This document shows positions 1-44,827 of a DNA stretch of 44,827 nucleotides, one piece after another. Position 1 is the stretch's first letter. Each line of letters starts with the position of its first letter. The position numbers and the translations under genes were made by a program. The notes below the pieces were generated by a model. That model was not told the DNA's origin. It did not search any database and saw nothing but the letters and a program-made list of their open reading frames with translations. Source of the stretch: an uncultured Mucilaginibacter sp. (GTDB taxonomy: Bacteria; Bacteroidota; Bacteroidia; Sphingobacteriales; Sphingobacteriaceae); the NCBI GenBank assembly GCA_903887275.1, contig CAISPD010000018.1, positions 1 through 44,827 on the forward strand. Reading direction: 5' to 3'.

Positions 1-302
1 ACATTAATAATAACTCAATAAAATACAAAAAAAATGGTCAAGAAAATATAGCAATAGCCAATTCGATAAATTGATAACGGCTATACCTAAAAAGATTAAC
101 TCAGCCCGGCCACACCAGCCGGGCTTTGTTGTATCCTTAAGGTTGCGGGTATAGCTATATATACAACTATGTGTATATCTGTTAATGCGTTTGTTTTTTA
201 AGCTGCAAGTTGTGTTTTTGTGGCACCCAAAAACCTACTTGCCCTACCGCCGGTGGGCGGTGGGATTGGTCGGCCTGCGCAACTTGGTCTTTCTATAACC
301 TT
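1..302. other. Non-coding left edge of the element
   Basis: No convincing gene is seen. It holds a plus-strand terminator (103-130) and a perfect 6-bp hairpin, ACCGCC/GGCGGT, at 246-261 downstream of the XRE gene. A weaker CAAGTTG/CAACTTG pair lies around 205 and 280. The second hairpin has no adjoining T-run on either strand, so it is not called a terminator. Confidence 0.5.
103..130 (+). terminator. Rho-independent terminator for an upstream gene beyond the left edge
   Basis: AGCCCGGC (103-110) and GCCGGGCT (118-125) form a perfect 8-bp GC-rich stem with a 7-base loop, followed by TTGTT. The T-rich side is on the plus strand, so it would end a transcript entering from the left. The T-run is short. 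Confidence 0.6.
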
Positions 303-650
303 TTATCCAAAAGTCAAGCGTGTTTTAGCTTCACATATCAAAGCACCCATAGTCTTTAAGATATGCTGCTGATCTTCGTCTTTCAGCGATTGTAATTCAT
401 TGATCTGTTTCATTACTTCCTGGTTCATTTCCTGATCGGAAAGCCCGGTTAAGTAATCAAGGGAAACTCCCAAAGCTTCGGCCATTCTTGCCGCCGTTTC
501 GATAGAGGGTTTGACCTCGCCACGTTCGTAGCGACCTATTACCGGAGCATGAACACCCAGCTTTTTAGCCAGGTCATCCTGCGAAACTTTACGCTTCTTA
601 CGTACCAGTAATAAGCGCTCACCAAATAACATCAGTTCTGAATCTGCCAT
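303..650 (-). CDS. XRE-family helix-turn-helix regulator
   Basis: A 115-residue protein. Residues about 9-70 form a typical Cro/cI-type HTH (core LLVRKKRKVSQDDLAKKLGV, then the IGRYERGEVKPS recognition/turn region and the ALGVSLDYLTGL end). The remaining ~40 residues are charged and helical and may dimerise. Such regulators often control transfer or excision in integrative elements. It is the gene next to the oriT candidate and the relaxase, transcribed in the same direction, so it may repress them or itself; no operator is proven. The family call is firm and the target is inferred. Confidence 0.88.
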   Translation of the reverse strand: MADSELMLFGERLLLVRKKRKVSQDDLAKKLGVHAPVIGRYERGEVKPSIETAARMAEALGVSLDYLTGLSDQEMNQEVMKQINELQSLKDEDQQHILKTMGALICEAKTRLTFG

Positions 651-780
651 AAAGTATGCATACTGCAGATGTTTATTGCGTAGTGACCTTCATCATAGGA
701 CCAATACAAAATTGGGACATCTTGATAAAAGTTTAGATTTAGGAAAATCAAAACCCAAAGGAGTTCGATAGCTTTAGGGG

Positions 781-858
781 TACGGGGAAAGTCCCCGCAA
801 GATAGTGTGTACCGCAGGTAAAGATACGAAGTGTCACCGGAGGGACACACTATCTTGC
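781..858. other. Candidate origin of transfer (oriT)
   Basis: A perfect 14-bp inverted repeat (GCAAGATAGTGTGT at 797-810, ACACACTATCTTGC at 845-858) flanks a 34-bp spacer. A second hairpin, GGGGA-AAG-TCCCC, abuts it at 784-796. Each arm contains TATCTTGC, which fits the nick consensus YATCYTG/Y known for MobP relaxases such as RP4 TraI and VirD2. One copy reads on the plus strand (851-858) and one on the minus strand (797-804). The right arm overlaps the relaxase stop codon. It lies in the only sizeable gene-free gap near the relaxase. Which strand is nicked cannot be told from sequence alone. Confidence 0.55.
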
Positions 859-1713
859 AATATCAAATCCGTCCTCATGATCCCGCTGTTCCCTGTCCTT
901 ACTTTGTCTAAGTTCCCTAATCATTCTTAACGCTTCTAAAACCCTTTGTTCTTCACTAAGGTCAGCCGGCAGCGATTCAAACTGCTCCTTTTCGAGTAAC
1001 CTCGAAAAACGGAATTTCATTCCTTCATATTTAATTCCGGCCGGGCTCCCGCTTCGCTCATAATGATGTAAATCGTTGTCTCGCAATAACTCTAAAAACT
1101 GTTGCCGTGTAGCAGCTTTTTCAAAGCAATTGCGTACGGTTGCAATAAGGCGTTCTTTCAATTGCGACCGTTCCTCCCGGTGCTGTGCTTGCCAGGCACG
1201 ATCCTTCAGATACGGCTTGCCCATGCCGTGCTGCGGGAAACTTTGTGAAATTTCAGGATATTTCACCCTGTGAAAATCCTGGAGTTGAATCTTAAGGTCC
1301 CGTAGTGCGGCTTTGGACAAGCCGAAGGATTTGCCTGTTCTGAATTCAAGAGCAGAGACGCAAAAATGGATGTGGATATGGTCTTTGTCTTTATGTACCG
1401 CTCCGAGCATAACACCCTGCTGTCCACGTAACCGAATGTATTCCTGGGCAATATCCTGAAGCATTTCGTTGGTGATATGCCTTGCTTCTTCATTAGCGTT
1501 GAATGATAGGATTTCGTGCGTTAAATAGACCTGATCAGAGCGAGAATGTTTTCTAAATGATTCGTTTTCGATAAACTCATTAACGTAACCATGGATCGTT
1601 TCAGACCGAAGGTTGTGAGTAAATACTTGGTCAGCTTTCGATTCGTTTAAGATATATTGCAAGAGGCTGCGATATGATGGACTGTGACGAGCGAGGACTT
1701 TGACAATTGCCAT
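850..1713 (-). CDS. Relaxase/mobilization nuclease (MobP-like)
   Basis: This would nick oriT and pilot the transferred strand. The protein of 287 residues starts MAIVKVLARH. It has tyrosines in the N-terminal region (Y14 and Y20, either of which could be catalytic) and the metal-binding three-histidine motif HKDKDHIHIHF around residues 107-117, characteristic of the Relaxase family (PF03432). A longer frame opens at 1764, but that ATG lies within the stem of a terminator of the preceding gene, so the ATG at 1713 is preferred. It sits beside the oriT candidate and far from the coupling protein and MobC genes, which is unusual. It is short, so helicase or primase domains are absent. Confidence 0.85.
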   Translation of the reverse strand: MAIVKVLARHSPSYRSLLQYILNESKADQVFTHNLRSETIHGYVNEFIENESFRKHSRSDQVYLTHEILSFNANEEARHITNEMLQDIAQEYIRLRGQQGVMLGAVHKDKDHIHIHFCVSALEFRTGKSFGLSKAALRDLKIQLQDFHRVKYPEISQSFPQHGMGKPYLKDRAWQAQHREERSQLKERLIATVRNCFEKAATRQQFLELLRDNDLHHYERSGSPAGIKYEGMKFRFSRLLEKEQFESLPADLSEEQRVLEALRMIRELRQSKDREQRDHEDGFDIAR

Positions 1714-1741
1714 AGCTAAATTTACGGAAAGGCAAAGCAAT

Positions 1742-1770
1742 AAAAAAGCACCGAGCTGTTGCATCGGTGC
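1742..1770 (-). terminator. Rho-independent terminator after the 1780-2370 gene
   Basis: On the minus strand GCACCGA (1770-1764) pairs with TCGGTGC (1754-1748) around a 9-base loop, followed immediately by six T. It begins 10 bp after the stop codon of the unknown gene and separates it from the relaxase, which therefore needs its own promoter or read-through. Confidence 0.8.
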
Positions 1771-1779
1771 GTGTGGTTT

Positions 1780-2370
1780 TTACTTTTTTAGGAATGGTTC
1801 AAATTCCTTAGGGAATTTTGTCTGTGGCCAACCTTGTCGGAGTGTTTTTACAGTCAATATATAGGCTTCTTTCCAGGAACCATCAAATAGATATAAGTCT
1901 GGGAAAGCTTCAGCATCTTCAGTTGCCGAGAACCGAAAAATCGCAGTGCCGTCGGTCTTTAGAGCAAGTCTGACAATTTGGCCACGAGCCTCGTTCTTTT
2001 TACTATAAGCTAATGATGGGATAAAGGCAGCCTCTATAATAACGTTTTTTTTCCAAAAACATTTATCTTCTTCGGCATCGACCCAGTAAGCACGTGGAAA
2101 ATTTGAAAGACCATTTTTGGGTAAGTGATTAAACAAACTCAGCCACCTTTCAAGGTGTGGCCACACTTGATTAATATCAAGGACTTTAATGTCAAATTTT
2201 TTGTCTAATGGGAATTTTTCGGCCAACAATGTTTCAGCTTTTGGTAAGCCTTCTAAAAAATTCGACAGAACATATAGCTCTTTCGATGATAATTGCTTTC
2301 GGCTTAGGAGTCTGTTTTTGGCAATGTTTAGGATTTCAATATCTTGCACAGTTAGTGTTAGTGTTTGCAT
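1780..2370 (-). CDS. Unrecognised 196-residue protein
   Basis: No family recognised. The protein is soluble, without signal peptide or membrane segment. It starts MQTLTLTVQDIEIL and ends in a basic, proline-containing tail (KFPKEFEPFLKK). The middle is rich in aromatic residues (WPHLERWLSLF, RAYWVDAEEDKCFWKK). It has its own strong terminator downstream and a 7-bp inverted repeat directly before its start, so it looks like a separately controlled cargo gene. It lies between the relaxase and the STAND NTPase on the same strand. A link with the STAND protein is possible but rests only on adjacency. Confidence 0.7.
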   Translation of the reverse strand: MQTLTLTVQDIEILNIAKNRLLSRKQLSSKELYVLSNFLEGLPKAETLLAEKFPLDKKFDIKVLDINQVWPHLERWLSLFNHLPKNGLSNFPRAYWVDAEEDKCFWKKNVIIEAAFIPSLAYSKKNEARGQIVRLALKTDGTAIFRFSATEDAEAFPDLYLFDGSWKEAYILTVKTLRQGWPQTKFPKEFEPFLKK

Positions 2371-2396
2371 ATTTCCGTTATTTAGTGACCGGAAAT
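2371..2396. promoter_or_regulatory. Inverted repeat at the start of the 1780-2370 gene
   Basis: ATTTCCG (2371-2377) and CGGAAAT (2390-2396) form a perfect 7-bp inverted repeat with a 12-bp spacer, adjoining the start codon at 2370. It could be an operator or an mRNA hairpin over the ribosome-binding region. No protein partner can be named from the sequence. Confidence 0.35.
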
Positions 2397-2521
2397 GCTA
2401 TTTGACGAAAATAGCTCTTTAAAAATCTCTGGACACTAAACGACCTGATTTCAAAGAGCTCTTTTTTTGTTTATACCATTAGAATCCATTTTTGTCTATT
2501 ATTAGAGAAGTGCTGAAAAAA

Positions 2522-5236
2522 CTATGCCAATAGTACAGCGATAAGCTTTCTGCAATTGTAAAGGTTGTCTTCGGCCCAAAAGAATTCAAGTTTCTTTTCT
2601 TCATTCATTTTTACCGCAAAATCCAGCATATCCTCGGCGTCCAAAAGGGCTTTAGGGTGTCTCTGGCCCAATCGTACTTCTTCCATAATTAGCAAAGCCA
2701 AATTATTTTTAAACAATGGGTGATTCTTGTCATATTCATGGTTGGCATTCTCGGATAACTCGACAGCAGTCCTATAGGATTGTTCGGCAAGTCTAAAATC
2801 TTTCTTTGCCTCTTTGTAGTAAGTTCCAAGCCAGCAGTGAGTGAAGGGGTCCTTATAATTTAGGTCAAGACTTTCCTTGAAAAGTCTGTAAATCTCGTTA
2901 GGGTCTTTTGTCCCGTAATTACGGTACCAGTCCAGGTACATTACCCTACCTAGATTGCAATAATATTTACTTTTTACAAGCCTATCGTTCTCAATATCAT
3001 ACTTTTCTACTATTGCATTTAGGTCATCAACATTCCCTCCTACATTCCCTTCCATCGAATGCAATAAATTAAGTAACCTAATCTTATATTCTTTGGATTT
3101 AACACCAAAAAAGGATCCAATGAACCGGAGATTTGGCTTCAGCAATCTGAGAGCATCAACGGGAATAAATTCATTATTATTTAAATTTGAAAAGTAGCCT
3201 ATAATCTTTGCTGCTTCGAGATACCCTTCATATTCGTACTGGTATTTATTGTTGTAATTACTTAACAATAATGCCTCCCGATAATATTTGTCAGCTTCAT
3301 GGAAATTATCTACAGTGTTCATTGCCAAAATTCTTGCTACCTGGGATAGGTGATTTGCGTTATCGCTGGAATAGATTAACGATTTTAATGCGTAGCGGGC
3401 TGCTTCCTCAAAATTTTGATTTTCATTTTCTATCCAAGCAATTTGTCTGTACGCATAAGAATAGGTTTCGTCATAATCACTGATAATCTTTTTGTAAATC
3501 TCTTTTGCAATATCGTCGAGGTCCAATAAACGTTGCGTTTGTGCATAGAAAGCCAGGAAACCAATATATAAATCGCGGTCGAAAAGATCCTTCTGCTTCT
3601 CGATTGTTGAAATGACATCAAGAATAAGGTTGCTATCCCTTTGTAATTGACCAACTAAAATCCTAGCAATATTTTCATTCCGCAGAAATGCTGCTAGAAA
3701 TGTGGCAGCCTCCACTTTATTTGTTTTTAAATAACTCAAAAAGCGGATTAAATGGAAATGTTTCTGGTATTTGTCCAGAATATAATTGCGGAAGATTTCC
3801 GTGGCTATTACACGGTGCCTTGCTGAGACTCCATTAGAGGTGAAAGTAAGGAGTTCATCAGTTGATGATTTCAAATCATTGAAATCTAAAGAAGTATTTA
3901 ATCCCAAGCAAGCAACAAAAATTCCCTCCGGCAGCGCAAACCCCCACCTGTGCCAGAAGCATACTGTTAAATAAGCTTCCTTTGCAGCCTTCGAAGGAAT
4001 ATTTTCGAATTCTTCAGCGATAATGTCCGAAAACCTTTTGCCGAATCTAGTCTGTAACATGGCCACCAAGAAATGCCGGTCTGCCGATTCACGGCAAATC
4101 GAAAGCCGCTCCTCCCTAGTCAGATTGGGACTTCTAGACGTAAGTTTTTGCAAAGACTCTAAATCCATCATTTTATCTACCAGGACATCACATTCGTTTA
4201 GTTCGAGCTTGGATAAGCTGAATGGCATAAATTGTGGAACAGCGAGGATTGCACGTAATTTATTCTTAATGGAATTCCACCTATCAGGCTGTTCCCCGAA
4301 AATAAACAGTATTTTTCTTCCCAGGCAATAATCATACAATGCCGATAAATTAAGCTCTTCCCGGAGAACACATGCCGCAAGCCCGTCAATCATGATAACT
4401 ACATCATTTTCTTCATTGTCTGCTATCTGCTTGATCTGCGTTTGTAGGCCAGATTGCCGGCGATCTTCCACCCAATCCGTATCCAGCAGAAAAACCTTTT
4501 TATTCCGTTCGGCAAGGTCGTAACCGATGCGCCTGAGCAGTGTCGTTTTCCCAGATCCCGCCACCCCTTTAATTAAAATATATGAACTTAGCTCGCCTGC
4601 ATAATGTCTGTTTATGGCATCTTTTATGCCATTTTCCATGTAATAGCTATTTCTGGGGAAATCAAAGTTAGCTTTTAAATCCTCGAAACAGATAGGGAAA
4701 CCATTATAGAATCTGTCGGCATTCAAGCTCGAGTTCGTAGTCTTGGTAATCCTAGTGAAGTTCACATCAAGAGCGCTACGATTGTTTATTTCTATTCTTG
4801 TACTACCAGATCCGCCAGGTTCTTTGGCTACCTTGGCTATCCAGTGTTTTCCCGCACGCCGATTGTTTGCTATCAGCGATTCGTCAAGATATTCATAGAT
4901 GATGATCAGTTTCTTTTTGTCCCGCCCTTTCGTCCAATTCTTATTACTGTCCTTTTTGGGACCTGGAAAACACAAAGTGCTGAGAAAACTCTCGGATACC
5001 AAACCTTGTCGTTGACACCATTCATTTATTTTAAGAGAAAGCGTGACGTAATGTTCTGGATTTGAATTGAACTGTCTCGGTTTATTCTTAAGCCCTTCAT
5101 CAGAAAAATCATTTCTGAAATACTCTTCGATCATAAATGAATAGAGTTTGTTGATCGCTTCAGTGAAAGGGGTCGATTCAAGAATGTCATCTTCAATAAA
5201 TGGCTTCAGGTCGTTAGGTATAAATAATTTTTCCAA
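2522..5236 (-). CDS. Large STAND-type P-loop NTPase with C-terminal TPR-like repeats
   Basis: A 904-residue soluble protein. Residues 1-190 form an unrecognised N-terminal module. An NTPase domain follows, with a Walker A loop GVAGSGKTT at about 224-232 and a Walker B stretch DVVIMIDGLA at about 278-287. A helical winged region lies around 400-500, then TPR-like helical repeats from about 540 to 880 (such as NQNFEEAARYALKSL and KDFRLAEQSYRTAVELS). This effector/NTPase/repeat layout is that of STAND proteins, many of which are anti-phage sensors (Avs-like). It sits as cargo in a mobile element and is A+T-rich by eye. Defence is inferred; a regulatory ATPase is the alternative. Confidence 0.75.
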   Translation of the reverse strand: MEKLFIPNDLKPFIEDDILESTPFTEAINKLYSFMIEEYFRNDFSDEGLKNKPRQFNSNPEHYVTLSLKINEWCQRQGLVSESFLSTLCFPGPKKDSNKNWTKGRDKKKLIIIYEYLDESLIANNRRAGKHWIAKVAKEPGGSGSTRIEINNRSALDVNFTRITKTTNSSLNADRFYNGFPICFEDLKANFDFPRNSYYMENGIKDAINRHYAGELSSYILIKGVAGSGKTTLLRRIGYDLAERNKKVFLLDTDWVEDRRQSGLQTQIKQIADNEENDVVIMIDGLAACVLREELNLSALYDYCLGRKILFIFGEQPDRWNSIKNKLRAILAVPQFMPFSLSKLELNECDVLVDKMMDLESLQKLTSRSPNLTREERLSICRESADRHFLVAMLQTRFGKRFSDIIAEEFENIPSKAAKEAYLTVCFWHRWGFALPEGIFVACLGLNTSLDFNDLKSSTDELLTFTSNGVSARHRVIATEIFRNYILDKYQKHFHLIRFLSYLKTNKVEAATFLAAFLRNENIARILVGQLQRDSNLILDVISTIEKQKDLFDRDLYIGFLAFYAQTQRLLDLDDIAKEIYKKIISDYDETYSYAYRQIAWIENENQNFEEAARYALKSLIYSSDNANHLSQVARILAMNTVDNFHEADKYYREALLLSNYNNKYQYEYEGYLEAAKIIGYFSNLNNNEFIPVDALRLLKPNLRFIGSFFGVKSKEYKIRLLNLLHSMEGNVGGNVDDLNAIVEKYDIENDRLVKSKYYCNLGRVMYLDWYRNYGTKDPNEIYRLFKESLDLNYKDPFTHCWLGTYYKEAKKDFRLAEQSYRTAVELSENANHEYDKNHPLFKNNLALLIMEEVRLGQRHPKALLDAEDMLDFAVKMNEEKKLEFFWAEDNLYNCRKLIAVLLA

Positions 5237-5309
5237 AATAAGGCGGCTGAAAATCTGGCTGAAAATATAAAAATCTGGCGTGAGGCTTCTGCATCAAGCT
5301 CATATTAAA

Positions 5310-5337
5310 ATTGCATTAAAATTATCATAAATGCAAT
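5310..5337. promoter_or_regulatory. Inverted repeat in the divergent promoter region, abutting the transfer operon start
   Basis: ATTGCATT (5310-5317) and AATGCAAT (5330-5337) form a perfect 8-bp inverted repeat with 12-bp spacer, ending one base before the ATG at 5338. The 101-bp gap between the STAND gene and the operon also holds two copies of GGCTGAAAAT near 5249-5270. The repeat is a plausible operator for the operon, perhaps for the XRE regulator. Function is inferred. Confidence 0.4.
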
Positions 5338-5550
5338 ATGGAAACACCTCCTTCAAAAAGCCCTAAAAACCCACCTATTCAGGAAGGCATAGAAAATAGA
5401 ATTCGGACGTTGCACATGTTCTACATCGCCACCAAAGGAAGGCATCTGAATTTAAACAAATTAATGGTGGACCATTTTACAAATTGTTCTGATACCGCCA
5501 AATACAACGAAACCAAGAATCAAAAAAATGGAAATAAAACTAAATCGTAA
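5338..5550 (+). CDS. Small hypothetical protein, first gene of the transfer operon
   Basis: A 70-residue basic, hydrophilic protein with a proline-rich start (METPPSKSPKNPP) and a lysine/asparagine-rich end. There is no recognised domain and no membrane segment. It overlaps the next frame by 23 bp and opens the codirectional run to 11100, which supports it being expressed. It could be a small DNA-binding or relaxosome protein, but nothing specific shows this. Confidence 0.5.
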   Translation: METPPSKSPKNPPIQEGIENRIRTLHMFYIATKGRHLNLNKLMVDHFTNCSDTAKYNETKNQKNGNKTKS

Positions 5551-5737
5551 AAGATTCCGATCACGGAAATATCTTTCCAAAGAACATGCAGCAGCGATTC
5601 TGGAATTATTAGAACGTCAGGAACTTCCAGATAATAATTCACCCTACAGGGTGTATTTCCACCGGATGCCTACAGCTTCGGATAACAAGCAAAATCAAAC
5701 CGAATATTTAAAAACCAACAAAAATGAAAACAATTGA
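5528..5737 (+). CDS. Small basic hypothetical protein
   Basis: A 69-residue protein beginning MEIKLNRKRFRSRKYLSKEH, strongly basic at the N-terminus, followed by a short helix (AAAILELLERQELPD) and a polar Asn/Lys-rich tail. It overlaps both its neighbours (23 bp upstream, 14 bp downstream), as in a translationally coupled operon. The family is not recognised. The basic start would suit nucleic-acid or membrane binding. Confidence 0.5.
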   Translation: MEIKLNRKRFRSRKYLSKEHAAAILELLERQELPDNNSPYRVYFHRMPTASDNKQNQTEYLKTNKNENN

Positions 5738-6809
5738 AAAACCCCACTACCTCAACCCGAAGCTTGAAGAAGAGCTCAAAACCGGGTTACAAAAACTCGA
5801 TCATGCAGTTGTGATTGGCGGAGAAAACTATGGCAGACGTAGTCTGCCCTTATTAAAAGAGACTAACGTGTCACCATTCTTTGAAGAACACCACCGGCAA
5901 GCCGAAGCCATGCTTGGTAAAATTGATATGGAAGTCCCCAAAGCAAGCCTTATCGCAGAGGTGCAGGAAGACGAGAAGCTAATGGACACAAAGGTCCAGG
6001 CTATCGAGAACAAGCTGCACAAGATCAAGGAGCAGCAACATGGGGCCCAGGCCAAGCTCGAAGGGCAGAAACCGCCGTTCAATAAGGCACGGCTGGTACT
6101 GGCCTGGATAGCGGTTAGTCTGCCACTGCTTGGCGATGCGGTGATCTCCATCCCGATTTGGGAAACCTGGGGATTTAACTTCATCGAGTCGGTGCTGATT
6201 AGCCTGGTATTTGCCGGGACGCTAATCACCTTCAGCCATTACTTTTGGCGCATTGTATGCCTGATTGGAAAGACCGAATGGCAACGAAGGGCAGTAGCTA
6301 CAGGGCTTTTCCTTTTGATTGTCATGTGCTTCTACTTCATGGCTGAGGCTCGCGCTGACCTCCGCAGTGCTCAAATGGCGGCGCAAGGTATCGACGTCCA
6401 TTTCAAGCCGATACCCTTTGCCTTAGTTTCTGGCCTGATCTTCATTATGGCGCTTGCTATCTCACATTTTGCTTTCCCTTCCCGGGCAGAACGTGAGCAG
6501 ATGGCAGAATTCGAGCGGCTGAAATCTGAGTATCAACAATTACTCGAGCAAGAACAGGAACTGGAACAAGAAAAGGCCGACATCATTGCCAAACATAACC
6601 AGCTTCGCCAGGCGAACCTGTCCATTTTACTTCGTGCAGCTGCACTCGAGGATATGGTGATAAGCGCAGCTAAACTGGGTTACACGAAGTGGAAGCGTGC
6701 CAATACAATGCATAGACCGGATAGGATGCGGCCTGCTGCCTTCAATGACGACACGTACCCCTTCAGTTTCCAGACGTCATTTTCGGATATTAAAACGCTG
6801 TACGCATGA
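5724..6809 (+). CDS. Membrane protein with two coiled-coil arms
   Basis: A 361-residue protein. Residues about 70-112 are a charged coiled coil, followed by four hydrophobic helices at roughly 122-145, 153-175, 190-209 and 228-250. A second, Glu/Gln-rich coiled coil (QQLLEQEQELEQEKADII) covers about 258-300. No enzyme motif is seen. It overlaps the following lipoprotein gene by 4 bp, so the two are probably made together at the inner membrane. It may belong to the transfer apparatus or be an accessory function of the element. The family is not recognised. Confidence 0.7.
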   Translation: MKTIEKPHYLNPKLEEELKTGLQKLDHAVVIGGENYGRRSLPLLKETNVSPFFEEHHRQAEAMLGKIDMEVPKASLIAEVQEDEKLMDTKVQAIENKLHKIKEQQHGAQAKLEGQKPPFNKARLVLAWIAVSLPLLGDAVISIPIWETWGFNFIESVLISLVFAGTLITFSHYFWRIVCLIGKTEWQRRAVATGLFLLIVMCFYFMAEARADLRSAQMAAQGIDVHFKPIPFALVSGLIFIMALAISHFAFPSRAEREQMAEFERLKSEYQQLLEQEQELEQEKADIIAKHNQLRQANLSILLRAAALEDMVISAAKLGYTKWKRANTMHRPDRMRPAAFNDDTYPFSFQTSFSDIKTLYA

Positions 6810-7516
6810 AAACGAGCACGATACTACTTTTAGTTGTGGCACTGCTCGAAGCTGGATGCTCCGCGCCTCGCACTAAATACGATGCGGCAATAAGTATAGC
6901 GGTTGATCAGAGTGATGTTTTAAATCAGTACCCCAGGGCAGCACAATTGCTGCTGCCCCTGGGCTTACAAGACACCCCTGAAATGAGCGTAGCAGTAACG
7001 GTCTCACCTATCACTGACCGGGATATTAATCCGGAGTACACCTTTGTGCTTGATCACGATGATGCACTAACTGGCAACAGTCAAATGCGTCAGTTGGTAC
7101 TTAAAGCCTTTATCCAAAAGGTCCAGCATTGCCTTGATTCGCTCCAGCCGAAAGCACCTCTGGCGCATTCGGTTATATACCGTCCGGTTGCCCATCTAGC
7201 AAAGACATTGGCAAGCGTTAGTGCTGCCCGTCGGTATCTTGTGCTCATTTCTGACCTCCAGGAGCATAGTGAGATTAGCTTTTATAACCCAGATACGCAT
7301 TATACACTGGTGCATAGCCCCCTATCGATCCAAAGTCAGTTGGAAGCGCAAGCGAAGCCCGGCAATCTGCAAGGGATTGAGCTGTGGCTGCTGTATAGAC
7401 CGAATAGCTATCGGGATAATCAGCCATACTGCATAGCTTCGGGCTTGTACCAACAGCTCTTCAGCCGGTATGGCGCCAGGGTACACACCGATCAAAATTT
7501 CAATCCATTGCCATGA
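6806..7516 (+). CDS. Lipoprotein with a VWA-like fold
   Basis: A 236-residue protein with a short hydrophobic leader and a lipobox-like LLEAGC, then a mature part with features of a von Willebrand A-like fold: strand-like AISIAVDQSDV with an Asp/Ser cluster in the MIDAS position, and RYLVLISDLQEH resembling the VWA LVLISD strand. The full DxSxS motif is not intact, so metal binding is uncertain. It overlaps the membrane protein upstream (ATGA) and the 38-residue peptide downstream (ATGA). It is probably anchored in the envelope. A role in transfer is inferred from operon position. Confidence 0.65.
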   Translation: MKTSTILLLVVALLEAGCSAPRTKYDAAISIAVDQSDVLNQYPRAAQLLLPLGLQDTPEMSVAVTVSPITDRDINPEYTFVLDHDDALTGNSQMRQLVLKAFIQKVQHCLDSLQPKAPLAHSVIYRPVAHLAKTLASVSAARRYLVLISDLQEHSEISFYNPDTHYTLVHSPLSIQSQLEAQAKPGNLQGIELWLLYRPNSYRDNQPYCIASGLYQQLFSRYGARVHTDQNFNPLP

Positions 7517-7629
7517 AGATCATCTTTCGACTATTAAAATTCCTCTGCTACTGCCCGCTGGTAGTAGCAGAGTTTCTTCTCAAGATGGCCCTGGAAATTG
7601 TACTGCAAATGAAAAAAGCATTTCAATAA
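7513..7629 (+). CDS. 38-residue hydrophobic peptide
   Basis: A short frame opening MKIIFRLLKF and containing a Cys/Pro/Val/Leu-rich hydrophobic segment, with positive residues at both ends. It would be a single membrane helix. It overlaps the lipoprotein stop codon (ATGA) and lies 17 bp before the coupling-protein gene. The coupling protein itself shows no N-terminal membrane helices, so this peptide might provide its membrane anchor. It is too short for a family call. Confidence 0.5.
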   Translation: MKIIFRLLKFLCYCPLVVAEFLLKMALEIVLQMKKAFQ

Positions 7630-7646
7630 GATAAAACCAGAGACAC

Positions 7647-9023
7647 ATGAACGGTATACTACGAGACCTGTTTGATGCAATCATCGACGCTTTTACTACC
7701 CAAAAAGGGTTTAATGCCGAATTCGGCAAAGAGAGCAGTATTGCTTCAAGATGGAACAAGGGCTTCCTTATTTCCAAACACCGCCGGCTTACTATCAGGA
7801 AATCGCAGGAAAATCTGCTTCTAGTAGGGCCAACCGGATCAGGTAAAACCACCAAAATTTTATTAAAGAATTTATTCTTACTTAAAAATTCCAGTATGGT
7901 GGTAAACGATCCGAGCGGAGAGTTATTTGCCCAAAGCAGCGGATACCTTTCGCAGTTTTTTACAATTAAAGTCATCAACTTTTCTGACAGTACCAGCAGT
8001 TCGGGATACAACATTTTTTCACGTATCAAAAAACCAAACGATGTGCACAAGATCGTCCATATCCTGATTGAATCGACCTTAAACAAAGGCGGCTCCTCTG
8101 ATCCCTTTTGGAGCCTTGCTGCAACAAACTTTTTAACGGTATTGCTTCGCCTGCTTTTACAACAGCCCGAGGAATTCAGGAATATGCCTAACCTGATCCA
8201 GCTTGTTAATTTTTTTGCCGCTGAGCCCAAAAAAATTGATGCGATGATCGCCGTAACCGGCGATGAAAAGCTTATCCTGGATTACAAATCCTTGCTTGCT
8301 ACTCCTGAAAAGACTTTGCAGAACATCGTTGCCTCTGCTAAAACTGCCATTCAATTATTTGATGATCCTGAAATATCCATGACGGTTTCTTATGACTCGA
8401 TCAATTTTGATGAGTTTAGGAAAGAGCCGACTGTCATCTTTCTTCGCAATGCAATTAGTGAACAGTCTTATATCAACGTACTGAACAGTATTTTCTTTGA
8501 ACAGTTGTATGGACATATCTTGCAGCGCCTGCCTGGCAACGATGAGCTCAATGTATACATTATCTTAGAAGAAAGCTCATCGATGTTTATAAAGCTCTTG
8601 CCGCTAGCGCTGGCTAATTGCAGAAAGCACCGAACTGCAACCCTTTGCTGCATCCAAAATCCTGCCCAGTTGAAGGCATTTTATCGCGACCAGGCGGAGA
8701 ACATAACGAACAACTGTGTCACTAAACTTTTTTTGCCAGGATTGTCGGCTATGGATACGCTAACGGAAATTGAATCACTCAGTGGTAAATGTATCTACAA
8801 GGACGAAAAGACCGGCACAGCACGGGTTAAACCGCTTGTCACCATCGAAGAAATTCGTTTGCTGCCAGAGAACCGGACGCTTATATTAAGTGGTAACCAT
8901 CCGATAATAAAAGGTCGTACCTCTTATTTCTATCGCTCACGAAAATACAAGCGGTTAGCTGCAATTCCCCCAGTTGAACTTCCAGGTGATATCCCCTATG
9001 GCCCAATTCCTTTATTGAAATAA
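7647..9023 (+). CDS. VirD4/TraG-like coupling ATPase (T4CP)
   Basis: This protein would connect the relaxosome to a type IV secretion channel. It has 458 residues, a Walker A motif GPTGSGKTT at 61-69, the VVNDPSGELF segment typical of TraG/VirD4 shortly after, and a C-terminal region with VYIILEESSSMF (Walker B position) and ATLCCIQNPAQLKAFY (TraM-recognition/TraG C-terminal type). The usual N-terminal transmembrane helices are missing. It is followed after 1 bp by the MobC-like gene. Many mobilizable elements lack a T4CP, so its presence means that only the secretion channel would be borrowed. Confidence 0.85.
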   Translation: MNGILRDLFDAIIDAFTTQKGFNAEFGKESSIASRWNKGFLISKHRRLTIRKSQENLLLVGPTGSGKTTKILLKNLFLLKNSSMVVNDPSGELFAQSSGYLSQFFTIKVINFSDSTSSSGYNIFSRIKKPNDVHKIVHILIESTLNKGGSSDPFWSLAATNFLTVLLRLLLQQPEEFRNMPNLIQLVNFFAAEPKKIDAMIAVTGDEKLILDYKSLLATPEKTLQNIVASAKTAIQLFDDPEISMTVSYDSINFDEFRKEPTVIFLRNAISEQSYINVLNSIFFEQLYGHILQRLPGNDELNVYIILEESSSMFIKLLPLALANCRKHRTATLCCIQNPAQLKAFYRDQAENITNNCVTKLFLPGLSAMDTLTEIESLSGKCIYKDEKTGTARVKPLVTIEEIRLLPENRTLILSGNHPIIKGRTSYFYRSRKYKRLAAIPPVELPGDIPYGPIPLLK

Positions 9024-9024
9024 A

Positions 9025-9441
9025 ATGAAAAGAATCCGGTCCAAACAGCTTCACCAATACCTTTTAGAGTCCGGTGTCCTTAACGGCACACCGGAGGCTA
9101 TTGGTATGGCGAAGCTTGCGTACCGGAAAGAGTATAAAAAGCATTGGCGCAAGCAGCATCGGCCGAAAAAAGAAATTCGTTTCGAATTCACTATAAAGCA
9201 ATATGCGACAATTAAAGCAAAGGCTTTTTCTTGCGGATTAAAGCCGACACCTTTTTGCCGGCAGATCATCCTGCAAGCCATACAAGGTGAGCTGTTAATC
9301 CCCCACCGGGATCAATTACGGCATGTTTTACAATTGGTAAGCATGGCGGCCATCGCCTCAGAGCGAAGCCTATTGCATCCGCAAGTTACCAGCCATCTGG
9401 CTGAAGCAGAACAGTTACTATTAGATTATTTATCGGCATAA
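9025..9441 (+). CDS. MobC-like relaxosome accessory protein
   Basis: A 138-residue basic protein. The central KEIRFEFTIKQYATIKAKAF followed by a GLKPTPFCRQIIL helix is the ribbon-helix-helix-like pattern of plasmid MobC/BfmC proteins, which bind oriT and help the relaxase melt it. Lys/Arg are abundant before this core. It lies directly after the coupling ATPase and before a 48-residue frame and the recombinase. The relaxase it should serve is about 7 kb away on the other strand. Confidence 0.78.
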   Translation: MKRIRSKQLHQYLLESGVLNGTPEAIGMAKLAYRKEYKKHWRKQHRPKKEIRFEFTIKQYATIKAKAFSCGLKPTPFCRQIILQAIQGELLIPHRDQLRHVLQLVSMAAIASERSLLHPQVTSHLAEAEQLLLDYLSA

Positions 9442-9442
9442 G

Positions 9443-9589
9443 ATGGAAGCGTATTATGACCATATGCCTGCGCAAACTCAACATTCCGAGCCGCTGGATG
9501 TTGAAAAAAAGCTATCTGATTCCCACAAAGAATTGCTAAATTTAATAGCAGAAATCATTGTTAAAATCTTATTAGGGGAGGAAGAATGA
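9443..9589 (+). CDS. 48-residue hypothetical protein
   Basis: A small acidic frame starting MEAYYDHMPAQTQ and ending in a hydrophobic helix (ELLNLIAEIIVKILLGEEE). It begins 1 bp after the MobC-like stop and its TGA overlaps the recombinase ATG (ATGA). The sequence coding for its end carries GGGGAGGA, a strong ribosome-binding site for the recombinase, unusual in Bacteroidota. It may be a real small protein or chiefly a coupling leader. Confidence 0.5.
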   Translation: MEAYYDHMPAQTQHSEPLDVEKKLSDSHKELLNLIAEIIVKILLGEEE

Positions 9590-11100
9590 ATGCTATCGGA
9601 TATATACGGTTAAGCGTCCGCGACCAATCAAGATATTCTTTAGAATACCAGGAACAGGCAATTCGGGACTATTGTCACCGAAATACTATTGTGCTCAGTG
9701 CAGTATTTACCGACAACGGCGAGAGTAGTTATACCTTCGATAGGCCGGACTATAAGGCTGTCGAAGCATTTATAAAAAAGCATAAGGGCAAGAACCAGTA
9801 TTTTATTATCATGGATCATGACCGGTTCAGCCGGAACCTTTCAGAAGCCTTAGCTAAAATCACTGAGCTGGAAATCAAATACGGTATCAAAGTACTTGCC
9901 ACCCACGAGCCGGTTGATCTTGACCCCACAGATCCTAATGTCTTTATGCAGCGTGCCTTCCGTTACCTGCTTGCCAATGAAGAGTTATTGCGTATCCGTA
10001 AACGTACCCGCCAGGGCATGCGCCATGCCCAGGAATCGGGCCGCTTTGTTAACCGTGCCCCATTTGGCTATACCAACGCCAAGGATGAATCCAATAAAAG
10101 CATTTTATTAATCGATGAACCCAAGGCAGAAATCATTCAAAAAATATACCGGGACTATCTTGCCGGCACTCCTGTGCATGTTATCTATAAAGACGTATGC
10201 AAACTAGGCTTCACCGTTAAAGGCAACAGTGCCATCACTAAAGTACTCAGTAACTGCCTCTACGCCGGCAAAGTGCGGGTATTCAGCGACCGGACACACC
10301 CGGAGCGCTATGTTAAAGGGTTGCACATGCCCATCATTAGTGAAAGTGATTTTTGGCTGGCCCAAGAGAAACTTGGCAACAAGCGGCCATCCAAGGCCCA
10401 GGCATCAGAGAAATTCCCTTTGCGCGGCATTCTCAAGTGTGCTTGCGGCCAGCACATGACTGCCGGCTTTTCAAAAGGTAAAAAGAGCTATTACCTGTAC
10501 TACCGCTGTATCAAGCATACTAATATTAATTTGCCTGGTACAGAGCTTCACGAGCAGTTCAGAGTGTTATTAAAAGCACTTAGTTTTAGCACCGAACAGG
10601 TCGAGTACTTAGCTGCTACCGTAAAAACCATGCTGAAAACTGCACTGCAAGACCGCAATGCGCAGTTACATAGCAAAACCAGGCAGCTAGAAATTATAAA
10701 CCGCAAGATTGAGGAACTTGAAGAGCGGTTCTTTAACAAAGAAATCGAACTGGACACCTATAAACGCTGGTACGCAAAATACTCTTTTGAGAAAGGGCAC
10801 ATCATGGATGAACTGTCTAAACTCAATGCCGACAACAAGAGTGTTTGGGATCGGTTGTATTCAGTATTACCAAACCTAACTTCCCTTTCCGAAATTTATG
10901 ATCGCGCTTCTATCAAATGCAAACACCAATTAATTCGGGCAGTGTTCAAACATCCGATCAGCTATTCCGATGGCACCTTTAGAACACCTTCCATCAGCGA
11001 ATTATTCGCTCATAACTACCTGGCTATCAAAGAAAAAGGGTTGCTTCTGGTGGAGCAACCCTCTGTGTTTTCGGGACAAATTCCCTTTTGTAGCCCGTAG
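9586..11100 (+). CDS. Large serine recombinase (integrase/excisionase of the element)
   Basis: A 504-residue site-specific recombinase. The N-terminal resolvase domain has the catalytic serine at residue 10 (GYIRLSVRD) and the DRFSRN motif. A recombinase domain follows (NRAPFGYTN to about residue 270), then a zinc-ribbon-like segment (LKCACG ... YYRCIKH) and a coiled coil (LEIINRKIEELEERFF). The start at 9586 is supported by a strong GGGGAGG ribosome-binding site. Its last codons and TAG stop lie within tRNA-Glu (11091-11100), and a hairpin that reads as a terminator on the opposite strand is inside its 3' end. It should catalyse integration at the tRNA. Confidence 0.92.
   Translation: MNAIGYIRLSVRDQSRYSLEYQEQAIRDYCHRNTIVLSAVFTDNGESSYTFDRPDYKAVEAFIKKHKGKNQYFIIMDHDRFSRNLSEALAKITELEIKYGIKVLATHEPVDLDPTDPNVFMQRAFRYLLANEELLRIRKRTRQGMRHAQESGRFVNRAPFGYTNAKDESNKSILLIDEPKAEIIQKIYRDYLAGTPVHVIYKDVCKLGFTVKGNSAITKVLSNCLYAGKVRVFSDRTHPERYVKGLHMPIISESDFWLAQEKLGNKRPSKAQASEKFPLRGILKCACGQHMTAGFSKGKKSYYLYYRCIKHTNINLPGTELHEQFRVLLKALSFSTEQVEYLAATVKTMLKTALQDRNAQLHSKTRQLEIINRKIEELEERFFNKEIELDTYKRWYAKYSFEKGHIMDELSKLNADNKSVWDRLYSVLPNLTSLSEIYDRASIKCKHQLIRAVFKHPISYSDGTFRTPSISELFAHNYLAIKEKGLLLVEQPSVFSGQIPFCSP
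11031..11061 (-). terminator. Terminator for tRNA-Glu, embedded in the recombinase gene end
   Basis: GGGTTGCT (11038-11045) and AGCAACCC (11054-11061) form a perfect 8-bp stem with an 8-base loop. On the minus strand the stem is followed at once by five T (complement of 11037-11033), the form of a Rho-independent terminator for transcripts leaving the tRNA gene at 11091. It lies on the element side of the junction. Confidence 0.7.
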
Positions 11101-11110
11101 GGGAATCGAA
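11088..11110. other. Attachment junction (att) of the element in tRNA-Glu
   Basis: The sequence is identical to the second tRNA-Glu (44637-44708) up to and including one base after the discriminator, then diverges: here CAAAAG follows, there CCATAA. The integrase gene ends inside the identical part. The exact crossover bases cannot be set without the other junction. Confidence 0.6.
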
Positions 11111-11162
11111 CCCCTGTTTCAAGAATGAAAATCTTGCGTCCTAACCCCTAGACGAACGGGCC
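11091..11162 (-). tRNA. tRNA-Glu (anticodon UUC)
   Basis: A 72-nt cloverleaf with acceptor arms GGCCCGT/ACGGGCT, anticodon stem CAAGA/TCTTG with loop TTTTCAT (anticodon TTC), T-arm GGGG-TTCGATT-CCCC and discriminator A. It is identical to the tRNA at 44637. The genomic 3' end reads CAA rather than CCA, so CCA must be added enzymatically. The recombinase gene overlaps its last 10 bases. Confidence 0.96.
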
Positions 11163-11199
11163 TTTTTTGGTCATTGGGCATTGGGGATTTGGCATTGAG
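11163..11199 (-). repeat. Heptamer repeat array upstream of tRNA-Glu
   Basis: Between a run of six A and position 11199 (read on the minus strand) are four 7-base units: CTCAATG, CCAAATC and two CCCAATG. The same units occur upstream of the other tRNA-Glu with a different one duplicated, and related units occur near 33581. Confidence 0.6.
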
Positions 11200-11263
11200 T
11201 ATTTCGCCAATCGCCTTGCGCCAAGCGCCCTCCTCCACAAGGTTTTACCCTTATTTCGGGCTG

Positions 11264-11271
11264 CAAAGATA
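11264..11271 (-). promoter_or_regulatory. -7 box candidate for tRNA-Glu
   Basis: TATCTTTG on the minus strand fits the Bacteroidota -7 consensus TAnnTTTG, about 100 bp before the tRNA. A clear TTTG at -33 is not seen. Confidence 0.4.
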
Positions 11272-11360
11272 AACCTTTGTTGAGATTTTTAAAATGAAAT
11301 TTTAAAAAATTGCAAATCGCCTGCTTTGCAGGTGTTTTTGATGGCTGTTTGCCTGCGAAA

Positions 11361-12179
11361 TTAAAGCACCCTGGGGTTCAATTCCGAATCGATCAGTTCA
11401 CCTACGGGTTTGCTGAGCAGCCAGCGTGCATGGTCGTTCACCTGCCATTGATGCTTTGGTGGAGATACGCGGGCGCCATCGGCCATATAAATGATGGTCA
11501 TTACTTCGCGCATATAGTTTGATTGGTTGCCGGGCGCGTTGTGGATGGTATAGCCCAGGTGAAAAGTGGCGTCCCCTGCTATCATTGAGCTTGCACGTTC
11601 AATGGGAAACTTATTGGCGGCTACATAATCATTAAAAGCACTTTCCGATTCGTCCGAGATCTCAAAATCAAATATAGGCCCCTTGTCAAACGAGCCTGAG
11701 GCGAAAGTCAGCATGCCCATCTCCACGTCGATATCCACCAATGGCATCCACATGGTTACGGTTTTTGGGGTATCTATGGGCCAGTAATACTGGTCCTGGT
11801 GCCAGGGTGTAGGGCCGCCTCCGGCCTCTTTGAACAAGGCCTGGTCGTGGTAAATGCGCACATTGTCTACGCCAAGCAAGTCGGCAGCAATTTTGCCCAT
11901 TCGCTTAGCCAGCACATATTTTGCAACACCTTTGTCAACCTGCCACAAATTCATGATCTGCAAAAATGCTTTGCCATAGGTATCGCGTTCCTGCATGCTG
12001 CGCTTTTCGGTATTATACCTTTCGGCTGCATCCACAATAACCGGGCGATAGCTTGCTATTTCTTCAGCAGTAAGCACCCCTTTGACCAAAGTATGCCCTT
12101 TTTTGGCAAACTCGGTAATATTATCCTGAGGAATAGTCTTAAAATTATCCAGTGATGGCAATTGGGTTAGGGTTGTCAT
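11361..12179 (-). CDS. Phytanoyl-CoA dioxygenase (PhyH) family protein
   Basis: A 272-residue Fe(II)/2-oxoglutarate-dependent oxygenase. The iron ligands appear as WHQDQYYW (His and Asp of HxD) in the middle, and a distal His in FHLGYTIHNAPGN followed by an Arg (NYMREVM) for 2-oxoglutarate. Full length for the family, with no signal peptide, so cytosolic. The substrate is unknown. It is divergent from an AraC regulator with a 142-bp shared promoter region, so that regulator probably controls it. A -7 box lies at 12196-12203. Confidence 0.88.
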   Translation of the reverse strand: MTTLTQLPSLDNFKTIPQDNITEFAKKGHTLVKGVLTAEEIASYRPVIVDAAERYNTEKRSMQERDTYGKAFLQIMNLWQVDKGVAKYVLAKRMGKIAADLLGVDNVRIYHDQALFKEAGGGPTPWHQDQYYWPIDTPKTVTMWMPLVDIDVEMGMLTFASGSFDKGPIFDFEISDESESAFNDYVAANKFPIERASSMIAGDATFHLGYTIHNAPGNQSNYMREVMTIIYMADGARVSPPKHQWQVNDHARWLLSKPVGELIDSELNPRVL

Positions 12180-12195
12180 AGTTATAGCGTTTATT

Positions 12196-12203
12196 CAAAT
12201 TTA
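12196..12203 (-). promoter_or_regulatory. -7 box candidate for the PhyH gene
   Basis: TAAATTTG on the minus strand matches TAnnTTTG, 17 bp upstream of the start codon. A TTTG lies 15 bp further upstream, slightly closer than the usual -33 spacing. Confidence 0.45.
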
Positions 12204-12321
12204 GCTTGCTGCTGCTTCCAAAAAAATGATTAAAATGGAACATTTATGGACGATTTTATCCTAATTTTATATTTACGCTTTAATTTTAATAAAATAGTCA
12301 ATTATAAAGGCTTCCTACGAA

Positions 12322-13185
12322 GTGCTTCAACCCGCCAGCGGGCATTCGTTCCTCGTTCGAACGTTTGACAAAACGGCTTTTGATGCTCCCTTTCATTTTC
12401 ACGAAGAATTTGAACTGACCTATATCGTAGCCGGTAATGGCAAGCGCTATACCGGCAACCAAATGCACGATTTCAGCGATGGCGACCTGGTATTGCTGGG
12501 CCGAAACCTGCCTCATTGCTGGAAGCTGGATCCCGGCGAGTTGTCTGCTATTGAGCCAAGCGCTATTGTTGTTCAATTTAGTCAGGGCTTTTTGGGCGAA
12601 GGCTTTTTTAATAACCCCGAAATGCAAAGAGTTGCCGCCTTGTTGGAACGAAGCGCCAATGGAATTTCTTTTAGCGGTACAACCCGGGCTTCGATCAACA
12701 AAAGCCTGAAAATGCTGACCGAAGAAAAGAGCAATTTTAAAATGCTGATCCATTTACTGGAGATATTGCAAGCCCTGGCGGAATCGGCAGCGTTTGATTT
12801 GCTGGATGACCAGCGCAGTATTGCAGCACATTCCATGGCCGAACAGGAACGCATCAACCTGGTTTTTGCCTACCTGGTAGAAAACTTCCGGACTGAAGTA
12901 TCACTGAACGAAGTTGCCGCTATTGTACACATGACACCCAATGCATTTTGCAAATACTTTAAAAAAGCAACCCGTAAAACCTTTATGGAAACAGTGATTG
13001 GCTACCGCTTGAATTATGCCACCCAGCAATTAGTGCAAACCAGTAAACCTATTTCCGAAATTTCTTTTGAAAGTGGCTTTGGCGATGTATCACACTTTTA
13101 TAAGCTTTTCCGAAAAAAGATGCAGCGAAGCCCGCTAAGCTATCGCAAAAACTTTATGCAGGGATTTAATAAAACAAGGGTTTAA
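12322..13185 (+). CDS. AraC-family transcriptional regulator
   Basis: About 287 residues. The N-terminal cupin sensor (FHFHEEFELTYIVAGNG, GDLVLLGRNLPHCW) would bind a small ligand. The C-terminal ~100 residues hold two HTH motifs (VSLNEVAAIVHMTPNAFCKYFKK and the PISEISFESGFGDVSHFYKLFRK signature). The frame opens with GTG at 12322 but is free of stops back to 12295, and IIKASYEV upstream resembles usual AraC starts, so the true start may be earlier on a non-ATG codon. It is divergent from PhyH, its likely target. Confidence 0.85.
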   Translation: MLQPASGHSFLVRTFDKTAFDAPFHFHEEFELTYIVAGNGKRYTGNQMHDFSDGDLVLLGRNLPHCWKLDPGELSAIEPSAIVVQFSQGFLGEGFFNNPEMQRVAALLERSANGISFSGTTRASINKSLKMLTEEKSNFKMLIHLLEILQALAESAAFDLLDDQRSIAAHSMAEQERINLVFAYLVENFRTEVSLNEVAAIVHMTPNAFCKYFKKATRKTFMETVIGYRLNYATQQLVQTSKPISEISFESGFGDVSHFYKLFRKKMQRSPLSYRKNFMQGFNKTRV

Positions 13186-13198
13186 TTTATAGTACAAC

Positions 13199-14785
13199 CT
13201 ATTCCAGTTGCCAAACCTCAACTGCCGAGGGCGGGATGTTCAGGTTGATAGTGTTCTGATAAATAGTTGGACTGGCATTGCTGCGGATCAGGCTTAATTT
13301 GCTGGCTTGCCCATCTATTGTTATTGATACATCCTGGCTGTGAGCTGAAAGATTTATCACAACAATAAGTTTGACTGAGCCATCAAAGCGTTCAAATGAA
13401 TAAATAAGATCATTGTTATTTTCCAGCGTTTTATAGGCGCCATTGATCAGCACCGGGTTCAGTTTTCGCAACATGATCATTTCCCGATAAAAATTCCAAA
13501 GCGAGTTGGGGTTGTTGCGTTCTTCTTCCAATGATATACCATCATTTGGTTTATCATTATTGATCTGATCTTTATAAAGTCCGTGTGCTTTATACCAGGT
13601 AGCCATACCCTTGCCTTCGTTGCTTTTATACCATTCAAAAGCTTCGCGGTTAGGTATATCATTAGCATCTGTCGGGCCAAGCTGCGTTGTGGCGCCGGTC
13701 ATGCCCAGTTCCTGCCCATAATAGATCGATGGGATACCACCAAGTAGTAAATTGAGTGCCGCGCCAATTTTTAGTTTGTCCAGATTCCCCTGCACGCCAC
13801 TGCTAAAGCGGGGCATATCATGGTTCTCAATAAAGATCACCTGTTGCTTCCCATCCTTCACCAATTTAAAGGTCGCCTCAGCTGCGGTGGCCAGTTTTAC
13901 CTTATCAAAAGAACGGATGGCATTACACACCTGGAAACCAAATACCCGGTCGACACCGCCATGGTCCAGATAATCCTCGCCAAAAGAGTTCCAGTTTGCC
14001 TGTTCGGCAACGATGCTGATGGCAGGATTAACCTTGCGCAGCCGACCTAACAAGGGGTTCCAAAATGTTTCAAAAAGATGCGGAAGCGCAGGTTTATCAT
14101 CCAGGTGATCCATCATATGGTCCAGCCTGAACCCATCTACCCCATCATCAAACTTACCGTCGCCATTGGGGTCTATCCAATACTTAAATAACTGGTAATT
14201 ATATTCGAGCACCGCCGGGCTATTAAGGTTAACTGTAGTTATTTTCCTGTAGGTACCGTCGTACCCCTTTAGCCCCTGCAGTCCATAAATGATAGAAGTA
14301 GGTTGGGAATGCGCCGCATCATCATATAATATAAAGTCTTTGTATTTCGATTGCAGGTTGTCAACCCCATCGGTCCACCAAACATGGTCTTCCGTGACGT
14401 ATTGGGTTTCCATGTCGAGGTATATTTTCATGCCACGGCTATGCAGGTCGCTTACCAGGTGCAGGTACTCATCAATAGTGCCATACCAGGGATCGATCTT
14501 CTTAAAATCGTTCGCAAAATAATTATGATAGTAAGGCGAGTCATATAGCGGCGTTAGCAAAATTGCCGTTACACCCAGTTCCTGCAGGTAATCAAGCTTT
14601 TGCCTGATTCCTTCCAGGTCGCCATGCTTATCGCCATTGCTATCATAAAAGCTACGCTGAAAAATATGGTATATCAACTCATCTTTAACCGGTTGCGCTT
14701 CTGCCGGCTCGGCACGTTTCTTTTTTTGGGCCATAGCATTTATGCTTAAAAGTAAGCTTATAAAAAGGATAAGTTTAATTCTCAT
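13199..14785 (-). CDS. Secreted GH13 (alpha-amylase family) enzyme
   Basis: A 528-residue glycoside hydrolase with a signal peptide (MRIKLILFISLLLSINAMAQ). Its (beta/alpha)8 barrel carries the catalytic triad: nucleophile D222 in GFRLDH, acid/base E261 in IVAEQAN, and D323 in IENHDMPRF. Region I is unusual (LDMETQY instead of DxVxNH). A C-terminal beta domain (about 440-528) ends the protein. It should act on alpha-glucans or maltooligosaccharides in the periplasm or outside the cell. It is convergent with the AraC gene and has no SusCD partners here. The precise specificity cannot be read off. Confidence 0.9.
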   Translation of the reverse strand: MRIKLILFISLLLSINAMAQKKKRAEPAEAQPVKDELIYHIFQRSFYDSNGDKHGDLEGIRQKLDYLQELGVTAILLTPLYDSPYYHNYFANDFKKIDPWYGTIDEYLHLVSDLHSRGMKIYLDMETQYVTEDHVWWTDGVDNLQSKYKDFILYDDAAHSQPTSIIYGLQGLKGYDGTYRKITTVNLNSPAVLEYNYQLFKYWIDPNGDGKFDDGVDGFRLDHMMDHLDDKPALPHLFETFWNPLLGRLRKVNPAISIVAEQANWNSFGEDYLDHGGVDRVFGFQVCNAIRSFDKVKLATAAEATFKLVKDGKQQVIFIENHDMPRFSSGVQGNLDKLKIGAALNLLLGGIPSIYYGQELGMTGATTQLGPTDANDIPNREAFEWYKSNEGKGMATWYKAHGLYKDQINNDKPNDGISLEEERNNPNSLWNFYREMIMLRKLNPVLINGAYKTLENNNDLIYSFERFDGSVKLIVVINLSAHSQDVSITIDGQASKLSLIRSNASPTIYQNTINLNIPPSAVEVWQLE

Positions 14786-14999
14786 CTGGTGTTTTTAATG
14801 GAATGTATAGCAGGGTACTATCGGCAATATAAAAATGGAGAATTTATTGTAAAAGTGGAAAAATTATCCGGCACTTGAACAGGTAGTTTATCAACGTTTA
14901 TTAATATGCTCCAATACAATATAATATTACCGCCAAAAGGGGTAAAATGGTGTTAAGGCAAGTATGGTTTTATTTTTAAAATATTGGTATATTCCAAAC

Positions 15000-16916
15000 A
15001 TGAAAACAAAACCTTTGCTTATCGGAATCAGCATAGTTATAGTACTGGTATCTACTTTTTTCATCGTTAAAAATCAGTTTAAGGTGGGCCCCGAAAAAAA
15101 CGGGGTGCGACAATTTCTCGTTGCCTTTAACAAACAATTGGGTGCGGGAAATACTGACAGCGTAAAATCTTATTTTGAGTTAAACCAAAAGGCAGCGGTA
15201 TTAAACAGGCTCATCAGCGTGCTTACCAATAAAACAGGTTTAAAAGGCGACGAGCTCCCGCTATTTAAATTAACCTTGAGTATTGACAGTGTATCGATCA
15301 AAATTCTTACAAAAGAAATAGCGGAGGCGGATATTCCTGTAAAATTTGCTAATGATACGCTGGGTTCCAAGGCTACGTTCTTGAAGTTGAGGGTGCGCAA
15401 AGTTTCAGGCAAGGGCTATAGAATTGTACAGGTTGATGCCAGCAAATTAATGTCTGATTATTTAGCATTTACCAATTTTATTAAAAGCAAAACACTCACC
15501 GATAAGGATATTTACAGCGAACTTACCTTAAAAGCGTTTGAAACTGCAAAACACTTGAAAGGCAAGTATGACACCGTTATATGGTTTTCGCATTTGGGCG
15601 ATAGTACCTATTACTACGTGGTAAACGGCAATTGGGACCAGGACCTGGTTGTTTACCGCCGAAATGATACTGTTGTAGGACCTTATCAAATGGGACTGGT
15701 GGGGCCAAACCTTAAGGTAGTTATACCACCTCAATTTGATATGGTACATACCATTAATGCTACATTTCCGAGTTTAATAGAGGTTGAAAAAGGGAACAAA
15801 AAAGGATTTTATGATCTCAATGGCAAAAATGTGGTGCCGGTTAATTTCGAACAGATATTTCCGATAAATGACGATAACAATATTGCCGTTTTGAGAAATG
15901 GGGACGACTTTTTTTACCTGAAAAAAGACTTAACCATAACAGCTAAAGTCGACTTGAAATTCGGTGATTTCTTGCTCAAAATAAGGGATTTAGGTAATCA
16001 GGTAAATCTTTATTCAAAGGCTTTAAATGTGGTAACAGAATATAATTCACGAAGGAATGATGGTGCAGTTTACATTGCCCCATCTTACCTGGTCGACCTA
16101 AATATGATATCAATTGCTGAAAATTTTAAAAACCCCCTGCGGAAAGTAGCTTACGATAATGTAAACGCGAATTATAATATAGGCTTTTTAACACAGGTTA
16201 AAGACGAAAGCAATTGGATCACAGCTTCGTTCTATTCGGTCAGAGACTATTTTTTAGGTGGGCGAAGTGAATTTTATGATAAACGAAACCTGGTGATCGT
16301 CGACAAAAAAAAGAATAAAGTTTATTCAAGCGATATAGGTATCAATTACGTTCGCGAAGAGGATGATGGCGCATCTTTGGATGGTGTTTGTGATATCAAA
16401 AGCATCAAAGTGTTGAATGATAGTTTGTATGAGGTAAAATCGGGCGCCGTGTTATGGGCGAATTTGTACGATTCAACGAAAACACTGACCGGCGGCCCTT
16501 ATTATCACTATATGGCTGTGAAGAACAATAAGCTGGTTGAATTACCCAATCAACGTTATTTTGGCTTCACCAAATACATTAAAATGGACGATACCTACCT
16601 GAACAATTGTTACCGGTTGATGGTTGGGAAAACCTACCATGTAGGTCAGGAACAGACCATCGATCATATAACTCCGGAAATATTGCGTTATATGAAAAAC
16701 GAGATATATGCCGATTATGGCTACAAATTTAAAGACAGCAGGTGGCAGAGAGTGTTTGAAGATATGCCCGCGTATGGCTATGATCCAAATTCACAAAAGC
16801 CTAAAGAAAGCAATGTATCAGTTGATGATTCGCTGACGGAAACAGACAAATACAATATTAACTGGATAAACCAAAAACTGAAAGGTACCAAAAACAATAC
16901 CATAGCTTCGAAATGA
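15000..16916 (+). CDS. WG-repeat-like exported protein
   Basis: A 638-residue protein beginning MKTKPLLIGISIVIVLVS, a signal anchor. An earlier ATG at 14964 would put 12 extra residues before it and is less likely. The middle has repeats resembling WG/KWG units (KKGFYDLNGKNVVPVNFEQI, GPYQMGLVGPNLKVVIPPQFD). No enzyme motif is seen. Its TGA overlaps the ATG of the DUF2306 gene, so the two are co-expressed. It probably faces the periplasm. Function unknown. Confidence 0.75.
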   Translation: MKTKPLLIGISIVIVLVSTFFIVKNQFKVGPEKNGVRQFLVAFNKQLGAGNTDSVKSYFELNQKAAVLNRLISVLTNKTGLKGDELPLFKLTLSIDSVSIKILTKEIAEADIPVKFANDTLGSKATFLKLRVRKVSGKGYRIVQVDASKLMSDYLAFTNFIKSKTLTDKDIYSELTLKAFETAKHLKGKYDTVIWFSHLGDSTYYYVVNGNWDQDLVVYRRNDTVVGPYQMGLVGPNLKVVIPPQFDMVHTINATFPSLIEVEKGNKKGFYDLNGKNVVPVNFEQIFPINDDNNIAVLRNGDDFFYLKKDLTITAKVDLKFGDFLLKIRDLGNQVNLYSKALNVVTEYNSRRNDGAVYIAPSYLVDLNMISIAENFKNPLRKVAYDNVNANYNIGFLTQVKDESNWITASFYSVRDYFLGGRSEFYDKRNLVIVDKKKNKVYSSDIGINYVREEDDGASLDGVCDIKSIKVLNDSLYEVKSGAVLWANLYDSTKTLTGGPYYHYMAVKNNKLVELPNQRYFGFTKYIKMDDTYLNNCYRLMVGKTYHVGQEQTIDHITPEILRYMKNEIYADYGYKFKDSRWQRVFEDMPAYGYDPNSQKPKESNVSVDDSLTETDKYNINWINQKLKGTKNNTIASK

Positions 16917-17563
16917 GTATTGCCTTTAAACTGCTGCGCTATTTTGCCTTAGTGCTCGTACTGATATTGTGCCTTGGCACCCTTCAGTACCTCAGTTTTA
17001 AGCCCGACACCGCGTTTTTAAAACTGAAACAATTTGCGGTAAAAACAGGCTTTTACCTTCCTGCATTTTATGCGCATATTTTTGGGGCATCGGCTATTTT
17101 AATTGCCGGGTTTTTCCAGTTCGCGAAGAAAGTACAGCAAAACAAACCCTTACACCGCTTACTGGGTAAGATCTATATTTTCGGCGTGTTGTTTTTTGCG
17201 GCACCCGGGGCCTTCGTAATGACGCTCTTTATTCACCGTGGAACTGGTGTTTTCATCTCATTTTTACTGCAAAATACATTATGGGTAATTTTTACAACTG
17301 CTGCATGGGTTTTGATAAAAAAGCGGGAAATAAATCAGCATATCATGATGACGCGGCGCAGTTATGCATTGGCTTTTGCGGCAGTTACACTTCGTTTTTA
17401 CATCTGGGCATTAACTGAAATTGGTTATGGTGTAGCGTTCCACAACAATTACCTGATCATAGCCCTTGCCAGTTGGATCCCCAATTTGTTGGTAGTCGAG
17501 ATATATAACTATTATCAGCGCAGGAATAGTGCTGATACCAATCTAAAGCAAATGGTCAGTTAA
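16913..17563 (+). CDS. DUF2306 membrane protein
   Basis: A 216-residue polytopic membrane protein with about six hydrophobic helices. HRLLGKIYIFGVLF and the HIMMTRRSYALAFAAVTLR segment are typical of the DUF2306 family, where conserved His/Arg residues sit near helix ends. It is translationally coupled to the WG-repeat gene (4-bp overlap). Biochemical role unknown. Confidence 0.82.
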   Translation: MSIAFKLLRYFALVLVLILCLGTLQYLSFKPDTAFLKLKQFAVKTGFYLPAFYAHIFGASAILIAGFFQFAKKVQQNKPLHRLLGKIYIFGVLFFAAPGAFVMTLFIHRGTGVFISFLLQNTLWVIFTTAAWVLIKKREINQHIMMTRRSYALAFAAVTLRFYIWALTEIGYGVAFHNNYLIIALASWIPNLLVVEIYNYYQRRNSADTNLKQMVS

Positions 17564-17609
17564 ACCTGTTGTACAGGTAATAACAATGGATTAAAGCAAC
17601 AATTAATAG

Positions 17610-18755
17610 CTACCTGGCCTTGTAAACTTCCGTCCCCTCCAACACAATATCATCCACATTATCTACAACTTCGCGGATCTTACTATCGAGGTTTTTTACT
17701 GCATTTTCAAGTAATTCAAAATAATCGGCGGGTGCCTGGTAATCTTCGGCTCTAATCAGGTCGAGCATGCCGGTGATGGTTGTTAAAGGTGCCCTGAATT
17801 CGTGGGCCTGTAAATGTGCAATTTTTAACAGCGACTGGTTTTGAGCGAGTATCTTATGTTCGCGGATTTTACGGTCGCTGACATCACGGATGATATAGGA
17901 AATGCCGATAATTTCGCCGTTCATATCCCTTGCAGTTTCAAAGGAGGCCTCCCAGTAAATGATGCCATGCGCTCCATAATCTGTCGAACCCTCTTCAAAT
18001 GCTTTCTCGCCGGTAAGGGCGGTGTTGAATCCTCCCAAAAACTTATTTACAAAATCTGGCGCGATGTATTTTACCAGCATATTACCTCGTTCCAACTCGG
18101 CACCGTGTACTTTTTTAATAAAATTGAAAGCCACCTTATTAAAATCCAACACTTCCCCCGACATGCCCAGCAAAACGTGAAAATTAGGCGCACTCTCAAA
18201 AAACGACCTGAGTGTAATTCCAGCATTTTTCATTTGCTGACTTTGCGTTTCAAATGCTTGCTTGTTTTTCTCCAGCAATTTGATATTAGCACGGTGCTCC
18301 AACAGGTTAACGGCTTGTTTTGCCAGCATCTTAAACATCAATTGCTGGTGGTGGTTTAGTATATTGACCCGCTTGTCGGTCACACAAAGGGTGCCTATTG
18401 TTTGCTTGTCACTTGTAACCAGCGGTACTCCTGCAAAAAATCGCAAAGATGTTTCGTTAAAATTAGCCAGATCAGTAATAGAACTTTCGATATCGGTAAT
18501 ATCCTCTATCATTACCAGATGCTGGCTTTTTGCAATGTGAAGGCAAAGCTGATATAACTGTGGAAAATGATCGACTTTAGCCCCTTTGCAAACCCCTGCC
18601 CATTGCTTCTCACCATCATAAAGCATTATGAAAGCCACCTGCGCATCGCAAATTTCGGAAGCCATTTGCACAAGCTCCTCAAATTCGGGATCATGCTGCA
18701 AGTCAGGTTCGTTAATACGCGCTGCGCTTTGCAGGCGATTTTTTTCATCAGGCAT
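17610..18755 (-). CDS. GAF-PAS protein with a histidine-kinase H-box but no ATPase domain
   Basis: A 381-residue cytosolic signalling protein. Residues about 20-165 form a GAF domain (CDAQVAFIMLYDGEKQW, GTLCVTDKRV). About 185-305 is a PAS domain with a PAC end (GISYIIRDVSDRKIREHK). A HisKA-like helix with the candidate phospho-His at 318 (HEFRAPLTTITGML) follows. The protein stops 63 residues later, so the HATPase_c domain is absent and no downstream frame supplies it. It may be phosphorylated by another kinase or act by binding only. Confidence 0.82.
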   Translation of the reverse strand: MPDEKNRLQSAARINEPDLQHDPEFEELVQMASEICDAQVAFIMLYDGEKQWAGVCKGAKVDHFPQLYQLCLHIAKSQHLVMIEDITDIESSITDLANFNETSLRFFAGVPLVTSDKQTIGTLCVTDKRVNILNHHQQLMFKMLAKQAVNLLEHRANIKLLEKNKQAFETQSQQMKNAGITLRSFFESAPNFHVLLGMSGEVLDFNKVAFNFIKKVHGAELERGNMLVKYIAPDFVNKFLGGFNTALTGEKAFEEGSTDYGAHGIIYWEASFETARDMNGEIIGISYIIRDVSDRKIREHKILAQNQSLLKIAHLQAHEFRAPLTTITGMLDLIRAEDYQAPADYFELLENAVKNLDSKIREVVDNVDDIVLEGTEVYKAR

Positions 18756-18887
18756 TGTGTTCGTGATGTTATTGTTGATGTTAGCAGATTTAGTACGGTT
18801 TAAAATCCGAAAATGTTCTATTTAAGATAAATGGAGCCTGTTTTTGTTATTCCGAAAAGTTGAATTGTTGTAAAAAGAATCTGAAAT

Positions 18888-19268
18888 TCAAGCCTTTAAC
18901 GCAAGGCCTTTTTTCATCAAAACATCGATCAAAATAGCCAGCAGGATACCGGCTGTATAAGACAAAAGGTCGCCCCAGAGAAAAGTTTCGCCTAAAACCA
19001 TGCGGCCAAAAAAAGTGTGGCGAATATTATCGAGCCATGGGGCTTTGTACAATTGACTGAACTCGATCGCAAAGCTGATACCAATGCTCGCTATTGCAAT
19101 ATTCCAAAACTGCGACACCGGGTAAAAAATGCGTAATATAAAATAGATCATGGTGGCCCATAAAACGTCGCCGAGCCATAGTGGAAAGACAGTAAATTTC
19201 CGCGATAATAAACCCAGAATGATTATTAGGCAAGTAAGCAAACCATATTTTAGGCGCGCCTTAAGCAT
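18888..19268 (-). CDS. DUF2809-type small membrane protein
   Basis: A 126-residue protein starting MLKARLKYG. A longer frame opens at 19346 but would run through the upstream stop region, and the start at 19268 sits one base after the lipoprotein stop (TGATATG), as expected in an operon. Four hydrophobic helices are visible, with LGDVLWATMIYF and WGDLLSYTAGILLA typical of DUF2809 (VanZ-like) proteins. Function unknown. Confidence 0.72.
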   Translation of the reverse strand: MLKARLKYGLLTCLIIILGLLSRKFTVFPLWLGDVLWATMIYFILRIFYPVSQFWNIAIASIGISFAIEFSQLYKAPWLDNIRHTFFGRMVLGETFLWGDLLSYTAGILLAILIDVLMKKGLALKA

Positions 19269-19269
19269 A

Positions 19270-19926
19270 TCAGTTTTCGACAGGCATATCCTTAAACTGT
19301 TGAGGCGTAAGTGGGCGGTATCCTGGCGGAGTTGAAAAAACCCCATCAGGCACTGGCCCCAAAATTATTTCCTTTAGCGATGTTTTTACCGGTATCTCGT
19401 TCTGCTTGGTAGTAAATTCTATCGGTACACCGTAGGTAGTATCGAAAGGCATCGTAAGATAACTACCCGGAATTGCAATTTTTTTGCAGTACCAGATATC
19501 GGAAGTAAGGCCGGTACCTTTATCCTCGATCTGGTATTTATAAGCTTTGTATCCCGCTATTGTAGCAGAATCTTTTGTAGAGGAATACTCATAGCCCAGT
19601 GGCGCAGGCAAAAGTTGTGTTTGGTCTGCTTTCGCATAGTCGATCTGATAACTGGCGGCGGATGAATGTAACAATACGCGCAAAAACGAAGTAGGTTGAT
19701 AACGGATCACTGTGGTTGCTTCATCGCCCTGCTGTTGGATGGTGACCGTTGAATCGCCTTTAAAATAAACAACAGCCTGTTTGGGCAAATATGATGCATA
19801 GCGGCTCAGGCTATCTGGCAACTGGTACGTAATGGTATAAATAATTTTTCCTTGTTTTACGGGTACTTTGTTACAGCCTGTAAAAAGAATAGCAACCAGG
19901 ATCACAAAAATTGACGCTTTGAACAT
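19270..19926 (-). CDS. Lipoprotein (GLPGLI/DUF4412-like)
   Basis: A 218-residue lipoprotein. The start at 19926 gives a clean signal peptide with lipobox LFTGC; the earlier start at 19956 would only lengthen the leader. The mature part is beta-rich: GKIIYTITYQLPDSLSRYA, a GYKAYKYQIED segment and a DIWYCKKIAIPG motif, as in secreted Bacteroidota GLPGLI/DUF4412 proteins. It is coupled to the DUF2809 gene downstream. Role unknown. Confidence 0.7.
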   Translation of the reverse strand: MFKASIFVILVAILFTGCNKVPVKQGKIIYTITYQLPDSLSRYASYLPKQAVVYFKGDSTVTIQQQGDEATTVIRYQPTSFLRVLLHSSAASYQIDYAKADQTQLLPAPLGYEYSSTKDSATIAGYKAYKYQIEDKGTGLTSDIWYCKKIAIPGSYLTMPFDTTYGVPIEFTTKQNEIPVKTSLKEIILGPVPDGVFSTPPGYRPLTPQQFKDMPVEN

Positions 19927-20147
19927 GTTATTTTCAATCTGCCGCAAATTTACCAAAAATACCCTGCTATCCCGAATGCCTGGCTTTGTAACTGTCTGAA
20001 AAAAAATGTGTTGACAGCCTCAACATTTTTAAAATTGCTTACGTAAAAAAGATGCAAATAAAAGAGACTGAACAACATAAAGCATTTACTTAAGGCTTTG
20101 TGAAATCCATAAACTAATTAAACTAAAACAATTTAGGAATTTAAAAT

Positions 20148-20651
20148 ATGAAAAGCTTCAAAAAGCTGATTATGATTTTGTTATCCTGCGCGATATTCGT
20201 ATCGGCAAGCGACAAAGTGTATGCCCAGCAGGAACACGTGCTCACCAAATTTGGCGATGATGTAGGCACATTAGATGGAATTATAAAGGCTTACTATGAT
20301 GTAGTGAGCGTTAAAAAAGGTGAAAAAGTAAGCTATGAGCGGGATAGTCTGCTGCACATTGCAGGCGTTAAGATTGGCTCGGCCGGTATTGATGCAAAAG
20401 GTAGCCCGGTGCTTCACTTCACAACGCTGAAAGAATATCATCGCGAATCGGATGCTTACATGGAGCGTAACGGATTCTACGAACGTGAAACTGCACGCCA
20501 GGTGCATAATGTTCGCAATATTTATCACGTATGGAGCTCTTACGAATCGCGTTATACGCCCGATGGGAAGGTTATTGCCCAGGGTGTTAATAGCATCGAA
20601 TTATATTATGATGGCAAACGCTTTTGGATATTGGGCTGGTTCTACGATTAA
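20148..20651 (+). CDS. Exported NTF2-like protein
   Basis: A 167-residue protein with a cleavable signal peptide (MKSFKKLIMILLSC... VYAQ). The mature domain has the cone fold pattern of NTF2/SnoaL-like proteins (LDGIIKAYYDVVSVKKGEKV at the start, NSIELYYDGKRFWILGWFYD at the end). A ligand-binding or structural role is likely; no catalytic residues are evident. It lies 63 bp before the next gene and may head the operon to 23117. Confidence 0.72.
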   Translation: MKSFKKLIMILLSCAIFVSASDKVYAQQEHVLTKFGDDVGTLDGIIKAYYDVVSVKKGEKVSYERDSLLHIAGVKIGSAGIDAKGSPVLHFTTLKEYHRESDAYMERNGFYERETARQVHNVRNIYHVWSSYESRYTPDGKVIAQGVNSIELYYDGKRFWILGWFYD

Positions 20652-20714
20652 TTATTACAGCCACGTAACCTTGAAGAAAACAAACCGTAATAGTGCACAA
20701 ATAATACCCACACC

Positions 20715-21062
20715 GTGAACATAAAAAGTTTTGACAGTATCCCGGCCAATAAGACGATAGAGAACGACTTAGAGCCATTTAAGAAAACTGATGAGCGCCC
20801 AGCTACATCCCGCGCCGAACTTTTAGATGAGTTTGATGCACTGCTTGCTAATCACCAGCTTGATAACAAAATTACCAGGCGTTACCTCGGACGTATCCGA
20901 CTACCCCGACTTATTGGTGGTGTTTTAGGAGCGGCGATGTGTGTTGTAGCTGTGGTACTGGTTTTAACACCTCCGGCTTCTCACGATAATTCAGTTAGGT
21001 ATATACTGGCTTCAGCCATGTTGGTTTCAGGCGCTTATATCGCTGTACGATTCGCCCTATAA
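20715..21062 (+). CDS. Small two-helix membrane protein
   Basis: A 115-residue protein starting at GTG. A charged N-terminal half (about 70 residues) is followed by two hydrophobic helices (GGVLGAAMCVVAVVLVLT and ILASAMLVSGAYIAVRFAL). No family recognised. It lies 21 bp before the phosphatase gene, so it is probably a membrane partner of the partner-switching cassette. This is inferred from spacing only. Confidence 0.6.
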   Translation: MNIKSFDSIPANKTIENDLEPFKKTDERPATSRAELLDEFDALLANHQLDNKITRRYLGRIRLPRLIGGVLGAAMCVVAVVLVLTPPASHDNSVRYILASAMLVSGAYIAVRFAL

Positions 21063-21083
21063 TCTATCCGAAGGAATAACGAT

Positions 21084-22223
21084 ATGTCTAGTCCGAATGC
21101 AAAAAGGGTATTACTGGTCGATGACAATCCCTTGTTCCTGAAGATTATATCTCATGCCTTTACAAAATCGGGGTTCGAAATAGCCTCCTGTGCTTCTGCA
21201 AGTGAGGCCATCGATTACCTTAATCTGAACATACCGGATGCTATCCTTTCCGATTATGAAATGCCGGAAATGAATGGCATTGAATTCCGGAAAGTGTTGA
21301 TGAATCATGCCGATTTTAAGGATATCCCTTTCGTTTTCCTTAGTTATATCACCGATAAAGATCTGATGGCCGAAGGTCTCGATCTGGCTGCGGTTGATTA
21401 CGTTGTTAAAGAAACCCCGGTTAACGTTATCGTATCCAAAATAGGTAACCTGATAGATACCGTACAAAAACAGCGGGAGTTATCGGTTCTCGAGATCAAG
21501 AAAGCAGCCCTGGCCTTAAATATCCGGACCGTTCCGAAAGTTGCCCCGGCAGTAGAGGGTTACGACGTTGATTTCTGGCATCAGGCATACCAGGACGTAC
21601 CCGGCGGCGATTTTATCGATTTTATTGAAGTTGATGAGCGCTACAGCTATATCGTACTGGGCGACGTAATGGGTAAAAAGTGGGTAGCATGGTTCTTTAC
21701 TTTCAGTTTCCTGAGTTATATCCGCGCAGCTATTCGCTTCGGCATCATGAATGGCGATTTTTCGACAGCCGAAATTCTGCAGAAAGTTAACAGCGTTATA
21801 TGTTATGATGATGCTTTAAAGGATATCCTCTCTACCATGTCGCTGATCATGATCGATAAACAGGAAAAGGTGGTTAGCTATTCGGGCGCGGGTGACTTGC
21901 CTGCACTCCATTATCACGCTGAAACCGGCGCTATGGAACAGGTAGACTCATCGGGCCTGCTATTGGGTTTATTCCCTGATGGGGGTTATACCGAAGAACG
22001 GATCACACTCAAACCTGGGGATCAGCTTTATATTTTTACCGATGGCCTGATTGATTATGAGGATAACGGTGAGAAAAAAAGTGATTATAACCTGTTTAAA
22101 AGTAAACTATCAAATATGATCGCAGAGGGCCTTAACTTTAAACAAATAAGGCAAAACCTTTTACAAAACCTGTCGCCTTCCCTGGTTGACGATTGCAGTA
22201 TTATTAATATCCACAAACACTAA
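21084..22223 (+). CDS. Receiver-PP2C phosphatase (RsbU/SpoIIE type)
   Basis: A 379-residue cytosolic protein. Residues 1-120 are a receiver domain with D13/D14, phospho-acceptor D57 (LSDYEMPEMNG) and K109. A linker helix leads to a PPM/SpoIIE phosphatase domain with metal-binding Asp residues: PGGDF (D176), LGDVMG (D194), FTDGL and the terminal VDDCS. It should dephosphorylate the STAS protein encoded next, in response to phosphorylation of D57. The motif GDLPAL replaces the more common GHNPPL. No kinase for its receiver is adjacent. Confidence 0.9.
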   Translation: MSSPNAKRVLLVDDNPLFLKIISHAFTKSGFEIASCASASEAIDYLNLNIPDAILSDYEMPEMNGIEFRKVLMNHADFKDIPFVFLSYITDKDLMAEGLDLAAVDYVVKETPVNVIVSKIGNLIDTVQKQRELSVLEIKKAALALNIRTVPKVAPAVEGYDVDFWHQAYQDVPGGDFIDFIEVDERYSYIVLGDVMGKKWVAWFFTFSFLSYIRAAIRFGIMNGDFSTAEILQKVNSVICYDDALKDILSTMSLIMIDKQEKVVSYSGAGDLPALHYHAETGAMEQVDSSGLLLGLFPDGGYTEERITLKPGDQLYIFTDGLIDYEDNGEKKSDYNLFKSKLSNMIAEGLNFKQIRQNLLQNLSPSLVDDCSIINIHKH

Positions 22224-22233
22224 ATAAAAATAT

Positions 22234-22578
22234 ATGATCACCGTAAGTAATGAAGGGCCCAAATTTGTCATCGCCGATGTAACCATCACCGAAGCCAACC
22301 TGAGCAATTCGGATCAGTTCAAAGCTGAGTTAGTTAGCCTGCTTGATCAGCATAAAAAAATCATCATCCTGGATTTACAGGAGCTGAAATATGTTGATAG
22401 CGCCTTCCTGGGTGCTTTAGTAAGCGCACTAAAATATGCCATCAGTCTTAAACTCGATATCGTGCTGGTAGGATTGCGTAACGACATCCGCGACCTGATC
22501 AAACTGATCAGACTTGATAAGGTATTCAAGATCTACAATTATGCCGAAGAGGCGCAATTTGCTGTAAACAAGTTCTGA
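22234..22578 (+). CDS. STAS-domain anti-sigma factor antagonist-like protein
   Basis: A 114-residue single STAS domain. The phosphorylation-site motif is DLQELKYVDSAFLGALV, with the Ser after Asp as in SpoIIAA/RsbV. It would be phosphorylated by the HATPase kinase encoded next and dephosphorylated by the PP2C encoded before. It starts 10 bp after the phosphatase stop and its last base overlaps the kinase start. Confidence 0.88.
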   Translation: MITVSNEGPKFVIADVTITEANLSNSDQFKAELVSLLDQHKKIIILDLQELKYVDSAFLGALVSALKYAISLKLDIVLVGLRNDIRDLIKLIRLDKVFKIYNYAEEAQFAVNKF

Positions 22579-23117
22579 TGCAAAACTGCGCGGATAAGCT
22601 GGGATTCGAGTTCGACAATAGTGCTGAAAAGCTGGTTGGCTCGCTGGAGTATATGCTCGAACATATCGCGGGCAATTTACCGGCGCGCGCCGACGCGGAA
22701 GATATCCTGTTCAAAAGCAAGGTGATCATCACCGAATTGCTTACCAATGGCATTAAACATGCCGGTAACAGCAATACCTGGTTCGAAATTGAAATATATC
22801 CCGACTGCCTCGTGATTCGCAAAAACGACAAGGGTACACCTCTTTACCTTGTTGATCCGGATCACTTGCCAAAAGTAGCCGATGAGAATAAAAAACTGAT
22901 CAGTGCTGATATGCTCAACTCGCTTTATGCCATTTGGGAAAGCGAAAATCATATCCGCTTTGCGAGCGAAGAGGGCTCATTCGACGAAGTTTTGCCTGTT
23001 GAACAGGTGATGGAACACTTCGGCATACTCATCATTACCTGTTCGTCGGACGAATTTACTTATACCTACGACAGGCTAAGCTATACCAACACCTTCAGGG
23101 TTCAATTACTATTCTGA
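22578..23117 (+). CDS. RsbW-like serine kinase (HATPase_c) of the partner switch
   Basis: A 179-residue protein. The N-box ITELLTNGIKHAG at about 50-62, the G1 region RKNDKGTPL and a G2-like EHFGILIITC are those of the GHKL fold found in anti-sigma kinases. It would phosphorylate the STAS serine and bind another partner. The C-terminal half has an inserted segment (DPDHLPKVADENKKLI) not typical of RsbW. No sigma factor is encoded nearby, so the partner is unknown. Confidence 0.82.
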   Translation: MQNCADKLGFEFDNSAEKLVGSLEYMLEHIAGNLPARADAEDILFKSKVIITELLTNGIKHAGNSNTWFEIEIYPDCLVIRKNDKGTPLYLVDPDHLPKVADENKKLISADMLNSLYAIWESENHIRFASEEGSFDEVLPVEQVMEHFGILIITCSSDEFTYTYDRLSYTNTFRVQLLF

Positions 23118-23260
23118 CCATTCGGGTCATCTCCTGAATATCATTTACCAAATTGTTGTACGTTCTTAACAAGCCGGAGCCGATATGTCACCGTGTGCGT
23201 ACATTTATACTCATTAAATTTTATCTTTATCCAAAGCTGAGTTAAGGACGAAAAAGCCTG

Positions 23261-25192
23261 ATGAGACCATACAACTTTTCAAAATATTTCTTTGTTGCAT
23301 TTTTATTACTGGCAGGAACCAAACAGGCATTTGCACAGGCCGAATTGATGCCTTACGGAAACCTAAACGGCATCCGGATAAAGGGTCAGCTTATGCCCTT
23401 TGGTACCCGGATTGCTGTAGTGGGACCCGATTGGAAAAAAGTTAGTTTCACTGCAAAAGAAAAACAAAAACCAAAATTTGAAAGACATAGCGATGAAGAG
23501 ATCGTTAATACCGATATCGATTCCCTGCATTTTACAGAAACGGTAAAAGATATTGGCAGGGGTAGTATCAGGCTTACGATAACGGTATCTTCTCATCAGG
23601 ATACACCCCTCGATGGTATTTATTTAGCCGTTGGATTACCTAAGCTGGTATTTAACAATAGTAAGTTCAGCAGCGACGAAGGCCCGGAGCAAGTTGTCAC
23701 AAACCTCAGTTTAGAAAATGAATATCGGCTCAAGGCATCACTCCTAAGTTTTATAGTACCCAAACAAAGTTTTTCCATCAGATCTGATTCTGCAACCGAA
23801 ATACTTTTTAAACCCGAACGGGAGAACATCCGTCTCTATTTACCTGTGCATTCCGGCAGTGTGGTTAACGGGCAAGTTTACAGTCGCACCTTTGACATCA
23901 GCGTTAATGGCGAGATCGATCAAACACCTGCCGAATTGAAGCTTGACACCAGCAGATCCGGAAATAAATTTGCCGGGTTTGGAGGAAACTTCCGCTTGCA
24001 GAATCCACAGGCCGACCCCGAAGTGATAGACTATTGCCTGAAAAATATGCGGGTTGCCTGGGGCAGGGTGGAAATGCCATGGAGCGCCTGGCAACCAGAT
24101 ACTACGGCAGACCCAACAGTTTTAGATACCGCACAATTAAATCCTCATGTGCGTAATGCTATGTTGATGGCCCGCCGCCTGGCCGACAAAAATATTCCTG
24201 TGATCCTCACCGCCTGGTTCCCTCCCGAATGGGCCGTAGTTGGTAAATTAAATTTCGGGCCTACAGCACAGGGAATATGGGGAAATCCACTTAGCAGGGC
24301 TGCGCTCCCCCGTATTTACAGATCAATAACCGATTACATCTTATACCTTAAATCACACTATAACGTTGATGTCACTTATTTTTCGTTCAATGAATCGGAC
24401 CTGGGCATTAACATCAGGCAAACCGGCGAAGAACATGATGACCTGATCAAGGGACTTGGTGCCTGGTTTCAATTGAAGGGCCTTAAAACCAAATTATTGC
24501 TGGGCGACAATTCTGATGCTAATACCTATGCATTTATTTACCCGGCAATGAATGACCCACAGGCAAAACCTTATATGGGTGCTGTTTCCTTCCATTCATG
24601 GCGGGGCTGGGGCACCGAAACTTTGAAAAAATGGGCCGACGCATCAAAACAAACAGACTTACCACTGATCGTCGGTGAAGGCAGTATTGATGCCGCCGCC
24701 TGGGAATACCCGGCCTATTTTCAGGAACAATCCTACGCACTGGAGGAGATCAACCTCTATACCCGGCTGCTTGCCATCTGCCAGCCCTTATCTATTTTGC
24801 AATGGCAGCTAACAGCTGACTATTCACCCCTAAAGGGTGGCGGTATTTTCGGCGATAACGGCCCGCTTGAGCCCACCCAGCGTTTTTGGAACCTGAAACA
24901 ACTGGCTTCCACTCCAAAAGATCTGTATGCCATGCCGATAAGTAATAATTGCAGTGATTTTTCCTGTGCCGCCCTGGGCGACAATAAATTGCGGCAATAC
25001 GCTGTACACCTGGTCAATAACGGGCCGGAACGTTTGGTACAATTAACCGGGATACCCGAATCGGTTAAAAAACTGGATGTCTATATCACCAACTACCGCT
25101 CGGACATGAAGCATAAAACCCTGGTGGTTAAAAATGGCCAATGTGATTTCAATGCCGATCAGCGCTCGTTCATCAGCCTGTTCAGTCGATAA
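23261..25192 (+). CDS. Secreted GH30-like (clan GH-A) glycoside hydrolase
   Basis: A 643-residue protein with signal peptide ending at ALFAFAQ-like AFAQ. An N-terminal beta-rich module (about 30-230) precedes a TIM barrel (about 235-560). The pair of catalytic glutamates of clan GH-A appears as E378 in SFNESDLG and E473 in VGEGSID. A beta-sandwich-like end closes the protein. GAGFGGNF at about 238 matches the start of GH30-type barrels. Substrate unknown; xylan, glucan or galactan are possible. It is a single gene between signalling genes. Confidence 0.75.
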   Translation: MRPYNFSKYFFVAFLLLAGTKQAFAQAELMPYGNLNGIRIKGQLMPFGTRIAVVGPDWKKVSFTAKEKQKPKFERHSDEEIVNTDIDSLHFTETVKDIGRGSIRLTITVSSHQDTPLDGIYLAVGLPKLVFNNSKFSSDEGPEQVVTNLSLENEYRLKASLLSFIVPKQSFSIRSDSATEILFKPERENIRLYLPVHSGSVVNGQVYSRTFDISVNGEIDQTPAELKLDTSRSGNKFAGFGGNFRLQNPQADPEVIDYCLKNMRVAWGRVEMPWSAWQPDTTADPTVLDTAQLNPHVRNAMLMARRLADKNIPVILTAWFPPEWAVVGKLNFGPTAQGIWGNPLSRAALPRIYRSITDYILYLKSHYNVDVTYFSFNESDLGINIRQTGEEHDDLIKGLGAWFQLKGLKTKLLLGDNSDANTYAFIYPAMNDPQAKPYMGAVSFHSWRGWGTETLKKWADASKQTDLPLIVGEGSIDAAAWEYPAYFQEQSYALEEINLYTRLLAICQPLSILQWQLTADYSPLKGGGIFGDNGPLEPTQRFWNLKQLASTPKDLYAMPISNNCSDFSCAALGDNKLRQYAVHLVNNGPERLVQLTGIPESVKKLDVYITNYRSDMKHKTLVVKNGQCDFNADQRSFISLFSR

Positions 25193-25303
25193 TTGCGGAA
25201 ATTACAGGCTTTAAATAGGTATTTCCACGCGAGCGATACCGTAATTGCCCTGCTGAATTAAATTTTCAACGTTCTTAGATTTAGTTCAATAATACCAGAC
25301 AGG

Positions 25304-25735
25304 ATGAACAAGCTTACGTATATCGACAACAATCAGCTCGATCATTTTATTTTAAGAAAAATTTTATCGCGTTATGGCATTCCAATCGAAGTAAAGTGTG
25401 CCGACTCATGCAAAGAGGTGTTGAGCCAAATGATGAATGACAGTACCGAAAAAGAAAATATGCCCGATATTATTTTCCTCGATATCTATTCGGCGGAGTT
25501 TGATGCCTGGGAGTTTTTGGATAAGCTGCAATTATTGTATCCGGCTTTTGCCAAACCGGTTGAGATCTATATCCTTTCAGCATTGCGTTTCCAAACCGAT
25601 CTCGACCGCCTGAAACAATACGACCTGGTGAAAGCTTTTATCATGAAACCCATCACCAAAGAAGTGCTGCAACAATTACTAAAGCAGCGCGAATTACCCG
25701 AAAGTCGTTTTACTATGATAGAAGCCCTCAATTGA
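25304..25735 (+). CDS. Stand-alone response-regulator receiver protein
   Basis: A 143-residue receiver domain without output domain. Phospho-acceptor Asp in IIFLDIYS (about residue 62), Ser in ILSAL and Lys in MKPITK are in place, with only one acid (IDNN) at the start. It could be a CheY-like shuttle or phosphate sink. A kinase is not adjacent; the GAF-PAS protein and the receiver-phosphatase are within 8 kb. Confidence 0.85.
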   Translation: MNKLTYIDNNQLDHFILRKILSRYGIPIEVKCADSCKEVLSQMMNDSTEKENMPDIIFLDIYSAEFDAWEFLDKLQLLYPAFAKPVEIYILSALRFQTDLDRLKQYDLVKAFIMKPITKEVLQQLLKQRELPESRFTMIEALN

Positions 25736-25738
25736 TCT

Positions 25739-25783
25739 TTCTCAGTGCATTCCATGCGCCCTCTCTCTGACCACAGAGGTTTA
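25739..25783. repeat. Partial copy of the CCACAGAG intergenic repeat
   Basis: TCTCAGTG near 25742 and CCACAGAGG at 25769 recall the arms of the repeat at 30787-30872 (both have TCTCAGTG and CCACAGAG). It lies in the 63-bp gap between two convergent genes. Confidence 0.4.
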
Positions 25784-25798
25784 ACTCACCAATTATTC

Positions 25799-26710
25799 TC
25801 AATCCTTCTTCCCGGTTAAATTGATAACTACAATACTGGTATGCGGAATACCTAATGTGCTTCCGGGTGTAACCTGTACATAGCGGTCAACATATCCCGC
25901 GATGATAGCCCTTATTGTTTTTGGGTACGAGGCTGCAAACTCAGGATAAACGGGTATCTGCGATTTGCGAAACAATATTTTCCCCTTATCATCAACATAG
26001 GCAGAGAATATGTAAGCGAAGTCTTCGTAAGCGTGATGGATCGTGATATTATACTCCGGGTATAAGTAATCTTCTGCCGGGTCCATATCCGATAGCGGAT
26101 CCTCTGTTTTTATAACACGTTCGGCAACGACATAAGGGCTGTTACTTTTGATCGATACCGGCTGCCTTGCAGAAAAACCACTATCCAGTACGCTATTGGC
26201 CAACTTTGAGCGCTGGCGAATAAACGCTGTATCTTTTGCTCCAGGAAGCCCAAGCTTTTTGATTGCCTCCTGGCTTTTAGTCTTCAGGTACGCATCCGAA
26301 TAAAAGGTCATAAATACTTTAGAACCTTCATCGTTCAGGATTATCTCGCGTTTATCATTTACCCGAAGCGATTGAAATATCAGGCTATCGGCCGATATTT
26401 TACGCAGCACCAGCCAGGAATCGATCATGTTGAAGATCTGGTCATGGTCGTAATACACATGGAAACCATAATATTTTTGCTTTTTCGGACTGTATACTTG
26501 TACCGAATCGTTCGAAATAAAATGAAATTTCCAAACCGGGGCCAATTGGTAACCCTGTTTATCAAAAACCAACCCATCATTGAAAACCCTGCGCACCTCG
26601 TTAAAATGGATATCCTTCACATCATCGAAAGGAAGTCCAGGCTTTTTGTGTCTGCAAGCGCTGGCTGAAAGTAAAATAATGCCGAAAAATAGCAGGCAGG
26701 TATGTTTCAT
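25799..26710 (-). CDS. Lipoprotein of unknown function
   Basis: A 303-residue lipoprotein with signal peptide and lipobox LSASAC. The body is mixed alpha/beta with a GFHVYYDHDQIFNMIDSWLVLRK helix and many charged residues. No family recognised. It is divergent from the GATase-like gene with a 67-bp gap and stands alone on its strand. Confidence 0.7.
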   Translation of the reverse strand: MKHTCLLFFGIILLSASACRHKKPGLPFDDVKDIHFNEVRRVFNDGLVFDKQGYQLAPVWKFHFISNDSVQVYSPKKQKYYGFHVYYDHDQIFNMIDSWLVLRKISADSLIFQSLRVNDKREIILNDEGSKVFMTFYSDAYLKTKSQEAIKKLGLPGAKDTAFIRQRSKLANSVLDSGFSARQPVSIKSNSPYVVAERVIKTEDPLSDMDPAEDYLYPEYNITIHHAYEDFAYIFSAYVDDKGKILFRKSQIPVYPEFAASYPKTIRAIIAGYVDRYVQVTPGSTLGIPHTSIVVINLTGKKD

Positions 26711-26777
26711 AGAAATATCGGCTCAAAATAGGCAAAAAAGCACAATTTTTGATACATTGACCTGCACAAGCCAAGCC

Positions 26778-27554
26778 ATGAAAAGATCATATCTGTTGTT
26801 ACTTATAGCGCTATCAGCGTCGTCAACGTTTGCACAAACCCGTGTTGTACTAGATTCCTGGTTCAATAACGAGCATATAAAAGATGCTACCGGAAAACTG
26901 GTATCCTATCATTACAAATGGGAAGAAACTGACAACGGAGGATTTTCGGCTTTTGGGGAAGCTTTTAAACGCAATGGCGGGCTTTTGAATACCTTGTACG
27001 ACAGGCCAACTGCTGAGAAGCTGGCCAATGCGGATATTTATATTATTGTTGATCCGGATACCAAAAAAGAAACACCAGATCCGAAATATATCGAATCAAA
27101 GGATATCAAAGTGATCACAGAATGGGTGGAAAGAGGCGGGGTTTTACTACTAATGGCCAATGACAGCGCCAATGTGGAGTTGAAACACCTTAACGAACTG
27201 GCAGCCAGCTTTGGCATACATTTTAATAACGATCTGCTGAATCATGTTAGCGATGACAAACACTTCTTGCAGGGGACTTTTATCATCATCGATAATCCGG
27301 TGCTTCGTACCACCAGGAAAATATTCCTGAAAGACATTTGCTCGCTTACCCTGTCAGGACCAGCTTACTCTATCTTGAAAGATGGCGATAACGATATTAT
27401 TGCAGTGGCGCAATATGGCAAAGGCATGGTGATGGCAGTTGGCGACCCCTGGTTTTATAACGAATATACCAATGGGCGTTTACCAAAAGATTTCCAGAAC
27501 GACAAAGCTGCAGACGACGTAGCAAAATGGCTGATCGGCCAGGTAAAGAAATAA
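26778..27554 (+). CDS. Exported class I GATase-like protein (DUF4350-like)
   Basis: A 258-residue protein with a signal peptide (start at 26778, MKRSYLLLLIALSASSTFAQ; an in-frame ATG at 26580 lies inside the opposite gene and is rejected). The domain resembles the flavodoxin-like GATase1/DUF4350 module (ADIYIIVDPDTKKE, WVERGGVLLLMAND, YGKGMVMAVGDPWFYNEY) often fused to GH105 unsaturated rhamnogalacturonyl hydrolases. Here the hydrolase is missing. No catalytic Cys is obvious, so it is likely a carbohydrate-binding or structural partner. Confidence 0.72.
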   Translation: MKRSYLLLLIALSASSTFAQTRVVLDSWFNNEHIKDATGKLVSYHYKWEETDNGGFSAFGEAFKRNGGLLNTLYDRPTAEKLANADIYIIVDPDTKKETPDPKYIESKDIKVITEWVERGGVLLLMANDSANVELKHLNELAASFGIHFNNDLLNHVSDDKHFLQGTFIIIDNPVLRTTRKIFLKDICSLTLSGPAYSILKDGDNDIIAVAQYGKGMVMAVGDPWFYNEYTNGRLPKDFQNDKAADDVAKWLIGQVKK

Positions 27555-27569
27555 CGAATTAATGCAGTT

Positions 27570-28733
27570 TTATAGTAACAGGCTATCTACCCGGTGAGCA
27601 TGTACGATCTCGTCGCAAGGCGACCAGGAAAAGATCGTAAACCTCCCATCCTGGGAGGCTACCAGCGCCAGGGCATCGCGCTGATCAAAGATAAACTGTG
27701 CAGCAGCAAAGTGGCGTGTACCGCCATCCTGACCGGGTGGAATAATTTGTGCATCGCTATCAATTACGGGCTCGGTTACCATAATTTCTTTAACAGTCTC
27801 GCTTCCATGGGGCCGGGTAATTTTTGCACCAAATGCCAATAGTTCACTTCGGTCGTTAATAATGGTAGCGCCGTCAACTGCAGTTAAGCCTGCAACATGG
27901 TCTATCTGATCATCAAGTTCTTCCCGCCAAAGGGCCATATCGGCACGCATAGGATATTCCCTGATCAGATTTGCAAGTCCATCATAAGGCGGGTCGACCG
28001 CATATGAAATAGGATCAATAATTGATTGCTGCCAATCGTTATTGCCGGAAGGCACGATCAGCAAAATACCACCATGACCATGCGCACGCATAGATACCGC
28101 CAATTGCATGTGCAAATTCACCGGCAGGTTTTTGGAATTCTTGGTCGTAAAGCCCAATAAGGACTCAAGTAAGGCCGGACAATCAGGAAGATTGATGCTT
28201 TCCGGATCTACCACTTTAATGTCGTCACCTTTTAATACGGCTACATTCACATACTTACCAAAATCATCCGTGCGTTTATGTTTAACAACCAGTAATCCCG
28301 GTTCAACAACTTCCAGTACAAAGCAAAAACTTGGTATTGGATGCGTAGTACCCCAGATATAACATTCACCGTCCTCCTCCCACACACCCAGGTGGATACC
28401 CGAGCGTTCTACCGCAGGTGCCAGTTTAGTTAGTATATCTGCTGTTAACCTCAATCGCCGTTCAAATATCAGAGGCAAGGCCGACTGGTTTGGCTGCAAG
28501 AAGGCTAAAGATATTTTAGGCGACCTTCCTTCTTCCTTACGTAAACTTGCCCAAAATGCAACGTCAATAATTGAAGCAATTATTTCTTTAGCGGGTTTAG
28601 AAGCAAGCTTTGTTAGCCCCTGTAAAGCTGCGGCATTCAATTGATTGGCAAAATGCTTTTCAATTGCTGCCGAAACTACACGGGCACCTTTGTATGTAGG
28701 TTCAATTGGTATGGCTCTTACTTCCTTATTCAT
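27570..28733 (-). CDS. DisA_N-like (diadenylate cyclase fold) protein
   Basis: A 387-residue cytosolic protein. The C-terminal part carries the two signatures of the DisA_N/DAC fold: DGA at 287-289 (LTAVDGATIIND) and GTRH at 338-341 (GGTRHFAAAQF), the latter with Phe where bacterial DACs have a second Arg (RHR). An N-terminal module (about 1-260), with a GHGGILLIVPSGN stretch at 218-231, precedes it and may sense a ligand. If active it would make c-di-AMP or a related dinucleotide. No cdaA-like membrane helices are present. Activity is inferred. Confidence 0.7.
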   Translation of the reverse strand: MNKEVRAIPIEPTYKGARVVSAAIEKHFANQLNAAALQGLTKLASKPAKEIIASIIDVAFWASLRKEEGRSPKISLAFLQPNQSALPLIFERRLRLTADILTKLAPAVERSGIHLGVWEEDGECYIWGTTHPIPSFCFVLEVVEPGLLVVKHKRTDDFGKYVNVAVLKGDDIKVVDPESINLPDCPALLESLLGFTTKNSKNLPVNLHMQLAVSMRAHGHGGILLIVPSGNNDWQQSIIDPISYAVDPPYDGLANLIREYPMRADMALWREELDDQIDHVAGLTAVDGATIINDRSELLAFGAKITRPHGSETVKEIMVTEPVIDSDAQIIPPGQDGGTRHFAAAQFIFDQRDALALVASQDGRFTIFSWSPCDEIVHAHRVDSLLL

Positions 28734-28833
28734 GAATCGAAATTACCTCAAATCCCGCATGCAGAATCATGCCTGGCTAAATATTACGTTAACATGAATC
28801 AGGGAGCTATTCGAAATCAGTGAGCGCAAATTG

Positions 28834-29106
28834 CTACTCAGCTGTTGTCGGGTCAATAATTGTGACTACTTCGCTCACGGAATTTGCAGGAAAACCACCC
28901 TGACTGGCATGTTCACGAACCAATTCTTCGTTAGGAGCAATGTATACACAGTAGATCTTATCACCGGTAACATAGCTTTGTACCCATTGGATCTCGGGGC
29001 CAAGATTTCGTAATACGCCACATGAAGTTTGCGATATACCTTTCAATTGTTCGGCAGTTAAGTTGCCGGCTCCGGGAATTTCCCTTTCAATTACATACTT
29101 GGGCAT
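28834..29106 (-). CDS. DUF4242 (SCO4226-like) protein
   Basis: A 90-residue protein starting MPKYVIEREIPGAGNLT. The ferredoxin-like pattern (VQSYVTGDKIYCVYIAPNEELVREHA) fits DUF4242, whose Streptomyces member binds nickel. Cytosolic. It lies 100 bp upstream of the DisA_N-like gene on the same strand, so co-transcription is possible. Confidence 0.82.
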   Translation of the reverse strand: MPKYVIEREIPGAGNLTAEQLKGISQTSCGVLRNLGPEIQWVQSYVTGDKIYCVYIAPNEELVREHASQGGFPANSVSEVVTIIDPTTAE

Positions 29107-29174
29107 AATATTTAATTTGATTTTTGGTGTAGAACTCTAGGGTCAATAAATTTAAATATTAATCCTCAAATGAG

Positions 29175-29182
29175 CAAAGATA
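29175..29182 (-). promoter_or_regulatory. -7 box candidate for DUF4242
   Basis: TATCTTTG on the minus strand matches TAnnTTTG, about 69 bp upstream of the DUF4242 start. It lies 8 bp from a matching box on the opposite strand. Confidence 0.45.
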
Positions 29183-29190
29183 TGTGAGTT

Positions 29191-29198
29191 TAGCTTTG
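29191..29198 (+). promoter_or_regulatory. -7 box candidate for the GH51 gene
   Basis: TAGCTTTG matches TAnnTTTG and lies 33 bp before the arabinofuranosidase ATG. A TTTG at -33 is not clear. Confidence 0.4.
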
Positions 29199-29231
29199 AA
29201 AAACTAAAATTGTATTTTATACATTTAACAT

Positions 29232-30773
29232 ATGAAAACTAAACTTCTTTTATTTCTGGCTATTGTGTTTCATAGTTTAAACACATTTGCACAAAATACT
29301 GCTACAGCCGAGATCAGCAGCGACTCGAAATTGACCATAAGTCGTTTTATTTACGGTCAGTTTGCCGAACACCTGGGGCGCGGTATTTATGGCGGCTTTT
29401 GGGTAGACCCAACATTGCCAGTTGAAAAACAGGACCGCATAAGACTGGATGTAGTTAACGCGCTGAAGAAAATAAAGATACCCGACCTGCGCTGGCCCGG
29501 TGGCTGTTTTGCCGACGAATACCACTGGCGCGACGGTATAGGTCCGCGCGAACAGCGCCCCAAAATGGTAAATACCAACTGGGGTAATGTGACCGACGAT
29601 AACAGCTTTGGCACCCATGAGTTTTTGAAGCTTTGCGAGCTGATAGGCTGCGAACCCTATATAGCAGGTAACGTAGGCAGCGGTACTGTAGAGGAAATGG
29701 CAAAATGGGTGGAATACCTGAACCTTGACGGCGAAAGCACCATGGCGCAATTACGCGCTCAAAATGGTCACCCTAAACCTTATAAAGTTACTTTTTGGGG
29801 TGTTGGCAACGAAAGCTGGGGCTGTGGCGGCGATATGACGCCGGAGTTTTATGCCGATCAATACAAGCGTTATGCTGTATACGCACGTAATTACCCTGGT
29901 GCCCGGCTGAAAAAAATTGCCAGCGGACCAAACGGCGACGACTATAACTGGACAGAGGTGCTGATGAAGAATGCTGGCTGGGATATGTGGGGGCTTTCGC
30001 TTCACTACTATACTGTACCTACCGGTAACTGGGGCCATAAAGGTTCTGCGACCAGTTTTGATGAGCAGGAATATTTTAATACCATGGTAAGCACACTTAA
30101 AATGGAGGAACTGGTGACCAAACATTCGGCCATTATGGACAAGTATGATCCTGAAAAAAATGTAGCACTTGTTGTTGACGAATGGGGTATCTGGACCGAT
30201 GTTGAACCTGGCACTAACCCAGGCTTTCTTTATCAGCAGAACAGCCTTCGTGATGCATTACTGGCGGCAACTAACCTCAATATTTTTAATAACCATTGCG
30301 ACCGGGTGAAAATGGCCAACCTGGCGCAAACGATCAATGTGCTGCAGTCGCTCATCCTGACCGATAAAGAAAAAATGGTGCTGACACCTACCTACCATGT
30401 ATTCGACTTGTATAAAGTTCACCAGGATTCCAAATACCTACCCATTAAACTTAACTCACCCGATTACGATTTCAATGGTAAAAAAATACCGGCCATGAGT
30501 GTTACCGCTTCGCAGGATGCTTCGGGAAAGATCCATATTTCGCTGGTTAACCTGGATCCGCACAAGACCATCAATTTTTCAACGGTTTTGAATGGCTTGA
30601 CCTGGAACAAAATAAGCGGGCAAATTTTAACGTCCGCTAACCTGACCGATATCAACACTTTTCAACAGCCTGATAAATTGAGGCTGGCCAACTTCAGCGG
30701 AGCTAAAAAAGAGGGCGATAAACTGGTGGTGGCATTACCGGCAAAATCGGTTGTGACTTTGGAGCTTTATTGA
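29232..30773 (+). CDS. Secreted alpha-L-arabinofuranosidase (GH51)
   Basis: A 513-residue enzyme with signal peptide (ends TFAQ). The TIM barrel has acid/base E194 ([11 protein letters not shown]) and nucleophile E317 (VVDEWGIW), both fixed in GH51, and the [13 protein letters not shown] loop near residue 87-99. A C-terminal beta-sandwich (from about 390) completes the fold. It should release arabinose from arabinan or arabinoxylan in the periplasm or outside. The SLC5 symporter downstream may take up the product. Confidence 0.95.
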
Positions 30774-30786
30774 TTGGCGTGACTTA

Positions 30787-30872
30787 TTTTAACCACAGAG
30801 GGAGCAGAAGGTTTCGCAGAGAGAAAAGCCTATACGCCCTCCGTATTTTCTCAGTGTTTTCTGTGGTTAAAA
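30787..30872. repeat. Intergenic inverted repeat with AACCACAGA ends
   Basis: TTTTAACCACAGA (30787-30799) and TCTGTGGTTAAAA (30860-30872) are a perfect 13-bp inverted repeat with a 60-bp interior. The interior contains CGCAGAGAGAAAA and TTTTCTCAGTG, which extend the pairing loosely. It is the form of a small palindromic element scattered in Bacteroidota genomes. A partial copy is at 25739. Confidence 0.6.
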
Positions 30873-31054
30873 AATAGCCGCTGAATAAATTGCGCTCTTC
30901 TGTTTCAATTAATAAAATAGTTTATATTCGACTGCCGATGTATTGATAATATAAGAAAGATAATTTATAATTGTCAAACCAACACATATAAACCAGGATG
31001 ATGCAAGCCATGATGGGAATAGAGCAGCATCGCCAAACCAATTAAAGAACCAAC

Positions 31055-32767
31055 ATGAGCAAATTTCAAATCGTTGATTACGTCATATTCGTGATCTATT
31101 TTTTTATAGTAGCAGGTTACGGCTATTATATCTATCGCAAGAAAAAGAAAGCCGTTACTGATACACACGATTTCTTTTTAGCAGAGGGCTCCCTCACCTG
31201 GTGGGCCATTGGCGCGTCGCTGATCGCATCGAATATTTCTGCAGAACAGTTTATTGGGATGAGCGGAAATGGCTTCAGTATTGGTATAGCTGTTGCAGCT
31301 TATGAGTGGATCGCAGCCATTGCATTGATCATTGTTGCGGTATGGTTTATCCCGGTATACCTGAAGAATAAGATTTTTACCATGCCTCAGTTCCTCAAGA
31401 CGAGGTATAATGAAACGGTAGCGCTGATCATGGCCATATTTTGGCTGTTTTTATATGTATTCGTCAACCTAACCTCGATATTATTTTTAGGCTCACTTGC
31501 CATAAACAACCTGCTGGGTGGAACACCTTTATCATTTGAGATCATCCTGATCGCATTATCAGTTTTTGCTGTATTCATCACACTTGGTGGCATGAAAGTA
31601 ATCGGTTTTACTGACGTGATCCAGGTAAGCGTGCTTATAATCGGTGGCCTTGCCACAACTTATATTGCATTAACGGTAGTAAGTAAAGCTTTCGGTTTTG
31701 GTGAAAATGCATTGGAAGGATTTAATCAATTGGTAAAGAATGCTCCCGACCATTTTCATATGATATTTGCCAAACCGACAGCAGGTTCGTCGCAACATCA
31801 GGTAGATAATTATCTGACAATACCAGGTCTGCTTTCATATGTAGCCGGTATATGGATCATCAATTTAAACTATTGGGGTTGTAACCAATATATCACCCAA
31901 AGGGCATTAGGTGCTGATTTACAGACCGCACGCAAAGGGATTCTTTTTGCAGGCTTTTTAAAGCTTCTGATGCCTTTAATAGTGATGTTACCTGGTATTG
32001 CAGCCTATGTATTGCATCAAAAAGGAATGTTGCAGGCCGAAATGCTGGTGAACAGCAAGCATGGTGAAGTAGTTTCTGACAATGCCTACTCTGCAATTTT
32101 AGGATATTTGCCTAACGGCTTGATAGGCCTTTCGCTGGCCGCATTAACTGCTGCGATCGTGGCCTCGCTTGCTGGAAAAGCCAACAGTATCTCGACAATT
32201 TTTACACTTGACGTTTACAAAAAGTATATTAAAAAGGATGCCGATGAAGCCAATATGGTGCGGGTTGGTCGTATTACCATCATTGCCGCGTTAATTATTT
32301 CCATCGCATTTACCTGGAACGATACCCTTGGCATCGGCGGTACCGGCGGTTTTACCTTTATCCAAAAATATACCGGCTTTATTAGTCCGGGTGTATTCGC
32401 TATGTTCCTATTAGGCATGTTCTGGAAGCGAACCACAGGCAATGCTGCAGTTGTAGGTGTGATCACCGGCTTCCTGCTTTCAATTTTCTTTAACGAGCTC
32501 GCACCAAAATGGCTTGGACACGAGACATTTTTGTATACAGCCTATAAAAATGCCGATGGCGCATATGAAATACCATTCCATATTTGCATGGGCCTTGCAT
32601 TCTTCTTTACGATGGCTATAATGATCCTGATCAGTCTTTTCGGACCAAAGATCAATCCGAAAGCTTTTGTTTTGGATAAGACCATGTTCAAATTGCAGCC
32701 TGGCATCATAGCCATGATCGTTATTACCCTGATGATAATTTCGTTACTGTACGTCAGGTTCTGGTAA
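31055..32767 (+). CDS. SLC5-family sodium:solute (sugar) symporter
   Basis: A 570-residue inner-membrane protein with about 14 hydrophobic helices. The start (FQIVDYVIFVIYFFIVAGYGYYIYRKKK), the FFLAEGSLTWWAIGASLIASNISAEQFIGMSG stretch and the GYLPNGLIGLSLAALTAAIVASLAGKANS segment are typical of SGLT/SSS sugar transporters. It is 281 bp from the GH51 gene and the same direction, so the likely cargo is arabinose or another pentose, by inference. It ends before a terminator at 32792. Confidence 0.9.
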   Translation: MSKFQIVDYVIFVIYFFIVAGYGYYIYRKKKKAVTDTHDFFLAEGSLTWWAIGASLIASNISAEQFIGMSGNGFSIGIAVAAYEWIAAIALIIVAVWFIPVYLKNKIFTMPQFLKTRYNETVALIMAIFWLFLYVFVNLTSILFLGSLAINNLLGGTPLSFEIILIALSVFAVFITLGGMKVIGFTDVIQVSVLIIGGLATTYIALTVVSKAFGFGENALEGFNQLVKNAPDHFHMIFAKPTAGSSQHQVDNYLTIPGLLSYVAGIWIINLNYWGCNQYITQRALGADLQTARKGILFAGFLKLLMPLIVMLPGIAAYVLHQKGMLQAEMLVNSKHGEVVSDNAYSAILGYLPNGLIGLSLAALTAAIVASLAGKANSISTIFTLDVYKKYIKKDADEANMVRVGRITIIAALIISIAFTWNDTLGIGGTGGFTFIQKYTGFISPGVFAMFLLGMFWKRTTGNAAVVGVITGFLLSIFFNELAPKWLGHETFLYTAYKNADGAYEIPFHICMGLAFFFTMAIMILISLFGPKINPKAFVLDKTMFKLQPGIIAMIVITLMIISLLYVRFW

Positions 32768-32791
32768 GCAAACAATCAATCAATTCAATAG

Positions 32792-32822
32792 GCGTCGCGG
32801 AGTATTCCGGGGCGCTTTTTTT
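32792..32822 (+). terminator. Terminator of the symporter gene
   Basis: GCGTCGCGGA (32792-32801) pairs with TCCGGGGCGC (32806-32815) with one mismatch and one G-T pair around a 4-base loop, followed by TTTTTTT. It starts 24 bp after the stop codon. Confidence 0.75.
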
Positions 32823-32848
32823 ATTGGTAGGCGTGCATAAAGCAGTTT

Positions 32849-32899
32849 GGGCTAAAGCCCTTTGGGGTTTTGCAATAGCCCGTTGGCTGAAGCCAACGG
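32849..32899. repeat. Two short REP-like palindromes
   Basis: GGGCTAAAGCCC (32849-32860) and CCGTTGGCTGAAGCCAACGG (32880-32899) are perfect palindromic hairpins 19 bp apart, directly before the tandem repeats. Such pairs resemble REP/RAYT-associated palindromes. Confidence 0.6.
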
Positions 32900-32935
32900 C
32901 AATATTTAAATAGCATTAGTTAGATTAAATTTCGC

Positions 32936-33320
32936 CGGGCTATCATTGTTGCGCTCCCATTTATAGGAGGGATCAAGAACAAAAATAAATTGGCTTTGGC
33001 CCCAAAAAAGCTCGCTAAATCCGTATCGAAAAAGCAACCTGCAACTTGTCCAAAACATCTGGGTATATGAATCGGACATTTTCATTGCCGTCCCATTTAC
33101 GGGACGGATAAAGAATAAAAATAAATCGGCTCTAGCCAAAAAAGGACAGCAAAAATATGTATCGAAATAACAACCTGCAACTTTTCCAAAACACCACGGA
33201 ATATGACCCGGACATTTTCATTGCCGTCCCATTTATGGGACGGATAAATAATAAAAGTAAATTGGCTTTAGCCAAAAAAAGCCCGGATAAATTTGAAGCG
33301 AAATATGAAGCCTACAAAAA
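32936..33320. repeat. Three degenerate tandem copies of a ~136-bp unit with two hairpins each
   Basis: Copies start at 32936, 33073 and 33209 (the third is shortened). Each has a hairpin, CGTCCCATTTACGGGACG in copy 2 and CGTCCCATTTATGGGACG in copy 3, against CTCCCATTTATAGGAGG in copy 1. Each also has a TTGGCTTTAGCCAA-type palindrome, and copies 1 and 2 share CAACCTGCAACTT-TCCAAAACA. The stem base pair next to the loop arms swaps C-G for G-C between copy 1 and the others. No protein gene is credible here. They are probably palindromic elements mobilised in trans. Confidence 0.7.
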
Positions 33321-33678
33321 GTGAATATTTCTACTTCGTAACAAGAATTATTAATTGCCAACCGCCACAGCCTAAAAGGATTAGGATTTGATCATCGTAG
33401 TTCACTATTAACCTAATTATCTATCTTGAAAGTAATCCTATTAACCTTTTCAGTACCTAATATCTTATTTTTCAGCAGTTTGATACTTAACAGATTTGAA
33501 CATGTTAACCCAGGTTGGTAGCACTATTAATATTTAGCTGATCAATAGTGAACTGTTAATTGGTGATTTGTTAACCAGTGCCTAATGAACATTGACTAAT
33601 GCCCAATGCCTAACCAGTACAACCAAAGCCAAAACACCCTATATTAGGCTACTGAAAATATAAACCACCATTAACACC
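33321..33678. other. Gene-free leader region of the uronate operon
   Basis: A+T-rich, with repeated TTAACC motifs and a distant 10-bp inverted repeat (GTTCACTATT at 33400, AATAGTGAAC at 33544). It holds a heptamer array at 33581-33615. No clear TAnnTTTG promoter was seen. Confidence 0.4.
33581..33615 (+). repeat. Heptamer repeat array upstream of the uronate operon
   Basis: Consecutive 7-base units CCTAATG, AACATTG, ACTAATG, CCCAATG and CCTAACC, of the same CYYAATG type as the arrays before the two tRNA-Glu genes. Confidence 0.5.
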
Positions 33679-34872
33679 ATGTTCAGTAACCTTGAACAAA
33701 CCTTCCGTTGGTACGGCCCTTCTGACCCGGTTAGCCTGCAGGCGATAAGCCAAACCGGCGCAACCAGTATTGTTACAGCATTACATCACGTTCCGGCGGG
33801 AGAAGTATGGACAATAGATGAGATCGAAAAAAGGAAAAACCTGATCCGTTCGGCGGGACTCAGGTGGTCAGTTGTTGAGAGTGTCAACGTACACGAAAGC
33901 ATAAAAACAGCATCCCCCGACCGCGAGCAGTACGCCGAAAAATATATCGCCACTTTAAAAAATCTGGCCGCCAGCGATATCCGCATAGTTTGCTACAACT
34001 TTATGCCGGTGCTGGATTGGACGCGAACCGATATTGATTTCAGGTTAAACAATGGAGCATCAGCATTACGTTTTCATGCCCCTGCACTGGCAGCATTTGA
34101 CCTGTTTATACTAGAACGGGAAGCAGCCTTTCTTGAATTCAGTAATGAACAACAAGTTTTGGCAAAAGCATATCTTGATGGTTTAAATCCGGACGAAAAA
34201 AAGCTGCTCATCAACAACATCATGGCAGGCCTGCCCGGAACAAAAGACGTATTAACACTTGAACAGTTCAAGGGGCATCTTGAAAAATATACCGGTATTG
34301 ATGCTGCGCAGTTGAAGAAAAATCTGGCCTGGTTCCTGCAGGCGGTTATCCCTGAAGCCGAAAAAATGGGTATTCGTTTATGCATACACCCTGATGATCC
34401 ACCCTGCCCTATCTTGGGTTTGCCGCGTGTGGTATCGAAAGAAGAAGATCTATTGGACCTGATCAACGCCAGCCCGTCTATAGCCAATGGGTTGACTTTC
34501 TGTACCGGCTCCTTAGGCGCAAGAAGAGATAATGACCTTCCTGGGATGATCGACCGGCTCGGCAAACATATCCATTTCCTGCATCTGCGCAATGTAAAAC
34601 GGGAGGCTGACGGCAGCTTTTATGAGGATAACCATTTGGAAGGGAGTTCGGACATGTATGCTATTATGAAAAGCATTCTCGCGGAACAAAAGCGCCGCGC
34701 CGACAGCGGCCGGACGGATATTGCCATCCCCATGCGGCCCGACCACGGTCACAAACTTTTGGACGATTTTAATTATGATACTTTCCCGGGCTATTCGGCA
34801 GTGGGCCGGTTAAAGGGACTGGCAGAGTTGCGCGGTTTGGAATTGGGCATCAAAAAAACGCTATACGCTTAA
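33679..34872 (+). CDS. uxuA: Mannonate dehydratase
   Basis: Converts D-mannonate to 2-keto-3-deoxygluconate. At 397 residues it is the usual length. The start MFSNLEQTFRWYGPSDPVSL, the VESVNVHESIK and FMPVLDWTRTDIDF segments, CIHPDDPPCPILGLPRV, the FCTGSLGARRDND active-site loop and RPDHGHKLLDD are all typical of UxuA. Cytosolic. First gene of a five-gene operon (2-bp gap to uxaC) whose products lead from hexuronate to pyruvate and glyceraldehyde-3-phosphate. Confidence 0.96.
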   Translation: MFSNLEQTFRWYGPSDPVSLQAISQTGATSIVTALHHVPAGEVWTIDEIEKRKNLIRSAGLRWSVVESVNVHESIKTASPDREQYAEKYIATLKNLAASDIRIVCYNFMPVLDWTRTDIDFRLNNGASALRFHAPALAAFDLFILEREAAFLEFSNEQQVLAKAYLDGLNPDEKKLLINNIMAGLPGTKDVLTLEQFKGHLEKYTGIDAAQLKKNLAWFLQAVIPEAEKMGIRLCIHPDDPPCPILGLPRVVSKEEDLLDLINASPSIANGLTFCTGSLGARRDNDLPGMIDRLGKHIHFLHLRNVKREADGSFYEDNHLEGSSDMYAIMKSILAEQKRRADSGRTDIAIPMRPDHGHKLLDDFNYDTFPGYSAVGRLKGLAELRGLELGIKKTLYA

Positions 34873-34874
34873 AT

Positions 34875-36275
34875 ATGAAGGCATTTTTGGACGATGATTT
34901 TTTATTGAGAGGTAAAACCGCTCAAAGGCTGTACCACGAGTTTGCAGCTGGCTTACCCATTATTGATTATCATTGCCACCTGCTGCCCGATGAAATAGCA
35001 AAGGATATCAACTTCCGCAACCTCACCCATGCCTGGCTGCATGGCGACCATTATAAGTGGCGGGCTATGCGGGCCAATGGTGTTAATGAACATTTTGTTA
35101 CAGGCAATGCCCCTGACGAACAGAAGTTTGCAAAATGGGCAGAAACCGTACCCTTTACACTACGCAATCCGCTTTACCATTGGACGCACCTGGAACTGAA
35201 AAGGTATTTTGGGATAGACAAATTATTATCACCTGCAACTTCACAATATATATATGAGGAAGCTTCAGCCCGGCTGCAAACTGAGGATCATTCAGTTAGA
35301 AACCTATTGCGAAAAATGAAGGTGGAAGTAGTATGTACTACTGACGACCCGCTGGATTCCTTACCCTATCACCAGCAACTAAAAACTGAAGGTTTTGCTC
35401 TCAGCATATTGCCGACCTTTCGTCCTGATAAGGCCATGCAGGTAGATGATGTCAATGCTTTAAATCAATATATCGACCGTCTGCAGGAACTCACCGGATT
35501 TGGGATAATTGATTTTGAAAGCTATCTCAAAGCTTTGAAATCACGGCATGACTATTTCACAGCTAATGGCTGCAAACTGTCCGACCATGGGTTAGAACAC
35601 TTGTATGCCGAAGATTTCACAGCAACTGAGATCGAGGGCATCTTTAAAAAGATAAGGCACCATTACAGTCTGCTACCACTTGAGGTGCTGAAATTTAAAT
35701 CGGCGATGTTGTATCATTTCGCTTTGTGGGATCACGAAAAAGGCTGGGTGCAGCAATTCCATGTGGGTGCGCTGCGCAACAACAATACACGAGCGTTGCT
35801 CACCCTTGGTCCGGATACCGGCTGGGATTCAATCGGAGATTTTAGCCAGGCCAGGTCGCTCTCCCGTTTTCTTAATAAACTGGATAAGGGAGACCAATTG
35901 GCAAAAACCATCATATACAACCTTAATCCATCAGATAACGAAGTGATGGCATCAATGATCGGAAATTTTAATGATGGTTCGGTTGCCGGCAAGGTTCAGT
36001 TTGGCTCGGCATGGTGGTTTTTGGATCAGAAGGATGGGATGACAAAACAATTGAACACACTTTCGAATATAGGGTTACTCAGCCGTATGGTGGGTATGCT
36101 TACGGATTCGCGCAGCTTTTTATCTTTTCCAAGACACGAGTATTTCAGGCGCATATTATGTAATCTGTTCGGCGAAGACATAGACCATGGCGAATTGCCG
36201 CATGATATCGAATGGACGGGGAAGATCATTCGGGATATTTGTTATTACAATGCCAAAAACTATTTCGAATTTTAG
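34875..36275 (+). CDS. uxaC: Glucuronate/galacturonate isomerase
   Basis: Isomerises D-glucuronate to D-fructuronate (or galacturonate to tagaturonate). The 466-residue protein has the amidohydrolase-like metal site IIDYHCHLLPDEIA near residue 34-47, the CTTDDPLDSL segment and HVGALRNNNTRALLTLGPDTGWDSIGD typical of UxaC. Second gene of the operon, 2 bp after uxuA and 3 bp before the kinase. Confidence 0.95.
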   Translation: MKAFLDDDFLLRGKTAQRLYHEFAAGLPIIDYHCHLLPDEIAKDINFRNLTHAWLHGDHYKWRAMRANGVNEHFVTGNAPDEQKFAKWAETVPFTLRNPLYHWTHLELKRYFGIDKLLSPATSQYIYEEASARLQTEDHSVRNLLRKMKVEVVCTTDDPLDSLPYHQQLKTEGFALSILPTFRPDKAMQVDDVNALNQYIDRLQELTGFGIIDFESYLKALKSRHDYFTANGCKLSDHGLEHLYAEDFTATEIEGIFKKIRHHYSLLPLEVLKFKSAMLYHFALWDHEKGWVQQFHVGALRNNNTRALLTLGPDTGWDSIGDFSQARSLSRFLNKLDKGDQLAKTIIYNLNPSDNEVMASMIGNFNDGSVAGKVQFGSAWWFLDQKDGMTKQLNTLSNIGLLSRMVGMLTDSRSFLSFPRHEYFRRILCNLFGEDIDHGELPHDIEWTGKIIRDICYYNAKNYFEF

Positions 36276-36278
36276 CAT

Positions 36279-37322
36279 ATGGCATCGGGATTAAAGATAG
36301 AACCCAAGGGCAAAGTGCTCACTTTCGGCGAATTGCTTTTAAGGATATCGCCGGATGAGGAAGGACAGTGGCTCAACCAAAATCAATTGCCATTTTTTAT
36401 CGCCGGAGCTGAGTTAAACGTTGCTACGGCATTGAACCTTTGGGGTATACCTGTAAAGTACCAAACCGCCTTGCCAGACAACGGACTTGCCAGACAGATC
36501 GTAGCTTTCGAGGAACAACAAGGCATTCAAATGGCTATCGATTACCGCGGTCAGCGCCTTGGCTTATATTTCCTGACGAAAGGAAAAGACTTAAAAAATG
36601 ATGCGCTGATCTACGACCGGGCCTACTCTGCATTTTCGGAGCTTAAGCCCGGGATGATCGACTGGGAAAAAGCCTTTGAAGGTGTAGGATGGTTTCATTT
36701 CAGCGCTATTTGCCCGGCAATCAGCCAGGATATTGCTGACGTTTGTGAGGAAGCATTGAAGATAGCATCTGAAAAGAATATTGTGGTTTCCATTGATCTC
36801 AACTACCGTTCCAGGCTATGGAAATATGGAAAAACCCCTGTTGAAGTTTTGCCTGAACTTGTTCAATATTGTGATTTGGTGATGGGTAATATCTGGGCGG
36901 CCGAAACCATGTTGGGGATACCTTTAACTGGTATTTTGCATGAATCGGGTCAAAAGAGCAATTATCTGGAAGCAGCCAAAGAAACATCTGAAGAGATTAT
37001 TCGGCGGTACCCAAAATGTAAAGCTGTTGCAAATACGTTTCGCTTTGATAGTCACGGTCAGGCTAATTACTATGCTGCATTTTATACAGGCGGGGAGTTT
37101 CATGTTTCGAGGGAATATCATGCACCACAAATCATTAATAAAGTAGGTAGCGGCGATTGTTTTATGGCGGGATTGATCTATGGATTTTACCGTATTCATC
37201 AGCCTGCAGAAATACTCGAATTTGCAACAGCAGCGGCATTTAAAAAATTGTTCATTGAGGCTGATGTGACAAATTTGGGGGTGGGAGAAATTTTGTCCGA
37301 AAGTCAGCAGAAGATTATATAA
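36279..37322 (+). CDS. kdgK: 2-keto-3-deoxygluconate kinase (PfkB family)
   Basis: Phosphorylates KDG to KDPG. The 347-residue PfkB-type sugar kinase has the glycine-rich start GELLLRISPDEEGQW, GAELNVATALNLWG near the substrate site, and NKVGSGDCFMAGLIYG with the catalytic Asp (GSGD in place of the usual GAGD). It lies between uxaC and the aldolase, which supports KDG as substrate over fructose or ribose. Confidence 0.9.
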   Translation: MASGLKIEPKGKVLTFGELLLRISPDEEGQWLNQNQLPFFIAGAELNVATALNLWGIPVKYQTALPDNGLARQIVAFEEQQGIQMAIDYRGQRLGLYFLTKGKDLKNDALIYDRAYSAFSELKPGMIDWEKAFEGVGWFHFSAICPAISQDIADVCEEALKIASEKNIVVSIDLNYRSRLWKYGKTPVEVLPELVQYCDLVMGNIWAAETMLGIPLTGILHESGQKSNYLEAAKETSEEIIRRYPKCKAVANTFRFDSHGQANYYAAFYTGGEFHVSREYHAPQIINKVGSGDCFMAGLIYGFYRIHQPAEILEFATAAAFKKLFIEADVTNLGVGEILSESQQKII

Positions 37323-37336
37323 TTTGCCTGAAACAA

Positions 37337-37999
37337 ATGAAAAATAAAGAAACCATACTCAAAAGCATTATACAGCAGGGCATGTTGCCTTTGTTTTTTT
37401 ATGAGGATGTTGAAGTGAGCCTGCAGGTGGTACGTACACTTTACCGGGCCGGAGTAAGGGTAATGGAATACACGAACCGGGCAAAAGTAGCATTTGACAA
37501 TTTTAAAATATTGAAAGATGCGGTCGATCAGGAAATGCCCGATTTTTATTTCGGTGCCGGTACCATCACAACCAAAGTCGATGCAATAAGATACTCAGAA
37601 GCAGGTGCGGATTTTATAGTTGCACCTAACCTGAATCCGGAAGTCGGCGCAATTGCAAACAAGCTCGGCGGTTTATGGATACCGGGTTGCATGACCCCCA
37701 GCGAAATACACAATGCCCGGGAACAAGGTGCGGCTTTGATCAAACTGTTTCCGGCAAATATATTAGGTCCGGGGTTTATAACGGCTGTTTCAGATGTTTT
37801 CAGGGGACAATTATTTATGCCGACCGGCGGGGTAGAGCTTAATGCTGAAAATATAGGCACCTGGTTTAAAGCGGGCGTCTGCGCAGTAGGCATGGGTAGT
37901 AAACTGATCAGCAAAGGTGTTTTAGACGAACGACTTTACGAGCAATTATACAGCGATACCATCAAAGCACTTGACCTGGTAAAAAACGCAAAACCATGA
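37337..37999 (+). CDS. eda: KDPG aldolase (2-dehydro-3-deoxyphosphogluconate aldolase)
   Basis: Cleaves KDPG to pyruvate and glyceraldehyde-3-phosphate. A 220-residue class I aldolase: Glu44 and Arg48 in MEYTNRA, FGAGTITT at about 72-79, and Schiff-base Lys136 in LIKLFPAN. Length and motifs fit the Eda/KdgA family. Its TGA overlaps the transporter ATG (4 bp). Confidence 0.94.
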   Translation: MKNKETILKSIIQQGMLPLFFYEDVEVSLQVVRTLYRAGVRVMEYTNRAKVAFDNFKILKDAVDQEMPDFYFGAGTITTKVDAIRYSEAGADFIVAPNLNPEVGAIANKLGGLWIPGCMTPSEIHNAREQGAALIKLFPANILGPGFITAVSDVFRGQLFMPTGGVELNAENIGTWFKAGVCAVGMGSKLISKGVLDERLYEQLYSDTIKALDLVKNAKP

Positions 38000-39297
38000 C
38001 GAATTCAAAGCCAGGGAACTATCGTTGGGCGATTTGTGCACTGCTTTTCCTTGCTACTACGATCAACTACCTGGATAGGGCAGTGATCAGTTTACTAAAA
38101 AATACACTCACCAAAGATTTTCGCTGGAACGATGGCGACTACGCCAATATTGAGATAGCATTTAAGATCGCCTATTCCATTGGTTTACTATTTGCCGGCC
38201 GGTTGATCGATCGGCTCGGTACAAAGCTTGGTTATTTTTTGGCAACGTTTTTATGGAGCGTCTCTGCCGTTTTACACGCAATAGTAAACAGCACCTTCGG
38301 ATTTATCTTTGTCAGGTCGGCATTGGGCCTAACCGAAGCAGGCAATTTTCCTGCGGCAATCAAAACTGTGGCGGAGTGGTTCCCCAAAAAAGAACGGGCG
38401 CTGGCTACAGGTATATTTAATACCGGGGCGGGTGTGGGACCAGTTATAGCCCCCTTAACAGTACCTTTTATTGCAGCAGCATGGGGTTGGAGGATGGCAT
38501 TTGTAATTACTGGCTCTGTAGGCTTTATCTGGCTGATTTTATGGCTCTGGCTTTATGAAATACCCTCGCGACAAAAGCGTGCTACAGCCTCTGAGTTGAA
38601 ATATATCTACAGCGATGCAGAAACAGGCGGCGATGGCGAACAACATTTGTCGCCTGTAGCCTGGCATAAATTATTGGGTTTCAAACAAACCTGGGCCTTT
38701 GCATTAGGTAAGTTTTTAACTGACCCGATCTGGTGGTTCTATCTATTCTGGCTGCCAGACTTTTTGCAAAGCGAATATAAATTGACTTTAAAAGCTATAG
38801 CGGTTCCCGTTGCTGCTGTGTATGTGATATCAATGGCCGGAAGTATTTTGGGGGGCTATTTCCCTAAGCTACTTATTGAACGTGGATGGACGGTGTTCAG
38901 AGCAAGAAAGACATCAATGCTTATTTATGCATTTGCCGTGGTACCCATCATCTTTGCCCAAATTTTAGGAAACATCAATATGTGGCTTGCCGTTTTGATC
39001 ATTGGCCTTGCTGCTGCTGCTCACCAGGCCTGGAGCGCTAATATTTTTACGACGGTATCTGATATGTTCCCAAAGCGTACAATAGGCTCAGTTGCCGGAT
39101 TAGGTGGCATGTTCGGATCAGTGGGAAGTGTGTTTTTGTCGTTGTTTGTTCAGAAAAACATGTTTGTTCATTATCGGGCTATTCATCATATCGAAATAGC
39201 TTATTACATCATGTTTTTCGTATGCGGCAGTGCCTATCTGCTGGCTTGGGTCATCATGCATTTGCTTGTGCCCAGGATGAGGCCTGTGGATATCTAA
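37996..39297 (+). CDS. exuT: MFS hexuronate transporter
   Basis: A 433-residue major-facilitator protein with 12 predicted helices. NYLDRAVISLLKNTLTKDF, FAGRLIDRLGTKLG and GLTEAGNFPAAIKTVAEWFPKKERALATGIFN are hallmarks of the anion:cation symporter (ACS) subfamily, to which ExuT belongs. As the last gene of the uronate operon it should bring hexuronates into the cytosol. Substrate is inferred from context. Its stop overlaps the convergent OsmC stop by 4 bp. Confidence 0.88.
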   Translation: MTNSKPGNYRWAICALLFLATTINYLDRAVISLLKNTLTKDFRWNDGDYANIEIAFKIAYSIGLLFAGRLIDRLGTKLGYFLATFLWSVSAVLHAIVNSTFGFIFVRSALGLTEAGNFPAAIKTVAEWFPKKERALATGIFNTGAGVGPVIAPLTVPFIAAAWGWRMAFVITGSVGFIWLILWLWLYEIPSRQKRATASELKYIYSDAETGGDGEQHLSPVAWHKLLGFKQTWAFALGKFLTDPIWWFYLFWLPDFLQSEYKLTLKAIAVPVAAVYVISMAGSILGGYFPKLLIERGWTVFRARKTSMLIYAFAVVPIIFAQILGNINMWLAVLIIGLAAAAHQAWSANIFTTVSDMFPKRTIGSVAGLGGMFGSVGSVFLSLFVQKNMFVHYRAIHHIEIAYYIMFFVCGSAYLLAWVIMHLLVPRMRPVDI

Positions 39298-39767
39298 GAT
39301 CCTATTACACTAATTGGTTGATGCCTAACCGGGAAGTTAACTGAATTTGCAATAAAACATAGCTCGCTTGCTTTATGGTGAAGTTGGTTGGCTTTTTCAA
39401 GCATTGATGCCTCTTTAACTGTTACTACAGGATTGAGCACCACTTCGGTAAAATGCCCTCCGCCGTTGGGAGTCTCTCTCATTGCACCCGTAGCGGTATC
39501 CTGATAGTCGACTACAATAACGCCATTTAATACACAAACATGCAGGTAAGAAAGCATATGACAGGTAGATAATGCCGCAACAAGCAATTCTTCGGGATTA
39601 TACAATGTTGGATCGCCCCTGAAAGCCGGATCAGATGAGCCTGAAATTTCAGCTTTATTTGTGGCTTTTATAGTATGATCCCTATCGTAGCTCCTGTAAT
39701 CGTTGGTGCCGGTTCCACGGTTTCCGGTCCATTTTATAGTTAATTGGTATTGATGCGCTTTCCCCAT
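39294..39767 (-). CDS. OsmC-family peroxide-resistance-like protein
   Basis: A 157-residue OsmC/Ohr-type thiol peroxidase. The N-terminal strand hairpin (HQYQLTIKWTGNRGTG), the helix NPEELLVAALSTCHMLSYLHVC with the first conserved Cys, and ASELCFIANSV with the second are as in the family. The ATG at 39767 is preferred to the TTG at 39773. It faces the uronate operon and lies divergently from the sensor kinase gene. Likely acts on organic hydroperoxides in the cytosol. Confidence 0.88.
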   Translation of the reverse strand: MGKAHQYQLTIKWTGNRGTGTNDYRSYDRDHTIKATNKAEISGSSDPAFRGDPTLYNPEELLVAALSTCHMLSYLHVCVLNGVIVVDYQDTATGAMRETPNGGGHFTEVVLNPVVTVKEASMLEKANQLHHKASELCFIANSVNFPVRHQPISVIGS

Positions 39768-39817
39768 AATCAAAATTAAATATATTTTATTTCAAACTAC
39801 CTGAGGTACTGAAGGAA

Positions 39818-39834
39818 TCACCCTATTAGGGGGA
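39818..39834. promoter_or_regulatory. Palindromic site upstream of the sensor kinase (17-mer, copy 1)
   Basis: Its complement reads TCCCCCTAATAGGGTGA, nearly the same as the site at 43571-43587 (16 of 17 bases). The core CCCTA-T-TAGGG (39821-39831) is a perfect palindrome. It lies 49 bp before the kinase start, so it is a candidate operator for the operon's own regulator. Confidence 0.55.
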
Positions 39835-39883
39835 GTCAATTATTTTTTAAATAAACGTTATTTGATAGTACATTTAATTGATA

Positions 39884-42883
39884 ATGAATTTGGCTCCATC
39901 GGGAAAACTAAGAAACAGCAATTGCGCCCCTCTTTTTATTAGAGTGTTGAGCTTGCTATTTTTTCTGTTTGCAGGCACAATGCTTTGCCGGGCTCAAAAA
40001 TATACGTTTACCCACTACGATATCGAGGATGGTTTGATCGAATCACAGGTAAATAACCTTGCACTCGATCACGAACATCGCCTTTGGGTAGCCACTTTTG
40101 GTGGTGCCTGCCGGTTTGATGGCAAGGAATTTATTTCTTACACCCGTCAAAACGGTCTGCCAACTAACTTTGTCAACTATGTTTTTACCGACAAATACGA
40201 TAACCAGTGGTTTGGCACACAAAGTGGCCTGGTAAAGGTGGTCAATAATAAATTGATCAATATAAAACTGCCGGATAGTCTTGATAATCGAAGGGTACGT
40301 AATATAGTTCAGGACGGCAGTGGAAATATTTGGGCCGGCATTGGGGGACGCTTGTTCAGGATAACCGGCGATACAGTAAAACTGCAATGGGTGCAGGATA
40401 CGGTTAAAAATGCAGTTACCAGTATAGCTACTGATAAACAAGGCCGATTGTATGTTTCAATTTTTAAAAAAGGGTTGTATTATCTCGAAAACGGTAAATG
40501 GATCAATTTAACATCCTTTCCAACATTGAAACAGTCATTTTATGTCGCACATATTTTCTTCGACAAAATTGACAACCGTAAAATTTACCTTCAAACCTAT
40601 ACCGCTGTTTATACTGTTATTAACGGCCGGTTAGTACCTTTTGAAAGCAAAGCAATGGCGGCAATAGCACTTAAATCTTATTTGCTGTGCACGACGCTTG
40701 ATGCGGATAATAATTTATGGATCGGGACCACCATCGGCGCCTATTATATCAAAAATCACCAGGTAACACATTTTACGGCAATCAATGGATTGACTGATAA
40801 TTCGGTAGCCGACGTTTATAACGATGCCGACAATAACCTGTGGTTTGCCACACAGGGAAATGGCTTGTACAAATATGAGGGTCAGCGATTCGTAATGCTC
40901 GACCGTTCACAGGGGCTACCCTTTAATCAGGTGGTGATGGCCATTAGTCGCGATAAAAAAGGAAATATTTTACTGGGCATGTATGGCGGTGGATTGATGC
41001 AGTATGATGGAAAAAAATTAACTACAATAAACCTTGGCCAAAATGATCCTGATCTGAAACGGATACAACACCTTTATATTGACAGCAGAGGCACTTTATG
41101 GATAGGGACCATCAATGGATTATGGAGTTACAGCAATAGAACTACCCGACGCATCAAAGCACTCAATAATTATGCTGTCAATGGCGTAATAGAAGATAAT
41201 GCCGGGGTACTATGGATAATTACATCAGGCGGGTGTTTTTATATGGAAAATGGTGCACCCCGCCGGGTTGTAAATTTTTATCGCTTTTTATCTTCTATCG
41301 TTACACTGGGCCATGACTCGGTGATTGTAGGCACTAACGATGGTATAGCGCTGCTGGTAAATAAAAATCTGGCAAAATCATTTAAGCTAAATCCACTCAG
41401 AACTTCAGCAGTTTTCAGTATCCTAAAATATAAAAATGACCTCGTTTTCGGCACCGACGACAGAGGCGTTTTTACCTGGGACAGAACCACCGGGCAAATT
41501 AATAATTACAGCCTTAAAGACGGTTTAAATTCAAATACAATCTATAGCCTTGTGTCTGATGATAAGGGAATTATCTGGGCAGGTACCGGGCGCGGCGTAA
41601 ATCGTCTTTTGCTTGACACCACAAGAAACCTATTTTCAGTTGCCGGTAATGACAGCCCGAAATCACTTATTTTAGAATCGAACCAGAATGCTGCACTTTA
41701 CGCTGATCATAAAGTTTGGATCGGAACTACGAAAGGTGCAATAATTTATGATACTGATTCAAAGCAAAACGGAGCTACAGCGCCGCACGTAATCATTCGT
41801 TCAGCCCGATTGGTATCGCAGATCGGTTCTTCAATTGGCTGGGACAATAGCACTGTGCTTACTGAAGGGGCAACGCTATCCCATAACCAAAACCATCTCG
41901 CAATTTGGTTTCGGGGAGTTGATTTAAGTAACCCAAACGCCATAAGTTATCGTTACAAACTCCGGGGGCTCGATAAATCCTATTCTGCACCGGTAACAAA
42001 CGATGTGGTCGATTATCCTTCTTTGCCTCCGGGGAAATATACATTTGAGGTAAAAGCGCTAAGCTCCGGAGGTATCCCTTCAGAAAATACCGCCAGCTTT
42101 TCATTTTCAATTACACCGCCGTTTTATCAAACTACCCCATTCCGTTTGGCTGTGGTGGCTTCATTTATTCTGCTTGGGTTTGTTATTCAAAATTTTCTAT
42201 ACCGGCGGAAATTGAAAAGGCAGCGGGTAATTGAAGCGACCAAACGTGCCGAGAGTCTGAGGATACGGCAACAAACTGCCGAAGATTTCCACGATGAACT
42301 TGGCAACAAACTCACACGCATAACGGTACTTTCCGAAATTCTGGATACTAAAATGGATCAGACACAAGGAGACCAAAAGAAGCTTTTAGAACAGATCAGG
42401 CAAAATGCGGCATCGCTTTATAATGGCACCAAGGACATTCTGTGGGCCCTGGACCCTAAAAGTGATAACTTGTATGAAATTTTAAATCATATCAAAGATT
42501 TTGGCAACGAGTTATTCCTGGATACGCAAGTAGAGTTTGAATTTGATGGAATTGATGAATCGCTAAACTCAATAAAACTTCCATTAGAGTACAGCCGTAA
42601 TATTCCGATGATATTTAAAGAATTACTAAACAATATACTTAAACATGCCCAGGCTACCCTTGTAACGCTTAAACTTGACCATTTAGAGAAATCGAAAATA
42701 GAACTTACTTTAAACGACAATGGCTGTGGTTTTTTGCAAAATGGTTCGTATAGAGGGCAGGGCATTAACAATATTATAACCCGCACAAAACGAATCGGCG
42801 GCGATATTGATATACAGTCGGAGCCCGGAAAAGGTACATTTGTTACGCTTACCATAAGTATGGCAAATCCGGTTAAAGTTTAA
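39884..42883 (+). CDS. Propeller-type sensor histidine kinase (Reg_prop, Y_Y_Y, HisKA_3, HATPase)
   Basis: A 999-residue membrane sensor. A signal peptide (ends LCRAQ) leads to a periplasmic beta-propeller of Reg_prop repeats (such as DNNLWIGTTIGAYYIKN) over about residues 25-620, a Y_Y_Y domain (YRYKLRGLDKSYS, about 675-750), one transmembrane helix (FILLGFVIQNFLYRRK, about 765) and a NarX-like kinase with phospho-His in FHDELGNKLTRI and HATPase boxes NNILKHAQA, NDNGCGF and GQGINNI. It lacks the AraC domain of classical HTCS and instead has a separate LuxR-type regulator 15 bp downstream. Ligand unknown, probably glycan-related. Confidence 0.93.
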   Translation: MNLAPSGKLRNSNCAPLFIRVLSLLFFLFAGTMLCRAQKYTFTHYDIEDGLIESQVNNLALDHEHRLWVATFGGACRFDGKEFISYTRQNGLPTNFVNYVFTDKYDNQWFGTQSGLVKVVNNKLINIKLPDSLDNRRVRNIVQDGSGNIWAGIGGRLFRITGDTVKLQWVQDTVKNAVTSIATDKQGRLYVSIFKKGLYYLENGKWINLTSFPTLKQSFYVAHIFFDKIDNRKIYLQTYTAVYTVINGRLVPFESKAMAAIALKSYLLCTTLDADNNLWIGTTIGAYYIKNHQVTHFTAINGLTDNSVADVYNDADNNLWFATQGNGLYKYEGQRFVMLDRSQGLPFNQVVMAISRDKKGNILLGMYGGGLMQYDGKKLTTINLGQNDPDLKRIQHLYIDSRGTLWIGTINGLWSYSNRTTRRIKALNNYAVNGVIEDNAGVLWIITSGGCFYMENGAPRRVVNFYRFLSSIVTLGHDSVIVGTNDGIALLVNKNLAKSFKLNPLRTSAVFSILKYKNDLVFGTDDRGVFTWDRTTGQINNYSLKDGLNSNTIYSLVSDDKGIIWAGTGRGVNRLLLDTTRNLFSVAGNDSPKSLILESNQNAALYADHKVWIGTTKGAIIYDTDSKQNGATAPHVIIRSARLVSQIGSSIGWDNSTVLTEGATLSHNQNHLAIWFRGVDLSNPNAISYRYKLRGLDKSYSAPVTNDVVDYPSLPPGKYTFEVKALSSGGIPSENTASFSFSITPPFYQTTPFRLAVVASFILLGFVIQNFLYRRKLKRQRVIEATKRAESLRIRQQTAEDFHDELGNKLTRITVLSEILDTKMDQTQGDQKKLLEQIRQNAASLYNGTKDILWALDPKSDNLYEILNHIKDFGNELFLDTQVEFEFDGIDESLNSIKLPLEYSRNIPMIFKELLNNILKHAQATLVTLKLDHLEKSKIELTLNDNGCGFLQNGSYRGQGINNIITRTKRIGGDIDIQSEPGKGTFVTLTISMANPVKV

Positions 42884-42898
42884 TTTCAATTAAACATT

Positions 42899-43525
42899 AT
42901 GAGTAAAAATATCAGGATCGTAATTATTGAAGATGACCAGATCATCAGGGAAGGTTATACCCTCCTGATAGGTCAAACCGAGGGTTATGCCGTGGTTAAT
43001 AGTTATGAATCATTTGACGACGCCGCAAAAACCATAACCGATGATAACCCCGACGTCATTTTGCTCGACATTGAACTACCTGGTACCAATGGTATTCAGG
43101 CAATACCAAGATTAAAAAGACTTTTGCCACACACTTATATTTTAATTCTTACAGTATACGAGTCGGAAAAGACAATTTTCGAAGCTTTGGCAAACGGGGC
43201 CTCTGGTTATCTTACTAAAAACACCCCGGCAACACGCATTGTTGATTCAATTCGCGAAGTGAAAGATGGCGGCGGACCCATGAGCGTTAATATTGCCCGT
43301 ATGGTAATTAAATCCTTCCAACGCAATCAGGAGTCGCCACTATCAAAGCGCGAAACCCAGATATTGGAACAAATTGCTGAAGGCAAAAGCAGGAGCCTTA
43401 TTGCCCGCGACCTGTTTATCGACCTGGAAACCGTAAGAAGTCACATCAAAAATATTTACCTCAAACTGGATGTCAATTCCAGAGCCGATGCTATTAAAAC
43501 CGCTAAAGAGAACAAACTTATCTAA
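42899..43525 (+). CDS. NarL/LuxR-family response regulator
   Basis: A 208-residue regulator. The receiver has D12/D13 (EDDQ), phospho-acceptor D57 (ILLDIELPGTNG), Thr in LTVYE and Lys in LTKNTP. The C-terminal LuxR-type HTH (SKRETQILEQIAEGKSRSLIARDLFIDLETVRSHI) binds DNA, probably as a dimer on palindromes. It is encoded 15 bp after the sensor kinase, its obvious partner, and may bind the shared 17-bp sites at 39818 and 43571. Confidence 0.93.
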   Translation: MSKNIRIVIIEDDQIIREGYTLLIGQTEGYAVVNSYESFDDAAKTITDDNPDVILLDIELPGTNGIQAIPRLKRLLPHTYILILTVYESEKTIFEALANGASGYLTKNTPATRIVDSIREVKDGGGPMSVNIARMVIKSFQRNQESPLSKRETQILEQIAEGKSRSLIARDLFIDLETVRSHIKNIYLKLDVNSRADAIKTAKENKLI

Positions 43526-43570
43526 ATTCTTTTCGCAGCAATAAAGGATTTTTGCGCCGGAATCTCAAAA

Positions 43571-43587
43571 TCCCCCCAATAGGGTGA
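43571..43587. promoter_or_regulatory. Palindromic site upstream of the AraC gene (17-mer, copy 2)
   Basis: TCCCCCCAATAGGGTGA, differing in one base from the complement of the site at 39818-39834. It lies 60 bp before the AraC start and about 20 bp upstream of a -7-like TATCTTTA at 43612, a placement suited to activation. Confidence 0.55.
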
Positions 43588-43647
43588 TATCTCGCTTTAC
43601 TCTCCCAAGTATCTTTATACTCAGCAGCATACGTTATCCCAAATGCT

Positions 43648-44508
43648 ATGAACCATACCAGGATATTGAGAAATAATAACAGGGTCACCAGCAGTAAACT
43701 GCCATCGGTTGGTCCTCAAGCTACAGGCAGTTTTACCCTTAGGTTTGTTTTTGATGGAGCCGAGCAATGTTTTATAGGACGTCGTCGTCTGGACATTCAA
43801 AATGATACTTTTTTGGTTTTGAATCCCGGTACCCGATTTACCAATATTCCCGGCCCTGATGCCACGGTATTAACTATTGAGCTGGATGCTGAATATTTGA
43901 ACAATTTCTTTGTCAACGCAAACAACATTCATGCCTTAACAGGCATTGGCTCAAACAACGCCATATTTTTGCCCGAACTGGCCGAAACAGTATATCCATT
44001 TAAAATGGAGATCAAAAATGCCGCTATCCGACTGAAAGATTATCTCGAAGAAGGCGAATACGACGAAGAGCAACTCAGCCTATATGTGGACCGCTGTCTG
44101 GTAACTTTTTATAATATTTACAACGAAGAGATCATTGAAAAAGCCCGGAAACTCAATTTTCTGCATTACAGTACACGGGTAGAGATATTACGCCGACTGA
44201 ACCTGGCCAAAGAATATTTATATGCTAATTATAGTCGCAATGTGAGCCTTGAGAGCCTGGCCGACCATTCCTGTTTGTCTGTTAATCACTTGTTGCGTAC
44301 GTTTAAGCTGGCATACAATCAATCACCTCATCAGTTCTTGATCCAGTTACGTTTGCAGCGCGCTCAATTATTACTGGCAAAAACCGAGTACCCCATTTAT
44401 ACCATTGTAACTATGGTTGGCTTTAAATGTACCAGTTCATTTATCCGACTTTTCCGTACCCGTTATAAAACCACACCACTCAAATACCGCAACGTGCTTG
44501 CCGCCTGA
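43648..44508 (+). CDS. AraC-family transcriptional regulator
   Basis: A 286-residue regulator. The N-terminal ~165 residues form a cupin-like sensor (FIGRRRLDIQNDTFLVLNPGT). The C-terminal AraC HTH pair is clear (VSLESLADHSCLSVNHLLRTFKLAYNQSPHQFLIQLRLQRA and IYTIVTMVGFKCTSSFIRLFRTRYKTTPLKYRN). It stands after the two-component pair, with the shared palindrome in its promoter, so it is probably under their control and may carry the signal further. Targets are not shown. Confidence 0.9.
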   Translation: MNHTRILRNNNRVTSSKLPSVGPQATGSFTLRFVFDGAEQCFIGRRRLDIQNDTFLVLNPGTRFTNIPGPDATVLTIELDAEYLNNFFVNANNIHALTGIGSNNAIFLPELAETVYPFKMEIKNAAIRLKDYLEEGEYDEEQLSLYVDRCLVTFYNIYNEEIIEKARKLNFLHYSTRVEILRRLNLAKEYLYANYSRNVSLESLADHSCLSVNHLLRTFKLAYNQSPHQFLIQLRLQRAQLLLAKTEYPIYTIVTMVGFKCTSSFIRLFRTRYKTTPLKYRNVLAA

Positions 44509-44562
44509 AAAAGCGGGTATCAAATTTTACTTTTCACCGATTGTGTAATTCGGCAATCTTCC

Positions 44563-44570
44563 TATATTTG
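44563..44570 (+). promoter_or_regulatory. Promoter candidate for the second tRNA-Glu
   Basis: TATATTTG fits TAnnTTTG, with TTG at 44541 giving a 19-bp gap to a -33-like element. It lies 66 bp before the tRNA. Confidence 0.55.
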
Positions 44571-44597
44571 CGCCCATGCTGCGGGATATGCGGTTGG

Positions 44598-44636
44598 CTC
44601 AATGCTCAATGCCAAATCCCCAATGACCAAAAAAAA
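44598..44636 (+). repeat. Heptamer repeat array upstream of the second tRNA-Glu
   Basis: Four 7-base units (CTCAATG twice, CCAAATC, CCCAATG), then ACC and eight A. The first tRNA has the same units with CCCAATG, not CTCAATG, doubled. Confidence 0.6.
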
Positions 44637-44708
44637 GGCCCGTTCGTCTAGGGGTTAGGACGCAAGATTTTCATTCTTGAAACAGGGGTTCGATTCCCCT
44701 ACGGGCTA
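44637..44708 (+). tRNA. tRNA-Glu (anticodon UUC), second copy
   Basis: 72 nt, identical to the tRNA at 11091-11162 and on the opposite strand. Anticodon TTC in loop TTTTCAT. Here the 3' CCA is encoded (44709-44711), unlike the first copy. Confidence 0.96.
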
Positions 44709-44725
44709 CCATAAAAACAAAATTA

Positions 44726-44762
44726 GCGCTGTAAGTCAAATACTTACGGCGTTAATTGTTTA
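44726..44762 (+). terminator. Terminator of the second tRNA-Glu
   Basis: GCGCTGTAAGT (44726-44736) pairs with ACTTACGGCGT (44742-44752) with two G-T pairs around a 5-base loop, followed by TAATTGTTT. Confidence 0.65.
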
Positions 44763-44827
44763 ATCCCGGACACTTAATATCATTTTGGCCAGTTTCTCAT
44801 TCATTTAGTCCAATTTAAATACCTGGC

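Follow-up and report, generated by a model that had tools for sequence, protein, structure and literature searches.

NarL of Escherichia coli, a response regulator composed of a receiver domain and a GerE helix-turn-helix (HTH), recognizes 7-2-7 sites, which are inverted repeats with CCC/GGG cores. NarL acts as an activator at napF, where its sites lie at -40 to -49, and at yeaR, where they lie at -38 to -47, with activation from approximately -43 to -45 (PMC4549865). The AraC-type hybrid two-component systems (HTCS) of Bacteroides are single polypeptides that combine a kinase, a receiver and an AraC HTH with a large periplasmic sensor, and are associated with SusC/D genes; their site is a direct repeat (PMC3878776). 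The Bacteroidetes -7 consensus is TAnnTTTG (PMC7366714), and the box spans -12 to -5 (PMC9723704).

The Mucilaginibacter locus described here shares features with both systems. With a probability of roughly 0.85, judged from comparative sequence analysis, two related inverted repeats (dyads) in this locus would both be bound by the response regulator (RR) encoded between them, which would raise expression of its own operon and switch on an AraC-family gene. The locus would be a well-supported further instance of an established type of circuit, the autoregulated NarL/FixJ-type two-component system, and a search of the open literature, covering titles and abstract openings, returned no title on this system or motif.

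Organization of the locus

The window, that is, the whole stretch of DNA that was analysed, spans 44,827 nucleotides and belongs to a genome of 277 contigs and 3.92 Mb (99.1% complete) that was also scanned in full. Kinase, RR and AraC-family regulator are encoded by three separate genes, all on the plus strand. The sensor kinase (HK; 39884..42883, approximately 1000 residues) comprises a Reg_prop propeller followed by Y_Y_Y, HisKA_3 and HATPase_c domains; its listed reading frame begins with TTG at 39878, and an ATG is found at 39884. The RR (42899..43525, 208 residues) consists of a receiver and then a GerE/LuxR HTH (Pfam Response_reg, 1.9e-24; GerE, 1.1e-17), the domain composition of the NarL/FixJ type, and contains ETVRSHIKNIY as its recognition helix region. 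Its closest named relatives belong to Mucilaginibacter, and culturable species such as M. oryzae and M. gossypii have the orthologous locus. The AraC-family regulator (43648..44508, 286 residues) is the predicted direct target. An OsmC-like gene on the minus strand (39294..39767; reading frame from 39773, ATG at 39767) is divergent from the first dyad, which sits between it and the kinase, an arrangement absent from the initial annotation.

The best-scoring PDB matches of the RR, over nearly its whole length, are ChrA (4yn8), VraR (5hev) and DesR (4ldz), and NarL (1a04) is also among the matches. Orthology to NarL itself was rejected, as the NCBIfam NarL equivalog model scores 118.2 bits against a cut-off of 250. 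Unlike the NarL system, the kinase bears a propeller rather than a nitrate sensor, the -7 box is of the Bacteroidetes type, and the dyad is 17 bp long with TCMCCC as the half-site of the main clade. An engineered NarL site, TACCCCTAAAGGGGTA (PMC4549865), strikingly resembles the dyad found before a paralogous kinase, TACCCCTTTAAGGGGTA, from which it differs in length by one missing base. The large periplasmic sensor on the kinase and, among relatives, the association with SusC/D recall the HTCS of Bacteroides. Assignment to the AraC-type HTCS was likewise rejected, given the three separate genes; compared with the system of PMC3878776, kinase and RR are separate, DNA binding falls to a GerE/LuxR rather than an AraC domain, and the repeat that forms the site is inverted rather than direct.

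The two dyads and their rarity

Site 1 (39818..39834, centre 39826) reads TCACCCTATTAGGGGGA on the plus strand and TCCCCCTAATAGGGTGA on the minus strand, and is the predicted RR site of the HK-RR operon, 49 nt before the ATG at 39884. Site 2 (43571..43587, centre 43579) reads TCCCCCCAATAGGGTGA on the plus strand, and is the predicted RR site of the AraC promoter, 60 nt before the ATG at 43648. These positions and spacings are as the initial annotation had them. Its description of a 17-bp palindrome can be refined: the palindromes are imperfect, with 7/8 and 6/8 arm pairs matched, and the conserved part is TCMCCC/GGGKGA around 5 variable central base pairs, often with AA in front.

A scan of the window at up to three mismatches recovered only the two sites and the reverse reading of site 1, far above the chance level (shuffled windows gave a mean of 0.16 matches and at most 1), so that the proposal of a site seen nowhere else in the window was borne out. 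Nor is the 17-mer scattered through the genome, the outcome that had been named as evidence against a regulatory role: the 3.92 Mb contain two exact places, one with two mismatches and two further with three. The generalised dyad TCMCCCN5GGGKGA is exact, genome-wide, at the two sites only. At one mismatch it occurs in 12 other places, an excess over the 2 of a backward control pattern. These one-mismatch dyads were rejected as targets, given that 10 of the 12 lie inside reading frames and the two intergenic ones have no TTT box at +25..30. The upstream hexuronate operon (SSF, UxuA, UxaC, kinase, KDPG aldolase, MFS) was also dismissed as a target, as it has no TCMCCC dyad.

Conservation among relatives

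RR orthologues, sought at a best E of 1.5e-89 or lower, were found in 25 of the 301 family genomes drawn. The locus set, which includes the window, holds 25 loci with a called RR at least 69% identical, 24 of them also with a kinase, and in each of these 24 an exact dyad lies close to where the kinase begins. A narrower search interval before the kinase retains it in 23/24, a result met in 0 of 200 shuffle rounds, and counting inverted repeats ahead of the kinase without a preset motif recovers the same dyad in 15/24 (shuffle maximum, 7). Ten further named loci came from 21 at or above 69% identity (L176-L195, L233), once 10 judged to be copies and L178, whose contig cuts off the kinase start, had been left out; nine of the ten further loci have the exact dyad by the kinase, and L193 has it with one mismatch. 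Among the scanned named loci below 69% RR identity, which were not counted, the exact dyad is absent. Starts were taken from a mechanical ORF caller, and some sites consequently fall within the called gene or at a distance from its start (L096, L099, L182); the dyad of L182 fits only if the gene begins further upstream than was called.

The second dyad is conserved as well. Wherever an AraC gene (at least 38% identical) lies within 6 kb, an exact dyad precedes either it or a VOC-AraC unit, VOC being a glyoxalase-like protein (21/21 loci). The VOC-AraC unit carries the dyad even when inverted (L099, L105), the dyad stays with the AraC unit when other genes intervene (L089, L103), and in genome G240 the unit lies approximately 160 kb away with the dyad still in front (L126 versus L090). 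Because the dyad moves with the AraC unit, it can be ascribed to the AraC promoter rather than to the RR gene's 3' end.

Across genomes of the genus, all 20 with the RR hold at least two dyads (mean 4.75). Of the 49 counted as lacking the RR, for which E up to 1e-74 gave no match, five do so (mean 0.59). As related genomes are not independent, the p value (5e-11) overstates this contrast. Wide surroundings were examined for most dyads of one scan, and short loci for part of the dyads of another. Elsewhere in relatives many dyads lack a box at +25..30, and some have a flank of another kind in common; similar dyads may therefore be recognised by a different protein. In relatives the motif also points to PD40 proteins, outer-membrane receptors and peptidases as further candidate targets. 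A wider regulon among relatives (TldD/PmbA, M1 peptidase, DUF4953, DUF885 and others) was set aside as unproven, since most of the sites have no -7 box at that distance.

Promoter geometry

At the HK-RR promoter, GTTATTTG (39857..39864, plus strand) is the predicted -7 region; it agrees with the consensus only in its TTTG (39861-39864), which starts 27 nt after site 1 and implies a transcription start near 39869. At the AraC promoter, the predicted -7 box TATCTTTA (43610..43617, plus strand) contains TTTA (43614-43617), again starting 27 nt after site 2, with an implied start near 43622. As TTTG or TTTA begins at +27 and the -7 box spans -12 to -5, the centres of both dyads are predicted to lie at approximately -43. 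Class II-type activation involves a site centred near -41 to -45 together with polymerase contact. The placement resembles that of NarL at napF and yeaR (PMC4549865), which suggests activation as the sign of control.

This spacing recurs among relatives. TTTG or TTTA is found 25-30 nt past the dyad in 22/22 AraC/VOC promoters (18 with TTTG) and 21/24 HK promoters (15 with TTTG); on the AraC/VOC side it always starts 27 or 28 nt past the site, whereas the HK side is looser. At 26-29 nt, 19/24 HK promoters have either tetramer, against a shuffle mean of 4.9 and a largest value of 12 in 2000 rounds, although this side is AT-rich and the two tetramers turn up often in other 6-nt bins as well (1-16/24). 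TTTG alone gives 13 (shuffle mean 1.6, largest 7), and 0-3 in the other bins.

The DNA-binding protein and alternative explanations

The RR is the likely binder of the dyads, since they co-occur with it, vary with its paralogs and persist without a nearby AraC gene. A 17-bp inverted repeat also suits a NarL-type dimer, which again points to the RR. The conserved repeat covaries in part with the recognition helix, whose base-contacting residues we take to be those of NarL. Dyads were sought within approximately 260-300 bp upstream of the paralogous genes. In genomes G207 and G165, the second RR (helix VKTH) has a kinase of its own that is preceded by TACCCC-N5-GGGGTA, again with TTTA at +27. 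The dyad is CTACCC-N5-GGGTAG for four VKFH paralogs, and TCMCCC with AATTT-like middles for four small-kinase paralogs (RSH or RTH). Exceptions are L105 and L108 (VKSH) and L091 and L102 (VRTH), which have TCMCCC dyads, and the VKTH regulators of L109, L113, L115 and L123 are accompanied by mixed dyads. L120 has no dyad in the interval searched. Among 20 more distant paralogs (38-53% identity), a CCC/GGG dyad precedes the operon in only 8, and in none of those 8 is there a -7 box at the conserved distance. Control by the LuxR-type regulator of both its own operon and the AraC gene, as proposed earlier, gains strong support from conservation of both sites, promoter geometry, co-occurrence with the RR and this imperfect helix covariation.

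Were the AraC-family protein to bind both sites, it would regulate its own gene and feed back on the kinase operon. Its gene adjoins site 2, and 21 of 25 loci have an AraC gene no more than 6 kb away; however, in L100, L101 and L104, with no AraC gene in the 12 kb covered, the kinase and other genes are still preceded by dyad and box, and the dyad sequence varies before the kinases of paralogous RRs, which makes this reading very unlikely. The same binding arguments that favour the RR would also serve a repressor, or a regulator that does both according to its phosphorylation state, as a dyad beside the polymerase site could hinder polymerase. The dyad is situated upstream of the -7 box and not over it, the constant 27 or 28 nt to the AraC/VOC TTT box (22/22) is as expected for polymerase contact, and NarL activates napF and yeaR from similar positions (PMC4549865); repression or such dual control is thus improbable, if marginally less so than binding by AraC.

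Site 1 might instead serve chiefly the divergent OsmC gene, tying a peroxide-type stress gene to AraC. In favour are its position in the OsmC-kinase intergenic region and its orientation, which on the minus strand is that of site 2 toward AraC. Among the loci compared, however, a window-like OsmC is called beside the site only in L084, L085 and L087, and the TTTG at +27 faces the kinase. Toward OsmC there is no TTTG or TTTA at the conserved distance: a TTTG starts at +22 (window) or +23 (L084), and L177 and L085 have none there. OsmC is probably not the main target of site 1, and we give this reading slightly less credence than that of AraC binding. Similarity by chance or descent from a repeat, with no regulatory role, could be argued from the mere two copies in the genome, but in light of the shuffle controls, the whole-genome scan and the conservation across the compared loci its probability is negligible.

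A proposed regulatory cascade

Binding and activation by the RR, the preferred reading, would proceed as follows. Once triggered, the propeller sensor kinase would phosphorylate the RR, a dimer of which would bind TCMCCC-N5-GGGKGA near -43 and aid RNA polymerase at the -7 box. The RR would thereby raise its own HK-RR operon, generating positive feedback, and turn on the AraC gene, whose product, as a second-tier regulator, may act on SusC/D-type or other genes. The sites, their uniqueness and conservation, the promoter geometry and the partial covariation with the RR are seen in the sequences themselves; binding, control by phosphorylation, activation over repression and this last step are inferred.

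The initial annotation had suggested such a two-step cascade. Its first step is well supported by comparison among relatives; the second is suggested by gene order, in that AraC lies in many relatives within the VOC-AraC unit, followed by a SusC-type receptor. A protein of SusC size (more than 900 residues, similar to the SusC-type receptors identified in L088, L093, L101 and L104) is encoded within 6.5 kb downstream at 11 of 21 AraC loci, and no dyad was found within 400 bp before it at any of 18 loci that combine AraC with a protein of this kind. L101 and L104, without a nearby AraC gene, have dyad and box directly before SusC; their SusC proteins are 80% identical and may represent one event. 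L120, where the only AraC-like gene falls below the cut-off, encodes a 924-residue protein with no dyad in front. These data fit an order RR, AraC, SusC/D that would be short-circuited upon loss of AraC, although the short circuit may rest on a single event. The window has no such SusC gene between AraC and the contig end, which follows soon after, and no SusC target could be assigned in the same genome, where the best homologues are 34-35% identical to the L093 SusC. The 1141-residue protein beyond AraC in L084, the closest relative, was rejected as a SusC, being an Ig-domain protein.

It is conceivable, at somewhat less than even odds, that, throughout this clade of regulators, the helices VRSH, VKTH and VKFH pair respectively with the half-sites TCMCCC, TACCCC and CTACCC at the kinase promoter belonging to each RR and so constitute a specificity code, accompanied by the SusC short circuit where AraC is missing. 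If true, autoregulatory promoters would reveal the binding specificity of uncharacterised regulators. The two exact sites of this genome would constitute a minimal circuit of positive feedback and one downstream regulator, and the motif with its fixed promoter geometry would allow the targets of a Bacteroidetes LuxR/NarL-type two-component system to be predicted from sequence.

Dyads upstream of other genes and in other contexts

Among the fetched loci of relatives, PD40 genes are preceded by a dyad with TATATTTG at +27, counted from the end of the dyad to the start of the box, in L139 and L147, in both of which the PD40 domain was tested. The same arrangement, with TATATTTG again at +27, lies before genes of L148 and L263 that were equated with the PD40 genes by size or flank; L265 and L147 cover one and the same site. 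All these genes are probably additional direct targets in the relatives. Paired PmbA/TldD-type metallopeptidase genes also have a dyad a short way upstream, in L130 (4418-7399), where alone the domains were checked, and in L146 (4541-7518) and L142 (2695-4329 and 1348-2688), where the pair was assigned by gene size and order.

The upstream regions of the kinase genes in L109, L115 and L123 each carry two dyads at a spacing of 38 bp, whose half-sites are a mix of TCMCCC and TACCCC-like sequences, and the regulators partnering these kinases have the VKTH helix.

In the window itself, the hexuronate gene cluster is closely packed apart from a gap of ~900 bp (32768-33678), which separates the SSF transporter from UxuA and holds short ORFs only.

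In genome G181, a dyad-like unit recurs every ~200 bp between two genes (L163:4409-5423), probably as a tandem repeat; this genome gave no hit to the regulator at E up to 1e-74. Dyads in genomes G162, G240 and G249 have similar flanking sequence, (A)TTTTCGCAyATT, on their downstream side (L125:4289, L127:4196, L131:4288, L132:4201, L133:4337, L135:4289 and L152:4341), and most of them lack a TTTG/TTTA box at +25..30, L133 being an exception that has one. Possibly, the same core is here read by a second regulator or promoter class.
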